From Chromohalobacter marismortui (GTDB taxonomy: Bacteria > Pseudomonadota > Gammaproteobacteria > Pseudomonadales > Halomonadaceae): a stretch of 64,000 bases of DNA. Positions 1 to 64,000 of the stretch are shown here, in pieces. The notes below the pieces were generated by a model. The model was not told the DNA's origin. It did not search any database and was given only the letters and a program-made list of their open reading frames with translations. The stretch spans positions 186,001 to 250,000 of the forward strand of contig NZ_SOBR01000001.1 of NCBI RefSeq assembly GCF_004364315.1, in the 5' to 3' direction. Numbering within the stretch: the stretch's first letter is position 1; each line of letters opens with the position of its first letter. The translations under genes and the position numbers were made by a program.

Positions 1-954
1 GCCCAGGCCGATGGCCAGGTTGCGCAACCAGCGCTCATACCCGATGCGCCGAATGGCGCTGCCTTCGGTGCGCATCAAGAACTCTTCTTCGCTCCAGGCG
101 AAGAGACGGATGAGCGAGGCGCGGTCGAGGTCGTGGCGCGGCGCGAAGTCTTCTTCCTGCGACGCACGCGTGAAGCGCGTGAAGGGGCATACCAGTTGGC
201 AATCGTCGCAGCCGTATACCCGGTTACCCATCGCCTTGCGATATTCTTCGGGGATCGAGCCGGCGAGTTCGATGGTCAGATACGAGATGCAGCGCCGCGA
301 GTCGATGACCTTGTCGTCGACGATGGCGCCTGTCGGACACGCCGTCTGACAGCGCGAGCACTTGCCGCAGTGTTCGCTCTCGAAGGGCGCATCCACCGGG
401 AGCGGCAGGTCGGTGTAAAGCTCACCCAGAAAGAACAGCGAACCGGCCTGGGGGTTGAGCAGCATGGCATTCTTGCCGAACCAGCCGAGGCCGGCTTTCT
501 GCGCCAGGGCACGTTCCATGACCGGGGCCGAGTCGACGAAGGCGCGGTAGCCGTAGGCACCGACTTCGTCCTCGATGCGCTTGGCCAGGGTGGCGAGGCG
601 CTTGCGGATCAGCTTGTGGTAGTCGCGCCCCAGTGCATAGCGGGAAACATAGGCGCGCTCGGGTTGTCCGAGTACCTTGGTGGTCTCCACCTCGGGGGGA
701 AGGTAGTCCATGCGCACACTGATGACGCGCAAGGTCCCGGGGATGAGTTCCTCGGGACGCGTGCGCTTGTGACCGTGCTTGGCCATGAAGTGCATTTCGC
801 CGTGGTAACCGGCCGCCAGCCAGCGTTCGAGATAGCGTTCATGAGCGGCGAGATCGGTATCGGTGATGCCCACCTGCTGGAAGCCGAGTTCGCGCCCCCA
901 GGTATGGATGCGGTCGGCCAGCGCGGCATGATCGATGGGCGAAGATGAGGACAT
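1..954 (-). CDS. queG: Epoxyqueuosine reductase QueG (3' end outside window)
   Basis: QueG reduces epoxyqueuosine to queuosine in tRNA, the last step of the pathway, using cobalamin and two 4Fe-4S clusters in the cytosol. Reading back from ATG at 952-954 gives an open frame of 318 codons running off the left edge. Two ferredoxin-like cysteine clusters are visible: CGKCSRCQTACP followed by CDDCQLVCP, the arrangement typical of QueG. Upstream residues include the conserved GWFGKN segment. The family is usually 350-390 residues, so only a short C-terminal part is missing. The gene diverges from nnr across about 95 bases; in many gammaproteobacteria queG borders this same nnr-tsaE-amiC-mutL cluster. 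Identification is firm from the motifs and context. Confidence 0.93.
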   Translation of the reverse strand, partial: MSSSSPIDHAALADRIHTWGRELGFQQVGITDTDLAAHERYLERWLAAGYHGEMHFMAKHGHKRTRPEELIPGTLRVISVRMDYLPPEVETTKVLGQPERAYVSRYALGRDYHKLIRKRLATLAKRIEDEVGAYGYRAFVDSAPVMERALAQKAGLGWFGKNAMLLNPQAGSLFFLGELYTDLPLPVDAPFESEHCGKCSRCQTACPTGAIVDDKVIDSRRCISYLTIELAGSIPEEYRKAMGNRVYGCDDCQLVCPFTRFTRASQEEDFAPRHDLDRASLIRLFAWSEEEFLMRTEGSAIRRIGYERWLRNLAIGLG

Positions 955-1048
955 GACAAGACCCCCGTGAAGCGTGGGCGCCACCCTAGCGCAATCGTGG
1001 CGGGGAATAAATGCTTGTCGCTGGCGAGCACGAGACAGGAGGCGATTC

Positions 1049-2557
1049 ATGACGACGACATGCAGAGTGCCGCATCCCTTGTATGGTGCCGGTCAGGTTC
1101 AGGCGCTGGATCGGCGGCTGACCGATGCGGGCATGGCGGGCTTCGAGTTGATGCAGCGTGCCGCCCAGGCAGCATATACCGCCTTGCGCTCGCGCTGGCC
1201 GGAAGCGCACCGCCTGAGCATCTTGTGCGGTGGCGGCAATAACGCCGGCGATGGTTATGTGATGGCGGCGTTGGCGGCGGCTGATGGCCTCGATGTGCAG
1301 CTCGTCGCTTTGCGCGACCCCGCGACGCTGAGCGGCGACGCAGCGCGGGCTCATGAAATGGCCTGGCAGGCGGGGCTGGATGTCATCGAATGGCGACCCG
1401 AGACGGTAATCAATGGCGATGTGACGGTGGATGCACTGCTGGGTACCGGCGCCACGGGGGAGGTCCGCGAACCACTGCGTAGTGCCATCGAGATGCTCAA
1501 CGCGGCGCCGCGTCCGGTGCTGGCAGTGGATGTTCCCTCAGGCCTTTCGGCACAAACCGGCAGCGTAGCTGGCGTCGCGGTGCGGGCGAGCCTGACGGTC
1601 ACGTTCATTGCCGACAAGTTTGGGTTGCATACCGGTGCCAGCGCGGATCATGTCGGCGAGCTGCATGTCGAAACCTTGGGCGTGACACCTCAAGCGCATG
1701 ACGATCTCGTGCCATTGGGTGAGTTGCAGACGGCCGAGATGCTGCAACGGGCACTGCCGCCGCGACCACGTGGTAGCCATAAAGGTGACTTCGGGCATGT
1801 GTTGGTGATCGGCGGTGGCGCCGGTTTCGGGGGCGCCGCCTTGATGGCCAGCGACGCCGCGTTGCGAAGCGGGGCAGGCAAGGTCAGCTTGGCGACCGCT
1901 GCCGCGCATGTCGCAGCCAGCTTGGTGCGTAGCCCGGAAGTCATGGCGCGCGGGGTGGAAGATGCCAAGGAGATACGCGAACTGCTCGGCCAAGCCTCTG
2001 CTCTGGTGGTGGGCCCGGGGCTCGGGCGTCAAGCCTGGGGACATGCGCTTTGGCAGGCGGCGCTCGAGGCGGGAGGGCCCAGCGTCCTCGACGCCGATGC
2101 ACTGAACTGGCTAGCCGAAGAAGCCCCCCGTCGCCGCGACGACTGGGTGTTGACGCCGCACCCCGGCGAAGCGGCGCGTTTGCTGGGGGTGTCCAGTGCC
2201 GAGGTTCAGACCGATCGGCGTGCGGCAGCACTGGCGTTGCATGAGCGCTATGGCGGCAGTGTGGTGCTCAAGGGCGCAGGCACCTTGATTGCCGACGCCG
2301 ACGGCGTCGCCGTGTGCCCGTATGGCAATCCGGGCATGGCGAGCGGTGGCATGGGGGATGTGCTCTCCGGGATTGTCGGCGCATTGCTGGCACAGGGCCA
2401 AACGCCGGGCGACGCGGCGCGGCATGGTGTCTTGATGCATGCTCTGGCCGGTGATGCAGCGGCGCGAGACGGGGGAGAGCGTGGTCTGGTCGCCACGGAT
2501 CTGGCATCCTATGTGCGCGCAATTGCCAATCCGCGCCCCTTTGAGGCCATGCGATAA
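1049..2557 (+). CDS. nnr: Bifunctional NAD(P)HX epimerase / ADP-dependent NAD(P)HX dehydratase
   Basis: This enzyme repairs hydrated NADH/NADPH: an N-terminal YjeF epimerase domain (about residues 1-215) interconverts the R and S forms, and a C-terminal kinase-fold dehydratase (about 225-500) restores NAD(P)H. Visible signatures are GGGNNAGDGYV and AVDVPSGLSA in the first half, and GSHKGDFGHVLVIGG and NPGMASGGMGDVLSGI in the second. The start chosen is ATG 1049, preceded by AGGAGG (1037-1042) with six bases between; the frame is open 75 bases further upstream but has no ribosome site there. Length of 502 residues fits the fused family. It begins the tsaE-amiC-mutL-miaA run and ends 17 bases before tsaE. 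Confidence 0.94.
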   Translation: MTTTCRVPHPLYGAGQVQALDRRLTDAGMAGFELMQRAAQAAYTALRSRWPEAHRLSILCGGGNNAGDGYVMAALAAADGLDVQLVALRDPATLSGDAARAHEMAWQAGLDVIEWRPETVINGDVTVDALLGTGATGEVREPLRSAIEMLNAAPRPVLAVDVPSGLSAQTGSVAGVAVRASLTVTFIADKFGLHTGASADHVGELHVETLGVTPQAHDDLVPLGELQTAEMLQRALPPRPRGSHKGDFGHVLVIGGGAGFGGAALMASDAALRSGAGKVSLATAAAHVAASLVRSPEVMARGVEDAKEIRELLGQASALVVGPGLGRQAWGHALWQAALEAGGPSVLDADALNWLAEEAPRRRDDWVLTPHPGEAARLLGVSSAEVQTDRRAAALALHERYGGSVVLKGAGTLIADADGVAVCPYGNPGMASGGMGDVLSGIVGALLAQGQTPGDAARHGVLMHALAGDAAARDGGERGLVATDLASYVRAIANPRPFEAMR

Positions 2558-2574
2558 CGCGAGAGTCACGATAG

Positions 2575-3054
2575 ATGCAATGCTTTCTGCCACATGAAAC
2601 CGCGCACGTCGCCTTTGGGGAAGCCCTGGGTCACGCTCTGGGCGGCCGCGGGTGTGTTCACCTGGAAGGGGAGCTGGGGGCCGGCAAGACCACGCTCACG
2701 CGTGGCATTTTGCGTGCCTACGGCCACGTTGGTGCAGTCAAAAGCCCTACCTATACCTTGGTGGAGCCTTATGCGCTGCAGGGCGTGGAGGTGTACCACT
2801 TCGACTTGTATCGGCTAGGGGATCCCGAAGAACTCGAGTTCATGGGCGCACGCGATATGCTCGGTGGCGGCGGCCTGAGTCTGATCGAATGGCCTTCGCG
2901 GGGGAAAGGATGGCTGCCCTCGCCGGACCTGGTGATACATCTGGCATTGGCGGGAGAAGGCCGTCAAGTGACGCTCGAAGGGCTCAGTCCGCACGCTGAG
3001 GCAGTGATGGCGGCATTATCCTCCATTCGTCAGGACAAGGAAGCCGACGCTTGA
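2575..3054 (+). CDS. tsaE: tRNA t6A biosynthesis ATPase TsaE
   Basis: TsaE is the ATPase that works with TsaB, TsaC and TsaD to place threonylcarbamoyl on A37 of ANN-decoding tRNAs. The 159-residue product has the Walker A GELGAGKTTL near residues 32-41, the SPTYTLVEPY switch segment, HFDLYRL and a late IEWP motif, in the order expected of the family. Its last bases overlap the TTG start proposed for the next gene, so the two are probably translated together. The tsaE-amiC-mutL-miaA-hfq order is a classic gammaproteobacterial superoperon. Confidence 0.95.
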   Translation: MQCFLPHETAHVAFGEALGHALGGRGCVHLEGELGAGKTTLTRGILRAYGHVGAVKSPTYTLVEPYALQGVEVYHFDLYRLGDPEELEFMGARDMLGGGGLSLIEWPSRGKGWLPSPDLVIHLALAGEGRQVTLEGLSPHAEAVMAALSSIRQDKEADA

Positions 3055-4544
3055 AGTCGTTCAACGATCAGCCCGGTCAGATGCGGTACCACGCGAGTGC
3101 CATGTGGGTATTCACGCGCCTTGTCATGCTGGCAGTACTCGCCATGAGCCATGCAGCACCTGCCCAGGCTGCCGATATCGAAAACATCCGGCTCTGGGCG
3201 GCGCCTGACCATGTTCGCGTGGTCTTTGACCTGTCCGGCAAAGTGGAAAGCTCCATCTTCATGCTCAACGACCCGCGTCGTCTGGTCGTCGACTTGAAGG
3301 ATACACAACGGGCCTTCGATCCCGATGAGATTGAGCTGGGCGATAGTGCCGTGAGCGATCTGCGGACAGGGATTCATAACGGAGATGACTTGCGTGTGGT
3401 GCTGGATCTCAATCGCAAGGTCATCCCTCACCATTTCATGCTGCCGCCTGCGGGTCAGTATGGCCATCGTCTGGTGATCGACCTGGATTACCCGGGAGAG
3501 AGTGCACTTAAGAAGCCGATCGACCCCATCGCGGCGATGATTCGTGAGCAGGAGATGAGTGCCGAGAGAGCAGTGGCCAAGGCGAAGGCCGAAGGCAAGG
3601 ACCCTGCCCGGGTCCTTGCCCGTCGGAACAGCAAAGCCAAGCCACACCCCAAACGGGACATTATCATCGCCGTCGATGCAGGGCATGGTGGGGAGGATCC
3701 CGGTGCCATCGGGCAGAATGGCACTTATGAGAAGGATGTAGTGCTGGCCATCGCGCGCAAGCTGAACGCAAAGCTCAACGACACCCCGGGATTCAAAGCA
3801 TTTCTCACTCGAGACGGCGATTATTATGTCGGACTGCGCCGGCGGACCGAGTTGGCGCGCAAGCAAAAGGCCGACTTCTTCGTGTCGATACATGCCGATG
3901 CGGTCAAGAGTCGTGGTCCCAGCGGGAGTTCCGTCTATGCGCTATCCCAGAACGGGGCGACGTCGGAGACGGCCCGTTGGTTGGCCAAGACGGAGAACCG
4001 CGCCGACCTGATCGGCGGCGTCAATGGGCGTCTCGACCTCTCCGGCAAGGATGAAGTGCTGCGTGGTGTCCTGCTCGATTTGACCATGACCGCGACGATG
4101 AACGATTCCTTGAGCACAGGCGGTCAAGTGCTCGATCAGTTGGCACAGGTCAATGAGTTGCATAAGTCTCAGGTGGAGCAGGCAGGCTTCGTGGTGCTCA
4201 AGTCGCCGGACATACCATCGTTGCTGGTGGAGACGGGCTTTATTTCCAACCCCGCAGAGGAAAGACGGCTCCAGTCACCGATGTTTCAGGCGAAAATAGC
4301 GGATGCCATCGGCGATGGCATTATCGCGCACTTTCGCCAACAGCCGCCGCCCAGCAGTTTGCTGGCGTGGCGACAAGATCAAGCACGAGGTGCGGCCCCG
4401 AACGAATATCGCGTACGACAGGGCGATACGTTGTCGGAAGTCGCCTCGCGCTACGACGTGACGATGCTGGCCCTCAAGCAGGCCAACGATCTCAATGGCG
4501 ATATCCTGCGTGTGGGACAGGTGCTGAAGATTCCCCAGTCGTGA
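3051..4544 (+). CDS. amiC: Periplasmic N-acetylmuramoyl-L-alanine amidase (AmiB/AmiC type) with LysM
   Basis: Cell-separation amidase that cuts the amide bond between muramic acid and the stem peptide. Order of parts: a hydrophobic export signal ending near AQA (about residue 41), an AMIN targeting domain (about 42-150), a low-complexity linker, an Amidase_3 zinc domain (about 200-430) with AVDAGHGGEDPGA, VSIHADAV and LLVETGFISNP, and a C-terminal LysM (EYRVRQGDTLSEVA). The 497-residue frame opens with TTG at 3051 overlapping the tsaE stop, with AAGGAAG just upstream; ATG at 3081 is an alternative that still keeps the signal sequence. The LysM makes it closest to AmiB/AmiC of pseudomonads. 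It sits 40 bases before mutL. Confidence 0.9.
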   Translation: MKSFNDQPGQMRYHASAMWVFTRLVMLAVLAMSHAAPAQAADIENIRLWAAPDHVRVVFDLSGKVESSIFMLNDPRRLVVDLKDTQRAFDPDEIELGDSAVSDLRTGIHNGDDLRVVLDLNRKVIPHHFMLPPAGQYGHRLVIDLDYPGESALKKPIDPIAAMIREQEMSAERAVAKAKAEGKDPARVLARRNSKAKPHPKRDIIIAVDAGHGGEDPGAIGQNGTYEKDVVLAIARKLNAKLNDTPGFKAFLTRDGDYYVGLRRRTELARKQKADFFVSIHADAVKSRGPSGSSVYALSQNGATSETARWLAKTENRADLIGGVNGRLDLSGKDEVLRGVLLDLTMTATMNDSLSTGGQVLDQLAQVNELHKSQVEQAGFVVLKSPDIPSLLVETGFISNPAEERRLQSPMFQAKIADAIGDGIIAHFRQQPPPSSLLAWRQDQARGAAPNEYRVRQGDTLSEVASRYDVTMLALKQANDLNGDILRVGQVLKIPQS

Positions 4545-4584
4545 CGTATGAGCATGACGTCGCTGCCGTTGGCGAGGCACAATA

Positions 4585-6510
4585 ATGGCCATGACTGACT
4601 CTAGACGTATACATATTCTCGACCCCCGGCTCGCCAACCAGATCGCCGCTGGCGAAGTCGTCGAACGGCCGGCTTCGGTATTGAAGGAACTGGCTGAGAA
4701 TGCCATCGATGCGGGCAGCCGGCGCATCGAGATCGATCTCGAAGCCGGTGGCGCCCGTTTGATTCGTGTGCGAGACGATGGGCGCGGCATCGCCGAGGAG
4801 GACCTGCCGTTGGCGTTGTCACGGCATGCCACCAGCAAGATCGCTTCGCTGGACGATCTCGAAGGCGTGGACAGCCTCGGTTTTCGCGGCGAGGCGCTGG
4901 CCTCGATCAGCTCGGTCTCGCGGCTCGAGCTCATTTCCAATACGCAGGATGAGCCAAGCGAGGGCTGGCGGGTGGTCGCGGAAGGACGCCAGATGGAGCC
5001 GCGTGTGAGCCCTGCGCCGCACCCTCGCGGCAGCTCGGTCGTGGTTCGCGATCTGTTCTTCAATACGCCCGCACGGCGCAAGTTCCTGCGTACCGAAAAG
5101 ACCGAATTCGGCCATGTCGAAGAGGCGTTCCGGCGGCTGGCGCTATCGCGTCATGACATCGCTTGGGTGTTGCGTCATAACCAGAAGGTCGTGCATCAGT
5201 TGCGGGCCGGCGACGAGCCGGCGGCAATGGAACGGCGCGCCGGGGCGCTGCTGGGCCGTAATTTCCTCGAGAATGCCCTGCACGTGGATATCGAGGCGAC
5301 CGGTTTGCGCCTGTGGGGCTGGGTCGGGCTGCCGACGCATTCCCGCGCACAGGCAGACCAGCAGTATTTCTTCGTCAATGGTCGCGTCGTGCGTGACCGC
5401 CTGGTCGCCCATGCCGTGCGTCAAGCCTATCGCGATGTGCTGTTTCACGGACGTCACCCGGTTTTCGTGCTTTACCTCGAGCTCGATCCGCACGTGGTCG
5501 ATGTCAACGTGCACCCTACCAAGCACGAGGTGCGTTTCCGCGATGGGCGCCTGGTACATGACTTCCTGTTCTCGAGCCTGCACCGTGCACTGGCGGATGC
5601 ACGCCCCAATGACGCTCCCACGGGCGTGGCGGCCGAGCGCACAGGCGACGACGTGCCGACACCGCAAGCCTCTGCCACCGAGGAGCAGGCGCCCCCGCGC
5701 TGGCAGCAGCAGGGCATGGCGCTGGGCGCCGAACAGGAACGCCCCGCCGCGCATCGCGTGCGTGAGTTCATGGCCGGTTATCAAGCCTTGCATCCTGAAC
5801 ATGAAGAACAGTTATTGACACCGCAGCCGCCGCGTACCGAACCCGAGACGTCTCCGGTCAAGGAACCCGACGCCCAGGTTGCGGCGATGCCCGAGGCCGA
5901 TGCGACCCAGGCACCGCCACTGGGATATGCGGTGGCGCAGTTGCACGGTGTCTACATCCTGTCTCAGACCGCGCGTGGCCTGGTCGTGGTCGATATGCAC
6001 GCCGCCCACGAGCGCATCACCTACGAGCGCATGAAGCAGCAAGTGCATGGCGATGGGCAGGCCCTGGGGCGGTTGCAGACACAGCCGTTGCTGGTGCCGA
6101 TATCGCTGGCGGTCAGTGGCCGCGAGGTGGAAACCGCCGAACGCGAGCGCGAAACCTTCGAGCGCCTGGGCGTGGAGCTGGATGTTGCCGGGCCGGAGAC
6201 ATTGCTGGTGCGTCGCGTGCCGGTGCTGCTTGATAACGCCGATGTCGAAGCGCTGATTCATGACATGCTGAGCGATCTCGAACGTTTCGGTCGTTCGGAC
6301 AGAGTCGAAGCGCATATCAATGAATTGCTTGCCAGTATGTCGTGTCATGGTAGCGTGCGGGCCAACCGCCGGCTGACGGTGCCCGAGATGAATGCGTTGC
6401 TGCGTGACATGGAGCGCACCGAACGTAGTGGGCAGTGCAATCACGGGCGTCCGACCTGGACCGAGATGTCGATGCACGAGCTGGACAAGCTGTTTCTTCG
6501 TGGCCAGTAA
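4585..6510 (+). CDS. mutL: DNA mismatch repair protein MutL
   Basis: MutL couples MutS mismatch recognition to strand incision. The N-terminal GHKL ATPase (about 1-330) shows [14 protein letters not shown] and [14 protein letters not shown] proline- and glutamine-rich linker (about 350-450) leads to the C-terminal dimerisation domain. That domain carries [12 protein letters not shown] (from about residue 470), which fits the D-[MQ]-H-A-x2-E-x4-E endonuclease signature, plus SCHGSVRAN and CNHGRPTW, the other metal-site motifs. So this MutL probably nicks DNA itself, as in bacteria without MutH; that is an inference. Length 641 is normal. A second ATG six bases downstream is an equally good start. 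Confidence 0.95.
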
Positions 6511-6541
6511 CGCTGGTCATCGACCGTTTTCAGGATTTTCG

Positions 6542-7480
6542 ATGAACGATACGCGGCCACTGGCCATTCTCTTGATGGGGCCAACGGCGGCCGGCAAGAC
6601 CGATTTGGCGATTGCCCTGCGCGAATGCCTGGGGGGCGAGTTGATCAGCGTCGACTCGGCGATGATCTATCGCGACATGGACATCGGCACCGCCAAGCCA
6701 TCGGCGGAGGAGCTGGCACGGGCGCCGCACCGTCTGATCGATATTCGCGATCCCGCCGAAACCTATTCCGCTGCCGAGTTCCGCGAGGATGCTCTGGCGG
6801 CGATGCGCGACATCTCGTCGCAGGGGCGTATTCCCATCCTCGTGGGTGGCACCATGATGTATATCAAGCGTTTGATCGATGGCGTGGCGGAGTTGCCTGC
6901 CGCAGATCCAGCGTTGCGTGACGAGCTGGCCCTGCGCGCCCGACGCGAGGGACTCGAGGCGTTGCATGCAGAGCTCGCGCAGGTCGATCCGGTCGCCGCG
7001 AGGTCCATCCATCCGCATAACCGACAGCGCCTGATGCGGGCGCTGGAGGTCTATCGCCTGACGGGGCGGGCGCTGGGTGAGCTGTGGGCGGAACAGCCGC
7101 GTGAAACCTTTCCCTGGCGTCTCGTGTCCATAGCGCTGGCACCTCCTGAGCGCCGAGTGCTGCATGCGCGTATCGCGCAGCGCTTCGATAGCATGTTGGC
7201 GGGAGGCTTTCGCGAGGAGGTCGCCGCCCTTCGCGCGCGCGGTGACTTGCATCCCGGACTCCCCGCCATTCGCTGTGTCGGCTATCGCCAAATGTGGGAA
7301 CATCTCAATGGCGAGATCGACGAAGACACGATGCGCGAGCGGGGACTGGCTGCGACGCGGCAGCTCGCCAAGCGTCAGTTGACATGGCTGCGCAATTGGC
7401 AAGGTGCGCGGTGGGTCGATAGCGACGCGAGCGATATGCGTGAGCAGGTATTGAAAATCGTGCGCGGAAGCGGCACTTAG
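6542..7480 (+). CDS. miaA: tRNA dimethylallyltransferase MiaA
   Basis: MiaA adds a dimethylallyl group to N6 of A37 in tRNAs reading codons that start with U. The product (312 residues from ATG 6542) has the P-loop [12 protein letters not shown] at residues 13-24, the [17 protein letters not shown] substrate segment and the C-terminal [14 protein letters not shown] tRNA-binding region. The frame is open far upstream into mutL, but only the ATG after the mutL stop gives the family N-terminus. It lies 31 bases after mutL and 124 bases before hfq; that gap probably holds an hfq promoter, although I cannot point to a clear one. Confidence 0.95.
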
Positions 7481-7604
7481 CGTAAGATGACCGGTCACGA
7501 CAACGCTTGGCGAGCGGCGCCGCGAAAAGCAGTGCCATCGCGAGAAGCGGCTGTGACCCTTCGAAAACGACCATAAACCACAGCGAGAAGTTAGGGAGAG
7601 CAAA

Positions 7605-7856
7605 ATGTCCAAAGGACAGTCCCTTCAAGATCCGTACTTGAACATTCTGCGCAAGGAGCGCATTCCGGTTTCCATCTTTCTGGTGAACGGTATTAAATTG
7701 CAGGGGCAGATCGAGTCTTTCGATCAATTCGTCATCCTGCTGCGCAACACCGTGAGCCAGATGGTATACAAGCACGCCATTTCCACGGTCGTGCCATCCC
7801 GCAACGTTCGTCTTCCCGTCCAGGACCCGAATGCCCCGGCGGAAGAAGACGTTTGA
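7605..7856 (+). CDS. hfq: RNA-binding protein Hfq
   Basis: Hexameric Sm-like RNA chaperone that pairs small RNAs with mRNAs. The 83-residue product starts [13 protein letters not shown] and contains the Sm1 core ([19 protein letters not shown]) and Sm2 [12 protein letters not shown]. The C-terminal tail is very short and acidic (PNAPAEEDV), like pseudomonad Hfq (about 82 residues) and unlike the 102-residue enterobacterial form. ATG 7605 follows AGGGAGAG. hflX starts 14 bases after its stop, so co-transcription is very likely. Confidence 0.97.
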
Positions 7857-7870
7857 TCGAGAGGCGCTGA

Positions 7871-9190
7871 TTGTTTTTCGAACGTCCCGACGCCGGTGAG
7901 ACGGCGGTTCTCGTCCATGTGGATTTCCACGACGAACAGGAGCGCGAAGATCCGGGAGAATTCCTGGAACTGGTGCGTTCCTCGGGTGTGACGCCGGCGA
8001 CCCTCATCGAGGGGAGTCGGCGTCGTCCCGATCCCAAGACATTCATCGGTAGCGGCAAGTTGGAGGAAATTCGCGAGGTGCGCGAGCTCCACGGTGCCGA
8101 TATCGTCATTTTCAATCATGCCTTGTCGCCTTCACAGGAGCGTAATCTAGAGCGCGCCCTGAAGAGTCGCGTGCTGGATCGCACGGGGCTTATCCTGGAT
8201 ATCTTCGCCCAGCGCGCGCGCACGCATGAGGGTAAGCTTCAGGTCGAGTTGGCGCAGTTGGAATACATGTCAACGCGCCTGGTGCGAGGCTGGACCCACC
8301 TGGAACGCCAAAAGGGCGGGATCGGTTTGCGCGGCCCGGGGGAAACCCAGCTCGAAACCGACCGACGCTTGTTGGGTGGGCGTATCAAGGCGATTCACAA
8401 GCGGCTGGAAAAGGTTCGTACACAACGCGATCAGAACCGCCGTGCACGCTCACGTGCCGAGATTCCCAGCGTGTCTTTGGTAGGTTATACCAATGCCGGC
8501 AAGTCGACGCTGTTCAATACCCTGACTCACGCAGAGGTGTACGCCGCCGATCAATTGTTCGCCACGCTCGATCCCACGCTGCGGCGTATCGACGTGGAGG
8601 ATGTCGGGCCGGTGGTCATGGCGGATACCGTGGGATTCATCCGCCATCTGCCACACAAGCTGGTGGAGGCGTTTCGCGCCACCCTGCAGGAAGCCACCGA
8701 GGCTTCGTTGTTGGTGCATGTCATCGATGCGGCGGATCCGGATCGCGATTTCAACGTGGCGCAGGTCGGTGCAGTGCTCGAGGAAATCGGTGCTGACGAC
8801 GTGCCCCAGCTGCTGGTCATGAACAAGATCGACATCTTGGATAGCGCGCCCCGTCTTGAGCGTGACGAGCACGGGCGCCCACAGATCGTGTGGCTCTCGG
8901 CGCGTGATGCACGCGGTTTCGAATTGCTTCACCAAGCACTCGGTGAGCTACTGGCCGAGGACTTGCTAGAGGCCAGTTTGACGCTGGAGCCCGATCAGGG
9001 AAGATTGAGGGCGTCGCTGCATGCGTTGAATGCCGTGCAGCAAGAACAATTTGACGAGCAGGGCCGCATCCTGCTGGATATCCGTCTGCCTAGACGCGAT
9101 TTCTTTCAGCTGATGGCCCGTCTCGGTGATAAGGCAGCACATTATTTGCCGCCGGGAGCCCTCGATCGCCCGGAATGGGAGCGCCACTGA
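7871..9190 (+). CDS. hflX: Ribosome-associated GTPase HflX
   Basis: HflX splits stalled or heat-damaged 70S ribosomes. It has an N-terminal ATP/nucleotide-binding HflX domain (about 1-190, with GSGKLEEI and LSPSQERNLE), a coiled stretch, and a central G domain with GYTNAGKSTLFN (G1), DTVGFIRHLP (G3) and NKID (G4). The start is TTG 7871 with GAGAGG about six bases upstream; this gives the expected FxRPDAGE N-terminus, and no ATG nearby does. Length 439 residues is typical. It is followed after 61 bases by hflK. Confidence 0.95.
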   Translation: MFFERPDAGETAVLVHVDFHDEQEREDPGEFLELVRSSGVTPATLIEGSRRRPDPKTFIGSGKLEEIREVRELHGADIVIFNHALSPSQERNLERALKSRVLDRTGLILDIFAQRARTHEGKLQVELAQLEYMSTRLVRGWTHLERQKGGIGLRGPGETQLETDRRLLGGRIKAIHKRLEKVRTQRDQNRRARSRAEIPSVSLVGYTNAGKSTLFNTLTHAEVYAADQLFATLDPTLRRIDVEDVGPVVMADTVGFIRHLPHKLVEAFRATLQEATEASLLVHVIDAADPDRDFNVAQVGAVLEEIGADDVPQLLVMNKIDILDSAPRLERDEHGRPQIVWLSARDARGFELLHQALGELLAEDLLEASLTLEPDQGRLRASLHALNAVQQEQFDEQGRILLDIRLPRRDFFQLMARLGDKAAHYLPPGALDRPEWERH

Positions 9191-9251
9191 CAGTCCCCGT
9201 CATGGGCGTCCCTGGCGAGATGCATCGCAATCAATGCAGTGGAGAAGACGT

Positions 9252-10613
9252 ATGGCTTGGAACGAGCCTGGTGGTGGAAATCAGCAGGACCCGTGGAGCG
9301 GCGGCGGTGGTCGCCGCGGCAGCGGCGGGGGCAATGGAGGCAATAACCAAGGCCCGCCGGACCTCGACGAGGCGCTGAAGAAGTTTCAGGACAAGCTGAA
9401 GCGCATGATGGGTAAGCACGGTAAGCGTGGCGGCGATGACAACGGCGGCTCATCTGGCGGCAAGGGGAATCCCTTCATACTGCCGGGTGTACTGGTGATC
9501 ATCGCGCTGCTCATTTGGGCTGGCTCAGGGTTTTACGTGGTGGATCAGTCCGAGCGTGGCGTGGTGCTACGTCTTGGCAAATACCACGATACGGTCGAGC
9601 CCGGCTTGCACTGGAATCCGACGTTCGTCGATCAGGTAACGATGGTCAATGTGACGGAAGTACGTTCTTTCAGTCAGACATCCTCCATGTTGACCAGTGA
9701 TACCAACATCGTGACGGTGCGCTTGTCGGTACAGTATCAAGTGTCGAATCCGCGTAATTACGTACTCAATGTGCGGGATCCCGAACAAAGCTTGCGTAAT
9801 GCGCTGGATGCCACGTTACGGCATGTGGTGGGTGCAAGCGGCATGCAGAACGTCTTGACAAGTACCAACGAAGTCGACGAGGTCAAGGAGATTGATAAGG
9901 GGGGAGATGTGCCGGATATCCCGGCGGATGTGACGGACCCCGGCGAGTTGCCGATCATCACCATGACGCCACCAGTACCCGACTCCTTGCTCAGTGGCCG
10001 TGAAGAGCTGGGTCCGGAGGTCGCCAAGCGTTTGCAGGCAACATTGAACGCTTATGGATTGGGGCTGGACCTGCAGGCGGTCAATCTCGAGAGTACGCAA
10101 GCGCCGGAAGCTGTGCAGGATGCCGTGGATGACGTGATTCGTTCACGCGAAGATCGCCAGCGATTGATCAACGAAGCGCTCGCTTACGATAATGCCCTGC
10201 AACCACGTACCGAAGGTGAGGCCCAGCGCATCATCGAGGAAGCCACCGGCTATCGCAAGGCCGTCGTCGCCAAGGCCCAGGGTGAAACCAGCCGCTTCCT
10301 TGCCGTGCTGGAAGAGTATCAGCAGGCACCTGATGTCACGCGTCAACGCCTCTATCTGGATACGATAAGCGAGGTGCTGGGCAAGAATCGCAAGGCATTG
10401 GTAGACATGGGGTCGCAAAACAATTCCATGATTTATCTCCCGCTGGATCAGCTTCGCCAGTCGAGCTCGACGAGTGGCACTAACGCCGATAAGCAGCAAC
10501 AGATGCAGGCATTGGACTCGGTATCCCAGCAGGTTCAAAACGAGCCTCTGTCCGGTAGCGATAGCAGCAGCAGCGGACGTCAATCGGACGGAATTATGCG
10601 GGAGGGCCGTTGA
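9252..10613 (+). CDS. hflK: HflK, regulator of the FtsH protease
   Basis: HflK and HflC form a membrane SPFH (band 7) cage around FtsH on the periplasmic side. The 453-residue product has a Gly/Asn-rich cytoplasmic tail (residues 1-75), a single membrane segment (LVIIALLIWAGSGFYVV), then the SPFH domain (QSERGVVLRLGKY onward) and a helical region with the conserved ARGE-like GEAQRIIEEA. A Gln/Ser-rich tail ends it. The start is ATG 9252, behind GGAG (9241-9244); an upstream open stretch lies inside hflX and is ignored. An acidic insertion (about residues 205-245, KEIDKGGDVPD onward) is longer than I expect from E. coli HflK. Confidence 0.94.
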   Translation: MAWNEPGGGNQQDPWSGGGGRRGSGGGNGGNNQGPPDLDEALKKFQDKLKRMMGKHGKRGGDDNGGSSGGKGNPFILPGVLVIIALLIWAGSGFYVVDQSERGVVLRLGKYHDTVEPGLHWNPTFVDQVTMVNVTEVRSFSQTSSMLTSDTNIVTVRLSVQYQVSNPRNYVLNVRDPEQSLRNALDATLRHVVGASGMQNVLTSTNEVDEVKEIDKGGDVPDIPADVTDPGELPIITMTPPVPDSLLSGREELGPEVAKRLQATLNAYGLGLDLQAVNLESTQAPEAVQDAVDDVIRSREDRQRLINEALAYDNALQPRTEGEAQRIIEEATGYRKAVVAKAQGETSRFLAVLEEYQQAPDVTRQRLYLDTISEVLGKNRKALVDMGSQNNSMIYLPLDQLRQSSSTSGTNADKQQQMQALDSVSQQVQNEPLSGSDSSSSGRQSDGIMREGR

Positions 10614-10615
10614 TC

Positions 10616-11539
10616 ATGGTTAACAATCGAGCCTTAGGAATCGTTGCAGTATTGGCCGTAGGTGCCTGGCTTGCGAGCGCTAGCCTGTACGTGGTGACCG
10701 AAACGCAGCGTGCCATCAAGCTGCGTTTCGGCGAGGTTGTCGAAACCGATATCCAGCCGGGCTTGCACTTCAAGTGGCCGGTGCTCAATACCGTGCGGTT
10801 TTTCGATGCGCGGGTGCAGACACTGGAAAGCAAGGAAAGTCGTTTCCTGACGGCGCGCCGCAATGCCTTGATTGTCGATTCCTATGTCAAATGGCAGGTC
10901 GTCAATCCGAGCCTTTTCTATGAGGCGACGCGAGGCAACATGGCGCGGGCTGAAAGCATTATCGAGCCGCGTGTCGAGGAAAGCCTGCGTAATGCGTTCG
11001 GCAGCCGCGAAGTGAGCAACATCATTAGCGAAGACCGCAACGAAATGCTGCACAAACCTCAGCAGCGTCTCAATGAAGAGCTTCGTGAAGAAGTGGGTGT
11101 TGCGATATTGGATATTCGCTTGAAGCGTGTTGAATTGCCCAAAGAAGTACGGCAGGCGGTTTTCGAGCGCATGCGGACCGAACGCTACGCCGAAGCACGT
11201 CAGTATCGTGCGCAAGGCAAGGAACAAGCCGAGCGGATTCGCGCACGGGCGGATCGTGAGCGTCAGGTCAAGCTGGCGGAAGCACGTGAAAAAGCGGAAA
11301 CCCTGCGTGGCCAAGGGGATGCCAAAGCTGCGCAGATATACGCGAATGCCTATCAGCAGAATGAAAGTTTCTTCAACTTCTATCGTTCGCTTGAAGCCTA
11401 TCGCAACAGCTTCGACAAGGGCGACGACATGCTGGTGCTGAGCCCGGATAGCGAGTTCTTCCGCTATTTCCGGTCAGCGGATGGGCGTGATGACAACGTT
11501 GGCGAAGCGGGCGCCGCCGCTACGGGCAGCGCCGAGTAG
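10616..11539 (+). CDS. hflC: HflC, regulator of the FtsH protease
   Basis: Partner of HflK in the membrane SPFH complex. The 307-residue product has one N-terminal membrane segment (residues 6-24), the SPFH domain with ETQRAIKLRFGEV, and the diagnostic helical segment ERMRTERYAEARQYRAQGKEQ. ATG 10616 is preferred because GGGAGG (10600-10605) lies ten bases before it; a TTG at 10610 overlapping the hflK stop is in frame but too close to that site. A strong terminator follows 70 bases after the stop, so hflC probably ends the hfq-hflX-hflK-hflC transcript. Confidence 0.94.
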   Translation: MVNNRALGIVAVLAVGAWLASASLYVVTETQRAIKLRFGEVVETDIQPGLHFKWPVLNTVRFFDARVQTLESKESRFLTARRNALIVDSYVKWQVVNPSLFYEATRGNMARAESIIEPRVEESLRNAFGSREVSNIISEDRNEMLHKPQQRLNEELREEVGVAILDIRLKRVELPKEVRQAVFERMRTERYAEARQYRAQGKEQAERIRARADRERQVKLAEAREKAETLRGQGDAKAAQIYANAYQQNESFFNFYRSLEAYRNSFDKGDDMLVLSPDSEFFRYFRSADGRDDNVGEAGAAATGSAE

Positions 11540-11548
11540 GTCGAAACT

Positions 11549-11588
11549 GGCCTCCGGGGGCAATCCCGCCGGGGTACATCCGGAGGCC
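11549..11588. repeat. Perfect 9-bp inverted repeat downstream of hflC
   Basis: GGCCTCCGG at 11549-11557 is matched by CCGGAGGCC at 11580-11588, with a 22-base G+C-rich loop that can itself pair partly (GGGGCAA/CCGCCGGGG). It begins ten bases after the hflC stop and precedes the terminator at 11609. It may protect the 3' end of the hflC message or be a palindromic repeat unit; no T-run follows it. Confidence 0.55.
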
Positions 11589-11608
11589 AAACGTGATAGA
11601 CTCTTGAC

Positions 11609-11631
11609 ACCGGGCGCCGCCCGGTTTTTTT
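11609..11631 (+). terminator. Rho-independent terminator after hflC
   Basis: Stem ACCGGGC (11609-11615) / GCCCGGT (11619-11625) with loop GCC, followed by an uninterrupted run of seven T (11625-11631). It separates the hfl operon from hisZ, whose start is 138 bases further on. Confidence 0.88.
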
Positions 11632-11769
11632 GTGGCCCATACGCGAGTATCGATGCCTTTGCAGCAGCGATTCGTGATGGGCCGATGCGTTTCCGGTATA
11701 ACGTGACAGCGCCGTCTCGTCCTCAACCGACGATGCCACTACGCCACTCATTTCTGGCAGGACCGAAAA

Positions 11770-12951
11770 ATGACCATCGCTGACCGCTGGCTGCTTCCCG
11801 ACGGAATGGATGAAGTGCTTCCGCCTCAGGCGACGCGCATGGAGCATCTGCGCCGTGCATTGCTCGATCTGTACGATCGCTGGGGGTATGACCTGGTGAT
11901 TCCCCCGGCGGTCGAGTTTCTCGACTCGCTGTTGACCGGCACGGGCACCGATCTCGATCTGCAGACGTTCAAGCTCACCGATCAGCTTTCCGGGCGGATG
12001 ATGGGCGCCAGCGCGGATGTGACGCCCCAGGTGGCGCGTATGGATGCGCATTCGTTGAAACGCAGCGGGCCGGCACGGCTGTGTTACTGCACCACCGTTT
12101 TGCGCGCCAAGGCCGACAAGCATCAGGGCGGGCGCAGTCCGATCCAGGTCGGCGTGGAACTCTTTGGCCATGCCGGATTGGACGCGGATATCGAAGTATT
12201 GCGATTGGCGCTGACGGGGCTGGAAGTGTCAGGGGCCGGCGAAATGCATCTGGCGCTCAGCCATATCGGCATCTATCGTGCCTTGGTGCATGCGGCGGCA
12301 TTGAGTGACGACAGCGAGCATGCGCTGTTCGAGGCGATCGAGCGCAAGGCGTTCAACGATGTCGATGCCTTGGTGGCGCGGGATGTGCACGATCCTGCAC
12401 TCGCCGAGATGCTGCAAACCCTGCCGCGCCTTTACGGTGGGCAAGATGTGCTCGACCAGGCCCGTGAAGCCTTTGCGGGGGCTCCGCCTGCGGTCGCGGC
12501 GGCGCTGGATGAGTTGCAGGCGTTGTGCCGTGCCGTGACGTCCAACCATCTCAGCGCCGAGGTCTATATCGACTTGGCCGAATTGCGTGGATATCAGTAT
12601 CACACGGGCATGGTGTTCGCGGCTTATGTTCCCGGTTATGGTCAGGCCCTGGCCAAGGGAGGGCGTTACGACGATACCGGTCGCGCCTTCGGTCGAGCGA
12701 GGCCGGCGACGGGATTCTCCATGGATCTCAAGCTGTTGGCCTCGCTCGTCGAGAGTGGCCCGCGGGGCGATGCCATTTGGGCGCCGGCCGACGATGATGC
12801 CACGCTTACTCAGACGATTGCACGCCTGCGTGCGTCCGGTGAACGGGTCATTCAGGCGCTGCCCGGTCAGCGTGTAGGGCCCCGCGAACAGCGTTGCGAC
12901 CGACAGCTAGTGAAGACCAATGACGAATGGCGGGTCGAACAGCTCGCGTAA
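11770..12951 (+). CDS. hisZ: ATP phosphoribosyltransferase regulatory subunit HisZ
   Basis: HisZ is a catalytically inactive histidyl-tRNA synthetase paralogue that forms the first enzyme of histidine synthesis together with short-form HisG. The 393-residue product shows the class II synthetase-like core (LPDGMDEVLPPQA, DVTPQVARMD, QVGVELFGHAG, AKGGRYDD) but lacks the C-terminal anticodon domain of HisS. ATG 11770 follows CAGGACCGAAAA. Its position just before purA matches pseudomonads and other Oceanospirillales-type genomes. The 138-base leader after the terminator must hold its promoter; TATAAC at 11697-11702 is a possible -10 without a convincing -35. Confidence 0.93.
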   Translation: MTIADRWLLPDGMDEVLPPQATRMEHLRRALLDLYDRWGYDLVIPPAVEFLDSLLTGTGTDLDLQTFKLTDQLSGRMMGASADVTPQVARMDAHSLKRSGPARLCYCTTVLRAKADKHQGGRSPIQVGVELFGHAGLDADIEVLRLALTGLEVSGAGEMHLALSHIGIYRALVHAAALSDDSEHALFEAIERKAFNDVDALVARDVHDPALAEMLQTLPRLYGGQDVLDQAREAFAGAPPAVAAALDELQALCRAVTSNHLSAEVYIDLAELRGYQYHTGMVFAAYVPGYGQALAKGGRYDDTGRAFGRARPATGFSMDLKLLASLVESGPRGDAIWAPADDDATLTQTIARLRASGERVIQALPGQRVGPREQRCDRQLVKTNDEWRVEQLA

Positions 12952-14280
<1,329 letters not shown>

Positions 14281-14308
14281 ATGCGCAGCGGTTGTCTCCG
14301 CTGATTGG

Positions 14309-14347
14309 AAACGCCCGATCGGTTCTGAACGGCCGAGTGGGCGTTTT
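14309..14347 (+). terminator. Rho-independent terminator after purA
   Basis: AAACGCCC (14309-14316) pairs with GGGCGTTT (14339-14346), with additional partial pairing inside (GATCGG/CGGCC) and a short T-run. It lies 29 bases past the purA stop. Confidence 0.75.
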
Positions 14348-14400
14348 CGGGTCGGGCTTTGGCTTTTAAAAGCCGCGTTTGCCGCCCTGGCCATGACAAC

Positions 14401-14432
14401 AAAAGGCTCGCACCGTGACCGGCGCGAGCCTT
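14401..14432 (-). terminator. Terminator after the sodium:solute symporter gene
   Basis: Perfect ten-base arms AAAGGCTCGC (14401-14410) and GCGAGCCTTT (14423-14432), loop of 12. On the minus strand the hairpin is followed by GTTGT after TTT, so it fits the end of the symporter gene; it could also act as a second stop for purA. Confidence 0.75.
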
Positions 14433-14457
14433 TTGCATTGTATGGCGGGAGAGCCGT

Positions 14458-16053
14458 TTAGCCGGCGAACGCGGCATAGATGGCGATGACGCACAGCACC
14501 AGCAGCAGGCCCACGGGCCAGGCGCCTTTCCAGGGCGTCAGATCGACGGCCTCGGCGTCCTGGTGGACCCACTTGGTTTCGCGTGGGCAGACTTGGCCGA
14601 TGATCAGCATGATGGCGATCAGCAACACGAAGACGCCCGCCACGAAGTGATACTGGTTGGTGATATCGAGAATCTTGTTGAAGGGCGGGATGAAATACCC
14701 GGCCGCGATCAACAGGCAACCTGCGACCAAGCCGACCTTGGCGGCCATCGCGGGCACGCGCTTGGTGAGCAAGCCGACCAGCACTACCGCCAGGATGGGG
14801 ATGAAGTAAATCGCGTTCATCGTTTGCAAGTAGCTGAACAAGCTTTCCTGACCCGCCAGCAATGGGGCGATGATCATGGCGGCAATGGCCATGATCCAAC
14901 CGAAGATCTTGCCTGACTTGACCACTTGCTCTTCGGTGGCATCTTTCTTGATCACGCCCTTGTAGATGCCCAGGCTGAACAGCGTCGTCGTGCTGTTGAG
15001 CGCCGAGTTGAACGACGACAGGATGGCGCCGACCATTACCGCGGCGAAGAAGCCGGTCAGATAAGGTGGCAGGACATCGAACACCAGATGCCCGTAGGCC
15101 TTATCGGCCTGGATGCCCTGATCGGCATACATGTGGTATGCGATGATACCCGGCAGTACGAGGTAAAGGGGGCCAAGAAGCTTGAAGAACCCCGTCAGCA
15201 GAACGCCTTTCTGGCCTTCGGCGAGGCTTTTGGCAGCGAATGTGCGCTGAATGATTTGCTGGTTGGTCGTCCAGTAGAAGAGGTTGATCAGGAAAACCCC
15301 GGTAAACAGCGTGGCGAACGGAACGGCTTGGTCTTCGCGTCCCATAGAGTTGAACATCTCGGGATGCTGGTTATTGAGGATATTCCAACCGGCCATGATG
15401 CCTTTGCCATCGCTGACGGCATTGAGAGCGAAGAACACGATCAAGAAGCCGCCGATGAGTAGCCCCACGCCATTGAGCGTATCGGACACCGCGACCGTGC
15501 GTAGTCCCCCGAAGAGTGCATAGACGGCACCGATCAGACCCACGACCCACACGGTTGCCCACAGCAGCAAACCGCTCGACTCGATGCCGGTCAGTCCTTG
15601 CAGGTCGAGCATGCCCTGCAAGCCGATGGCGCCTGAATAGAGCACGATGGGCAACAGGATGACCGCGTAGGCGATCAGGAAGATGATATTGCAGATCAGC
15701 TGCGTACCACGGTCGAAGCGGATTTCCAGCAGTTGTGGCACGGTGGCGATACCGCTGCGCAGGAATCTCGGGAGGAAGAACAAGGCCAAGAGTACTAGCG
15801 CGATGACGGCGACGACCTCCCAGGCCATGACACTTAGCCCATCGGTAAAGGCTGCGCCATTGAGCCCCACCATTTGCTCGGTGGACAGGTTGGTCATCAG
15901 CAGTGAGCCGGCGATTAATGGAAAGGTCAAGCTCCGGCCGGCCAGGAAGTAACCGCGAGTACTCTGCAAATCGTCTCGGCGCGTGATCAACCAGGTGATC
16001 AACGCGACGAGCCCCGTGAAGAAAAGAAACGAGATCAACGTCAGGGCATGCAT
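14458..16053 (-). CDS. Sodium:solute symporter (SSS family, YidK/SglT-like)
   Basis: Inner-membrane secondary transporter that uses a sodium gradient to import a solute. The 531-residue product is hydrophobic throughout with about 13-14 membrane segments. Near the N-terminus it has RGYFLAGRSLTFP and NLSTEQMVGLNG, the latter characteristic of the sugar-type branch (E. coli YidK, Vibrio SGLT) rather than PutP or PanF. The C-terminal WKGAWPVGLLL matches the end of that branch. The substrate cannot be told from sequence; a sugar or polyol is the family guess. It is transcribed alone, has a terminator at 14401-14432, and a palindromic operator-like site 140 bases upstream. Confidence 0.88.
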   Translation of the reverse strand: MHALTLISFLFFTGLVALITWLITRRDDLQSTRGYFLAGRSLTFPLIAGSLLMTNLSTEQMVGLNGAAFTDGLSVMAWEVVAVIALVLLALFFLPRFLRSGIATVPQLLEIRFDRGTQLICNIIFLIAYAVILLPIVLYSGAIGLQGMLDLQGLTGIESSGLLLWATVWVVGLIGAVYALFGGLRTVAVSDTLNGVGLLIGGFLIVFFALNAVSDGKGIMAGWNILNNQHPEMFNSMGREDQAVPFATLFTGVFLINLFYWTTNQQIIQRTFAAKSLAEGQKGVLLTGFFKLLGPLYLVLPGIIAYHMYADQGIQADKAYGHLVFDVLPPYLTGFFAAVMVGAILSSFNSALNSTTTLFSLGIYKGVIKKDATEEQVVKSGKIFGWIMAIAAMIIAPLLAGQESLFSYLQTMNAIYFIPILAVVLVGLLTKRVPAMAAKVGLVAGCLLIAAGYFIPPFNKILDITNQYHFVAGVFVLLIAIMLIIGQVCPRETKWVHQDAEAVDLTPWKGAWPVGLLLVLCVIAIYAAFAG

Positions 16054-16192
16054 GGAATAGGCATCCTTGGGCGCTCATGAATCATGGTCGTGGCGATTGA
16101 AAGCCGGCGCCATGCGCCCGGGGCATGTCGTCGGTCTTCAAGGACACGACCGCGTCGATAACACTATCGTGGGACGAATTTTAGCCAGCGAA

Positions 16193-16205
16193 TGGTAAAC
16201 TACCA
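16193..16205. promoter_or_regulatory. Operator-like palindrome upstream of symporter gene
   Basis: TGGTA-AAC-TACCA is a perfect 5+5 dyad. TGGT-N-ACCA half-sites are the known pattern for FadR-subfamily GntR regulators such as UxuR and ExuR. It lies 140 bases before the symporter start, with no other gene between. No GntR gene of that subfamily is next door, so the assignment is an inference. Confidence 0.45.
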
Positions 16206-16252
16206 TACTCCATTTGTCTGACATTGATTGACGAATGTCTGCGTGACTCGAT

Positions 16253-17782
16253 TCATGAATCATCTTTCTGCCTCTGACAGGCGTGGTTCAAGGAGACGAA
16301 TATCGCGTCTCGCCAGTGGTACAGCGTGTACCAGCCACGTTCCAGAAGAGGCTGTAGGGTGTTGCAGTGAGTGGCGAATCGCTCGCGAATGTCGTGATCG
16401 CCATTGAACGCGTAGCGTGGCGGCAAGCCCAGTCGATAGAGGTTCTGATAGCCCCACCAGAAGCCATTATCGAGGTAACTCCTGAGTAACTCCTCGATGA
16501 TGGGAAACGCCCGCGCAGTATTGTCGGCACCGTTACTGAGCGGCAGTGTGCCGAACACGATAAGAGGACCGTGTGCTTCCAGCCGTCGCAGGTCGTCCAC
16601 CAACTGGCGTGACACGCTTTCCTCGAACGCTTTCTGGCTGCTTTGGGCATTGCCATAGGCGTAGGTGATGACCGTGGCCCCGCCTAACGTGACAATCAGG
16701 AGGGCGGCGCCGAGCCGATGCCATCCGTGCTGTGAGCATGTGGTGACTGCGCAAAAGAGCGCACCGGCACACAAGGCGCCGAACCCGATGAAGGTGCGTG
16801 GACGCCAGAGAGGATCTTCGAGCGCTGCCACGATGCCGAGTGCGCCAAGGGGCAGCAGCAACACGATGACGAGCATGAGCAACAGCCGCCATGGTCGTGC
16901 AAGGGAGCGCGTGGCGCGTGGTGGGGCCAGGGTGCCTAGAAGGATGCCGGCCAGTGCGATCAGAACGATGATCGATAGCCCCCACCATGGCGCTCCAGCG
17001 AGTGTCCTGGCCGCATAGCGCCAGAAGATCAGCGTGTTCTCGAAAATGTGCACGGGCAATGTAGACGGTGCGGCCATCTGGCTGTGCGAGAGGCTATAGC
17101 CACCGGCGAGCCACCACCCCGAGATCCCTTTGTAACCCAGGAGCGTGATGGCGCCGACCATCAACAAGCCGATGTGACGTCGCCCCTGCACGTTGCCGTG
17201 GGTCGCCAGGCTGAGCAGGGCATGGAAGGCAAGCAGCACGAAATAAACGCTCACCGCCGCCTGGTAGAAACATAAACTGGCGAATAGGCTGACTGACGCC
17301 AGCGTCATGCTCTTGATCGGCATCGGGCCCATGCCGGCGGCGAGTGCCAACCCGGCGCAACTGACGGAGAGCGCCATGGGCAAGGCATCGAACTGGTAGG
17401 AAAGGTTCTGCAGGAAGAAGGGCTGTAGCACCAGCAGCGCCATCGCAAGCCACGCGTGGTCATCGTTAAATTCTGCAAAAGCGTGACGCAACGCAATGAG
17501 TGTCGTCGCCACGGCGGCCAATCCCAGCCATAAAGGAAGTGGCGCCAGGTCGACCACGCGCGGGCCCAGATTGAGGGCGATCATGACGGCATCGGCAAGA
17601 GGCCGCGCGTTCGAGGTCCAGCCAAGGTCGCCGTGCATGCTGCGCCAGATATCGTCGAGATAGAGGCGATCGGCGGCCACGATCGGGTAAGTGGCCAGCA
17701 CAAGACCTATGAAGACCCCCATCCATCGCCGGATATCGGGAGCAGGCGTATGAGAGGAAGGTGGCATTGACGAGATCGACAT
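16253..17782 (-). CDS. GtrII-type membrane glucosyltransferase
   Basis: Polytopic membrane protein of 509 residues that resembles the Glucos_trans_II (GtrII) family, which transfers glucose from undecaprenyl-phosphate-glucose to an envelope glycan in the periplasm. The key evidence is the first periplasmic loop: RLYLDDIWRSMHG followed by GWTSNARPLAD, matching the family pattern of acidic residues, Arg and GRPL. About 10-11 hydrophobic segments and a soluble C-terminal domain (from about residue 400) follow. ATG 17782 is chosen over a TTG 45 bases upstream that has no ribosome site. It diverges from opgG over 248 bases, so its acceptor could be the periplasmic glucan; that is inference. No gtrA or gtrB flippase partner is nearby. 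Confidence 0.68.
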   Translation of the reverse strand: MSISSMPPSSHTPAPDIRRWMGVFIGLVLATYPIVAADRLYLDDIWRSMHGDLGWTSNARPLADAVMIALNLGPRVVDLAPLPLWLGLAAVATTLIALRHAFAEFNDDHAWLAMALLVLQPFFLQNLSYQFDALPMALSVSCAGLALAAGMGPMPIKSMTLASVSLFASLCFYQAAVSVYFVLLAFHALLSLATHGNVQGRRHIGLLMVGAITLLGYKGISGWWLAGGYSLSHSQMAAPSTLPVHIFENTLIFWRYAARTLAGAPWWGLSIIVLIALAGILLGTLAPPRATRSLARPWRLLLMLVIVLLLPLGALGIVAALEDPLWRPRTFIGFGALCAGALFCAVTTCSQHGWHRLGAALLIVTLGGATVITYAYGNAQSSQKAFEESVSRQLVDDLRRLEAHGPLIVFGTLPLSNGADNTARAFPIIEELLRSYLDNGFWWGYQNLYRLGLPPRYAFNGDHDIRERFATHCNTLQPLLERGWYTLYHWRDAIFVSLNHACQRQKDDS

Positions 17783-18030
17783 CAGGTACTCTTCATCGGT
17801 GTATAGGCGCGTGGAATGTGACGACAATGCTACCGGTGGGCTCCCTTCATGCCCTTCGTGATGCTAAGCTCTTGTACCAATGGAGCATGGAGTGCTTCTC
17901 GTCTCCGCAATCTGCGTCTCCTCTGAAACTTTCATCTTCGTTGGGTGTACTGCATACACTAGCGTGTCCAGCTGAAGAATGTGACGTAAAGGGGTAGCTT
18001 GCCCCTGAAAAGCCGCAAGGGAGTAGTAAT

Positions 18031-19635
18031 GTGAGTGTACCGAATCGACATTTCTCGACGACAAGTGTGGTGTGCCGCTTCCGCTGGCCCTTGGTAGGCA
18101 TACTGGGCATATGGTTGATCGTGGCGGCGCAGGCTTGTTTCGCTTTCGGATTCGAAGATGTAGCGAAGAAGGCGGAAAAGCTCGCCGGTCAAGGCTACCA
18201 GGCACCGGAATCGAATCTGCCGGAATCGCTGCGTACGCTTGAATATGCCGATTATGCCCAGATTCAGACCAAGGATGAGAGCATGCTATGGCAGGGCGAG
18301 AACCTGCCTTTCAATCTGGCTTTTTTCCACGAGGGGATGCATTTCGATAGCGCCGTGACATTGCATACCGTGGTCAACGGCGAGGTCCAGGATCTTTCCT
18401 TCAACCCCGATGACTTCGATTACGGCAGTCTCGACATTCCCAAGGAAGACTTGAAAGGCTTGGGCTTTTCGGGCTTCAAGGTGCTCAATGCCATCAATAG
18501 TGAGAACAAGATGGATGAGGTCATGGCGTTCCAAGGCGCGAGCTACTTTCGCGCGCTCGGACGTCATCAAGTCTATGGTACGTCGGGGCGTGGGTTGGCG
18601 ATCGACACCGCACTCCCAAGTGGCGAGGAATTCCCCACCTTTCGTGAATTCTGGATCGTCAAGCCGAAGCCTGACAGTCAGTATCTGACCATTTTTGCAC
18701 TGCTCGATTCGCCGAGTTTGACGGGCGCCTACCGTTATGTCCTGCGCCCTGGGGAAGACACCGTCGTCGATGTGACATCGCGTCTTTTCATGCGCAATGC
18801 CGTGGAGAAGCTGGGCGTGGCACCGTTGACCAGCATGTATCTGTATGGACCCGCACAGCCGACGGACACGCTCAACTATCGACCGGCGATTCATGATTCC
18901 AATGGCCTGCTGGTGCATGACGGAGGTGATGCCACCGATGCGAACAAGGGAGAATGGACATGGCGTCCGCTCGCCAATCCCAAGAACCTGATGATCGAGG
19001 AACAGAGTGTCGCCTCTCTCAAAGGCTTCGGGTTGCTGCAACGCAGTCATGATTTCCACGATTACGAGGACCTGGTGGATCGCTATGATCGTCGACCCAG
19101 CGTCTGGATTGAACCCCAGGGCGACTGGGGCAAGGGAACGGTCGAGTTGATCCAAATCCCGACGCCCGATGAAACCAACGACAATATCGTGGCGATGTGG
19201 AAACCGGCGGGCACGCCGAAGGCCGGTGAGAGTCTCCAATTCGATTATCGCATGTACTGGACGACACACGAGGCCAAGTTCTACTCCCCCAACCTGTCAT
19301 GGGTCGATCAGACCCGTCGCTCGCGGGGTGAGGTCCGCAAGGATAACCTGGTGCGCGAACCCGATGGTTCGCTGGCGTTTGTGATCGATGTCAAGGGGCC
19401 GGGGCTGGAAGCACTGGAAGATGGTGCCAACGTGCAGGTCGATGCGACTGTCGGTGATAAAGGCGAGCTGGTCGCAAGTCGTGCGGTGCCCAACAAGGCC
19501 GTGGGGGGATGGCGTATTTTCCTGCGCGTCAAGCGTGGCAACGCCAGTCAAGCGACGGATATAAACGTTTTCCTCAAGGACGGCGACAAGCGACTGTCCG
19601 AAACCTGGCATTATCGGCTTCCCGCCAATGGCTGA
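18031..19635 (+). CDS. opgG: Periplasmic glucan biosynthesis protein OpgG
   Basis: OpgG is a periplasmic protein needed to make branched osmoregulated periplasmic glucans, acting on the linear chain made by OpgH. It begins at GTG 18031, seven bases after AAGGGAG. The signal sequence has a basic start, a hydrophobic core ([18 protein letters not shown]) and a likely cut after FAF. The mature part starts with [17 protein letters not shown] and contains [17 protein letters not shown] and [12 protein letters not shown], all typical of the OpgG/OpgD family. Length 534 residues is normal. It overlaps opgH by eight bases, so the pair is one transcriptional unit. Confidence 0.95.
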
Positions 19636-22120
19636 TGCAATGACCCCGGCGACCAGTGACTATCTCGAACGCCTGGCTCAGGAAACCGACACCCGCCGTG
19701 CACGCCGCGAATTACTCGGCAGCCATCTCGACGAGCAGGGCATGGAGGCCCTGCACGCCTCCCTCGGGGCGCGCGAGGTGGCAAAGGAGGATCCGGCTGC
19801 GGCCTCGGTAAGCGCGCGCCTGACGCTGGCGTACAGTGCCCGCCCCTTGGCGCCACCGAGTGTGATGACGACCGACGTACACGGCATCACGCAGCTTTGC
19901 ACGATGCCGCCGATGAAGCGCACCCCCCTGGCACCGGAACCCTGGGCGACCAATCCGTTCGTGCGTTACGCCCAGCGTGCGCGCCGATGGATAGATCGGG
20001 GCTTTCGGCGGCGTCAGAAGGCCGAGGCCTCGCCGACGCCGCGTTGGCAGAAGGTGGGCATGCTGCGTCGCAAGGTTCTATTGATCCTGGTGGTCGGGCA
20101 AAGCCTGGTGGCGGCGAACTACATGCGCTCGGTTTTACCTTATCAAGGCAAGCAAGCCCTCGAAGTGGCCATCCTGGCGCTCTTCGTGCTGCTTTTTTGC
20201 TGGGTCTCGGCGGGCTTCTGGACGGCGCTCATGGGGTTTTTCCAGCTTCTGCGTGGACGCGATCGCTACGCGATCGATGCACGTGACGTGGAAGCGGATG
20301 CCCCCATCGACGAGACGGCGCGTACGGCGCTGGTCGTGCCTATCTGCAACGAAGATGTCGCGCGTGTCTTCGCGGGCGTGCGCGCCACGCTCGAGTCGCT
20401 GCGGGATAGCGGGCAGGAGCGTCACTTCGACCTGTTCATCCTGAGTGATACCTTCGACCCCGACCTGGCCATCGCCGAGACCCACGCCTGGCTGTCGCTG
20501 TGCCGTGAACTGGGTGCCTTCGAGCGTGTCTTCTATCGGCGCCGACAGCGTCGAGTGAAGCGTAAAAGCGGCAATATCGATGATTTTTGCCGCCGCTGGG
20601 GGGCCAATTATCGTTATATGGTCGTCCTGGATGCCGACAGCGTCATGAGCGGTGCTTGCCTGACGCGGCTGGTGCGCTTGATGGAAGCTCATCCCACCGC
20701 AGGCATCATTCAATCGGCGCCACGCGCCTCAGGCCGCCTGAATCTCTATGCGCGCATGCAGCAGTTCGCCACGCGTGTCTATGGGCCGCTGTTTACGGCC
20801 GGGTTGCACTTCTGGCAGTTGGGCGAGTCCCATTATTGGGGGCATAACGCGATTATTCGTCTGGCGCCCTTCATGCGCCACTGCATGCTGGCGCCACTGC
20901 CGGGGAAAGGCTCGCTTTCCGGGGAGATTCTGTCCCACGATTTCGTCGAAGCGGCGTTGATGCGTCGGGCGGAATGGGGGGTATGGATCGCTTACAACCT
21001 GGATGGCAGTTACGAGGAAATGCCGCCCAATCTGCTCGACGAGCTCAACCGAGATCGTCGCTGGTGTCACGGCAACCTGATGAACTTTCGGCTGTTTCTG
21101 GCCAAGGGCATCCATCCCGTCCATCGGGCGGTCTTTCTGACCGGGGTGATGTCCTACATATCGGCGCCGTTGTGGTGCCTGTTTCTGATGTTGTCGACCG
21201 CCTTATTGGCCGTGCACACGCTGAGTACGCCGCAGTACTTTCCCGAACCGGGGATGATGTTCCCCGTATGGCCGCAATGGAACCCGACCATGGCGGTGGG
21301 GCTGTTCTCGGCGACGGCCACCTTGCTGTTTCTGCCCAAGGTGCTCAGCGTGATACTGATCATCGCGCAAGGGTCCAAGGAATTCGGCGGGAGTCTGCGG
21401 TTATTCGCGAGCATGGTGCTGGAATCGCTTTTCTCCATGCTGATGGCGCCGGTGCGGATGCTTTTCCATACACGTTTCGTGTTGACGGCGCTTTTGGGAC
21501 GCGCCATACAGTGGCGGTCGCCATCGCGTGATAACAGCGATACGCCCTGGGTCGATGCCGTGCGTCACCATGGCGTTCAGACGCTCATCGGTGCGGTATG
21601 GGCCGTGGGCGTGTATTACATGGAACCGACCTTCCTGTGGTGGCTGGCCCCGATTGTCGGTGCCTTGATGCTGTCGATTCCCGTGTCGGTATTTTCCAGC
21701 CGCGTGTCGCTGGGACGTTGGTGTCAGCATGCGCGCTTGTTTCGTATTCCCGAAGAGACACATCCTCCGCGCGTGCTGCGGCGCATGGCGCGTCATCTGA
21801 AGCGCATGCGTGCCCAGCAAGCGATGGCGCCTAACTTCGTTCAGGTAGTCGTCGATCCGGTGGCCAATGCGCTCGGGTGTGCGTTGGCGACGAGTCGACA
21901 TGGTGTCTCATCGCTTTTGAAGCGGCGTCGTGAAGAACGGGTCAGGGCGGTCGTCGCCGAGAATCCCAACAAGGTGAAGACCATGACGCAACTGAACTTT
22001 CTCGACGATCCCGTGTTGTTGTCGATGTTGCATTACCACGTCTGGACGTCGCCCGATGCACATCCGGACTGGCGCGAAATCGGTGTTCCAACGCCCGTTT
22101 CCTGGCGAGTGCCAGGTTAA
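19628..22120 (+). CDS. opgH: Glucan biosynthesis glucosyltransferase OpgH
   Basis: OpgH is the inner-membrane family 2 glycosyltransferase that polymerises beta-1,2-glucose from UDP-glucose and pushes the chain to the periplasm. The 830-residue product has a soluble N-terminal region (1-145), two membrane segments, a cytosolic GT2 domain (about 225-480) with the acidic LDADSVMSG motif and the RDRRWCHGN motif equivalent to QxxRW, then about five further membrane segments and a basic C-terminal tail. The start overlaps the opgG stop; ATG 19640 is an in-frame alternative. In E. coli OpgH also inhibits FtsZ when UDP-glucose is high, through its N-terminal region. Confidence 0.95.
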
Positions 22121-22228
22121 GCGGGGTCATGTTCGAAGAGCATCGTCGCCACCGGACTGGCTGCTATGCTGAAGACGCTGTCCGTGAAGGACAGCACATC
22201 GCATTCAAGGAAAGAAGGAGATGCAAGC

Positions 22229-22471
22229 ATGAGTATCATTTTGTGGTTGATCATCGGGGGGCTGGCCGGCTGGATTGCAGGCAAGATCATGCGTGGTGGC
22301 GGCTTCGGTGTGCTGGGTAACATCGGTGTAGGCATCGTGGGTGCGGTGATCGGCGGTTTCCTCTTTGGGCTGCTGGGGTTGTCGCACACCAACATCATCG
22401 GCTCGCTGATCATGGCCGTGATCGGTGCGGTAGTGCTGTTGTGGATCGTGGCCAAGGTTCGCAAATCGTAG
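22229..22471 (+). CDS. GlsB/YeaQ/YmgE-type stress membrane protein
   Basis: Small 80-residue inner-membrane protein with three Gly-rich hydrophobic segments (IILWLIIGGLAGWIAG; GNIGVGIVGAVIGGFLFG; IIGSLIMAVIGAVVLLW), matching the transglycosylase-associated GlsB/YeaQ/YmgE family, induced by general stress in other bacteria. Molecular function is not known. ATG 22229 follows AAGGAG (22215-22220) by eight bases. It lies 108 bases after opgH and has its own terminator, so it may be an osmotic- or stress-responsive gene beside the glucan operon. Confidence 0.88.
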   Translation: MSIILWLIIGGLAGWIAGKIMRGGGFGVLGNIGVGIVGAVIGGFLFGLLGLSHTNIIGSLIMAVIGAVVLLWIVAKVRKS

Positions 22472-22550
22472 CGCGCCACACTCGCTACCGTTCGTGGGGC
22501 AGCGAGACGCACGGGAAGGCCCGTGGAATGTGAACGACGAATGATGCATT

Positions 22551-22581
22551 GCCCCGGCTCATCGATAGGCCGGGGCTTTTT
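22551..22581 (+). terminator. Rho-independent terminator after the GlsB-like gene
   Basis: GCCCCGGC (22551-22558) pairs with GCCGGGGC (22569-22576), loop of ten, followed by TTTTT (22577-22581). Confidence 0.85.
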
Positions 22582-22622
22582 ATGGATATCGTGCCGTCGG
22601 CACCGCGGCGAGACGCGCGCTT

Positions 22623-23912
22623 ATGGACAAGACATCAAAGGCAAGTCAGAAGGAACGCTTCATCGGCCTGGAGTGGCTGCGCTTCACGCTCGGCCTGTAT
22701 ATCGTCATCTTCCACACCCTGCATACCTATCCGTCGATTAGAGGGTGGTCGCACTACGTGACGGATATCGGTTTCTTTTCGACCAGTACGTTTTTCGTGC
22801 TGTCGGGATTCTTGTTGACGCATGTCTATCTCGACGATCAGCGCAAGCTGCGTGAGCCGGCACGCAGCTTCTGGGTCAAGCGGTTTTCGAACCTGTACCC
22901 GATTCATATCGGCGCTCTGCTGCTGGCGATTGGCGTCTCCATGTGGGTAGGTTACCTCGCCATTACGCCTCAAGATGCTGGGATGTCGCCTCGTTTCGTC
23001 ATTTACGATGTCAACAACGACCTGGGGCAGACGACACCGGGCGCCCTGGAGCATTTCATGGGCAACGCAGAGCTCGCGCTCAATCTAGTGCTCAACGTCA
23101 GTCTGTTGCATGCCTGGAACCCGTATTACCTGACCTTCAATCCGCCGTCGTGGTCGATTTCGGCGCTGATGGCCTTTTATCTGATCTTCCCGTGGATGGC
23201 GCCGCGTCTTTTTCGTATCCGTCGCGTGGCCCGGGCCCTGGCATTGACCAATTTGCTGTACCTGGTTCCTCCATTGCTGGTCATCGCCATGACCGATTTC
23301 GGCATGCCCGAAACCGGCATCCTGCACCGCAATCCGTTGATTCGCTTGCCGGAATTCGTGGCGGGAATCTTGTTGTGCGTGTGGTATACCCGCTATCGCG
23401 CGGCAGGTGGTCGGCTAAGCGTTGGGCAGCGCCTGGCACTGGCAGCGTTCGTGGCGTGCTGTGTGGTGGCAGCGGTCTGGCTGCTGGGTCAGGGGCATGC
23501 CTGGTATTACCTCCTGCATAATGGCTTGTTGCTGCCCGCACAGTTGGCATTGATTCTACTGGCTACCCAATGGCGCACGCCGGAGAGTCGTCGTGTCCGT
23601 CGCTTGGCGAGTCGGCTGGGCGGAGCATCGCTGCCGATGTTCGCGCTACATGTTCCGCTGTTCGTGATCTTTACACGCATCGAGCGCGTGCTGGCGGGAG
23701 AGCCTGCGTTGTGCACGAGTGATTTTCGGGCCTGTCTTGAAGCGGCGGGTGAGAGCTCGTTGGCGTTGTATCCGTTGTTTCTCCTGCTCACCGTGGTGTT
23801 TTGCGTGATGTTCCAGGAGCAGTTCGTGCTGCGCGTGCGCAATGCCATGCAGCGGTGGCTACTGCCGCGGGTGACATCGTCCCATTCCCCTGGGGGAAAG
23901 CGCGCCGTGTAA
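22623..23912 (+). CDS. Membrane acyltransferase (acyltransferase-3 family)
   Basis: Polytopic protein of 429 residues belonging to the acyltransferase-3 family (OafA, NodX, OpgC relatives), which moves acyl groups across the inner membrane onto envelope glycans. Evidence: GLEWLRFTLGLYIVIFH at the N-terminus with the catalytic-type His, FFVLSGFLL in the second segment, then VKRFSNLYPIH matching the R-x-x-R-x-x-P pattern, and about ten membrane segments. The acceptor is unknown. Because opgG-opgH lie just upstream, succinylation or acetylation of periplasmic glucans (an OpgC-like role) is a reasonable inference, although a terminator separates the genes. ATG 22623 has no strong ribosome site. 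Confidence 0.75.
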   Translation: MDKTSKASQKERFIGLEWLRFTLGLYIVIFHTLHTYPSIRGWSHYVTDIGFFSTSTFFVLSGFLLTHVYLDDQRKLREPARSFWVKRFSNLYPIHIGALLLAIGVSMWVGYLAITPQDAGMSPRFVIYDVNNDLGQTTPGALEHFMGNAELALNLVLNVSLLHAWNPYYLTFNPPSWSISALMAFYLIFPWMAPRLFRIRRVARALALTNLLYLVPPLLVIAMTDFGMPETGILHRNPLIRLPEFVAGILLCVWYTRYRAAGGRLSVGQRLALAAFVACCVVAAVWLLGQGHAWYYLLHNGLLLPAQLALILLATQWRTPESRRVRRLASRLGGASLPMFALHVPLFVIFTRIERVLAGEPALCTSDFRACLEAAGESSLALYPLFLLLTVVFCVMFQEQFVLRVRNAMQRWLLPRVTSSHSPGGKRAV

Positions 23913-23917
23913 ACGAC

Positions 23918-23943
23918 GAAGGGGCGCCGCATGACGCCCCTTC
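23918..23943. terminator. Hairpin between convergent acyltransferase and gabT genes
   Basis: GAAGGGGCG (23918-23926) pairs with CGCCCCTTC (23935-23943), loop CCGCATGA. T-runs are weak on both sides, so it is a probable shared terminator rather than a certain one. Confidence 0.6.
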
Positions 23944-23967
23944 GACGATGGACTCCAGGGTGGCTCG

Positions 23968-25248
23968 TTATGCCTGAGTCAGTTCCTTGAGGCAGGCTTC
24001 GACGATGTCCAGGCCTTCTTCGAGCACCTCGTCCTCGATGGTGACCGGCATCAAGAAGCGGATGGTGTTGCCGTAGAGGCCGCAGGACAACAGGATCAGT
24101 CCTTTCTCGCGTGCCTTCTTGCACAGCGCCCCGGTGAGCTCGGCATCCGGCGTGTGCTTGGTCTTGTCGGACACGACGTCGAAGGCGGCCATGGCGCCCA
24201 GGTGGCGGACATTGTCGACGCAGGCGAGGTCTTGCTGCCATTTGGCGAAGCGCTCACCCAACTTGTCGCCCAGCGCCTGACTCTTCTCGAGGATCTTCTC
24301 CTCCTCGAAGACTTCCAGTACTGCCAGGGTAGCGGCACAGGACACCGGGCTACCGGTGTAGGTGCCGCCCAGCGAATTGCCGCCTGAGGCATCCATGACC
24401 TTGTCGGTGCCGACCACGGCGGAGATCGGCATGCCGTCGGCCATGCTCTTGGCCATGGTGATGATGTCCGGCTCGACGCCACTATGCTCGATGGCGAACA
24501 ACTTGCCGGTGCGCCCGAAGCCGGACTGCACTTCGTCGACGATCATCAGCATGCCGTGCTCATCGCAGATCTCGCGGACCGCCTTGAGAAAGCTGGGCGA
24601 GGCTGCGTAGAAGCCGCCTTCACCGAGTACCGGTTCGAGCACCACGGCGGCGGTGTCGCGAGGGTTGGCATCGGTCTTGAGCGTCATCTTCAGGCCGTTG
24701 AGTGCGTCTTCCTCGCTGACGCCGTGATAGGGCACCGGATAGGGGGCACGGAAGACGTTGCCCGGCATGCTGCCGAAGTCAGTGGCGTAGGGCGCGACCT
24801 TGCCATTCATGGCCATGGTCATGAAGGTCCGACCATGATAACCGCCGGTGAAGCAGATGACATTGTCGCGGCCGGTAGCGGCGCGGGCCACCTTGACGGC
24901 ATTCTCTAGCGCCTCGGCCCCGGAGTTGGCGAGCATGACCTTGCCGTGGCCACGTACCGGGGTGAGCTGGCTGAGTTTCTCGGCGACCTTCACGTAGCCT
25001 TCATAGGGCATCACCGTCTGACAGGTGTGCATCACCTTGTCGAGCTGATCCTTGACCGCCTGCACCACCTTGGGATGACGGTGGCCGATGTTGAGCACGC
25101 CGATACCGCCGGCGAAGTCGATGATGCGATTGCCGTCGGCGTCCCAGATCAGAGCGTTCTCGGCGCGCTCGGCAAACTGTGTCGCCGGGCTCGCGGCCCC
25201 GCTGGCGACGTAGCGTGTCTTGAGTTCATTGAGCTGTGCGTTGTTCAT
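23968..25248 (-). CDS. gabT: 4-aminobutyrate aminotransferase
   Basis: GabT moves the amino group of GABA to 2-oxoglutarate, giving succinate semialdehyde, which the adjacent GabD oxidises. The 426-residue product is a class III PLP aminotransferase: ANSGAEALENAVK and GGYHGRTFM bind the cofactor phosphate and ring, VDEVQSGFGRTG holds the cofactor-contacting Asp, and MAKSMADG contains the Schiff-base Lys. It starts at ATG 25248 behind AGGAGGC (minus strand) and lies 13 bases after gabD, so gabD-gabT is an operon read on the minus strand. The related 5-aminovalerate aminotransferase cannot be fully excluded. Confidence 0.94.
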   Translation of the reverse strand: MNNAQLNELKTRYVASGAASPATQFAERAENALIWDADGNRIIDFAGGIGVLNIGHRHPKVVQAVKDQLDKVMHTCQTVMPYEGYVKVAEKLSQLTPVRGHGKVMLANSGAEALENAVKVARAATGRDNVICFTGGYHGRTFMTMAMNGKVAPYATDFGSMPGNVFRAPYPVPYHGVSEEDALNGLKMTLKTDANPRDTAAVVLEPVLGEGGFYAASPSFLKAVREICDEHGMLMIVDEVQSGFGRTGKLFAIEHSGVEPDIITMAKSMADGMPISAVVGTDKVMDASGGNSLGGTYTGSPVSCAATLAVLEVFEEEKILEKSQALGDKLGERFAKWQQDLACVDNVRHLGAMAAFDVVSDKTKHTPDAELTGALCKKAREKGLILLSCGLYGNTIRFLMPVTIEDEVLEEGLDIVEACLKELTQA

Positions 25249-25261
25249 GCTTGCCTCCTGG

Positions 25262-26710
25262 TTAAAGTCCGCCCATGCAGACGTATTTTAGCTCGGTGTA
25301 TTCCTCGAGACCGTGATGGGACCCTTCACGCCCCAGCCCGGACTCCTTGATGCCGCCGAAGGGCGCCAGCTCGGTGGATAAAAGCCCTTCGTTGATGGCG
25401 ACCATACCGTATTCGAGGCCCTCCATTACCTGCCATATGCGTCGATAGTCGCGCGCATAGACGTAGGCGGCAAGGCCGAATTCGGTCGCATTGGCCATCG
25501 CGATGGCCTGGGCCTCGTCGGTGAAGCGAAAGACCGGCGCTACGGGGCCGAATGTCTCTTCGCGAGCCACATGCATGTCGTCGGTGACGTCGGCGAGCAG
25601 GGTCGGTTGGAAGAAGGTACCGCCCAACGCGTGGGGTTCGCCACCACACACCAAGCGTGCGCCCTTGGACCGGGCGTCGGCAATATGTGCCTGGACCTTG
25701 TCGATGGCCGCGGCATTGATCAAGGGGCCTTGGGTCACGTCGTCATCGAGACCTTTCCCGACCTTGAGTGTCGCGATGCGTTCGGCGAACTTGGCGATGA
25801 AGGCATCGTAGATGCCGTCTTGCACCAAAAAGCGGTTGGTGCACACGCACGTCTGCCCGGAATTACGGAATTTGGAGGCGATGGCCCCTTCCACGGCGGC
25901 ATCCAGGTCGGCGTCGTCGAAGACCACGAAGGGTGCATTGCCGCCCAGCTCCAGAGAGGCTTTCTTGACGGTCTCCGCGCACTGCGCCAGCAAGCGCTTG
26001 CCGACCGGTGTCGAGCCGGTGAACGAGACCTTGCGTACTCTCGGGTCGGTGGTCAGTACGTGTCCGATCTCGGCGGGTTTTTCGGCGGTAAGCACGTTGA
26101 TGACACCGGCGGGCAGGCCGGCGTCCTCGGCGAGCTTGGCCAGGGCCAGGGCGGTCAACGGTGTGGCTTCCGCCGGCTTGATCACCACCGGACAGCCGGC
26201 TGCCAAGGCCGGGGCGCATTTACGGGTGATCATCGCCAGCGGGAAGTTCCAGGGCGTAATGGCGGCAACCACGCCGATCGGCTCGCGCATGACGAGGATA
26301 CGCTTGTCGGCGCCGTGACCGGGCAAGGTCTCGCCGGCGATGCGCTTGGCCTCCTCGGCGTAGTACTCGATGAAGCTCGCTCCGTAGGCGACCTCGCCTC
26401 GCGATTCGGCGAGTGGCTTACCCTGTTCCAACGTCATCAGTCGTGCCAAGGCTTCACTATGCGCCATGACGCGCTCGAACCATGCGCGCAGCAAGGCTGC
26501 GCGCTCCTTGGCGGGGCGTCGACGCCATTGCGGCCACGCCGCCTCGGCGGCGGCGATGGCATCACGTGCCTCGTCGGCGCCCAGGTCGGGGACCTGGGCC
26601 AGGCATTCGCCCGTGGCAGGATCGGTGACTGCGAAACGGCGCGTACTGTCACGCCATTCGCCACCTATATAGGCTTGGTCGATCAGGATATCGGGTGTGA
26701 GTTGACTCAT
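25262..26710 (-). CDS. gabD: NAD(P)-dependent succinate-semialdehyde dehydrogenase
   Basis: GabD oxidises succinate semialdehyde to succinate, feeding GABA carbon into the TCA cycle. The 482-residue aldehyde dehydrogenase shows ITPWNFPLAMITRK, the cofactor motif FTGSTPVGK, the general base Glu in LELGGNAPFVVFDDADLD, and the nucleophile in NSGQTCVCTNRF with the C-x-C arrangement typical of GabD. The C-terminal GGIKESGLGREGSHHGLEEY is also family-typical. ATG 26710 is preceded on the minus strand by GGAGGC. It is the first gene of the gabDT pair; the 204-base gap to the next divergent gene must carry its promoter. No gabR-type regulator is adjacent. Confidence 0.94.
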   Translation of the reverse strand: MSQLTPDILIDQAYIGGEWRDSTRRFAVTDPATGECLAQVPDLGADEARDAIAAAEAAWPQWRRRPAKERAALLRAWFERVMAHSEALARLMTLEQGKPLAESRGEVAYGASFIEYYAEEAKRIAGETLPGHGADKRILVMREPIGVVAAITPWNFPLAMITRKCAPALAAGCPVVIKPAEATPLTALALAKLAEDAGLPAGVINVLTAEKPAEIGHVLTTDPRVRKVSFTGSTPVGKRLLAQCAETVKKASLELGGNAPFVVFDDADLDAAVEGAIASKFRNSGQTCVCTNRFLVQDGIYDAFIAKFAERIATLKVGKGLDDDVTQGPLINAAAIDKVQAHIADARSKGARLVCGGEPHALGGTFFQPTLLADVTDDMHVAREETFGPVAPVFRFTDEAQAIAMANATEFGLAAYVYARDYRRIWQVMEGLEYGMVAINEGLLSTELAPFGGIKESGLGREGSHHGLEEYTELKYVCMGGL

Positions 26711-26914
26711 GGAAGCCTCCGCGTGACGCGTGATTCATCGTGTATTGTTTGACGCTGTGTGCATTATTTAAAACACTTCGGCCAGGGTGGCGTCCAGCGA
26801 TTTTTCGCATGTGCTCGGGCAGGTTATCGTGCCTTGCATGTCGGCGACACCCGCCTCTTTCCGGTACACTATGGCGCCGTCGTGTGAATGCCGAGTCCAT
26901 GAGTGAGGTGCGTC

Positions 26915-29371
26915 TTGATCGATCCTCTTAACGCCTGGTGGGCACAGCAATTGGTGCTGTGCGGTTGGGCGTTTGATCCTGAACCGTTGAGTGTGTCGCC
27001 CGAGACGGCGCAGGCACGCCTGGCGTTGTTGGACGTGCGCGAACGGGGAGAACTCGGCTGGCGCCTGGCCGAAGCGTGCATGCCAGGGCAGGGAGAAGCC
27101 TTGCGCCAGCTGCAAGCACTCGAACTGCTGGCATTGTCGGGCGCCGCTGGCTGGCTGGACGCATCCAGTGCCCAGGCCTGGGCGGAGTGGGTTGCCGCCG
27201 ATATCCAACGGCATCATGCCTCGTTGGATGCATGGTTGACGGCGTTGCGTCACGCGCGAGGACAAATCGACTGGACCCAGGATGATGAGGGCTTTCTCGA
27301 GGCCTGCCAGGCATTGTCGCAACTCGAACGCGAGGCGGCCGGCATCACTTGGGAGGTATTGGCCACGTGGTTATCCGACCGACCGCGCCGACTGCCTTGG
27401 CCGGCGACGCAGAACACGAATGCATGGCGTCTGCGCGCGGTCTTCGCCCCGGTCTTGAGCGCGTCGTGCGATGCGCACTTGGACTGGCCGGGAGTGAAGT
27501 CCTGGTTGACCGAGATCTGGCGCGTGGAGGGACGCGATGAACTGATTCGCATGCTGCTGTGGCTGGGGGGCCAAGGCCACCGTTATACATGGGATCTGGA
27601 TGCCACGCGTTTGATGGGACAAGACGAGAGAGCTCGACATCAGTGGTGGGAGTCGTTGGGCGAAGCGACTGACTATGGTCAGGTCATGCTGGCCTTCCTC
27701 GACAGCGGAGAGCCCCTGGAATGGGCGGCGTGGGATTGGCTGCGGCTGGTGGATCTGGCCTACGCGGGCTGGAATGCGGGGTGGCTCGAGGCACATGAGG
27801 CCGAGGCCTTTGCCGCACACGCGGGCGATCTGCTGATGCGCCGGTATCGCGACTGGACGGCCGTCGCCAAGGCGTACCAGCGTGGGCGTAGTCTTTTCGA
27901 AGGGGCCGATCGACGTGCGGATTTCGCGCGTGACTGGGATGTCTTGTTACGTTCACGCTCGAGTCCCTGGCAGGTCACGCTCGATGTGCTGCTGGACGAC
28001 GCGCAACGCGAGGCCTCGCGGCAGGCGATACGCGACTGGCGCGCGCCAGCGTGGCACTGGGTCCTGGCATTGTCGGCGGTGCGTGAGCCCGATCTGTTAT
28101 ATCGCCAAGGGATCGACCGTGCTCCCGAAACCCAACAGCGCGCCGACGCGCGTCGCTATCTGCGTGACACGCTGGGACTCGATCCCGCCACGGGCACGGC
28201 AAGCCTGGCCAGCTTGTGGCTGCCTGCACAGGCACATCATCTCAATCAACTGGCTGCTGATGCCGCGCACGGTGCATTGCCCGAGGTGAAAACGCCCTTC
28301 GGCCGTGCGCTACCGGATGCCGTGCAGGTCCGCAATGGCCTCAAGCACTGCACGCGCCATGCAGCCACGATTTTCATGGCGGAGAAGTATGCTTTCTACC
28401 TGATGATGTGCGCCGATAGCGGCGATTACGACCGAGACGAACTCGAGTCGCTGGCTGAAGCGTTGCGCGGTGTGCTGAGTCGCTTCTATACCGGTCCCGG
28501 GGCCCTGCTCGAGGCATGGGCGGCGTGGGAAGCGGCGCTCCCCGAGGGGGACGAGCCCTCGTTGGTGGCGGACATTCGTTGGCACCGAGATGATCCCGGG
28601 AGCCCGCTGCATTGGCTCGATTGGCACCATGGCAGCTGGCGTGAACCCGGTGAGCGTTTGTCGTTGCCGCGCTTCACGGCCTTGGCATTGGTGGGACCGC
28701 TCAATGCGCCGGTCTGGGGAGCGCCGCGTCCCGAGGCTGCACATGAGCGTGACGAGCTTCGCGAATGGCTCGACAGTCATTATGGGTTGCTGTCTGCAGA
28801 GGCGCTCGCGGAATTTGTGGATTTTCTGCTCGAGGCGGGCGATCGTCAGGAATATCAGATCAACTATGCGCCGTATACGCTCAATGCCGCACGTTTAAGG
28901 GAAGAAATCGCCATCATCGAGTCCGGTGAGTGCAGCGAGGATGAGCGCAATCATCTGCTGCGCCTGCGGCGTGTCGCGAACAACATCTCGGGATGCAACG
29001 ACTACGATATGGCCGCCTGGGATGTCGCCCAAGCCGTCGATCTGGCGATCGCCGGGCGGCAGATGGAATGGCTGTCGGCGCAGGCATTCGACCACTTGGT
29101 GGAGCGTGCCGCTCATTTGGCTCAGACGCATTACGCGAGCTGGTACGATTACGCGCGCGGGCTCTTCGCGGGGTTTTCCTTTTTCATGGGAGAGACCGAC
29201 GAGCGTGAAGCATTCCTGCAGGGGTTCAGCGAAGCACTGACCGCTTGGTTGACGGCGGCACCGCCCATGGCCGGCAGTTGGGCGAGCCTCGATTTCCCCG
29301 GTGCCCCACCGCGCCACTGGGCCCCGCTACACATCGATACCCTGCCAGGCGATGTGCGGACATTACATTGA
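26915..29371 (+). CDS. Large protein with two DUF1266-like regions, function unknown
   Basis: A soluble, Trp-rich, acidic protein of 818 residues. I recognise two copies of a DUF1266-like segment (family of E. coli YbeR/YbeU/YbeV): one near residues 265-340 (AAWDWLRLVDLAYAGWNAGWL, then YRDWTAVAKAYQRGR) and one near 700-790 (AAWDVAQAVDLAIAGRQMEWL, then YASWYDYARGLFAGF). The pattern is W-D-hydrophobic...D-L-A...G, a helix, then Y-x-x-W-x-x-Y/F-A...G. Known family members are about 230 residues, so this is a much larger version. The start is uncertain: TTG 26915 has TGAGG six bases before it; GTG 26903 is in frame but lacks a site. No function is known. It diverges from gabD. Confidence 0.62.
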   Translation: MIDPLNAWWAQQLVLCGWAFDPEPLSVSPETAQARLALLDVRERGELGWRLAEACMPGQGEALRQLQALELLALSGAAGWLDASSAQAWAEWVAADIQRHHASLDAWLTALRHARGQIDWTQDDEGFLEACQALSQLEREAAGITWEVLATWLSDRPRRLPWPATQNTNAWRLRAVFAPVLSASCDAHLDWPGVKSWLTEIWRVEGRDELIRMLLWLGGQGHRYTWDLDATRLMGQDERARHQWWESLGEATDYGQVMLAFLDSGEPLEWAAWDWLRLVDLAYAGWNAGWLEAHEAEAFAAHAGDLLMRRYRDWTAVAKAYQRGRSLFEGADRRADFARDWDVLLRSRSSPWQVTLDVLLDDAQREASRQAIRDWRAPAWHWVLALSAVREPDLLYRQGIDRAPETQQRADARRYLRDTLGLDPATGTASLASLWLPAQAHHLNQLAADAAHGALPEVKTPFGRALPDAVQVRNGLKHCTRHAATIFMAEKYAFYLMMCADSGDYDRDELESLAEALRGVLSRFYTGPGALLEAWAAWEAALPEGDEPSLVADIRWHRDDPGSPLHWLDWHHGSWREPGERLSLPRFTALALVGPLNAPVWGAPRPEAAHERDELREWLDSHYGLLSAEALAEFVDFLLEAGDRQEYQINYAPYTLNAARLREEIAIIESGECSEDERNHLLRLRRVANNISGCNDYDMAAWDVAQAVDLAIAGRQMEWLSAQAFDHLVERAAHLAQTHYASWYDYARGLFAGFSFFMGETDEREAFLQGFSEALTAWLTAAPPMAGSWASLDFPGAPPRHWAPLHIDTLPGDVRTLH

Positions 29372-29653
29372 ATAGTGAGGGCAATGATGGGGGATGACGC
29401 ATCCGCTTGCCCGGAGCGCTCGTCAAAAGAGGGGAGATTCTCTATTATCGTGCCGTTACGGCTGTACTGCGTCGGGGATACGGCGTATTGATCAGCCGAG
29501 ATCGGGTTGTTCTGGCGGTGGCACCTGCAATATGCGCCACCACCACAGCGACCCCCTCGCCAGGTAGTGCCGATGAGGGCGGGCCTTGTCTTGCGTTCAC
29601 GTAAGCGGCTCGAGGCATCCGCGAGGTTGAATACGTGTGATGAGGTCGCTTGG

Positions 29654-30259
29654 ATGCTTAGAATCATGGCATTGGGATGGGTGCTGGCCACTTTAGTGGC
29701 TGGTTGTGCCACGCAAACCCCACGACATGCTGCGCCCCAACCGTCTTCTCTTGCCGCGGCCGCCAAGGCCGGTAAAGGGGAGCACTTTTCTCCGTTGGCT
29801 GTCTTCCAGGCCAGCGACGTTCAACGGGCGCTGGTATCGCCGGTTCGCATTCGCAAGGCGTTGCTGTCCGAGCATCGGCGCTGGGTGGGGACACCTTATC
29901 GTCTTGGCGGGACGACGCAGCGCGGCATCGATTGCTCGGCGTTGATGCAACATGTCTACAGCGAGGCGTTCCAGGTGTCGCTGCCGCGTACCACCGAGCA
30001 ACAAATGCAAGAGGGGCGACGGGTCCCGCGCAGCGAACTGGCGGCAGGCGATCTGGTGTTCTTTCGGTCTCCGGGCCCTTACAACCACGTCGGCGTCTAT
30101 GTCGGCGATGGCTATTTCCTGCATGCCTCGACGTCGCAGGGCGTCAAGCTGTCACGCCTCGACAATGTCTACTGGAACCGTCATTACTGGCAGTCCCGTC
30201 GGCCCATGGAAAGGACCCGATTGGCGGCGCGCATCAACCGATCCCCCCGCGAAGGGTGA
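29654..30259 (+). CDS. NlpC/P60 peptidoglycan endopeptidase lipoprotein (MepS-like)
   Basis: Predicted outer-membrane lipoprotein of 201 residues that cleaves peptide bonds in peptidoglycan. The signal MLRIMALGWVLATLVAGC ends in a lipobox (LVAGC). The C-terminal NlpC/P60 domain (about 80-185) has the catalytic Cys in RGIDCSALMQHVY, the His in YNHVGVYVGDG and a third polar residue (His) in FLHASTSQGV, matching Spr/MepS and NlpC. ATG 29654 is eight bases after GAGG; the frame stays open upstream but that part lacks a signal sequence. The 282 bases before it contain no gene I can support. MepS-like hydrolases open the mesh during growth. Confidence 0.9.
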   Translation: MLRIMALGWVLATLVAGCATQTPRHAAPQPSSLAAAAKAGKGEHFSPLAVFQASDVQRALVSPVRIRKALLSEHRRWVGTPYRLGGTTQRGIDCSALMQHVYSEAFQVSLPRTTEQQMQEGRRVPRSELAAGDLVFFRSPGPYNHVGVYVGDGYFLHASTSQGVKLSRLDNVYWNRHYWQSRRPMERTRLAARINRSPREG

Positions 30260-30347
30260 AACAGCTGCGCGTTTCATCATGCCGGGCCGGCAGGTGCGCC
30301 GCGCGACGATTTTGTGATGGCATGTCGATTAGCATGAAAACAGTCTC

Positions 30348-31562
30348 ATGGAGCGAGTTTTGATCGAACCGCGTACTCGCGCTTGGTGGCGCGCGACCTT
30401 GGCACTGTGCCTGGGGTCCTTCACCGTTTTCATCAATTTGTACGTCGCCCAGCCGCTGTTGCCGGCCATTCGCGATAGCTTCGACATCTCGACGTTGGCG
30501 GCGAGCAGCGCAATGTCGGTCAGCATGTTGACGCTGGCACTTTCGCTACTGCTCTACGGACCGCTTTCCGACGCCATCGGCCGAGCTGCCATCATGCGTG
30601 TCACGCTATTGCTCGCCAGCGTCTGCACCTTGGTCATGGCATTTGCGCCCAACTTCGCGAGTCTTTTGGCGTTGCGTGCGTTGCAGGGGTTCTTGTTGGG
30701 TGGGTTGCCCGCCGTGGCGATCGCCTGGATGGGCGATGAGTTCAACAAGCCGGCGTTATTGCTGGCCGTCGGGCTCTACATTAGCGGCAATACACTGGGC
30801 GGGATCGGAGGACGCGTCATCGGTGGCACGGTCGCCGAACAGTGGGGATGGCATAGCAGCTTCGTGGCGATTGCGGCCCTTAGCCTGGCCTGTACCTGGG
30901 TATTCTGGTATGCGTTGCCGACGGCCCAACAGTTCCGGCCTTCAGCGTTGCGCGTCGGACAGGCTGCGCGGGACATGCGGGGACATTTGTGCGATCCGCG
31001 GTTGATCGCCGCCTACCTGATCGGCGGATTCAACTTCTTCATCTTCATCAACCAATATAGCTATGTGACGTTTCGTCTCAGTGAGGCACCGTTTTCGCTT
31101 ACCTCGCAATGGCTAGGCCTGATTTTTCTGACCTATCTCGGAGGTACGCTGGGGTCGGCGCTGTCCGGGCGTATCGCGCGGCGTTTGTCGCAGCCGGCCT
31201 GCATGATGCTGGGCATCGGTGTTCTGATGAGTGGCTCGTTACTCACATTGATGCCCAGTTTGTTCATGATCATTGCTGGGTTGACGATCAATGCCGTGGG
31301 CTTCTTCCTGGCCCACTCGATGGCTTCGAGTTGGGTGGGGCGGCACGCGCAGCGTGCCCGTGGCAGTGCGTCGTCGCTGTATCTGGTGTTCTACTATCTG
31401 GGGGCCAGCCTGGGCGGCTTCTATCTGGAGCCGTTTTGGGCGCGCTGGCAGTGGGGCGGCGTGATTGCCGCCTCGCTGCTGGTGCTGCTGGGAACGTTCA
31501 ACGTAGCGGCCTGGTTATGGCGGCGTGAGCGCCGAATGCTCGATACGTCGGCTGCGGCCTGA
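30348..31562 (+). CDS. MFS transporter (YnfM-like)
   Basis: Major facilitator of 404 residues with 12 predicted membrane segments. The N-terminal CLGSFTVFINLYVAQPLLP and LSLLLYGPLSDAIGRAAIM (the loop 2-3 motif A) resemble E. coli YnfM, a putative arabinose or drug exporter of the DHA1 branch. The substrate is unknown. The start is either ATG 30348 (no ribosome site) or TTG 30360, which has GGAG six bases upstream and would remove four residues. It converges with msrA, the stops being only 16 bases apart. Confidence 0.86.
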   Translation: MERVLIEPRTRAWWRATLALCLGSFTVFINLYVAQPLLPAIRDSFDISTLAASSAMSVSMLTLALSLLLYGPLSDAIGRAAIMRVTLLLASVCTLVMAFAPNFASLLALRALQGFLLGGLPAVAIAWMGDEFNKPALLLAVGLYISGNTLGGIGGRVIGGTVAEQWGWHSSFVAIAALSLACTWVFWYALPTAQQFRPSALRVGQAARDMRGHLCDPRLIAAYLIGGFNFFIFINQYSYVTFRLSEAPFSLTSQWLGLIFLTYLGGTLGSALSGRIARRLSQPACMMLGIGVLMSGSLLTLMPSLFMIIAGLTINAVGFFLAHSMASSWVGRHAQRARGSASSLYLVFYYLGASLGGFYLEPFWARWQWGGVIAASLLVLLGTFNVAAWLWRRERRMLDTSAAA

Positions 31563-31578
31563 GGGGCATCCGGCTCGC

Positions 31579-32181
31579 TCAAGGGTTGCCGGCATCATCG
31601 CCCCATACCGCCTTGAGCCGCTCGTCGCGGCCGCAACCGGCACGGTAGAAGCGGTAGCGCACGGGGTTTTTCTTGTAGAAGTTCTGATGGTATTCCTCGG
31701 CTGCCCAGAAAGGCGCCTTCGGCTCGATCCGTGTCTTGACGTCGCGCTCGAAGCGCGCTTCCACGGCCTCCTTGGAGGCCTCGGCGAGACGCCGCTGGCG
31801 CTGATTGACGGGGAAGATGGCGCTACGGTACTGGCTGCCGACATCGCAGAACTGGCGTCCTGCAGCGAAGGGGTCGATGTTGTGCCAGAACACGTCGAGC
31901 AGGGTGCCATAGTTGACGACGGTGTCCTCGTAAATGACCTTGACTGCCTCGGCATGGCCGGTGTCGCCGCTGCTGACTTGCTCGTAGGTAGGGTTGTCGC
32001 GACTGCCGCCGATGTAGCCTGACGTCGTCGACAGCACCCCCTCGAGCTTGTCGTAAGGCGGTTCCATGCACCAGAAGCAGCCCCCCGCGAAGATAGCCTC
32101 GCGCTTCTCGGCATGCGCCTGAGAAATGGGTAACAGCACGAGCGTGGCGAATAGTGCACATGCGATCATTGGAAAGCGCAT
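31579..32181 (-). CDS. msrA: Peptide-methionine (S)-S-oxide reductase MsrA, exported
   Basis: MsrA reduces the S-form of methionine sulfoxide in oxidised proteins. The catalytic motif GCFWCMEPPYDKLEGV lies near residues 33-48, followed by GYIGGSRDNPTYEQV, HAEAVKV and GSQYRS. The N-terminal 24 residues (MRFPMIACALFATLVLLPISQAH with AHA before EKREA) form a cleavable signal peptide, so this enzyme should act in the periplasm, unlike the usual cytosolic MsrA. C-terminal cysteines for recycling are reduced to one (RAGCGRDE). No msrB is adjacent. Confidence 0.93.
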   Translation of the reverse strand: MRFPMIACALFATLVLLPISQAHAEKREAIFAGGCFWCMEPPYDKLEGVLSTTSGYIGGSRDNPTYEQVSSGDTGHAEAVKVIYEDTVVNYGTLLDVFWHNIDPFAAGRQFCDVGSQYRSAIFPVNQRQRRLAEASKEAVEARFERDVKTRIEPKAPFWAAEEYHQNFYKKNPVRYRFYRAGCGRDERLKAVWGDDAGNP

Positions 32182-32267
32182 CGGGAGACTCCTGATTATC
32201 GGGTTAACATGTCATGCTGATGCGATAGGTCATACGTAAAGTCTACGCGAAAAAGGCGGGAGCCTGC

Positions 32268-32942
32268 ATGTTGGATAAATGGACGAACGCGTGGGTCGCC
32301 TCGCCACTCACGCGTTGTGCCGCCGGCTTGGCACGGCGTGGTGTGACCCCGACCCAACTGACGGTGGGCGGTTTCGCAACCGGTTTGCTGGTGCTGCCGT
32401 TGCTGGCTTACCAGGCTTATGGCCTGGCGCTGGTGGCGATTGTCCTCAACCGCGTTTGCGATGGACTGGATGGCGCCTTGGCGCGCCGCCTGCACTGTCA
32501 GAGTGACGCCGGTGGGTTTCTCGATATCGTGCTGGATTTCATCTTCTATGCTGCGGTGGTGCTGGGGTTCGCGCTCGCCGATCCGGCGCAGAATGCCTTG
32601 CCGGCAGCGTTACTGCTCTTCGCTTTCATGGGAACCGGCGCATCGTTTCTGGCCTTTGCGATTGCTGCAACGCGCCATGGACTGGAACGTCCGCATTTCG
32701 AGTATAAAGCGTTCTATTATCTGGACGGTCTGACGGAGGGCACCGAAACGATTGTCGCTTTCGTCGTTTTCTGCCTTTGGCCGGCGCATTTTGCCTGGTT
32801 GGCACCGCTCTTTGCGTTGGCCTGCATGCTCACGGCGGCGATGCGCATCGTAGGCGGCTATCGTGCCTTGGTCATGGCTGAAGAGAACGCGATGAGGGAC
32901 CTCGAGAGAGGAAGTGGTTCATCCAGCGGCGAGTCGGGGTAG
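32268..32942 (+). CDS. CDP-alcohol phosphatidyltransferase family protein
   Basis: Inner-membrane enzyme of 224 residues with about six membrane segments. The CDP-alcohol phosphotransferase signature D-x2-D-G-x2-A-R-x(8,9)-G-x3-D-x3-D is complete in the segment starting DGLDGALARR and ending GFLDIVLD (about residues 66-90). These enzymes swap CMP for an alcohol to make a phospholipid head group. The alcohol here is unknown: it is shorter and divergent from PgsA and PssA, and neighbours give no hint. It is read divergently from msrA and ends at a strong hairpin. Confidence 0.85.
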   Translation: MLDKWTNAWVASPLTRCAAGLARRGVTPTQLTVGGFATGLLVLPLLAYQAYGLALVAIVLNRVCDGLDGALARRLHCQSDAGGFLDIVLDFIFYAAVVLGFALADPAQNALPAALLLFAFMGTGASFLAFAIAATRHGLERPHFEYKAFYYLDGLTEGTETIVAFVVFCLWPAHFAWLAPLFALACMLTAAMRIVGGYRALVMAEENAMRDLERGSGSSSGESG

Positions 32943-32956
32943 GGCGCTGATATGAA

Positions 32957-32980
32957 ACGGGCGACCCGCAGGTCGCCCGT
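32957..32980. terminator. Hairpin terminator between convergent genes
   Basis: Perfect ten-base arms ACGGGCGACC (32957-32966) and GGTCGCCCGT (32971-32980), loop CGCA, followed by TTCTCTC on the plus strand. It serves the CDP-alcohol transferase gene and possibly the convergent PPIase gene. Confidence 0.75.
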
Positions 32981-33009
32981 TCTCTCGTCACGCTTGGCGA
33001 GGGAGCGTC

Positions 33010-33498
33010 TTAGTGCTCCTGTTCCTGCTCGCCTTCTCCGTGCACATGGCCATGTTCGGCTTCTTCCGCGGAAGCTTCACGCACTTCGGCGATCTCGACA
33101 TCGAAATTCAGCGTCTGACCGGCCAGCGGGTGGTTGCCATCGACAGTGACGGTGTCACCTTCGACCTGGGTAACCGTGACCATGAGCGGGCCGCCCTGAG
33201 TCTGTGCCTGGAACTGCATGCCCGGCTGAATTTCCTCGACGCCCTGGAAAGCATCGCGCGGTACGTCTTGCATCAGGCCGGGCTGTGTTTCACCGTAGCC
33301 TTCTTCCGGCTCGACGGTGACTTTGAGGTTCTCGCCGCTCTGACGGCCTTCCAGTTCCTTTTCCAGCCCTGGAATGATGTTGCCCGCGCCGTGCAGGTAA
33401 GTCAGAGGTTCGCGGCCTTCCGAGCTGTCCAGCACTTCACCCTCGTTGTTGGTGAGGGTGTAGTGGAAGGAAACCACGGAATTCTGGGCAATCTGCAT
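33010..33498 (-). CDS. slyD: FKBP-type peptidyl-prolyl isomerase, SlyD-like
   Basis: Cytosolic prolyl isomerase and chaperone of 162 residues. It has the FKBP half-domains around an inserted flap: VVSFHYTLTNNEGEVLDSS, YLHGAGNIIPGLEKELEG and EPEEGYGE at the front, and NHPLAGQTLNFDVEI near the end, the arrangement of SlyD. The tail is short and rich in Glu with four His (HGHVHGEGEQEQEH) but lacks the Cys-rich nickel tail of E. coli SlyD, so metal delivery to hydrogenase is not supported. ATG 33498 begins MQIAQNSVV. It is a single gene on the minus strand. Confidence 0.88.
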   Translation of the reverse strand: MQIAQNSVVSFHYTLTNNEGEVLDSSEGREPLTYLHGAGNIIPGLEKELEGRQSGENLKVTVEPEEGYGETQPGLMQDVPRDAFQGVEEIQPGMQFQAQTQGGPLMVTVTQVEGDTVTVDGNHPLAGQTLNFDVEIAEVREASAEEAEHGHVHGEGEQEQEH

Positions 33499-33764
33499 GT
33501 TGAAGACCTTTCTGGGTGTATGTCATCTCCATGGTAACGCGCTCGCTCAAGTGTGTCAGGGGGCCTCTAGGGGTTTTCATATCGTCCGAGCAGTGCATGA
33601 CGAAACTTCAAGCGATGCCGGGAACCAATTCGGCGCCGAGCAGTCAAGTTGACAGTATCCGCGGCAGGATGTCGCGCTGGTTGCGCGGTAGAGGGGGGGG
33701 ACGGTACCCTGCCGACAATTGTTGCAATTGAAAGACTACCGACGTTGCCTATCAGGAGGCCAAC

Positions 33765-34049
33765 ATGACCGTAACGCTGATCTGGCTGATCGCTTTCGCC
33801 GTGATTCTTTTCCTGGCGCTTCGTGCCTGGGATGGATCTCTTCGGCAAGCGGTCATTCGCCGCATTCCGGCGATATTGCAGCTAGGCGGTGACGATCGCT
33901 GGGTGTGGAGTATCGCCTTGGCCGTGTTGGGCGCCACCTTTATCGTCAATCCGGTTTCGATGTTACTGACGCTGATCCTTCTAGCGCTGATTTTCTGGAT
34001 CGCCAAGCGGGTGGGGTGCTGGTTGATGCGCCGCGTCAAGTTACACTGA
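33765..34049 (+). CDS. Small membrane protein, unknown
   Basis: A 94-residue protein I do not recognise. It has one N-terminal hydrophobic segment (LIWLIAFAVILFLALRAW), an amphipathic middle with RRIPAILQLGGDD, then two closely spaced hydrophobic segments (VWSIALAVLGATFIV; MLLTLILLALIFWIAKRV) and a basic end. ATG 33765 has a very strong site, AGGAGG at 33754-33759. The 266 bases upstream contain a CAATTG-TTG-CAATTG repeat at 33716-33730 and a run of nine G, but no gene. Coding status is supported by the ribosome site and the clean membrane pattern. Confidence 0.65.
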   Translation: MTVTLIWLIAFAVILFLALRAWDGSLRQAVIRRIPAILQLGGDDRWVWSIALAVLGATFIVNPVSMLLTLILLALIFWIAKRVGCWLMRRVKLH

Positions 34050-34072
34050 CGTCAGACCGTGTTGCGCTCGTC

Positions 34073-34098
34073 CAGTGCCCCGCCGATGCGGGGCACTG
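34073..34098. terminator. Hairpin between convergent genes
   Basis: Perfect eleven-base arms CAGTGCCCCGC (34073-34083) and GCGGGGCACTG (34088-34098), loop CGAT, between the small membrane protein gene and the lpxR-like gene. No T-run follows, so termination may depend on other factors. Confidence 0.6.
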
Positions 34099-34114
34099 TC
34101 GCTCGTGGGGAACG

Positions 34115-35104
34115 TCATAGCCACAACGAAAGCGTCAATGAACCGAATTGATCATGCTCCTTCTGAGCATCGAACTCATGGGTGCGCCAGACGCTGGTGT
34201 AGGTGAGCTGCCAACGGCTCCATGTCAACGCGATGCCAGCGAGCGCATCGCCGACCCATTGTCGGCGATCCACTGAATGGCTGTCTTCGAAGGTGTTGCC
34301 GTCCAGCAGCAAGTTGTGGGCCATGAAGCGGCCCTCGAGTCCCGCGAACGCATACCAGCCGAAGTCCTGCCCGGGGACGAAGTAGTTACGCCCGCTCTGC
34401 GCGGGGGCGATCGCAGGTAGTCCAGCGCTGTGTTGAAGGTCGCTGCCGATACGTAGCCCCAAACCGCTCGACGCATATGTGTATAGATTGCCGAGGGCAA
34501 AGCCGGCGTTGGGTCCGTACTCTATCTCGAGGTTGCCGAGCGAGTCTTGTCGCCACCAGCTGCGCTTGTACGTGAGGTTGACGATAGGCTCGTTATGCAG
34601 TTGGTGGTCCCAGCCGTGGGGCTCGTTGCTACCGATGAGATGATGAAAGTTTTTCTGTACGGCCTTGCCCCCCGAGGCGGGGCCGACGATACCCACATCG
34701 ATATGCAGCTCATCCGCTTGACGCCATTGCTGCAGCTGGTGTTCGTCGAAAAGCGATACCCCAGCATAGAGTAGCCCGGCGTAGGGACGGTCATCCTCGA
34801 TGAGGGTCGAGCGCTTGATGTTTTCAGGGGTATAGATTTGTTGACCGATGCGATAGGCCGCACCATCGAGGCCTTTCCCTGACCAGCCGGGGAATACGTC
34901 GGCCAGCCGACGTGTCCAGTGGTGCTCTTGCGGAGTAAACGACCAGTTGATTTCCAGTCCATTGGTGTAGTGACCATCGCCACCACTAGCGAAAAGATCG
35001 TTTTCGCTTTTGACCGTCAACAAGCCTTCAGCCAAGGCGGGGCTGGCGAATACCGTCATGGCGAGAGTCGAAGCGAGATAGCTTAGCGCGCGTCCTGATT
35101 TCAT
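34115..35104 (-). CDS. Outer-membrane lipid A deacylase, LpxR family
   Basis: Beta-barrel outer-membrane protein of 329 residues resembling LpxR (DUF2219), which removes the 3'-acyloxyacyl chain of lipid A in Salmonella and Helicobacter. The signal peptide (MKSGRALSYLASTLAMTVFASPALA) is followed by the family N-terminus with the key Asn in SENDLFA and DGHYTNGLE. DRPYAGLLY, WGWQ-like WDHQLHNEPIVNL, then alternating strand-like segments and a C-terminal aromatic residue pattern (LTLSLWL) fit a barrel. ATG 35104 is chosen because it gives a clean signal peptide; the frame extends 36 bases upstream to another ATG. It would remodel lipopolysaccharide. Confidence 0.85.
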   Translation of the reverse strand: MKSGRALSYLASTLAMTVFASPALAEGLLTVKSENDLFASGGDGHYTNGLEINWSFTPQEHHWTRRLADVFPGWSGKGLDGAAYRIGQQIYTPENIKRSTLIEDDRPYAGLLYAGVSLFDEHQLQQWRQADELHIDVGIVGPASGGKAVQKNFHHLIGSNEPHGWDHQLHNEPIVNLTYKRSWWRQDSLGNLEIEYGPNAGFALGNLYTYASSGLGLRIGSDLQHSAGLPAIAPAQSGRNYFVPGQDFGWYAFAGLEGRFMAHNLLLDGNTFEDSHSVDRRQWVGDALAGIALTWSRWQLTYTSVWRTHEFDAQKEHDQFGSLTLSLWL

Positions 35105-35234
35105 GAGACGATTCCGTATCCAGGGCATATCACGCCACATACAATAGCGTATGTAAGAAGCCTCGGATAGTGAAACGTCATATTGGCGTTGTTGCCCATG
35201 CCCCGACCTCGAGGCACGGGCGGCGTCAATCGAC

Positions 35235-35702
35235 TCAGTAAGGTGCGACGCTCAGGTTGGCGCCACTGCCGATCATACGAACGCGCTGGCCGACCTGCCA
35301 GTTGCGATCGGCCTTTTGGACGACCACGACGGAGTCGCCGCTATCGCGCCGAACTTCTATTTCCCAAGCGGTTGTGCGATTGGCGGCATCTTCGACCTTG
35401 CTGCCAGCCACGCTACCGCCGATGGCGCCGGCTGCCGTGGCAATGGCACGTCCGGATCCGCCCCCAATCTGGTTGCCGAGCAGACCGCCGAGTACGGCGC
35501 CGCCCAGACCCCCGAGAATATTCTCATTCTGATTGCCGGCCTGAATCTGCACTTGGCGCACCGAGGTGATGGTGCCGTAAGTGACCGATTGCGCGGTTTC
35601 GGCCTGACCGCTGCGATAGACATCGCCCGAGTAAGGCGCTGTATTGGCACAGCCGGCGATGCCCAAGACACCGATGAGAACGACGGGAAGTAGAGCTTTC
35701 AT
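35235..35702 (-). CDS. Glycine-zipper lipoprotein, SlyB/PcpA-like
   Basis: Outer-membrane lipoprotein of 155 residues. The lipobox is LGIAGC at residues 13-18. A central glycine zipper (ENILGGLGGAVLGGLLGNQIGGGSGRAIATAAGAIGG, split here as two GxxxG hairpin arms) could insert in the membrane, and the C-terminal part (TTAWEIEVRRDSGDSVVVV onward) is a small beta domain as in SlyB. SlyB-type proteins stabilise the outer membrane and respond to magnesium or envelope stress in enterics. It is transcribed toward, and 130 bases upstream of, the LpxR-like gene, so envelope function is shared but an operon is not certain. Confidence 0.86.
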   Translation of the reverse strand: MKALLPVVLIGVLGIAGCANTAPYSGDVYRSGQAETAQSVTYGTITSVRQVQIQAGNQNENILGGLGGAVLGGLLGNQIGGGSGRAIATAAGAIGGSVAGSKVEDAANRTTAWEIEVRRDSGDSVVVVQKADRNWQVGQRVRMIGSGANLSVAPY

Positions 35703-35816
35703 GGCATCCTCCGTAAACGTTGGAAACTGTTTTGAAACAGTGTTTCTTTAAGCGATTCTAGCGCGTTATAACGGCGCCGGCCAGTGCTGGCAGTAAAGAA
35801 GCACCGCGACGCTGCG

Positions 35817-36281
35817 TCAATCGGTTGATGACTGGTAATGGTAAAGGAGTCGTTCATCCTTGCGGGGACCCACGATATGCCAATCGAGCCGAAATCCACG
35901 GGGCTCGAGCGTTAACCTCGCCCGGTAGGTGTCGGCACCGCACAGATGCGGGGCATGGCTGGACAATGTACTTGCCGAGTCGGCGATGAGGTCGAATAGC
36001 CAGACCGCCGCCTCGGTGCCTCGGCGCTCGTGGTAGAGCGCGATACGCTCAGGGTGCAGGTCCCAGCGATAGACGTTGCGAAACGCCACGTCCCGCGACT
36101 GGCCTCGAGGCAGGAAATGGCCTTGTTCGATGAAGCGCACCCCACCGCTGTGTGCCTCGGGTGTCACGGTTCCCACGCCTTTCCCGGACCAGGACATCTC
36201 AGACGCATGCCCCGAGCAAGACGTGAAGCTCAGGCGCTGGATACTAGGCAATAGACGTGTCAGGCGTATAATGGTAGTCAA
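35817..36281 (-). CDS. DUF6314 family protein
   Basis: A 154-residue soluble protein that I match to DUF6314 from its conserved order: G-x-G (SWSGKGVGTV), an aromatic strand with FRNVYRWDL, H-x-R (LYHERRG), a central HLCGADTYRARL and a final W-x-x-x-GPRKDERLLYHY. No function is known; the shape suggests a small beta barrel. The frame begins at TTG 36281, with AGGAA upstream on the minus strand; the next ATG would remove part of the first strand. It diverges from the EamA transporter gene by only 29 bases, so the two promoters overlap. Confidence 0.68.
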   Translation of the reverse strand: MTTIIRLTRLLPSIQRLSFTSCSGHASEMSWSGKGVGTVTPEAHSGGVRFIEQGHFLPRGQSRDVAFRNVYRWDLHPERIALYHERRGTEAAVWLFDLIADSASTLSSHAPHLCGADTYRARLTLEPRGFRLDWHIVGPRKDERLLYHYQSSTD

Positions 36282-36310
36282 CTTTTATTCATTCCTGAGG
36301 TTGACGATAA

Positions 36311-37186
36311 ATGGGGTATTTGATTGGCGTGACGACGCTCTGGGCATTTTCCTTCAGCCTGATTGGCGTCTATCTCTCCGGCCAGGTCGATAGCTATTTC
36401 GCCGTGCTCACCCGTATTGTACTGGCATCGCTGGTATTTCTCGTCTGGCTGCGTCCTCGGCGTCTGCCACTCGGGCATGTGCTGGGGCTGATGGCGATCG
36501 GCGCCGTGCAGTTGGGAGCGATGTACATCGGTTTCTACCAGTCGTTTCTGTTGTTGAGCGTACCGGAGGTCTTGCTGTTCACGATATTCACGCCACTCTA
36601 TATCACGTTGATCGACGATGTGCTCAATAGGCGCTTCACGCCATTCTACCTGCTCACTGCTGCGCTGGCCGTGCTCGGGGCGGCGGTCATTCGTTATGCC
36701 GACATCAGCGAGGCCTATTGGGTCGGCTTTCTGGTCGTGCAGAGCTCGAACTTGTGCTTCGCCGTGGGGCAGGTGGCGTATCGTCATCTGGCACCTCGCT
36801 TGCCGTCTGAGGTAGCGCATCGCCATGTTTTCGGCTGGTTCTATCTGGGCGCGTCATGTGTGGCGCTACCTGCATTCTGGTTGTTCGGTGATGTGACGGC
36901 ATTGCCGACGACCCCGCTGCAGTGGGGCATCCTGATCTGGCTCGGGATCGTCGCATCGGGGCTGGGTTACTTTCTCTGGAACAAGGGGGCGTGCCGGGTC
37001 GATGCGGGGACGCTGGCGGTCATGAATAATGCCCTGGTACCCGCTGGGTTGCTGGTCAACTTGTTGATCTGGAACCGTGATGCAGATGTGCCGCGCTTGG
37101 TGCTGGGCGGGGGGATATTGCTGGGCTCGTTGCTGATCAATACCTGGTGGCGTCGGCGTCACCGGATGCCGCTGGGTGTCGCGTGA
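36311..37186 (+). CDS. EamA/DMT-family transporter
   Basis: Inner-membrane drug/metabolite transporter of 291 residues with ten predicted membrane segments arranged as two EamA repeats (about 1-135 and 140-285). The opening GVTTLWAFSFSLIGVYLSGQVDSYF is typical of the subgroup annotated as carboxylate/amino-acid/amine transporters. Substrate is unknown and the neighbours do not indicate one. ATG 36311 follows CTGAGG by about eleven bases. It is followed after 96 bases by the GltB-like gene on the same strand. Confidence 0.86.
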   Translation: MGYLIGVTTLWAFSFSLIGVYLSGQVDSYFAVLTRIVLASLVFLVWLRPRRLPLGHVLGLMAIGAVQLGAMYIGFYQSFLLLSVPEVLLFTIFTPLYITLIDDVLNRRFTPFYLLTAALAVLGAAVIRYADISEAYWVGFLVVQSSNLCFAVGQVAYRHLAPRLPSEVAHRHVFGWFYLGASCVALPAFWLFGDVTALPTTPLQWGILIWLGIVASGLGYFLWNKGACRVDAGTLAVMNNALVPAGLLVNLLIWNRDADVPRLVLGGGILLGSLLINTWWRRRHRMPLGVA

Positions 37187-37282
37187 AGGTGGCCACGCGG
37201 GGCTTTCCAGAATCGGTGGCGCTAAACCCGAACGCCATTTCGTGTTTTCATGGTGATGACGCCTTTCCTCAAGGACATCTTC

Positions 37283-38926
37283 ATGAAGTATTCTCTGTTA
37301 TCGCGTTATGGGGTCTTCACGGCGTGCTGTGTGATCACCCTGGCGACCATACCCGTGGCCATGCAATGGCACGCTGCATGGCCGGTGCCGCTGATGAGCG
37401 GTGCGCTGGTGCTATTGGGCATTGTCGATCTTGTGCAGCGTGGGTATGCGGTACGCCGTAATTATCCTGTCATTGGTAACCTGCGCTATGTCTTCAAAGC
37501 ACTACGTCCAGAGTTGCGTCAGTATCTTTTCGAGGCCGATACGGACCAACTGCCGTTCTCTCATGTCCAGCGTGGCCTGGTTTACCAGCGCGCGCGACAG
37601 CGCAACGATGCCAAACCCTTCGGAACGTTGCGGGACGTCTACGCCAATGCCTATGAATATATCGGCCACTCGATGGAAACGGCGCCAGTGGCCGAGCCGG
37701 ACGATTTTCGTCTGACCATCGGCAACGAGCAGTGTACACAGCCCTATGAGATCTCGTTGTTCAATATCTCGGCGATGAGTTTCGGGGCACTGAGTGCCAA
37801 TGCGATTCGTGCGCTCAACAAGGGCGCACGGCTTGGTCGCTTCGCACATGATACCGGTGAGGGGGGCATCAGCCCGTATCACCGCGAGCATGGCGGTGAC
37901 CTGATCTGGGAACTGGGCAGCGGCTACTTTGGTTGTCGCACACCGCAAGGCGAGTTCGATCCCGACCGCTTCGCCGAGCAAGCCAGCGATGCGCAGATCA
38001 AGATGATCGAGATCAAGCTCAGCCAAGGAGCCAAGCCAGGCCACGGAGGATTGCTGCCGGCGGAAAAGATCACGCCGGAAATCGCCCAGACGCGGGAAAT
38101 CCCGGAGGGGGAGGATTGTCTCTCGCCGGCCAGCCATCCAGCATTCTCGACGCCGCTCGAGATGCTCGATTTCATCACGCGCTTGCGTGAGCTTTCCGGC
38201 GGCAAGCCGGTCGGCTTCAAATTGTGCCTCGGCCAACCCTGGCAGTTCATGGCCATCGTCAAGGCGATGCTCGATACCGAGGTGATCCCGGATTTCATCG
38301 TCGTCGATGGCAGCGAAGGAGGCACTGGCGCGGCCCCGGTAGAGTTTTCCGATCACTTGGGCACGCCGTTGCGAGAAGGTCTCTTGTTCGTGCACAACAC
38401 ACTGGTCGGCGCGGGGCTGCGTGACCGGGTTCGTCTCGGGGCGAGCGGCAAGATCATCAGCGCGTTCGATATCGCTCGCGTCATGGCCATGGGGGCCGAT
38501 TGGGTCAATGCCGCGCGCGGTTACATGTTCGCGCTGGGCTGCATCCAATCGCAAAGTTGTCATACCAATCGCTGCCCGACCGGTGTGGCTACCCAGGACC
38601 CGCTGCGCCAGAAGTCGCTGGTCGTCGGCGACAAGGCCGAGCAGGTGTATCATTTTCATCACAATACCCTGCATGCCCTGGCGGAAATGACGGCGGCAGC
38701 GGGGCTGACGCGTCCGTGGCAGATTACCCCGGATTATCTCGTGCACCGGGTCTCGGAAAACGAGGTGAAGCTCTTTTCCCACCTGCATCCGTTCCTGGAG
38801 CCTGGCGAGTTGTTGCGCAACCCCGGTCAGCGCCCGTTCTATGGCCGTATCTGGCGTATGGCGCAAGCCGAGAGCTTCGCCCCCATGCAGGTGGCTGATG
38901 CGCCGAGTGGGTCGACGGCCGCGTAG
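37283..38926 (+). CDS. Membrane-anchored FMN-binding glutamate synthase-like protein
   Basis: A 547-residue protein containing only the FMN-binding synthase domain of GltB. Two N-terminal membrane segments (about residues 8-27 and 32-50) anchor it, then comes the barrel: NISAMSFGALSANAI, HDTGEGGISPYH, IEIKLSQGAKPGHGG, VDGSEGGTGAAP, and the iron-sulfur loop CIQSQSCHTNRCPTG with the C-x5-C-x4-C spacing of the 3Fe-4S site. It lacks the glutaminase and GXGXG domains of a real glutamate synthase, so it must use a different ammonia source or reaction. ATG 37283 follows AAGGA by seven bases. This stand-alone form is widespread; its reaction is not established. Confidence 0.86.
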   Translation: MKYSLLSRYGVFTACCVITLATIPVAMQWHAAWPVPLMSGALVLLGIVDLVQRGYAVRRNYPVIGNLRYVFKALRPELRQYLFEADTDQLPFSHVQRGLVYQRARQRNDAKPFGTLRDVYANAYEYIGHSMETAPVAEPDDFRLTIGNEQCTQPYEISLFNISAMSFGALSANAIRALNKGARLGRFAHDTGEGGISPYHREHGGDLIWELGSGYFGCRTPQGEFDPDRFAEQASDAQIKMIEIKLSQGAKPGHGGLLPAEKITPEIAQTREIPEGEDCLSPASHPAFSTPLEMLDFITRLRELSGGKPVGFKLCLGQPWQFMAIVKAMLDTEVIPDFIVVDGSEGGTGAAPVEFSDHLGTPLREGLLFVHNTLVGAGLRDRVRLGASGKIISAFDIARVMAMGADWVNAARGYMFALGCIQSQSCHTNRCPTGVATQDPLRQKSLVVGDKAEQVYHFHHNTLHALAEMTAAAGLTRPWQITPDYLVHRVSENEVKLFSHLHPFLEPGELLRNPGQRPFYGRIWRMAQAESFAPMQVADAPSGSTAA

Positions 38927-38935
38927 AGGCCTTTT

Positions 38936-39376
38936 TCAGGCGTCATGACGGTGCTGGTGCGGCTCGGGGGCGGCCTTGCCGTTGGCGAAGGCGGTTAGGA
39001 TCGTGCATTGTGTGGCTGCGTGCGGGCCGCCGCAGCAGGCATCGGTCAGGTGGGCCAGCGCCTGACGCATGTGCTGCAATTCCGCCAGGCGCGCATCGAT
39101 GGCGGCGAGCTTGTCCTCGGCGACGCGCTTGACCTCTTCGCAGGTGTGCGCATCGGCATCGACCTGCAGCGAGAGCAGCTCACGAATGTCGGCCAGGGTA
39201 AAGCCCAGGCGCTTGGCGCGCAGGATGAAATGCAGGCGCTCGAGGTTGTCCGCAGCGTAGTAGCGATAGCCGTTTTCGCCGCGTTGGGCATCCGGGAGTA
39301 ATCCTTCCTTTTCGTAGTAGCGCAACGTATCGACGCTGACGCCGCTACGCTCGGCCAGTTCTCCGATCCGTAGCAT
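38936..39376 (-). CDS. zntR: MerR-family metal regulator, ZntR-like
   Basis: A 146-residue MerR-type activator that should twist a spaced promoter when it binds zinc or a related metal. The N-terminal helix-turn-helix has RIGELAERSGVSVDTLRYYEKEGLL; a long dimer helix follows. All ZntR metal ligands are visible: the Cys in HTCEEVK and the loop ACCGGPHAATQC with C-C-x3-H-x4-C. A short His-rich tail (PHQHRHDA) follows. ATG 39376 has AGGAGGAG five bases upstream, overlapping the stop of the DUF1853 gene, so the two are co-transcribed. No zntA or other metal pump lies in the window, so its target is elsewhere. Confidence 0.88.
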   Translation of the reverse strand: MLRIGELAERSGVSVDTLRYYEKEGLLPDAQRGENGYRYYAADNLERLHFILRAKRLGFTLADIRELLSLQVDADAHTCEEVKRVAEDKLAAIDARLAELQHMRQALAHLTDACCGGPHAATQCTILTAFANGKAAPEPHQHRHDA

Positions 39377-39387
39377 GGCTCTCCTCC

Positions 39388-40368
39388 TCATATAGTGGAC
39401 GTAATGGGTGGCAGTGGCAGGCTTCGCGGCCAGTCATCGGGGACGATGAAAAAACGCCGCTGGGTGCCGTCGGGCGCTTGCAGATGATATTGCTGTGGCG
39501 CGCCGCTACCCGTGAAGTGTGTCTCGAGTTCGGCGTCGACGCTCTCTAGCGAGCGATAGGACTCGCCCCCGGGAAGCGCGAGCCAATGTGGCTTGTGAAG
39601 GGGGGCGCCCAGGGTCCCCGTCGGCAAGTTGTCACGCAGTATCGGCCAGTTTTGCCATGGCAGCCAATTGCCATGTGTGGCGGTGGTACGTGCCGGATGC
39701 GGTGCCGCTATCGTGATGGGCCAAGGGTAAAAGAGCATCCCGAGCATGGCTGCCCGCTGTCGAAGTGATCTTGGGTCAATAGCCAGCGCGTTCAAGCATG
39801 CCATCGAGCGCGGATGATGGGCCAGGGGCAACTGATGATGGCCAGTATGGGCATGCTTGCGTGCCAGCGAGTCGGCGCAGCCGGGGCCGATCCAGCGTGC
39901 CGGGTGGCGTTCGTCGCCGGGGCCTTCGCTAAGGCCCAGATAATACTTGATGGCCACTTCAAGATGGACGGGCTGCCCCTGTCGATCGGCATAGATCACA
40001 TCTAGCTCACCGAGGGTGCGGCCAGCTTCCTGGATCGCGACGTTGGTAGCGAGCAGACGTGTCGCCGGTGCCAGGTCGAGCAGGGCGTGCCAGAGGCGCT
40101 CATGATAATGCCCCAGGCGTCGCGGTGGCGTCGCGCCGATATACGATATGAGCCGTTGCGGTTCGGCGTCGAGTGCATGCAGCCAAGCCTTTCTGCACGA
40201 AGCGTCTTCAAGCCCGAGCTCCTCGAGTGTCGGCCGGCCCGGGTAATCGCTGTCGATGATATCCGGTGCATGCAATAGCCAGGCGAGATCACGCACCCAG
40301 GGGTGGTCAAACGATGCCCCTTCGGCTTCCAGCGTGGGCATGGCGGCATCGAGAGGTGTTTGCATCAT
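39388..40368 (-). CDS. DUF1853 family protein
   Basis: A 326-residue soluble protein matched to DUF1853 by FDHPWVRDLAWLLHAPD at the N-terminus, RLGHYHERLW, and the central TLGELDVIYADRQGQPVHLEVAIKYYLG. The last segment has the look of a PD-(D/E)xK nuclease core (Asp in ELDVI, then E-x-A-x-K in LEVAIKYY), which is my reading and not an established activity. It starts near ATG 40368 (a second ATG follows at once) and diverges from the MocR gene over 169 bases. Its stop overlaps the ribosome site of the ZntR-like gene. Confidence 0.75.
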   Translation of the reverse strand: MMQTPLDAAMPTLEAEGASFDHPWVRDLAWLLHAPDIIDSDYPGRPTLEELGLEDASCRKAWLHALDAEPQRLISYIGATPPRRLGHYHERLWHALLDLAPATRLLATNVAIQEAGRTLGELDVIYADRQGQPVHLEVAIKYYLGLSEGPGDERHPARWIGPGCADSLARKHAHTGHHQLPLAHHPRSMACLNALAIDPRSLRQRAAMLGMLFYPWPITIAAPHPARTTATHGNWLPWQNWPILRDNLPTGTLGAPLHKPHWLALPGGESYRSLESVDAELETHFTGSGAPQQYHLQAPDGTQRRFFIVPDDWPRSLPLPPITSTI

Positions 40369-40537
40369 GTCATGGTCATGTCAAGTGAGGGGCCTGGCGT
40401 CAACTGATATGCTTTTTTCATGCTTATCTGAATCTGTACTCTCCATGGTATTCCCCTGACAATATCTCCAGTTGCAAGACAATGCGAACCCGTTGCCTTT
40501 GCGTTTAAACAGGTAGTGAGTGTTGTCGGAGGTGGAC

Positions 40538-42001
40538 ATGAAGCGTTATCAACATCTGGCCGAAGCACTTGAGTCTTCAATTCTCTCCGGTGCGTTGCAT
40601 GCCGGGGATCGTCTGCCTTCGATTCGTGCTGCCAGCATCAGCCGTAACGTCAGTCCCACGACTGTTTTCAAGGCGTATTATCTGCTGGAAGCCAAAGGAC
40701 TTATCCGGGCGCGTGACCGCTCAGGGTTCTATGTCGTTGGGCCGGAAGGCACCCGTCCACCGGAAATCGAGATGACCAGCGCGCCTGACGAGCGTGTATT
40801 CAATGTCGATGTCAGCGACCGTGTTCTCCAGGTGCTAGGCGCTACTATGCGCCGCGATCTGGTGCCTTTGGGGTCTGCACTGCCGAGTCCTGAGCTCTAT
40901 CCTATCCCGAGGCTTTCTCAGGTCATGGCATCCACGCTACCCAAGCTGAGTGTCTGGCATACGGTGGATGATTTGAGCCCGGGTAGTGCTCAGCTGCGTC
41001 ATGCTATTTCACTGCGCTATCACGCGGATGGTATGCAAGTGTATGCGGATGATCTCGTAGTGACCAATGGCGCACTGGAAGCGCTCAATATCTGTCTGGG
41101 TGTCGTCACCCAGCCGGGGGATGCGGTCATTGTAGAGTCCCCTACCTTTTATGCGGCTCTCCAAGCGCTGGAGCGGAATCACCTACGGGCAATCGAGGTG
41201 TCGACACATCCACGCGATGGTGTTGACCTAGAGGCGATGGAGCGGGCGATACAGCGGTATAAGCCGGCGGCATGCTGGTTGATGACCAACTTCCAGAACC
41301 CGTTGGGTAGCCTGATGCCAGAAGACAAGAAACGTAATCTTGTCGCGCTACTGCAACGCTATGCTTTGCCGATGATCGAGGATGATGTCTATGGTGAGCT
41401 TTATTTCGATAGCCGCCGGCCGCTGCCTGCCAAAGCCTTCGACCAGGAAGGTTTGATCATGCACTGCAGCTCATTTTCCAAAAGCCTGGCACCTGGCTGG
41501 CGTGTTGGCTGGGTGGCAGGGGGGCGCTATACCCAACACATCATGCGTGACAAACTTTCACTTTCTTTATCGGCATCAGCGCCGGCTCAGGTAGCGCTAG
41601 CGGCTTACCTGTCACGCAGCGGGTTTGATCGGCATTTGCGAACGCTGAGGCACAGGTTTGAATGGCAGCGTAACTGTATGCTGCAAGCGATCACGGCGCA
41701 TTTCCCTGAAGGTACCCGGACGACATATCCCGCGGGAGGATATTTTTTATGGGTCGAGTTGCCGAAGTGTGTGGACACTTCGCGGCTACACCAGATGGCG
41801 CTGGCCGAAGGTATCAGTATCGCGCCGGGTAGTATCTTTTCTTCGCACGAGCGTTTTCACCATTGTCTGCGTTTGAACTATGGCCATCCCTGGGATGAGC
41901 GTTTGCAGACCGGCATGGAAATTCTCGGGCGCCTGATTGCCCAGCAGCTGGAATGCGGGGACCACTCGACAGGTGAAATCCAGCAAGGAGCGATACCATG
42001 A
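40538..42001 (+). CDS. MocR-type transcription regulator with aminotransferase domain
   Basis: A 487-residue chimeric regulator: N-terminal GntR winged helix (residues 1-70; SGALHAGDRLPSIRAAS, VSPTTVFKAYYLLEAKGLI) joined to a fold-type I aminotransferase domain (from about 110) with VTNGALEALNICLG, NFQNPLGS, EDDVYGEL and the PLP Lys in SSFSKSLAPGWRVGW. Family relatives are GabR, PdxR and TauR, which sense PLP adducts. ATG 40538 has GGAGG five bases upstream; GTG 40520 is in frame without a site. The stop overlaps the next start (ATGA). One hand-counted line here is 53% G+C, lower than much of the window. Target unknown; the divergent DUF1853 gene is the nearest candidate. Confidence 0.9.
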   Translation: MKRYQHLAEALESSILSGALHAGDRLPSIRAASISRNVSPTTVFKAYYLLEAKGLIRARDRSGFYVVGPEGTRPPEIEMTSAPDERVFNVDVSDRVLQVLGATMRRDLVPLGSALPSPELYPIPRLSQVMASTLPKLSVWHTVDDLSPGSAQLRHAISLRYHADGMQVYADDLVVTNGALEALNICLGVVTQPGDAVIVESPTFYAALQALERNHLRAIEVSTHPRDGVDLEAMERAIQRYKPAACWLMTNFQNPLGSLMPEDKKRNLVALLQRYALPMIEDDVYGELYFDSRRPLPAKAFDQEGLIMHCSSFSKSLAPGWRVGWVAGGRYTQHIMRDKLSLSLSASAPAQVALAAYLSRSGFDRHLRTLRHRFEWQRNCMLQAITAHFPEGTRTTYPAGGYFLWVELPKCVDTSRLHQMALAEGISIAPGSIFSSHERFHHCLRLNYGHPWDERLQTGMEILGRLIAQQLECGDHSTGEIQQGAIP

Positions 42002-42267
42002 GTAAGAAACCAATGCCGCGTAAACTTAAAGCGATATTCAAATTCTTCGCGGCTATTCTGGTGATCAACGTCATTGTGGGCATCGCGGGCGTCGTCTTCA
42101 TGATGCTTTATTACGGCAAGGTCGACGGGCAGGGCCAGGCAGCGTTGGTGACCTTCATGATCTTGAATACGATTTTCGCGTCGCCCGTGGCCTTGTATCT
42201 CTATTGGTGGGAGTTGCATCCCGTGCAGACACCCGAGTCGAATCAGTACAACGACCCGAAGCAATGA
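41998..42267 (+). CDS. Small two-helix membrane protein coupled to the MocR gene
   Basis: An 89-residue protein I do not recognise. It has a basic start (MSKKPMPRKLKAIFKF), two hydrophobic segments (FFAAILVINVIVGIAGVVFMMLYY and ALVTFMILNTIFASPVALYLYWW) and a polar tail. Its ATG overlaps the TGA of the MocR gene by four bases, so it is translated from the same message. This link suggests a shared role, but nothing in the sequence gives a function. Confidence 0.68.
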   Translation: MSKKPMPRKLKAIFKFFAAILVINVIVGIAGVVFMMLYYGKVDGQGQAALVTFMILNTIFASPVALYLYWWELHPVQTPESNQYNDPKQ

Positions 42268-42371
42268 ACGCAGGGCGCTGACATTGCCGGTGTACCGGCT
42301 TGCTGCGGTTTGCTCCGCTGCTCGCCAGTCCGCATAATGACGGGCCGCGACGCCGGCAACGAGATGCTTTC

Positions 42372-43253
42372 ATGCAGCCATTCAAGACCATTGGCCTGAT
42401 CGGACGGTTGGGCAGTCCCAATGCGGTAGAGACGCTCAAGCGGTTGCTCCGCTTTCTCGGCGCTCGCCAACTCCATGTGATCGTCGAGGAACGCACCGCC
42501 ACGGTCTTGCTCAATCACGGTTATCCCGAGGCGAGCTGTCGCCAGTTGGGTGAGCGCTGTGACTTGGCGATCGTGGTCGGCGGCGATGGCAGTCTGTTGG
42601 GTGCCGCGAGGACGTTGTGCGCCACGGGTACGCCGGTGGTGGGGGTCAACCGAGGGCGGCTGGGGTTTCTCACCGATATTTCGCCGGACGAGGTCGAAGA
42701 GCGGATTGGCGAAGTGCTCGATGGGCACTTCGAGAGTGAGCGTCGTTTCCTGCTGGAGGCGGAAGTGTTCCGCGCCGGGGAGCAGGTCGGCACGGCTTCG
42801 GGGCTCAATGATGTGGTCATCCATCCCGGCAAAGCGGCAAGAATGATCGAGTTCGAGCTGTTCATCGACGGTCAGTTCGTGTATAGCCAGCGTAGCGATG
42901 GATTGATCATTGCCTCCCCTACCGGCTCCACGGCCTATGCCTTGTCCGGGGGCGGGCCGATCGTGCACCCGCGTCTCGAGGCCATCACGCTGGTGCCGAT
43001 GTTTCCGCATACGCTGTCGAGCCGGCCGATCGTCGTCGACGCCGCGAGCGAGATCACGGTACATATCGGCGAAACCAACCAGGCCTATCCGCATGTCAGT
43101 TGTGACGGCCAGACGCAGGTGGTGTCCAAACCCGGTGATCGCCTGGTCGTGCGCCGCAAGCGGGAACGTTTGACGCTCATTCATCCGCGTGGGCACAACT
43201 ATTTCGAGACCTGTCGCACCAAGCTCGGCTGGAGCAGCCGGATGGGGGAGTGA
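42372..43253 (+). CDS. nadK: NAD kinase
   Basis: NadK phosphorylates NAD to NADP. The 293-residue product has the GGDGS motif (VVGGDGSLLGAART, about residues 62-75), NRGRLGFLTD, and the second signature SPTGSTAYALSGGGPIVHP. ATG 42372 gives the family start MQPFKTIGLIGR; the open frame upstream of it is not conserved-looking. Its stop is one base before the ATG of the phosphoesterase gene, so the two are co-translated. Confidence 0.95.
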   Translation: MQPFKTIGLIGRLGSPNAVETLKRLLRFLGARQLHVIVEERTATVLLNHGYPEASCRQLGERCDLAIVVGGDGSLLGAARTLCATGTPVVGVNRGRLGFLTDISPDEVEERIGEVLDGHFESERRFLLEAEVFRAGEQVGTASGLNDVVIHPGKAARMIEFELFIDGQFVYSQRSDGLIIASPTGSTAYALSGGGPIVHPRLEAITLVPMFPHTLSSRPIVVDAASEITVHIGETNQAYPHVSCDGQTQVVSKPGDRLVVRRKRERLTLIHPRGHNYFETCRTKLGWSSRMGE

Positions 43254-43254
43254 C

Positions 43255-44262
43255 ATGACGTTGGCTCGACAGGACCTCGATGGTTACGACTTGATCGGTG
43301 ATGTGCACGGGTGCGGCGCCTCGTTGGCGGTATTGCTGGAAAAGCTCGGGTATCGTCATCGGGATGGCGTGTACCGTCATCCACGTCGTCGGGTGATCTT
43401 CTTGGGTGATCTGATCGATCGCGGCCCGCGCATTCGGTTGGCACTGAACATCGTGCGCGGCATGGTCGAGGCCGGCGAAGCGCATATCGTGATGGGCAAC
43501 CATGAGTACAATGCGTTGGCGTATTGTCACCGGGCGCCATCGGAATGGGCGGGAGATTGGCTGCGTGAGCATTCACCGCGTCACAACCGCATCATCAATG
43601 AGACGTTGGCGCAGTTTCGCGACCATCCCCAGGAGTGGCAATCCCACCTCGATTGGTTCATGACGATGCCGCTGTGCCTCGAACGCGATGGGTTGCGGGT
43701 CGTGCATGCGTGCTGGGACCGGGAACTCATCGCCGCCTTCCTGGCGCAGTGCCCCGACGGTCGCATGAGCGAAGAGTTTCTGTACGATTCGGCATGCCCG
43801 GGAACATTTGCCTTTCGTGTCGTGGATCGGCTGACGCGGGGGCCGTCGCTGCCATTGCCGGCGGGCCTGCGCATCTATTCCGGCGACGGTTTCACACGCA
43901 CCACCTTCCGCGCTCATTTCTGGGCACGCAACCCGTTGACCTATGGCGATGTGGTCTTTCAGCCCGACAACCTTCCTGATGACCTCGAGAATCAGCCACT
44001 GAGCGCGGAAGAGCGCCAGCGGTTGCCCTATTATGGTCCGCAGGAGCCGCCGCTGTTCATAGGCCACTATTGGTGCGAGGGGGTGCCGGCGCTGCCGGCA
44101 CCGAATATCGCCTGTCTCGATTACAGCGCCGTAAAATACGGGCGTCTGGTTGCCTATCGCTGGGAAGGTGAGCGACAACTGGATGCCAACCGCTTCGTAT
44201 GGGTTGATGTGTCGCGGGATCAATCGACGTCACTCAGGCCCGATGACATCGCGCTGATGTGA
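43255..44262 (+). CDS. Metallophosphoesterase (PrpE/ApaH-like)
   Basis: A 335-residue two-metal phosphatase. The metal-binding motifs are in order: GDVHG (residues 15-19), GDLIDRG (about 46-52), GNHE (about 81-84), then later His residues (VVHACWD; FIGHYW). This is the ser/thr phosphatase / diadenosine tetraphosphatase superfamily, PrpE-like from its length. The substrate is not determinable. ATG 43255 follows GGGGGAG by four bases and lies directly after nadK; because nadK acts on a nucleotide cofactor, a nucleotide substrate is a mild inference. Confidence 0.85.
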   Translation: MTLARQDLDGYDLIGDVHGCGASLAVLLEKLGYRHRDGVYRHPRRRVIFLGDLIDRGPRIRLALNIVRGMVEAGEAHIVMGNHEYNALAYCHRAPSEWAGDWLREHSPRHNRIINETLAQFRDHPQEWQSHLDWFMTMPLCLERDGLRVVHACWDRELIAAFLAQCPDGRMSEEFLYDSACPGTFAFRVVDRLTRGPSLPLPAGLRIYSGDGFTRTTFRAHFWARNPLTYGDVVFQPDNLPDDLENQPLSAEERQRLPYYGPQEPPLFIGHYWCEGVPALPAPNIACLDYSAVKYGRLVAYRWEGERQLDANRFVWVDVSRDQSTSLRPDDIALM

Positions 44263-44359
44263 GGAGAAGAAAAAATTGAAAAAAATTTCGTCGCGCGGGG
44301 AACTCAGCGTGGTGGGGCGTCGTCAGAGTAGGTGTTCCCTTGAATGATCCCTTGCTCTT

Positions 44360-44393
44360 GTCCGGCGGCCCCCTCCGCCGGACTTTTTCTTTT
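44360..44393 (+). terminator. Rho-independent terminator after nadK-phosphoesterase operon
   Basis: GTCCGGCGG (44360-44368) pairs with CCGCCGGAC (44375-44383), loop of six, followed by TTTTTCTTTT. It ends the operon 98 bases past the phosphoesterase stop and 32 bases before the rhomboid start, which favours the downstream start used for that gene. Confidence 0.9.
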
Positions 44394-44424
44394 GTGCGTT
44401 CGTCTGGTCATCGAAAAGGTCCCC

Positions 44425-45282
44425 ATGTACAGATTGCTGGAACTGCCTCGTCAACAGGATATCGTCGCGCTGCGTCGGGCGTTGTGGGCGCATCGTATCG
44501 GCCACCAGGTGACCGACGAAGACGAGGCGACCCAGGTGATATGGCTGGCCGATCCGCGTCAACGTGACGACGCGGCACGCCTGATCGAGCAATGGCAGCG
44601 TGGTGAATTGGCGTCGCGTCCTGGCGCATCGACGCGACGCCGTTCATCGGGAATGGTGGGCAGTGCTTTCACTCAGGCGCCGTTGGCGGCAGCCTGTGTG
44701 GCACTCTGCGTGGCGGTCTTCGGCTTGATGACACTGTTCGGTGACCGCGTGGTCACTGCACTTACTTTCGTGCCGGTCGAGGCCGTGTCCGGACGCCTGA
44801 CGGTCGGCACCTTGGGTGATTCTCTAGCCAGTGGCCAGATATGGCGCTTTGTGTCGCCCGCGTTGATGCATTTTGGCTGGATGCACTTGGTCTTCAATAT
44901 GCTGTGGCTATGGTATTTTGGGCGCCAGGTCGAAGCCTTGCAGGGCCCCGTGCGCCTTGCTGCGCTCATCGTGGTGGCCGCATTGGTCTCCAACTTGGCC
45001 CAATATGCCACGGGAACCGTGTTGTTCGGTGGCATGTCCGGGGTCGATTATGCGTTGCTGGGATACGTCTGGCTGATGGCGCGTCGGGCCCCGGGGAGTG
45101 GATTCTTCGTACCTCAGATGCTGGTGGTGTTCATGCTTGCCTGGATGGTGTTTACCATGACCGACATGGCGGGCTTGTTCGGGTTCGGCAATGTTGCCAA
45201 CGAAGCGCATCTGGGGGGACTTTTGATCGGCCTGGCGGCGGGCTGGTGGGCCGGTGGACGTGCCGCGAGAGGAGAACGTTAG
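44425..45282 (+). CDS. glpG: Rhomboid family intramembrane serine protease (GlpG-like)
   Basis: Intramembrane protease of 285 residues. A cytosolic N-terminal domain (1-85, MYRLLELPRQQDIVALRRAL) as in GlpG is followed by six membrane segments. The active site is visible: Ser in GGMSGVDYALLGY and His in NEAHLGGLLIG, with HFGWMHLVFNMLWLWYFG and SNLAQY also conserved. ATG 44425 lies just after the terminator at 44360-44393; an open frame starting at 44344 would run through that hairpin and is rejected. Its stop TAG shares a base with the GTG of the next gene. Confidence 0.92.
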   Translation: MYRLLELPRQQDIVALRRALWAHRIGHQVTDEDEATQVIWLADPRQRDDAARLIEQWQRGELASRPGASTRRRSSGMVGSAFTQAPLAAACVALCVAVFGLMTLFGDRVVTALTFVPVEAVSGRLTVGTLGDSLASGQIWRFVSPALMHFGWMHLVFNMLWLWYFGRQVEALQGPVRLAALIVVAALVSNLAQYATGTVLFGGMSGVDYALLGYVWLMARRAPGSGFFVPQMLVVFMLAWMVFTMTDMAGLFGFGNVANEAHLGGLLIGLAAGWWAGGRAARGER

Positions 45283-45545
45283 TGAGCGATATGACCTTCG
45301 ACAAGATGGTGGCGCAGATGACACCCGCCATGTACGACAGCTTCAAGCAGGCGATCGCGCTGCGTAAATGGCCGGATGGGCAGCGTCTGAGCCAAGCGCA
45401 GACCGAGCTGTGTCTCGAAGCGGTGATGAAGTACGAAATTGCCCATGGCGTGCCCGAGAACGAGCGAGTGGGCTATTTCGAACGCGGAGGCTGTGGTACG
45501 ACCGATGAGGCTGGCGAGTCGAATGCCATCAAGTGGATGAACTGA
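45282..45545 (+). CDS. YeaC-like protein (DUF1315)
   Basis: An 87-residue soluble protein matched to the YeaC/DUF1315 family from MTFDKMVAQMTPAMYDSFKQA, KWPDGQRLSQAQTELCLEAVMKYE and the C-terminal GYFERGGC. Function unknown. It starts at GTG 45282, seven bases after AGAGGAG and overlapping the rhomboid stop (TAGTG); ATG 45291 is a weaker option. Its TGA overlaps the ATG of the DUF2797 gene. The conserved pairing of YeaC with DUF2797 is something I recall from pseudomonads. Confidence 0.83.
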   Translation: MSDMTFDKMVAQMTPAMYDSFKQAIALRKWPDGQRLSQAQTELCLEAVMKYEIAHGVPENERVGYFERGGCGTTDEAGESNAIKWMN

Positions 45546-46405
45546 TGAGCGACCTGTTCAGCGTGGCGGACGTCACGGCGGCCCGTGGTACGCTGCGCAA
45601 GATGGGCATCGCCCCCGGCGAAGGCGAGGCGCCGGCGCATTACACGCTGCGCACCGGCGAGCAGCGTCTCGCGCTCAACGCCCACTTGGGCGCGGCACTG
45701 CGGTTGACGCATACCGGCAACATCCATTGCCTGCATTGTGGACGTCGCACCCGCAAGAGTTTCGCCCAAGGCTACTGCTACCCCTGTTTCAAGTCGCTGG
45801 CGCAGTGCGACACCTGCATCGTCAAGCCCGAGACCTGTCACTACCATCTGGGTACCTGTCGCGAGCCGAGGTGGGGCGAGCAGCATTGTTTCCAGCCGCA
45901 TGTGGTCTATCTGGCCAACTCCTCGGGGCTCAAGGTCGGCATTACCCGCAAGACGCAACTGCCCACGCGCTGGCTCGATCAAGGGGCGATTCAGGCGTTG
46001 CCGATTTTAGAGGTCGACGATCGCTTGCAGTCGGGACTGGTCGAAACCCTGTTCAAGCAAGTGGTGGGAGATCGCACCAACTGGCGCGCGATGCTCAAAG
46101 GTGATGTGGCGCCGCTCGACCTGGTCGCCGAGCGGGATCGTCTGTTGGCGTCGCTTGCGCCTGAACTGGCGGCGCTGCGTCAGCGTGTCGGTGAGACCGC
46201 CATCCGTGAGGTATCGCTGGACCCCTTGTCGCTGAGCTATCCGGTATGGGAAGCCCCGCGCAAGGTAGTGTCGCACAATTTCGATAAAGACCCCGACGTC
46301 AGCGGCCGCTTGATGGGACTCAAGGGGCAGTACCTGATCCTCGATACCGGGGTGATCAATCTGCGCAAGTTCGGCGGTTACGAAGTGGATGTCGCCATCG
46401 AGTGA
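45545..46405 (+). CDS. DUF2797 family zinc-finger protein with GIY-YIG-like segment
   Basis: A 286-residue protein. Residues about 58-105 form a Cys-rich zinc-binding region: CLHCG, GYCYPCF, CDTC and further single Cys. Then comes HVVYLANSSGLKVGITRKTQLPTRWLDQGA, which resembles the start of a GIY-YIG nuclease domain (VYL..., KVGIT, then Arg). The rest is helical. This matches DUF2797, for which I know no proven activity; nucleic-acid binding is an inference. The start overlaps the YeaC stop by one base (TGATG), so rhomboid, YeaC and DUF2797 form one translationally coupled operon. Confidence 0.82.
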   Translation: MSDLFSVADVTAARGTLRKMGIAPGEGEAPAHYTLRTGEQRLALNAHLGAALRLTHTGNIHCLHCGRRTRKSFAQGYCYPCFKSLAQCDTCIVKPETCHYHLGTCREPRWGEQHCFQPHVVYLANSSGLKVGITRKTQLPTRWLDQGAIQALPILEVDDRLQSGLVETLFKQVVGDRTNWRAMLKGDVAPLDLVAERDRLLASLAPELAALRQRVGETAIREVSLDPLSLSYPVWEAPRKVVSHNFDKDPDVSGRLMGLKGQYLILDTGVINLRKFGGYEVDVAIE

Positions 46406-46484
46406 GCCTGATGCCTTGAAGTCGCGTCCTGCGATGCCATCTAGGAGGTATCGACACTTATGTCGTTTAGCCAAGGAGGCTCGC

Positions 46485-47168
46485 ATGAAGATTTTGATGG
46501 TACTCACGTCGCACGATCGAATGGGTGACACCGGCAATCCCACCGGTTTCTGGCTCGAAGAGTTCGTGGCGCCGTATTACGTGTTCAAGGATGCCGGGGC
46601 CGACGTGACCCTGGCCTCGCCGAAGGGCGGGCAGCCCCCCATCGATCCGACATCCACCCAGCCCGATGCGCTGACCGATGAGACACGCCGTTTCGATGGC
46701 GATGACGAGGCCAAGGCGCAACTGGCCAACACGCATTCGCTCGACACCATGCGTGCCGACGACTTCGATGCGATCTTCTATCCCGGTGGCCATGGGCCGC
46801 TCTGGGACCTGACCGATGATCGTCATTCACAGCAATTGATTCATGATTTCCTGGCCGCGCGCAAGCCCGTGGCGGCGGTCTGTCATGCGCCGGCCGTTCT
46901 GGTGCATGCTCAGGGCGTCGATGGGCAATCGGTGGTCAAGGGGCATCGTGTCACCGGTTTCTCGAACAGCGAGGAAGAGGCCGTGGGCCTGACCAACGTC
47001 GTGCCGCTGCTGGTCGAGAACGCCCTCAAGGACAAGGGTGGGCATTACGAGCGCTCGGCAACGGACTTCGAAGCGTACCAGCTGCGTGACGGCTTGCTGA
47101 TCACCGGCCAAAACCCGGCCTCCAGCGCCCCGACCGCCAAGTTGCTGTTAAACGCCCTGACGGAATAA
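46485..47168 (+). CDS. DJ-1/PfpI family protein (Hsp31-like glyoxalase/deglycase type)
   Basis: A 227-residue type 1 glutamine amidotransferase-like protein. The nucleophile is the Cys in AAVCHAPAVL (about residue 128), with the preceding YPGGHGPLWDL and the early Glu in GFWLEEF, the pattern of HchA/YhbO and fungal Hsp31-like enzymes (glutathione-independent glyoxalase or chaperone). ATG 46485 has AAGGAGG six bases upstream. It is followed by a terminator. Single-gene unit; exact reaction not determinable. Confidence 0.88.
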   Translation: MKILMVLTSHDRMGDTGNPTGFWLEEFVAPYYVFKDAGADVTLASPKGGQPPIDPTSTQPDALTDETRRFDGDDEAKAQLANTHSLDTMRADDFDAIFYPGGHGPLWDLTDDRHSQQLIHDFLAARKPVAAVCHAPAVLVHAQGVDGQSVVKGHRVTGFSNSEEEAVGLTNVVPLLVENALKDKGGHYERSATDFEAYQLRDGLLITGQNPASSAPTAKLLLNALTE

Positions 47169-47201
47169 GACGGTTGGCATCTTCTTGGTCGCATCTCTTT
47201 G

Positions 47202-47227
47202 TAATGGCCCGCTTGCGCGGGCCATTA
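47202..47227 (+). terminator. Rho-independent terminator after the DJ-1/PfpI gene
   Basis: TAATGGCCCGC (47202-47212) pairs with GCGGGCCATTA (47217-47227), loop TTGC, followed by TTTCTTT. Confidence 0.86.
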
Positions 47228-47320
47228 TTTCTTTGTGGTTAATAATGCCTTTACCCGTGACGTCCTGGCGCTTCGCGCTTTAGCCGTTATGCTGAGACCA
47301 AAGCATGCGGAGTGCAGCCA

Positions 47321-47875
47321 ATGTGGCGGAACACGCTCCATGGGTGGGGCATTGCCAGTATCGTGATGCACTGGCTGAGTGCCTTGATCGTGGTGGGACT
47401 CTTTGCGCTGGGCTGGTGGATGACCGGTCTCGGCTACTATGACTACTGGTATCAGCTTGCCCCGTGGTGGCATAAATCCTTTGGCATGCTGCTGCTGGGA
47501 CTGACGCTGTTGCGAGTGGCATGGCGGTTGAGTCAATCCACACCGCTGGCTCAAGGGGCGCGATGGGAGCGCCGGGCGGCCCATGCCGGCCATGTGCTGC
47601 TCTATGTACTGCTGTTGACGGTGATGGTGAGCGGCTATTTGATCTCGACCGCCGAGGGGCAGGGGATCAGTGTCTTCGGTGTCTTCGAAGTGCCGGCACT
47701 GATCGTTGGCCTGCCGCATCAGGCGACGCTGGCCGGCGACGTTCACTGGTACGCGGCCTGGGCGCTGATCGTCCTGGCCGTGGGCCATACGCTGGCGGCG
47801 CTCAAGCATCATCTTCTCGATCGTCGTGACACGCTGCGGCGCATGTGGTGGCCGAGTGTTTCCCGGCGCCAATGA
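47321..47875 (+). CDS. Cytochrome b561 (CybB-like)
   Basis: Diheme membrane cytochrome of 184 residues with four membrane segments. Histidines that could ligate the two hemes are in IVMHWLSAL (first helix), WWHKSFGM (second), AHAGHVLLY (third) and DVHWYAAW/VGHTLAALKHH (fourth). This matches bacterial cytochrome b561, a superoxide:ubiquinone oxidoreductase in E. coli. ATG 47321 has GGAG eight bases upstream; GTG 47312 overlaps that site. It precedes a YceI-type gene by 64 bases, a common pairing. Confidence 0.9.
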   Translation: MWRNTLHGWGIASIVMHWLSALIVVGLFALGWWMTGLGYYDYWYQLAPWWHKSFGMLLLGLTLLRVAWRLSQSTPLAQGARWERRAAHAGHVLLYVLLLTVMVSGYLISTAEGQGISVFGVFEVPALIVGLPHQATLAGDVHWYAAWALIVLAVGHTLAALKHHLLDRRDTLRRMWWPSVSRRQ

Positions 47876-47939
47876 GTTCGATACGCGTGGCGATTCTTCG
47901 CCACGTTGACACTTCAGTCCTTCACCTCAGGAGGTGACG

Positions 47940-48536
47940 ATGTTTCCGAAAACGCTAAGCAAGACCGTAACCGGTGTCACGCTCGGCGCGGCCATGCTGT
48001 TACCGATGACGCAGGCCAATGCTGCCGAGTACCAGATCGACAGCCAGGGGCAACATGCCTTCATCCAGTTCAAGATCAGCCACCTGGGGTATTCCTATGT
48101 GCTGGGTACCTTCGATGATTTCACCGGGACCTTTAGCTATGATCCCGAGGCGCCGGAAGAGGCCAGCGCCAACGTCAAGGTCGACGTCACCAGTCTCGAT
48201 ACGGCGCATGCCGAACGTGACAAGCATATCCTGAGCGATGATTTCCTCAACGCCTCTGAGTATCCCACCGCAACGTTCGAGTCGACCGGCTTCGAATCCA
48301 CCGGCGAGGGCGAAGGTATACTCAAGGGGAATCTGACGCTGCATGGCCAAACACAACCGATCACCATCGACGTCGAACATATTGGCGGCGGTGATGATCC
48401 GTGGGGCGGCTATCGCCAAGGTTTCGAAGGTGAGACGACTCTGACGCTGTCCAATTACGGTATCGACACCAGCAAGTTAGGGCCGACGGCTTCCACCGTT
48501 GACATGTATCTCGTGGTAGAAGGCCTTCGGCAGTGA
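47940..48536 (+). CDS. yceI: YceI family periplasmic isoprenoid-binding protein
   Basis: Periplasmic lipocalin-like protein of 198 residues. The signal peptide ends in NANAA (about residue 29) and the mature barrel shows YQIDSQGQHAFIQFKISHLG, GTFDDFTGTFSYDP, HILSDDFLNASEYPTATFES and the final strand VDMYLVVEGLR. YceI proteins bind long polyisoprenoids such as ubiquinone-like lipids. ATG 47940 has AGGAGG five bases upstream. Together with cytochrome b561 it suggests quinone-linked redox in the envelope, the usual interpretation for this pair. Confidence 0.92.
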   Translation: MFPKTLSKTVTGVTLGAAMLLPMTQANAAEYQIDSQGQHAFIQFKISHLGYSYVLGTFDDFTGTFSYDPEAPEEASANVKVDVTSLDTAHAERDKHILSDDFLNASEYPTATFESTGFESTGEGEGILKGNLTLHGQTQPITIDVEHIGGGDDPWGGYRQGFEGETTLTLSNYGIDTSKLGPTASTVDMYLVVEGLRQ

Positions 48537-48557
48537 ACGCCATCCACGGTTGAGACT

Positions 48558-48586
48558 GAATCGCCCCGCCTCGTGCGGGGCGATTC
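48558..48586. terminator. Hairpin between convergent yceI and diguanylate cyclase genes
   Basis: Perfect twelve-base arms GAATCGCCCCGC (48558-48569) and GCGGGGCGATTC (48575-48586), loop CTCGT, placed between the two stops. T-run is poor, so it is a probable bidirectional terminator. Confidence 0.72.
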
Positions 48587-48595
48587 GTTCGGGGC

Positions 48596-50413
48596 TCAGT
48601 CGCCGGCGACGATCAAGCGGTTGCGCCCGCGTTGCTTCGCTTCATAAAGTGCCATGTCGGCGTGATGCAGCAGGCTGTCGGTGTGCTCGCCATGCTGGGG
48701 ATAACAGGCGAGCCCCAAAGAGACGGTCACGTGAATCGGTTTGCCGTTGCCTGCGGCGATATCCAGCGTGGCGACCTGTTGCCGAAGATGCTCGCCGCGC
48801 TGTTGCGCGGCGGCCAGTCCTGCACCCGGCATGATGATCACGAATTCCTCGCCGCCGTAACGACAAATGATATCGCCGCGTCTGACATTGTCGCCCAGCA
48901 GTTCGGCGACCTCGATCAGTGCTTTATCGCCAAAGGCGTGGCCGTGTTCATCGTTGATCGGCTTGAAATGGTCGATATCCAGCATGAGAACCGATAAAGG
49001 CCCAGGCTGACGTTCGGCCCGCGCCAGTTCGCGCGTCAAGGTCTCGTCCAGGAAGCGCCGATTATAGAGGCCGGTCAAGGCGTCACGGATGCTGGCCTCC
49101 TCGAGTTGCTCACGCAGGCGCACATTGCTTAGCGATAGCGCGATGTCTTCGGCCACGCCCTGTGCGGATTGTGCTTGAGAAGCGTCGTTATCCGCCTGGT
49201 CAGGGGACCTGGCGAGGTGAAGGTGCAGGACACCTAGCGGCTCTTCCGTGCCTTTCAAGGCAATGCAAAGATGGCGCCCGGGGGAGGCGTCGCGGAGATG
49301 TGGGCAGACGTGTGCAGCATTCGCCACGGGAAGCGTGACATCCCGCATCCAGCCGTCACGCAGCGTCAGGCATTCGCCTTGGTGGCCATCGTCCTGGGCC
49401 TGGCCCCACTGGCAAATGCGGTGGGGCGCATCGGAGGGCGCTGTGCCCAGGCACCACAACGTGCCGCCAAGTGTATTGGCAAACACCGTGGGTAACTGGT
49501 CGTGGAGTACCGATTGCGCTTCCTGCGTACTGCGGCAGGCGTGTAGCGCTTCGATCAGCGCATGGCGTGCCCGCATATCGCGGGTGCGTTCTCGTACCAG
49601 TACATTGACGCGTTCGGCGAGCTCGCGATTGGTGCGTTTTTCGGTGGCGACCAGGGTTTCCAGGCGCGCAGCCATGGCGTTGAAGGCATGCGCCATCCAG
49701 GCGAACTCATCGCGTCCCCGCAACGCCACGCGTTGACTGAGATCTCCCGCGACCATGCGCTGCGAGCGCTGGGTGATTTCCGAGATGGCGCGGCGGGTGC
49801 GACGAAACAGCGGCCACCAGGTGACCAGGGCGCTCACCAGTGCCAGCACGCTGCTCCCAATCATGATGCGCTGCGCGCGTTTGGCAGCGTCCTGACTATC
49901 GGCCTGCCGCGCATGCAGGGCCGCCTGCTCAGTATCGATGAACTCGCCCATGACGGTGCGGAACTCGTCCACCAGGCGTTTGCTGGAGAGCGCCGCCGCG
50001 CCGTGCAGAACGGAGCCCTTGCCTTGGGCCTCGACGATCCTGACGTTGGCCACGTTTTTCACCCATTGGCGGAACAGCCGATTGGCACGCTCCAGGCGCT
50101 GCTGCTGCGCTTTACCCCGGGCACTGTCACGCAACGTGCTCAAAGTGCGTGGGAACATGCTCAAGGCGCGCTGATAGGGCGCCAGATAGTCGCCATTCTG
50201 GGTAATCGCGTAACCACGTTGGGCGGTCTCGGCATCCATGAAAAGCCGCATCAGATGATTGGCGTCGGCGATCACCCCCAGCGTTTGTGCGACGCTGCGT
50301 GCCGTGCGCTGCTCGACTTGGGAGGCCTGATAGAGGGCGAGACAGCCGGTCAGCATGATCATGAAAGGTACAATGGCGGCGACGATCATGCGTGCGTTAA
50401 GTGAATGCGGCAT
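48596..50413 (-). CDS. Membrane diguanylate cyclase (CHASE3-HAMP-GAF-like-GGDEF)
   Basis: A 605-residue sensor that makes cyclic di-GMP. Order: membrane segment (about 8-30), periplasmic CHASE3-like helical domain with DAETAQRGYAITQNGDYLAPY (about 30-180), second membrane segment (about 185-205), HAMP (RTRRAISEITQ, about 205-260), a coiled coil, a GAF-like domain (about 285-420), and GGDEF (about 435-600). The active loop is RYGGEEF, with an intact inhibitory I-site RRGD five residues before it, and DALTGLYNRRFLDE at the domain start. ATG 50413 is preferred over a TTG 30 bases upstream. A perfect palindrome lies just upstream. Confidence 0.9.
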   Translation of the reverse strand: MPHSLNARMIVAAIVPFMIMLTGCLALYQASQVEQRTARSVAQTLGVIADANHLMRLFMDAETAQRGYAITQNGDYLAPYQRALSMFPRTLSTLRDSARGKAQQQRLERANRLFRQWVKNVANVRIVEAQGKGSVLHGAAALSSKRLVDEFRTVMGEFIDTEQAALHARQADSQDAAKRAQRIMIGSSVLALVSALVTWWPLFRRTRRAISEITQRSQRMVAGDLSQRVALRGRDEFAWMAHAFNAMAARLETLVATEKRTNRELAERVNVLVRERTRDMRARHALIEALHACRSTQEAQSVLHDQLPTVFANTLGGTLWCLGTAPSDAPHRICQWGQAQDDGHQGECLTLRDGWMRDVTLPVANAAHVCPHLRDASPGRHLCIALKGTEEPLGVLHLHLARSPDQADNDASQAQSAQGVAEDIALSLSNVRLREQLEEASIRDALTGLYNRRFLDETLTRELARAERQPGPLSVLMLDIDHFKPINDEHGHAFGDKALIEVAELLGDNVRRGDIICRYGGEEFVIIMPGAGLAAAQQRGEHLRQQVATLDIAAGNGKPIHVTVSLGLACYPQHGEHTDSLLHHADMALYEAKQRGRNRLIVAGD

Positions 50414-50435
50414 GCGGAGAAGCTTCCCTGGGTAT

Positions 50436-50450
50436 GTAACCAATGGTTAC
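50436..50450. promoter_or_regulatory. Operator-like palindrome upstream of the diguanylate cyclase gene
   Basis: GTAACC-AAT-GGTTAC is a perfect 6+6 dyad with a three-base centre, 23 bases before the ATG 50413. Its position inside the leader would suit a repressor. No binding protein is known to me for this exact site. Confidence 0.4.
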
Positions 50451-50635
50451 TTTTAGATTGACCATGAAGAGGGCTGATCGTCAACCTCAACGACGATCTA
50501 GCAGGAGGCGGGTGTTGAAAGTCAATTTAACGGTCCCCACGTGCTGTAGTGATGAGACAGACCGCCCGACGCCACGTTTCATTTTGTCATCAAGCGTTTC
50601 GCGTACTGTCTTTTACCATTCGACAAGGAGTCACC

Positions 50636-51451
50636 ATGCTTAACCAACGAACGTTGCCTCGCATCGGTCTGGGTACCTTTCGTCTCAAGGATCAGGACGT
50701 TATCGACTCGGTCACGTCAGCACTGTCACTCGGTTATCGGCATATCGATACCGCCCAGTTCTACGCTAATGAGCGCGCCGTGGGCGAGGCGCTCAAGCAA
50801 AGCGATGTCCCTCGCGACGAGATATTTCTGACCACCAAGGTGTGGTGGGATCATTTGCAGCCGCAGGCACTGCGCGAGAGTCTCGAAGAGAGTTGCCGCC
50901 AACTCGGCGTCGAGTACGTCGATCTGGCCCTGGTTCACTGGCCCTCGCCCGATGATGACGTGCCCATGGCCGACTACATCGGTGCGCTGAGCGAGGCGCG
51001 CGAGAAGGGGCTCACGCGTGAGATCGGTGTCTCCAACTTCACGGTGGCGCAGCTCGATCAAGCGCTATCGGTCCCCGGCGGCGAGCATCTGATCACCAAC
51101 CAGATCGAGGTGCATCCTTACCTGGCCAACCACAAGGTGGTGGCGCATTGTCAGGAGAAAGGCCTGCAAGTCACCGGCTATATGCCGCTGGCGGTGGGCA
51201 AGGTGATGGACGAACCCGTGCTCAAGGAGATCGCCGAAGCGCATGCCGCGAGTCCAGCACAAATCGCGCTCGCCTGGGTGGCGGCGCGCGATATCGTGGT
51301 GATTCCATCGTCCACGAAGCCAGAGCACCAGCAGTCCAATCTCGAGGCGATGCGGATCACGCTGAGTGCCGACGAGATGGCCCGCATCGACGCGCTGGAT
51401 CGCGGCGAGCGTATCGCCAATCCAGATTTCGCTCCCGCCTGGGATGCCTGA
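50636..51451 (+). CDS. dkgB: Aldo/keto reductase, 2,5-diketo-D-gluconate reductase B-like
   Basis: NADPH-dependent reductase of 271 residues. The catalytic tetrad is visible: Asp in YRHIDTAQFY, Tyr in the same segment (FYANE), Lys in TTKVWWD and His in LVHWPSP. The C-terminal IPSSTKPEHQQSNLEA binds the cofactor phosphate. Overall it resembles E. coli DkgB, which also reduces methylglyoxal and other small aldehydes. ATG 50636 has AAGGAG (50625-50630) five bases upstream. It ends at a strong terminator. Confidence 0.9.
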   Translation: MLNQRTLPRIGLGTFRLKDQDVIDSVTSALSLGYRHIDTAQFYANERAVGEALKQSDVPRDEIFLTTKVWWDHLQPQALRESLEESCRQLGVEYVDLALVHWPSPDDDVPMADYIGALSEAREKGLTREIGVSNFTVAQLDQALSVPGGEHLITNQIEVHPYLANHKVVAHCQEKGLQVTGYMPLAVGKVMDEPVLKEIAEAHAASPAQIALAWVAARDIVVIPSSTKPEHQQSNLEAMRITLSADEMARIDALDRGERIANPDFAPAWDA

Positions 51452-51491
51452 ATCGTCATCATCAGGAAAGGCACTTTCTGCTACGCTTGGT

Positions 51492-51519
51492 GCCCCCGGT
51501 ATCGACCGATACCGGGGGC
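51492..51519 (+). terminator. Terminator after dkgB
   Basis: GCCCCCGGTATC (51492-51503) pairs with GATACCGGGGGC (51508-51519), loop GACC, followed by TTCCTGTTT. It lies 40 bases after the stop. Confidence 0.83.
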
Positions 51520-51563
51520 TTCCTGTTTGATGTCTTGACCGTTGACTCGCCAAAGAGGTTTCC

Positions 51564-52901
51564 GTGACGGAATCCATGTCCTCGCTACGTCGCCAGCTTT
51601 GGCAGCAAACCTGGCCCATGGCCATCGGCGTGCTCTCGCTGCTGGGCTTTCAACTCGTCGATAGTGCCTTCATTGCCCGTCTGGGCACTCAGCCGCTGGC
51701 GGCGCAATCCTTTACCTTCCCGTTGTCGTTTCTGGCCATCGGCGTGCAGGTAGGGCTGGGTATTGCCATCGCGGCCTTGATATCGCGAACCCTGGGGGCG
51801 GGCGACACAGCGCGGGCCAGGCGCTTGGGAAGCCTGGTGTTGATCGCTGGCAGTGCCTTGATGGCAATCCTGATGCTGGTCATGTGGGCCGCGCAGACCC
51901 CGATCTTTACGCTGCTGGGGGCCGATGCCCCGACACGGGCGTTGATTCGCGGTTACTGGGGACCGCAACTGGTGGCCAACTGGCTGGGGGCGGTACTGTA
52001 TTTCGGCTATAGCCTGTTCCGGGCGCATGGCGACACGCGCTTGCCCGGCAAGCTCATGGTGCTGACGAGCCTGCTCAATCTGGGGCTCGATCCCCTGTTG
52101 ATCTTCGGTGTCGGCGACTGGTCGGGCTGGGGGCTGCCCGGTGCGGCCTGGGCGACGGCATTGGCGTTCACCATCGGTATCTGGCAGCTCGTGGTGCGCT
52201 TGCGTGCCCACGATTGGTTGGCGCGCCAGGGATTGCGTGATGAAGTGCGTGCTTCGGCCGTGCCGTTCATGGCGATCGCAGGCCCCGCGATGATCAGCCA
52301 GCTGATGCCGCCGTTGTCGGCGATGCTGGCAACCTCCATCGTGGCGCAATTGGGCGAGACCGCCGTGGCGGCCTGGGGGCTGGCCAGCCGTCTGGAAACG
52401 CTCTCGCTGATGGTGGTGCTGGCGCTGACCATGTCATTGCCGCCCTGGCTGGGGCGTTGTTACGGCGCCGGCGATTGGCTGCGCATCGACGCCTTGATGA
52501 GATTGGCGGCGCGAACGGCAGTGGTCTGGCAGTTGGGACTGGGGTGTGTCATGGCAGTGGCGGCGCCCTGGGTGGCGGTCGCGCTGTCGGGCAATCCGGA
52601 AATACGCGATGAATTCGCGACCTTGATACGTTGGCTGCTGCCCAGCTACAGCTTGCTGGGCCTTTGCATGCTGGTGGTCTCCGCCTCGAATGCGTTGGGT
52701 TGGCCGGTACGCGCCATGCTGCTGTCCTTCACCCGCTTGTTCGTGTGCTACTTGCCATGCCTGGCGCTGGGTGCCTGGCTGTCGGGCGTCTATGGCGTCG
52801 CCTGGGGGGCGGCGTTGGGCAACGTGCTGGCAGGTGGTCTCGCCTGGGGTATTTTTCGGCGCTCCCTGACGCAGCGCATGACGGTCGGTGATAATGCTTG
52901 A
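51564..52901 (+). CDS. MATE-family multidrug efflux transporter
   Basis: Cation-coupled exporter of 445 residues with 12 predicted membrane segments in two halves. The N-terminal QTWPMAIGVLSLLGFQLVDSAFIARLG and ISRTLGAGDTARARRLG are typical of the DinF-like MATE branch (the IsRxLGagd pattern after helix 2). It starts at GTG 51564 with AGAGG five bases upstream. Substrate unknown. It is transcribed with dadA's strand but a dyad-rich 153-base gap separates them. Confidence 0.88.
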   Translation: MTESMSSLRRQLWQQTWPMAIGVLSLLGFQLVDSAFIARLGTQPLAAQSFTFPLSFLAIGVQVGLGIAIAALISRTLGAGDTARARRLGSLVLIAGSALMAILMLVMWAAQTPIFTLLGADAPTRALIRGYWGPQLVANWLGAVLYFGYSLFRAHGDTRLPGKLMVLTSLLNLGLDPLLIFGVGDWSGWGLPGAAWATALAFTIGIWQLVVRLRAHDWLARQGLRDEVRASAVPFMAIAGPAMISQLMPPLSAMLATSIVAQLGETAVAAWGLASRLETLSLMVVLALTMSLPPWLGRCYGAGDWLRIDALMRLAARTAVVWQLGLGCVMAVAAPWVAVALSGNPEIRDEFATLIRWLLPSYSLLGLCMLVVSASNALGWPVRAMLLSFTRLFVCYLPCLALGAWLSGVYGVAWGAALGNVLAGGLAWGIFRRSLTQRMTVGDNA

Positions 52902-52926
52902 AAACGCTGTTCTTGAAGTTTTTAAA

Positions 52927-52963
52927 ACCAGATAATCAAGAAAAATAGATTTTATTATCTGGT
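52927..52963. promoter_or_regulatory. AT-rich ten-base inverted repeat upstream of dadA
   Basis: ACCAGATAAT (52927-52936) is exactly matched by ATTATCTGGT (52954-52963) with an AT-rich 17-base centre. It lies about 92 bases before dadA. TATACT at 53005-53010 could be the dadA -10, without a clear -35, which would suit an activated promoter. In enteric bacteria dadA is Lrp-controlled; whether this site is for an Lrp-type protein is inference. Confidence 0.5.
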
Positions 52964-53054
52964 CGGAAACTCTATTACCACATAATTTTCTAGCCTTTCC
53001 ATCCTATACTGGCGCCTCATTAACTATTCAATCAGCGCCCAGCAGGGGAAGGCC

Positions 53055-54314
53055 ATGCACGTACTCATTCTCGGTAGCGGCGTCGTCGGGGTCACCAGCG
53101 CCTATTATCTGGCGACCCAGGGCCATGAGGTCACGGTGGTCGACCGCCAAGCCGGCCCCGCCATGGAAACCAGCTACGGCAATGCCGGTCAGGTGTCGTT
53201 CGGTTTTTCATCCCCCTGGGCGGCGCCGGGGATTCCGCGCAAGGCACTCAAGTGGATGTTCCAGGAGCATGCGCCGCTGAAGATCCAGCCCAAGCGCGAC
53301 CCCGCCATGGCACGCTTCATGATGGCGATGTTCAACAACTGCACGCCCGAGCGCTACGCCGTCAACAAGGAGCGCATGGTGCGTGTCGCCGAGCACAGTC
53401 GCCAATGCATTGATGCACTGCGCCGCGATACGGGGATTCGCTACGAGGATCGCCAGCGCGGCCTGCTGCAGCTTTTCCGGCATGAGTCGCAGGTCGAGGC
53501 GGCCGGCAAGGACATGCGGGTGCTGAGCGAGTGCGGTGTGCGTCATCGGCTGCTGGGTGCCGAGGAGCTGGTGACGGCCGAGCCGGCACTGGCGCGCGTG
53601 CCGGGCAAGTTCGTGGGCGGGCTGCATTTGCCCGACGACCAGACCGGCGATTGCCATTTGTTCACGCAACGCCTGGCCGAGCATTGCCGCGAGCATCTGG
53701 GCGTTGAATTCCGCTTCAATGTCGATATCCAGCGTATCGAACGCCAGGCCGGGCGCGTGGAGCGCGTGATCACCTCGGCGGGCTCGCTTCGAGCGGATGC
53801 CTACGTGGTGTGCCTGGGCAGTTTCTCGCCGCTGCTGGTCAAGGACCTGGCTATCCGCTTGCCGATTTATCCGGTCAAGGGGTATAGCCTGACGCTGCCG
53901 GTGACCGACGATGGGGGCGCGCCGCAATCCACGGTCATGGACGAGACCTTCAAGGTCGCGATCTCGCGTTTCGACGATAGGATACGTGTCGGTGGTACCG
54001 CCGAGTTGGCCTCCTACGATCTGAGCCTGCTGGAAAAGCGGCGTGCGACCATCAGCATGGTGGTGCGCGATGTCTTTCCCGAAGGCGGTGACGCGGCCAA
54101 GGCCGAGTTCTGGACCGGGCTGCGCCCGATGACCCCGGATTCGACGCCGATCATCGGCGCCACGCGTTACGACAATCTCTGGCTCAATACCGGTCATGGC
54201 ACTCTTGGCTGGACGATGAGCTGCGGCAGTGCCCATCTGCTCGCCGACCTGATGGCCGGGCGTCGGCCCGCCATCGACCCCCTCGGACTGGACGTCGCCC
54301 GCTACGCCGCGTGA
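53055..54314 (+). CDS. dadA: D-amino acid dehydrogenase
   Basis: DadA is an FAD enzyme at the inner membrane that oxidises D-alanine and other D-amino acids to 2-oxo acids, passing electrons to the respiratory chain. The 419-residue product starts with the FAD fingerprint ILGSGVVGVTSAYYLA and the Glu/Asp-ending VTVVDR strand, contains ETSYGNAGQVSFGFSSPWA, YPVKGYSLTLPV and the C-terminal NTGHGTLGWTMSCGS, all characteristic of DadA. Upstream is an AT-rich dyad. No dadX racemase is adjacent, so catabolism of L-alanine through this locus is incomplete here. Confidence 0.94.
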   Translation: MHVLILGSGVVGVTSAYYLATQGHEVTVVDRQAGPAMETSYGNAGQVSFGFSSPWAAPGIPRKALKWMFQEHAPLKIQPKRDPAMARFMMAMFNNCTPERYAVNKERMVRVAEHSRQCIDALRRDTGIRYEDRQRGLLQLFRHESQVEAAGKDMRVLSECGVRHRLLGAEELVTAEPALARVPGKFVGGLHLPDDQTGDCHLFTQRLAEHCREHLGVEFRFNVDIQRIERQAGRVERVITSAGSLRADAYVVCLGSFSPLLVKDLAIRLPIYPVKGYSLTLPVTDDGGAPQSTVMDETFKVAISRFDDRIRVGGTAELASYDLSLLEKRRATISMVVRDVFPEGGDAAKAEFWTGLRPMTPDSTPIIGATRYDNLWLNTGHGTLGWTMSCGSAHLLADLMAGRRPAIDPLGLDVARYAA

Positions 54315-54427
54315 TGCCATGAGCTAGGGAATCCCCGCGTGCATCGCTTGTCCAACGGCTTGTATCGGACCCGGTTCGTTAGTACCGGGTACTCTGGAGT
54401 TCGATGAAGGCCGTTAAGGAGGCAGCG

Positions 54428-54766
54428 ATGACGATTCGCGCTGGCTGGCGTTTGGGAGGAATCGGTATGCTGATGGTGTTGCTGAGTGGACCGCTGCTGG
54501 CCCAGGCGACGGACGCCGCACCCAGTGGCGAAGACAAGGCCAGTTTCGGCCAGGGCGGCATGCAAACACCGCTCGATCAGCGTCGTAATGCGGTGACGTT
54601 CGGGCAGATGGATGTCGATGGGAATGGTGTGCTTGGCGAAGAAGAAGCGCGTCAGGCCGGTCAGCTCGAGCTCTTCCAGCGGCTCGACGACGGTACGGGC
54701 GAGGTCACGCGTGAGACGTTCCGGGATGAGATCGGCTCGGAGACGCTGCCCGAAGTGACGGATTGA
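54428..54766 (+). CDS. Exported EF-hand protein
   Basis: A 112-residue secreted protein. The signal peptide (MTIRAGWRLGGIGMLMVLL, cut after AQA) is followed by a Gly/Gln-rich stretch and an EF-hand: DVDGNGVLGEEEA (about 68-80) has Asp, Asp, Asn and the final Glu at positions 1, 3, 5 and 12, so it can bind calcium. A second loop, DDGTGEVTRETF, is one residue short and probably degenerate. ATG 54428 has AAGGAGG five bases upstream; ATG 54404 in frame also has GGAG. Function unknown. It lies after dadA and before a terminator. Confidence 0.8.
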   Translation: MTIRAGWRLGGIGMLMVLLSGPLLAQATDAAPSGEDKASFGQGGMQTPLDQRRNAVTFGQMDVDGNGVLGEEEARQAGQLELFQRLDDGTGEVTRETFRDEIGSETLPEVTD

Positions 54767-54855
54767 AAGCGGGGGCTGTCATGCGTCCGCTCGTCCGCCG
54801 ACGACAGGCCCGGATCTGACCCGTGTGCCAAGCCGAGCGGCGAGGCGAGAAACGA

Positions 54856-54889
54856 AAACGCCCGATGCGGAGAGTCGCATCGGGCGTTT
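54856..54889. terminator. Strong bidirectional terminator
   Basis: Fourteen-base arms AAACGCCCGATGCG (54856-54869) and CGCATCGGGCGTTT (54876-54889), loop GAGAGT. It lies between the EF-hand gene and the convergent aminotransferase gene, with AAA/TTT ends that give U-tracts in both directions. Confidence 0.9.
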
Positions 54890-54913
54890 GCGTGCCGGGC
54901 ACCGGCGGCGTCG

Positions 54914-56104
54914 TCAGCCGACGACGGTGGCGATGGCCTTGGCGACGTAGGGCAGGTTTTCCTGCGCCAGGCCCGCGACGTTGGCGCGACCGGAGCGCAC
55001 CATGTAGATACCGAATTCGTCGCGCAGGCGGTCGACCTGTGCCGGGCTCAGTCCGGTGTAGGAGAACATGCCGCGTTGCTCGGCGATGAACGCGAAGCGT
55101 TCGTCCAGCCCATAGGGCTTGAGCGCCTCGACGAAGTCACGGCGCAAGCCGTTGATGCGATCACGCATCTCGGTGAGTTCCTCACGCCACACCGTGGCCA
55201 GTGCCTCGTCGTGAAGAATCTCGGCGACGACCGCGCCGCCATGGGCCGGCGGGTTGGAGTAATTCTCGCGGGCGACGATGGCCATCTGCGAGCGGACGTT
55301 TTCCATCTGCTCGCTGTCGCGGGCGATCATGATCATGCAGCCGGTGCGCTCGCGATAGACCCCGAAGTTCTTGGAGCAGGAGCTGGTGATCATGACTTCG
55401 TCGAGGTTTTCGGCCAGCAGGCGCGGTCCGTAGGCGTCGGCATCGAGGCCATCGCCGAAGCCTTGGTAGGCGAAGTCGACCAACGGCAGCAGGCGGCGCT
55501 CGCGCACGACCTCGAGCACGCGCTGCCACTGCTCACGTGACAAGTCGAAGCCTGACGGGTTGTGGCAGCAGGCATGCAACAGCACGACATCCCCCTCGGG
55601 AATTTGCTGCAACGCTCCCAGCATGCCGTCGAAATCGAGACGGTTGTCGGCATCCACGTACGGATACTTCTTCAGCTCGACGCCCGCTGCATGAAAGATG
55701 CCCAGGTGGTTGGGCCAGGTTGGATCGGAGACCCAGATGCCCTTGCCGGGCAGCTGCGACTTGATGAAGTCCGCCGCCAGCCGCAAGGCGCCGGTGCCGC
55801 CGGGCGACTGGGTCGCGCTGGCGCGGTTGGCGGCCAGCACTGGGGATTGTGCGCCGAGCACCAGCTCGAGCACCGCCTGGCCATAGCGCGGATCGCCGTG
55901 CGAGCCGATGTAGCTCTTGGTCGTCTCGTTCTTGAGCAGCCGCGACTCGGCCTCCTTGACGGCCCGCATGACGGGCGTATTGCCGTGAGCGTCACGGTAA
56001 ACGCCGACCCCCAGGTCGACCTTCTGGGGGTTGGGATCCTTTTTGAAGGCTTCGATAAGTCCGAGGATGGCATCCCCGGGTACGCGTTCAATCTGCTCGA
56101 ACAT
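54914..56104 (-). CDS. phhC: Aromatic amino acid aminotransferase
   Basis: Class I PLP aminotransferase of 396 residues. It starts [16 protein letters not shown] as TyrB/AspC do, contains [25 protein letters not shown] and the PLP Lys in [15 protein letters not shown], and ends with the substrate Arg in [14 protein letters not shown] tyrosine/phenylalanine preference is suggested by HACCHNPSG and by its neighbour phhB, with which it overlaps by 17 bases, as phhB-phhC do in Pseudomonas. Aspartate activity is also usual in this family, so tyrB is an equally good label. Confidence 0.86.
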
Positions 56105-56444
56105 TGGACTGCGCTACCTCGTCGGTTCTGGCGGCCATGATGAAATCGTTTTTGTGCAAGCCCTTGATCTTGTGCGACCACCAGGTGACGGTGACCTTGC
56201 CCCATTCGGTGGTCAGCGCCGGGTGATGGCCTTGTGCCTCGGCGAGATCGCCCACCTGATTGGTGAACGCCAGGGCCTGCTTGAAGTTGCTGAACGTGAA
56301 TTCGCGTTCCAATTGCATGATGCCATCGCGTTCCACGATCCGCCACTCGGGAATCTCGGCGCCGAGGCTGTGCATTTCCGCATCGCTGACGGTGGGGGCG
56401 TCGGCATGGCAGGCTTCGCATGTCAGTTCGGCAAGTTCGCTCAT
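56088..56444 (-). CDS. phhB: Pterin-4a-carbinolamine dehydratase
   Basis: PhhB dehydrates the pterin carbinolamine made by phenylalanine hydroxylase, allowing its recycling. The 118-residue product has the diagnostic histidines in [25 protein letters not shown] (H-H...H) and the [17 protein letters not shown] helix. ATG 56444 is preceded by AGGAGG on the minus strand, ten bases away. Its end overlaps the aminotransferase gene. No phhA is present on either side in this window, so its hydroxylase partner lies elsewhere or it acts on another pterin reaction. Confidence 0.92.
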
Positions 56445-56545
56445 GGTGTTTTTCGCCTCCTGATAAGAGTGTCGGCGTCGACACGAGAATGTCCTCGATA
56501 GTGTAGAAGCCAACGCAGGGCAGGCCTACCGTCAGGGGGACGATT

Positions 56546-58525
<1,980 letters not shown>

Positions 58526-58689
58526 GCGGTGCTCCTTGTCACGATTGAGGCGACATCTTACACCCTGTGGCCGTCGGGATGGCGCGCAGACCGCCGATGC
58601 CGTGCGTGATCGACACGACATGCCGCCACGGACATGACCCATGGCGCTCGCTGTTGGCATAATGCGTCTTTTGCCCACGGAAACGACCC

Positions 58690-60159
58690 ATGACCGCCTG
58701 GAGCAAGCTTCTCGTCGCCACCACGCGGCTGCTCGACCTACATGACAGTGGCCATGAGCCCGGCTCGCCGTTCGTGCACGTCAGCCAGGAAAGCCGGCGT
58801 GGCCTGCACGACGGCTACTGGCTGGACCTTGGCTGCTTGCTGCTGGACTACCTGCTCGACGTGGACTTCGCGACCAACAGCGCCTTCGTGTCGCAGACGC
58901 GCTGCCTGGCGCACCTGCGCGAGTTCTATCCCGAACTGGCGCATGATGACCTCGGCTTCGTCGTCAACCTGCTCGCCACGCCCAGTGAAGTGCACTTTCG
59001 CGATGCGCCCCCGACACCGGAGGTGCGCGATGCCTCCGCGCCGCCGGAACCGGATGCCGGGGAGACGGTCGAGGCGCGCCGCGCGATGCGCAGCACCAAG
59101 CGGACCGCCCTGATCGAGAAGCAGAGCCAGACCGGCCAGGTACGCCTGACCGCCAGTGGCCGCCAGGCGGTGACGCTGGCCAGCCAGGTCGAGGACCTCC
59201 TGTATTCCGAATACGACGCCGCCAAGGTGCTGGCCGCCCTGGCGCGGGGCGATTTCGCCCGCATTCCCGACATCACCAACCAGATCCTGCTGGCGATCCG
59301 CGCCTTGACCCAGGAACTGCGCCGGGTGCGCGAAAACCCCACCCGCGAGGGCAAGCTGGCGGCGTTGCTCGACAACGAGCGCCACTATCACAATGCCTTG
59401 TCGAGCATTCAGGAGACGCTGCTTGACGCACGCGCGCAGCTTTCCACGCCACGCTTGATGGAGCGCTTCGCCGACTGGCGCGAGCGCGAGGCGGCACGTC
59501 ACGGCGAGGAGTGGGATCTTCGCATGCTGTCGAGTGCCATCGGGCGCGTGCTCACGGCGATCGAGAACCTCTCGCGACGGCTATCGGAGTTGCTGGCCGA
59601 TATCGCCGAGGGGCGCATTCAGTCGATGGGCGTGGTCGACTTCGCCGATGTGGCGCGCGGCCTGCTGGCCGCGCCCCCCGCGCCACGCATGAGCGAGGCA
59701 CTGGTGACACGCCTGATGCCGTTTCACGTCGACGTCGCCATGCCGCGCCTGGCACCGCTGACCCCATTGCTCGAGACTCGGCGCGCGGAGACCAGCCATG
59801 CCGCGCTGGTCTTCGATGAAGCCCAGGATGCGGCCCCCGAGGACCCTCTGCTGGCACGTTTTCTGGAGGCGCGCGGGCCGGCGCTACGGGCCCGGATCCA
59901 AAAGGCGCCGCTCTCGCTGCCCGAGGCCCTGGCCGAGGGCTGGCACCGGTTCGAGGGAGACGACTGCCTGGCGCAGTTGCTCAATACCTTCGTCGACACC
60001 GAGCTGCTCGACAGCCACCTGCGGGTGGGGATCGAGGCCCGCGGTTTCGACGTCACACTGGACGACGGCCGCGTGGTTCAGGCCGCCGTCACGCCTTCCT
60101 TGCGCGTCGCCACGCCGGCGGCGGGCACGTCCCCGGTCAACGAGGATGCATCACGATGA
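58690..60159 (+). CDS. MukF/MksF-like kleisin subunit of an SMC complex
   Basis: A 489-residue soluble protein, first in a three-gene operon. Residues 1-105 look like a winged-helix dimerisation domain, followed by a Pro/Glu-rich linker (106-130). The core RLTASGRQAVTLASQVED, then YDAAKVLAALARGDF and PDITNQILLAIRALTQELR, resembles the MukF/MksF region after its winged helix. A helical middle (about 230-320) and an acidic C-terminal part follow, where a kleisin would grip the ATPase head. It is not DUF3375, so it is not a type I Wadjet JetA. ATG 58690 has a weak site (GGAAA). The stop overlaps the next start (ATGA). Assignment rests on architecture and order, not on strong motifs. Confidence 0.58.
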   Translation: MTAWSKLLVATTRLLDLHDSGHEPGSPFVHVSQESRRGLHDGYWLDLGCLLLDYLLDVDFATNSAFVSQTRCLAHLREFYPELAHDDLGFVVNLLATPSEVHFRDAPPTPEVRDASAPPEPDAGETVEARRAMRSTKRTALIEKQSQTGQVRLTASGRQAVTLASQVEDLLYSEYDAAKVLAALARGDFARIPDITNQILLAIRALTQELRRVRENPTREGKLAALLDNERHYHNALSSIQETLLDARAQLSTPRLMERFADWREREAARHGEEWDLRMLSSAIGRVLTAIENLSRRLSELLADIAEGRIQSMGVVDFADVARGLLAAPPAPRMSEALVTRLMPFHVDVAMPRLAPLTPLLETRRAETSHAALVFDEAQDAAPEDPLLARFLEARGPALRARIQKAPLSLPEALAEGWHRFEGDDCLAQLLNTFVDTELLDSHLRVGIEARGFDVTLDDGRVVQAAVTPSLRVATPAAGTSPVNEDASR

Positions 60160-60932
60160 ACATGAGTGAAATGGGCGAGGTCGTCGCCTACCTGCTGCGC
60201 TACCGCAGCGCCGAACGCGTCCCGGGCGGTGGCCGCAAGCGCCGCGCCGCGCGCGAGGGCCAGCTCTCCGAGCGCGATGTCTGCGCGCTGATCGACGATG
60301 CCAGCGATCTCGAGCGCGAGGCGCTGCGTGACTTTCTGGCCGGCCAGGGACTGAGGCTCAAGACGTTCGAGGCGGGCGACTTTCCGGGCATCCCGCCGGG
60401 GTCGCGGTATTACGCGCTGTTGCCGGATCCGGAGCTCGAGCAGCCCCCGCTGTATACCCGTCAGCCGGTGTTCGAGGCCCTCAAGTTGCGCCAGGAAAGC
60501 CGCAGCGAGCTGGCGCAGTGGTATCTGCAACTGTGGCTGCTCATGAATACCCTGCTGTACACCCGGTACAACCGCGCGCTTTCCGACGTCAGCCGTTACC
60601 AGGAGGCGACCTTCGCCAGTCACGAGCTGCTCGACCTGCTGCGCGATCAACTCGAAACGTTGCGTGCGCTGGGCGAGGCGGCACCGGAAACCAGCCGCGT
60701 GCTGCTCGAGGAGCGCGGCGAGGACCTCAACCGCCGCGTGCGGGCCTTCATCGACCTGCAGATACGTGCCGGCCTGCTCGAGGCGTCCGGCGCCTCGGGC
60801 GAGGACGCCTCGCCGGGCGATATCTGGCAGCAGACCCTGCTTGGCGCCCTGGAGTGCGAGCAAATCGGCATTCATCAATTGGGCCATCTCCAGGCGCTGG
60901 CCGAGGGACGCCTCGCGGAGGAAACGGCATGA
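60156..60932 (+). CDS. MukE/MksE-like accessory subunit of an SMC complex
   Basis: A 258-residue soluble, helical protein, second in the operon. The N-terminal part is a short helical domain with a basic stretch (PGGGRKRRAAREG, possibly DNA-contacting). The middle segment RQPVFEALKLRQESRSELAQWYLQLWLLMNTLLY and the late DLNRRVRAFIDLQIRAGLLE read like paired winged-helix subunits such as MukE and JetB. I see no catalytic motif. It overlaps its upstream neighbour by ATGA and the downstream ATPase gene by ATGA, so the three proteins should be made in fixed ratio, as for MukFEB. Confidence 0.52.
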   Translation: MNMSEMGEVVAYLLRYRSAERVPGGGRKRRAAREGQLSERDVCALIDDASDLEREALRDFLAGQGLRLKTFEAGDFPGIPPGSRYYALLPDPELEQPPLYTRQPVFEALKLRQESRSELAQWYLQLWLLMNTLLYTRYNRALSDVSRYQEATFASHELLDLLRDQLETLRALGEAAPETSRVLLEERGEDLNRRVRAFIDLQIRAGLLEASGASGEDASPGDIWQQTLLGALECEQIGIHQLGHLQALAEGRLAEETA

Positions 60933-63900
60933 GCGTGATCAATCGCATCGAAGTCGCCAACCTGCTCAACAAGCATGGCGATATCGCCTCGCCATGGGAC
61001 GCCAAGATGCGTCACCTGCTGCTCGATCTGCGCGGCCAGTCCAGCGCCATCAGCATGGAGAACGGGTTCGGCAAGACCACCCTGGCCGAAGCCCTGATCG
61101 GCCTGCTGTCCCGCGACAGGAGCCTGATCTCGCGCACGCGCCGCAAGTGCTCGCCGTCCACGGTGGCCGGCGAGGGACGTAGCTGGAGCCATTTGCGCGT
61201 CGAATTCCGCACCCGCAGCGGCAGCGAGCGCCAGGACGACATGCTCGCCGCTGCCGGCGAGGAAGTCGCCGGCGAGACCTTCGTGTTCGGCTTCTACGGC
61301 TACAGCGACGGCAGCGGCCTCGCTTTTTATCACTATGCCGGGCGCCTGGAAGACATTCCCGTTCATCACTACACCGTCGACGGCAAGCTGGCGTTGAGTG
61401 CCAACAGCGACGTCAAGGCCGACATGGCGAATCGCGGCGTGCGTCTGACCCACAACCGTGAAGAATGGCTCGACGCGGTCGGCGCGCATGTCTCGCGCCG
61501 GGAACTGGCGCAGCTGGCGGCTTTCCAGAAGGAGGGCGGTGCCGACAAGAGCCAGATCTTCAATGCCATCAAGCCGCGCGGCGGCGAGAAGGCGGACCAG
61601 GCCTTCTTCTTCGAGGTGCTGGCCCCGGAGATCCTCTCCGGCGCGACGCGCGGCGAGACCGACGAAAGCGAGGAACTGATCGAGGAGGTGATCCTCAACT
61701 CCGGCACCAACATCACCGAGTTGCGTCACCGTCTCGAGGAGGCGGAGCACGATCAGCGGCGTGCCGAGGACAAGGTCGCGCGGCTGGCAACGCTGAGCGA
61801 CGACGGCGCAGCCCTGCTGGCGGCACGCGACGAGCTCGAGCGCCTCGATGCCGGCTTCCAGGGCCTCGAGTGCCTGCTCGGCGGACAGGCCCTGCTGGGC
61901 TTGCCGGGGATTCCCGTGACACCCGCCGAGGCCGAGGACGAAACGCTGGATGCCGCGATACCCTGTGGTTTCGCCTGGGCCAGTGGCGATACACGACGGC
62001 CGCGCGTCTCGCTATGGCTGCTGGCGCGTCTCTCGGGAGGCCGCGAGCGCAGCATTCGTCAGGCGCTGTCCGAGCGCGGCGCGCGGGTCGACGCCCACCG
62101 GCGCCTGGTGCATCTGCCCGAGGCCGCCTGGCCGGCCGGTCGCGAAATCGGTCACGTCGACTTCACCGCGGCGCGTGAATGGCTGGCCGAGACCCTGAAC
62201 TTCGACGACGATGCCGCGCGCCATCGTGCCCTGGCGGCGCTGGATGCCGGCGCCGATGTCTTCGAAGCGCGCGACGGCAACCGCTTCCGCGAGGAGGTGA
62301 TCGCCGACCAGACCTACCGCGATGAGCTGGGCGCCGACATTCAGGCCGCCGAGCGGCATCTCGAGACGCTCGAGCAGCAACGCGAACGCTTGGAAGGTCA
62401 GCAACGCGAGTTCGTCGACAACCAGAGCTTCTATACCCAGGCGCTGAGCGAGGGGCTCTTCGACGAAGCCGAACTGGAGGCACCCGAAGCCACCGCCGAG
62501 GCGGCGAAGGTCGAGGCCGAGTCGGCACGCCAAGCCTTGAACGCCCACCTGGGACGCATCGGCGAGCTCAAGCAGGTCGCCGCCTGGCATGCCGAGTTTC
62601 AGCAACAGGCCCCGGGAGTGTCGCCTGGCGAGCGCCTGGCCGAAAAGCAGGCGCGCGATGAGGTGCTCGAAGAGGCGCATGCCGAGGCCGAGGCCCAGCG
62701 TGAGCCGTTGGCGTCGCGTTGCGAGACACTGCGCCATCAGGCCGAGGCGCTGCGCGACGAACAGCAACGCCTGGCCGGCGAGCAGGGCTTGCTCGAGCAG
62801 GGGCAAGCACCGTGGCGTGCCTTCGTCGACGGCTGGCCCGAGGAGGACGTCACCGGCTTCTGGACGCGCCGCAAGACGGCGCTGGCCGAACTCGAAACGC
62901 GCTGTCACGGAGCCGAGCAACGCGCCGAGGATGCCCGCCGAGAGCAGGCGCGTCTCGCCCCCCTGCATGACGCAGCGCAGCGTTACGCCGACTATCATGG
63001 CGACGACGAGCCGGTGCATCTGCGGCAAACCCTGTATGAGCGTGCCCGCGCGCTGGATGACGAAGGACACCGCCTGGAGCAGGAGCAGCAGCGTCTGCGT
63101 GAGTTGTCTCAGGCGCAGCGTGACTTCGCTTCGCGTGTCGAGGCCGACCCCGAGCGCTGGCTGCGTGACGCCCAGCGGCGCTACCCGCGTCTGCTCAGCG
63201 AGGCCGATGCCCTGGATGACGCCATCGAGGAGCGCCGACGTTATCTCGACAGCCTGGCGGGCGACCCGCTCGAGCGGCGGGCGGTGGAAGCCGAGGCCCA
63301 GCAGTGCCTGGATGCCGCGGGGATCGCCTGGCAGCCCCTGCATGCGGTGCTCAACGATGCCGAGGTCGAACGCGAACGGCGTCGCGGCTGGCTGAGCCAG
63401 GCCGCCGGCCTGCTGTTTTCGCCGGTGGTGGCGGGCGACGACGAAGCGGAGCGTGCCGCGCGCTGCTTGATCGACGCCGGGCTGGCGTTGCCGGTGTTCG
63501 AGAGCGCACGCCTGACGGCTCTGCTCGAGGCCGGTCGGCCACCGCTGGGGGCGGTGCAGGGCAGCGAAACCCTGGCCGTCAAGGCTGCGCTCGATCCACG
63601 CTATCTCGAGGAGCTGCGTCGCGATACCGAGCGTCGCCTGAGTGCCGACCACGAGCGTCGGGCCGCCCTGGCGGCGGAATGCGAACGTCTCGACCCGCAT
63701 GGCGATGTCTTCGCGCTGGCGCTCAAGGCCCGCGAGGCGCAACAGGCGGACGCCGAGACGGCCCTGGCCACGCTCGACGAGCGCCATCAGCAGCTCGATG
63801 CCCGACAGGCGGAGCTGACGCCGCGCTTGACCGAGGCGGCACTGAATTGCATCGACGATTATCAGCGATATCTGCAGGCAGGCGGCCAGGCCGCCGTGGC

Positions 63901-64000
63901 TCAGGCCGAGGCGGCACTCGAGGAGGCCGAGCGCGACCTCGCGGATTGCCGTCCGGCGATGCAGCAAGCAGCGGAAGAGCTGGAGACCCACGGGGCGACC
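60929..64000 (+). CDS. SMC-like ATPase (MukB/MksB/JetC-like), 3' end outside window
   Basis: At least 1024 residues, open through the right edge. The Walker A is SMENGFGKTTLAEALIG (about residues 45-62), an NGxGKT loop as in MukB-type ATPases. A globular head (about 1-240) leads into a helical coiled coil with a globular insert (about 295-440, GFQGLECLLGGQALLG onward). A long heptad-rich arm follows (Glu/Arg/Ala/Gln-rich, from about 450), then a hinge-like globule near 790-880 (RRGWLSQAAGLLFSPVV; ARCLIDAGLALPVFES). The rest is coil again. Walker B and signature motifs must lie beyond the window. ATG 60929 overlaps the previous stop. SbcC-like or RecN-like ATPases are alternatives, but the operon order favours MukB-type. 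Confidence 0.62.
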   Translation, partial: MSVINRIEVANLLNKHGDIASPWDAKMRHLLLDLRGQSSAISMENGFGKTTLAEALIGLLSRDRSLISRTRRKCSPSTVAGEGRSWSHLRVEFRTRSGSERQDDMLAAAGEEVAGETFVFGFYGYSDGSGLAFYHYAGRLEDIPVHHYTVDGKLALSANSDVKADMANRGVRLTHNREEWLDAVGAHVSRRELAQLAAFQKEGGADKSQIFNAIKPRGGEKADQAFFFEVLAPEILSGATRGETDESEELIEEVILNSGTNITELRHRLEEAEHDQRRAEDKVARLATLSDDGAALLAARDELERLDAGFQGLECLLGGQALLGLPGIPVTPAEAEDETLDAAIPCGFAWASGDTRRPRVSLWLLARLSGGRERSIRQALSERGARVDAHRRLVHLPEAAWPAGREIGHVDFTAAREWLAETLNFDDDAARHRALAALDAGADVFEARDGNRFREEVIADQTYRDELGADIQAAERHLETLEQQRERLEGQQREFVDNQSFYTQALSEGLFDEAELEAPEATAEAAKVEAESARQALNAHLGRIGELKQVAAWHAEFQQQAPGVSPGERLAEKQARDEVLEEAHAEAEAQREPLASRCETLRHQAEALRDEQQRLAGEQGLLEQGQAPWRAFVDGWPEEDVTGFWTRRKTALAELETRCHGAEQRAEDARREQARLAPLHDAAQRYADYHGDDEPVHLRQTLYERARALDDEGHRLEQEQQRLRELSQAQRDFASRVEADPERWLRDAQRRYPRLLSEADALDDAIEERRRYLDSLAGDPLERRAVEAEAQQCLDAAGIAWQPLHAVLNDAEVERERRRGWLSQAAGLLFSPVVAGDDEAERAARCLIDAGLALPVFESARLTALLEAGRPPLGAVQGSETLAVKAALDPRYLEELRRDTERRLSADHERRAALAAECERLDPHGDVFALALKAREAQQADAETALATLDERHQQLDARQAELTPRLTEAALNCIDDYQRYLQAGGQAAVAQAEAALEEAERDLADCRPAMQQAAEELETHGAT

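Follow-up and report, generated by a model that had tools for sequence, protein, structure and literature searches.

The three-gene operon at the right end of the window (the whole 64,000-nucleotide stretch analysed, C1:186001-250000) encodes an SMC complex that we judge, with confidence about evenly balanced, to be of a divergent Wadjet type. On this reading it was disarmed repeatedly, and its core serves, in the niche of MksBEF, a purpose for which no nuclease is needed, probably the folding of the chromosome. In the proposed course of events, a KITE-type SMC complex forming a sequence-divergent branch of the Wadjet/MukBEF/MksBEF superfamily would descend from a JetABCD-like operon, i.e., genes A, B and C followed by a JetD-type Toprim nuclease gene. 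Deletions of the nuclease gene would have occurred in many lineages, that of the window's genome included, with selection retaining A, B and C. The likeliest role of the core would be accessory chromosome folding beside SMC-ScpAB, in a niche probably common with MksBEF, as suggested by the mutual exclusion of the two complexes, their possible use of the same slot and the optional Toprim-type fourth gene in both.

Operon architecture and the SMC ATPase

The genes overlap by 4 bases at each join, according to the ORF coordinates in the window and the contig extension (Table 1), which confirms the sequence-only reading of three overlapping genes of 489, 258 and more than 1024 residues. Gene C stops at C1:251827 (window coordinate 65827), 1827 bases beyond the window, and its full length is 1632 residues. 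Its 3' end runs into the first bases of a bacterial globin gene; the JetD/MksG nuclease gene suspected beyond the window's edge does not follow the SMC gene here, but a JetD-type gene does so in relatives. The A-B-C order is kept in 47/47 named loci found with B (in L039 and L047 gene A is truncated by the contig end), these being the loci that have short exact peptide patterns in common with B and not a census. Because of this constant order and dN/dS values far below 1, the operon cannot be attributed to chance. The branch appears narrow, since a match was found in 3/398 members of a phylum-level sample at 1e-10 and 8/390 of an order-level sample at 1e-6. A weak match to B in G074 was rejected as lying inside a long unrelated frame, and two scans of viral contigs gave nothing that was confirmed. 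In the open-access literature we found no report of the operon and none joining MksB with Halomonas.

Table 1. Features of the operon and its left neighbour, in window coordinates
Feature	Position	Strand	Basis
Gene A, MukF/JetA-like kleisin, 489 aa	58690..60159	+	Winged helix, long helical middle, C-terminal winged-helix-like part (predicted model)
Gene B, MukE/JetB-like KITE, 258 aa	60156..60932	+	Weak structural match (predicted model)
Gene C, SMC ATPase, residues 1-1024 of 1632 inside the window	60929..64000	+	Motifs, conservation
P-loop (Walker A) of the SMC, residues 43-51, MENGFGKTT	61055..61081	+	Identical in 13/13 aligned SMCs
recQ-type helicase gene, divergent left neighbour, marks the chromosomal slot	56546..58678	-	Pfam DEAD/Helicase_C/RecQ_Zn_bind on the L022 orthologue, 78.8% identical

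Genes A and B reached no Pfam or NCBIfam family and matched none of the PADLOC JetA and JetB models (types I-III). The PADLOC JetC model matched marginally (E 1.9e-4 to 0.17) the middle part of the SMC in two relatives, the search of the window's gene C covering its first 1024 residues. Hhalign comparisons of the operon proteins with one type I JetA/B/C set, and with E. coli MukF, MukE and MukB as single sequences, gave no signal, and solved structures searched by sequence yielded nothing meaningful, the best match being a coiled-coil chimera (E 0.003). PADLOC PDC-M07A was rejected as a relative of gene A, the match (E 0.0047) falling on a helical stretch. The predicted fold of gene A is closest to MukF, and its kleisin model also resembles a Wadjet-II JetABC chain; the predicted fold of gene B is weakly like MukE/JetB. 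The MukFEB/JetABC-like order proposed from the sequence is thus supported by the conserved loci, the kleisin-like fold of A and the weaker KITE-like fold of B, and so is the proposal of a divergent type; the hhalign comparisons gave no trace of kinship with MukF, MukE and MukB, and the predicted folds hint at MukF and, weakly, at MukE.

Motif reading on the contig extension found an ABC signature (MSEGQREAV) in the SMC C-terminus, a Walker B that has its Asp (VILLDGLFSKLS) and, at the expected position of the His-switch, GLIHNP. The P-loop Lys/Thr, ABC signature and Walker B Asp canonical for SMC/ABC proteins are all present in gene C, the signature reading SEGQR and not SGGQ/SGGE. The NGFGKT Walker A noticed earlier is part of MENGFGKTT, identical in 51/52 SMCs of a wider set (the string is absent from L043), and the assignment as an ATPase stands with both C-terminal motifs in place, except that the Walker B glutamate is missing. 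With motifs aligned by eye, the Walker B region reads LDGLFSKLSH in 52/52 SMCs, with no Glu after the Asp and no D-loop Asp, and LDGLFSNLSH in the plasmid relative; at this place type I JetC has DESFSKMD, while MukB (LLFLDEAARLD) and the MksB read (IDEIG) keep D-E in contrast to D-G in the operon SMC. The absent Glu argues against a fast motor. The hinge-like globule described from the sequence was not recovered, as a heptad and conservation scan placed no hinge.

Loss of the JetD-type nuclease gene

A JetD profile detected a JetD-type nuclease gene directly after the SMC gene in 20/47 named loci, with L039 and L063 excluded from the JetD counts (only 629 and 205 bases of contig follow their SMC genes, respectively); a uniform three-gene layout in Halomonadaceae is thereby ruled out. 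The gene also follows C in 3/3 operon-bearing genomes of another family, taken as outgroup, and stands behind the operon on a Pseudomonas plasmid. Pfam JetD_C scored 33.4, 31 and 32.3 bits in the three proteins scanned (cut-off 22), the best PADLOC models for the relatives' fourth gene were JetD1, and hhalign against a type I JetD gave a probability of 98.6 and E 7.5e-16. The EN(P/A) and WGDLD motifs are retained in 23/23 JetD-type proteins. The presence of this nuclease in relatives shows a Wadjet ancestry of the operon.

The JetD search of the window's genome found no JetD, at the operon or elsewhere. Its deletion is visible in the alignment with a sister locus, three sister species retain the gene, and the loss is recent, the window's SMC being 98% identical to those of the JetD-bearing sisters. 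On the SMC tree the JetD state changes at least 12 times, or is lost 15-20 times if loss is irreversible, and the JetD and SMC trees have 14/20 splits in common. No replacement effector specific to JetD-less loci was seen among the six nearest ORFs. Genes near these loci were named by eye as cfa, lysR, PAS and rarA.

Mutual exclusion with MksBEF

Among 121 genomes of the family, 43 carry the operon, 44 a DUF3584 SMC and none both; among 275, the numbers are 80, 140 and two. Six divergent DUF3584 SMCs (G226, G890, G930, G944, G946 and G973; 505-555 bits) were set apart after their scores had been seen, which leaves 80 genomes with the operon, 134 with an MksB-type SMC and none with both among the 275, against an expected co-occurrence of 39, all counts being from related genomes. 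Three of the six are 25-26% identical to the L092 MksB. Neither the operon nor an MksB-type SMC is present in 61/275 genomes, and both types are represented in five genera. The genomes with neither type weigh against the favoured reading, as do the recency of the nuclease loss in the window's own lineage and the weak structural match of B. The operon as the only condensin of the family is ruled out, because ScpA is found in 121/121 genomes. We infer that the complex loads on the chromosome and folds DNA, and that the exclusivity reflects an equivalence with MksBEF.

The partner in this exclusion cannot be regarded as generally nuclease-less, because 12/19 MksBEF loci have a Toprim-like fourth gene with EN and GDFD motifs, absent in 7/19, with at least three changes of state. 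An iterated profile relates these genes to the fourth gene found in each of L101, L124 and L125; Pfam scans of two of the latter gave DUF7281 both times, and one has a match to JetD2. With such a gene in most loci, MksBEF is possibly a defence system itself, and the exclusivity would be explained equally well by two defence systems that are redundant or incompatible. The best-surviving alternative, though we consider it unlikely, is that the nuclease-less core still restricts plasmids or other foreign circles, by loop extrusion and silencing or with an outside nuclease, and that the niche occupied in turn with MksBEF(G) is anti-plasmid defence. It draws on the Wadjet ancestry, on the division of labour in Wadjet, where JetABC provides circle recognition and JetD cuts (PMC10586767), on the fact that the JetD-bearing operon versions exclude MksBEF as well, and on the Toprim-like fourth gene of the 12/19 MksBEF loci. 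However, a search with the JetD of the branch found no such nuclease elsewhere in 15/16 genomes with a JetD-less operon (including G872, whose contig ends early), the sole match in the 16th being weak and 33 residues long, and repeated loss of the cutter would be odd if cutting were the purpose.

Rather unlikely in our view is that competition for a slot explains everything, with operons exchanged by homologous recombination through the flanks and the exclusivity silent on function. In the window's genus the slot between recQ and rarA is used by both complexes, MksBEF occupying it in 6/6 MksBEF genomes, and at least one flank is also found in one g4 and two g112 genomes (the recQ tree was made without four duplicate loci). 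Part of the exclusivity may stem from slot replacement. Yet 11/20 DUF3584 loci read show none of the flanks within the bases fetched and are still exclusive, an argument that is not decisive as some stretches are short or come from a genus whose JetABC loci do not have these flanks either.

We give still less weight to incompatibility, in which two such complexes would harm each other or the cell through mixed subunits, collisions or mutual cutting of plasmid and chromosome, so that conflict and not a common function would keep them apart. The complete lack of co-occurrence in the 80 operon genomes and the frequent nuclease in both complex types agree with it, but ScpA coexists with both, and in two genomes the operon is accompanied by a DUF3584 operon that is divergent and has four genes. 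Profiles show no relationship between the two complexes, and the operon SMC is not a DUF3584 protein: PF12128 had no match in the first 1024 residues of gene C, in the full G163 relative or in G000 (1e-20), nor did MksE (PF21980) in the whole B or G163 proteins, whereas both families were reached by the slot's other occupant.

Selection on the core and comparison with known systems

Genes A, B and C are under purifying selection after nuclease loss. In seven pairs in which both loci lack JetD, dN/dS is 0.070-0.183 for A, 0.030-0.139 for B and 0.071-0.145 for C. That the operon is a functionless relic, disappearing after JetD loss, may fit the recent loss in the window's genome but is improbable, as the JetD-less sister pairs L016/L056 and L064/L065 keep intact frames and a dN/dS of 0.090-0.139 at dS 0.53 to 1.61, not higher than the range seen where both loci of a pair carry JetD. 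Purifying selection on the JetD-less core indicates a nuclease-independent role; of the two functions first suggested from the sequence, an alternative condensin or an anti-plasmid system, both are kept as candidates.

The divergent, disarmed Wadjet-type complex that we favour may belong to a wider pattern, which we put forward tentatively: defence SMC complexes would repeatedly become housekeeping ones, with this branch and MksBEF(G) alternating in niche and slot and each shedding its nuclease to become an accessory condensin, here with an ATP cycle that would be non-canonical or limited to binding in the absence of the catalytic Glu and the D-loop Asp. Closely related species carry one complex with or without its nuclease, and the same is true of the complex that replaces it; exchanging operons between sister strains could thus put the proposed passage from defence to housekeeping to the test. 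An SMC that naturally has no catalytic glutamate also lets one ask whether ATP hydrolysis is needed.

Among known systems, Wadjet type I (JetABCD, also called MksBEFG) has the kleisin-KITE-SMC-nuclease order in common with the relatives' loci. The four-gene operon ending in JetD is absent from the window's genome and present in the 20 relatives and the three outgroup genomes; the A-B-C subunit order is present here, the predicted KITE identity of B being weak. A type I example has an SMC of 1228 residues, shorter than gene C, and Walker B D-E in place of D-G. MukBEF has in common with the operon the F-E-B order, a long SMC and the MukF-like and weakly MukE-like predicted folds; it took the place of Smc-ScpAB in its hosts (PMC10586767), whereas the operon's family keeps ScpA throughout. 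MksBEF(G) of the same bacterial family is an accessory complex beside SMC-ScpAB, can be found in the operon's slot and comes with or without its Toprim-like fourth gene, but its order is SMC-KITE-third gene in contrast to kleisin-KITE-SMC. A precedent for the altered Walker B is Lamassu LmuB, an SMC-like defence ATPase with a natural Glu to Gln change (PMC10586767); LmuB is Rad50-like and about 650 residues long, whereas the operon SMC, with Glu to Gly, is long and has kleisin and KITE partners.

The operon and its missing nuclease

The three overlapping genes proposed by the sequence-only reading are borne out by their coordinates (see table). The window corresponds to contig positions C1:186001-250000. 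The nuclease that it proposed to look for after the ATPase, beyond position 64000, is absent from the locus in the window's genome (3.55 Mb), where the last bases of the SMC gene instead overlap the beginning of a gene for a bacterial globin (Bac_globin in Pfam, 101 bits); this nuclease is present in relatives, as JetD, the Toprim nuclease that is the fourth subunit of Wadjet. The gene beyond the globin gene, on the opposite strand, is presumably rarA-like, and a recQ-type helicase gene lies left of the operon, also on the opposite strand.

Features of the operon, with side observations (positions in the window unless another locus or contig is named)
Feature	Coordinates	Size	Remark
Gene A, kleisin-like	58690-60159	489 aa	overlaps B
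Gene B, KITE-like	60156-60932	258 aa	overlaps A and C
Gene C, SMC	from 60929 to C1:251827	1632 residues	ends beyond the window
Small protein	54404-54766		predicted exported; DVDGNG motif, which we take to be EF-hand-like
P. aeruginosa plasmid pPUV-6	L015, 14232-16999		match confined to the C-terminal SMC part, then a shorter JetD gene; mercury transposon on one side, other cargo on the other
BCCT transporter gene	L116 (G209), 12295-13902		adjacent to jetA; host genome from a different genus

Three genomes of another family (G163, G689 and G792) carry a gene of 343-349 aa directly 3' of SMC; the G163 protein reaches 33.4 bits with JetD_C, whose cut-off is 22, and hits JetD1 of PADLOC at 7.6e-19. 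A tblastn search hit the C-terminal 18% of the SMC (33% identity) on a plasmid of P. aeruginosa, where an annotated JetD-domain gene follows. With a profile built from these four JetD proteins, the gene was located immediately downstream of SMC at 20 of 47 named loci, all three named Chromohalobacter among them; it was absent from 25, and two stop too early downstream of SMC to be scored. Searched genome-wide, the profile matched 14 of 35 genomes; the 16 genomes without JetD at the operon, which include the window's genome and G872, whose contig stops early, gave no match in 15 cases and a weak 33-residue match in one. Pfam JetD_C had no match in the window's genome. Compared with a sister whose SMC is 98% identical, identity reaches the last few SMC codons, past which the window's genome has a short unrelated stretch and then the globin gene, so that about 1.1 kb including JetD is missing. 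The motifs EN(P/A) and WGDLD are kept in 23/23 JetD proteins.

Probable repeated disarmament

A tree of 52 SMC proteins, a quick build with some long branches, requires at least 12 changes of the JetD state (10 forced by well-supported branches; 16.8 with shuffled labels). With irreversible loss from a JetD-bearing ancestor, 20 losses are counted on the binary tree, 16 when branches below 80 are collapsed and 15 when those below 95 are. For the 23 loci with JetD, the JetD tree and the SMC tree agree in 14 of 20 splits, genus-level clades included; of the six discordant splits, two reach 91-93 support in the JetD tree, and the differences lie mostly in how clades join. A few JetD transfers may have occurred. 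Since the trees largely agree, JetD has largely moved with its own operon, and its absence is best read as loss.

The core was compared by Nei-Gojobori dN/dS, which is 0.070-0.183 for A, 0.030-0.139 for B and 0.071-0.145 for C in seven JetD-less pairs, 0.111-0.207 for A and 0.130-0.158 for B (four pairs) and 0.077-0.205 for C (five pairs) between JetD-bearing loci, and 0.046-0.115, 0.067-0.235 and 0.068-0.104, respectively, in four mixed pairs. L064/L065 (dS 1.07-1.61, close to saturation) and L016/L056 (dS 0.53-0.79) each pair sister loci, which therefore probably diverged after JetD was lost. The A-B-C core appears to be retained for a JetD-independent role.

MksBEF, an accessory condensin-type operon with a DUF3584 SMC (MksB), carries a further, Toprim-like gene (motifs EN and GDFD) 3' of the third one at 12 of 19 loci (L096, L100, L102, L104-L108, L110-L113), and none within 2.5 kb at seven (L092, L093, L097, L098, L099, L103, L109). 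The state of this fourth gene changes at least three times on the MksB tree, and one of six MksBEF operons in the window's genus has it. An iterated profile relates these genes to the fourth genes of divergent DUF3584 operons, which show DUF7281 in the two scanned by Pfam and a JetD2 match in one. MksBEF is therefore itself Wadjet-like in many genomes of the family, which weakens the case for a condensin from exclusivity alone and strengthens the pattern of repeated disarmament: MksBEF and the A-B-C operon are both disarmed, in parallel.

Alternation with MksBEF

ScpA is found in 121/121 genomes of the family sample, the A-B-C operon in 43 (4/10 in the window's genus). The slot was read in two of the six operon-less genomes of the genus, and in both a different SMC operon lies between recQ and globin, comprising a DUF3584 SMC (735 bits), MksE (38.8 bits; cut-off, 27) and, third, a 419-aa protein with no family match. 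DUF3584 occurs in 44/121 genomes and never with the operon (Fisher p 7e-12), and within-genus shuffling gave 7.4 expected co-occurrences, with 0/20000 shuffles as low as the observed 0; the genomes being related, these p-values are not literal. In 275 genomes of the family, the 121 included, the operon occurs in 80, DUF3584 in 140 and both in two (G944 and G946; 40.7 expected). The DUF3584 proteins of these two (529 and 555 bits) belong to a six-member group at 505-555 bits, and the three of these that were read share 25-26% identity with L092 MksB; leaving out the six gives 80 and 134, with both in 0 (39 expected) and neither in 61. Five genera hold both types.

Divergent four-gene DUF3584 operons at L124, L125 and L101 have, by eye, defence-like genes alongside, and those at L124 and L125 co-reside with a window-type operon. 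In G934, G948, G964, G965, G975, G983, G990, G1002 and G1021, all that is found of MksB is in pieces or fragments, which may reflect assembly breaks or decay.

Flanks of the same chromosomal slot are present at 9 of the 20 DUF3584 loci read: six genomes of the window's genus have the DUF3584 operon between recQ and rarA, one g112 genome beside recQ and globin, and one g4 genome (recQ) and one g112 genome (cfa, lysR) have flanks on one side. They were not found in the bases fetched at the other 11, a remote PAS-type match at two of these being left uncounted. A 42-row tree of the neighbouring recQ requires at least five switches of occupant, three of them forced. The BCCT gene of L116 is 94.9% identical to the one that accompanies MksBEF in the slot in the window's genus, a likeness that hints at recent transfer of slot segments.

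A divergent Wadjet-type branch

The operon is read as neither an ordinary MukBEF nor, in the window's genome, a full Wadjet. A, B and C would form an SMC ring bridged by the kleisin. Ancestrally, this ring would recognise circular DNA and JetD would cut it, as in Wadjet; a disarmed ring would work on the chromosome alongside SMC-ScpAB. For the disarmed ring we infer loading, folding and a role in common with MksBEF. Coexisting SMC and MksBEF condensins are reported for P. aeruginosa (PMC7485682), which serves as the model for such an accessory role.

We assign the operon to a divergent branch of the Wadjet type, in agreement with the divergent type suspected from the sequence alone. No description of the repeated disarmament and alternation with MksBEF was found in the literature searched. 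Walker B and D-loop read LDGLFSKLSH in 52/52 SMCs (LDGLFSNLSH in the plasmid relative), whereas type I JetC has NDESFSKMD, MukB LDEAARLD and L092 MksB IDEIG at this site. The catalytic glutamate and D-loop aspartate drive hydrolysis in ABC ATPases; C has Gly and Ser at these positions, in nuclease-bearing and nuclease-less operons alike. A natural Glu-to-Gln change is described for LmuB in PMC10586767.
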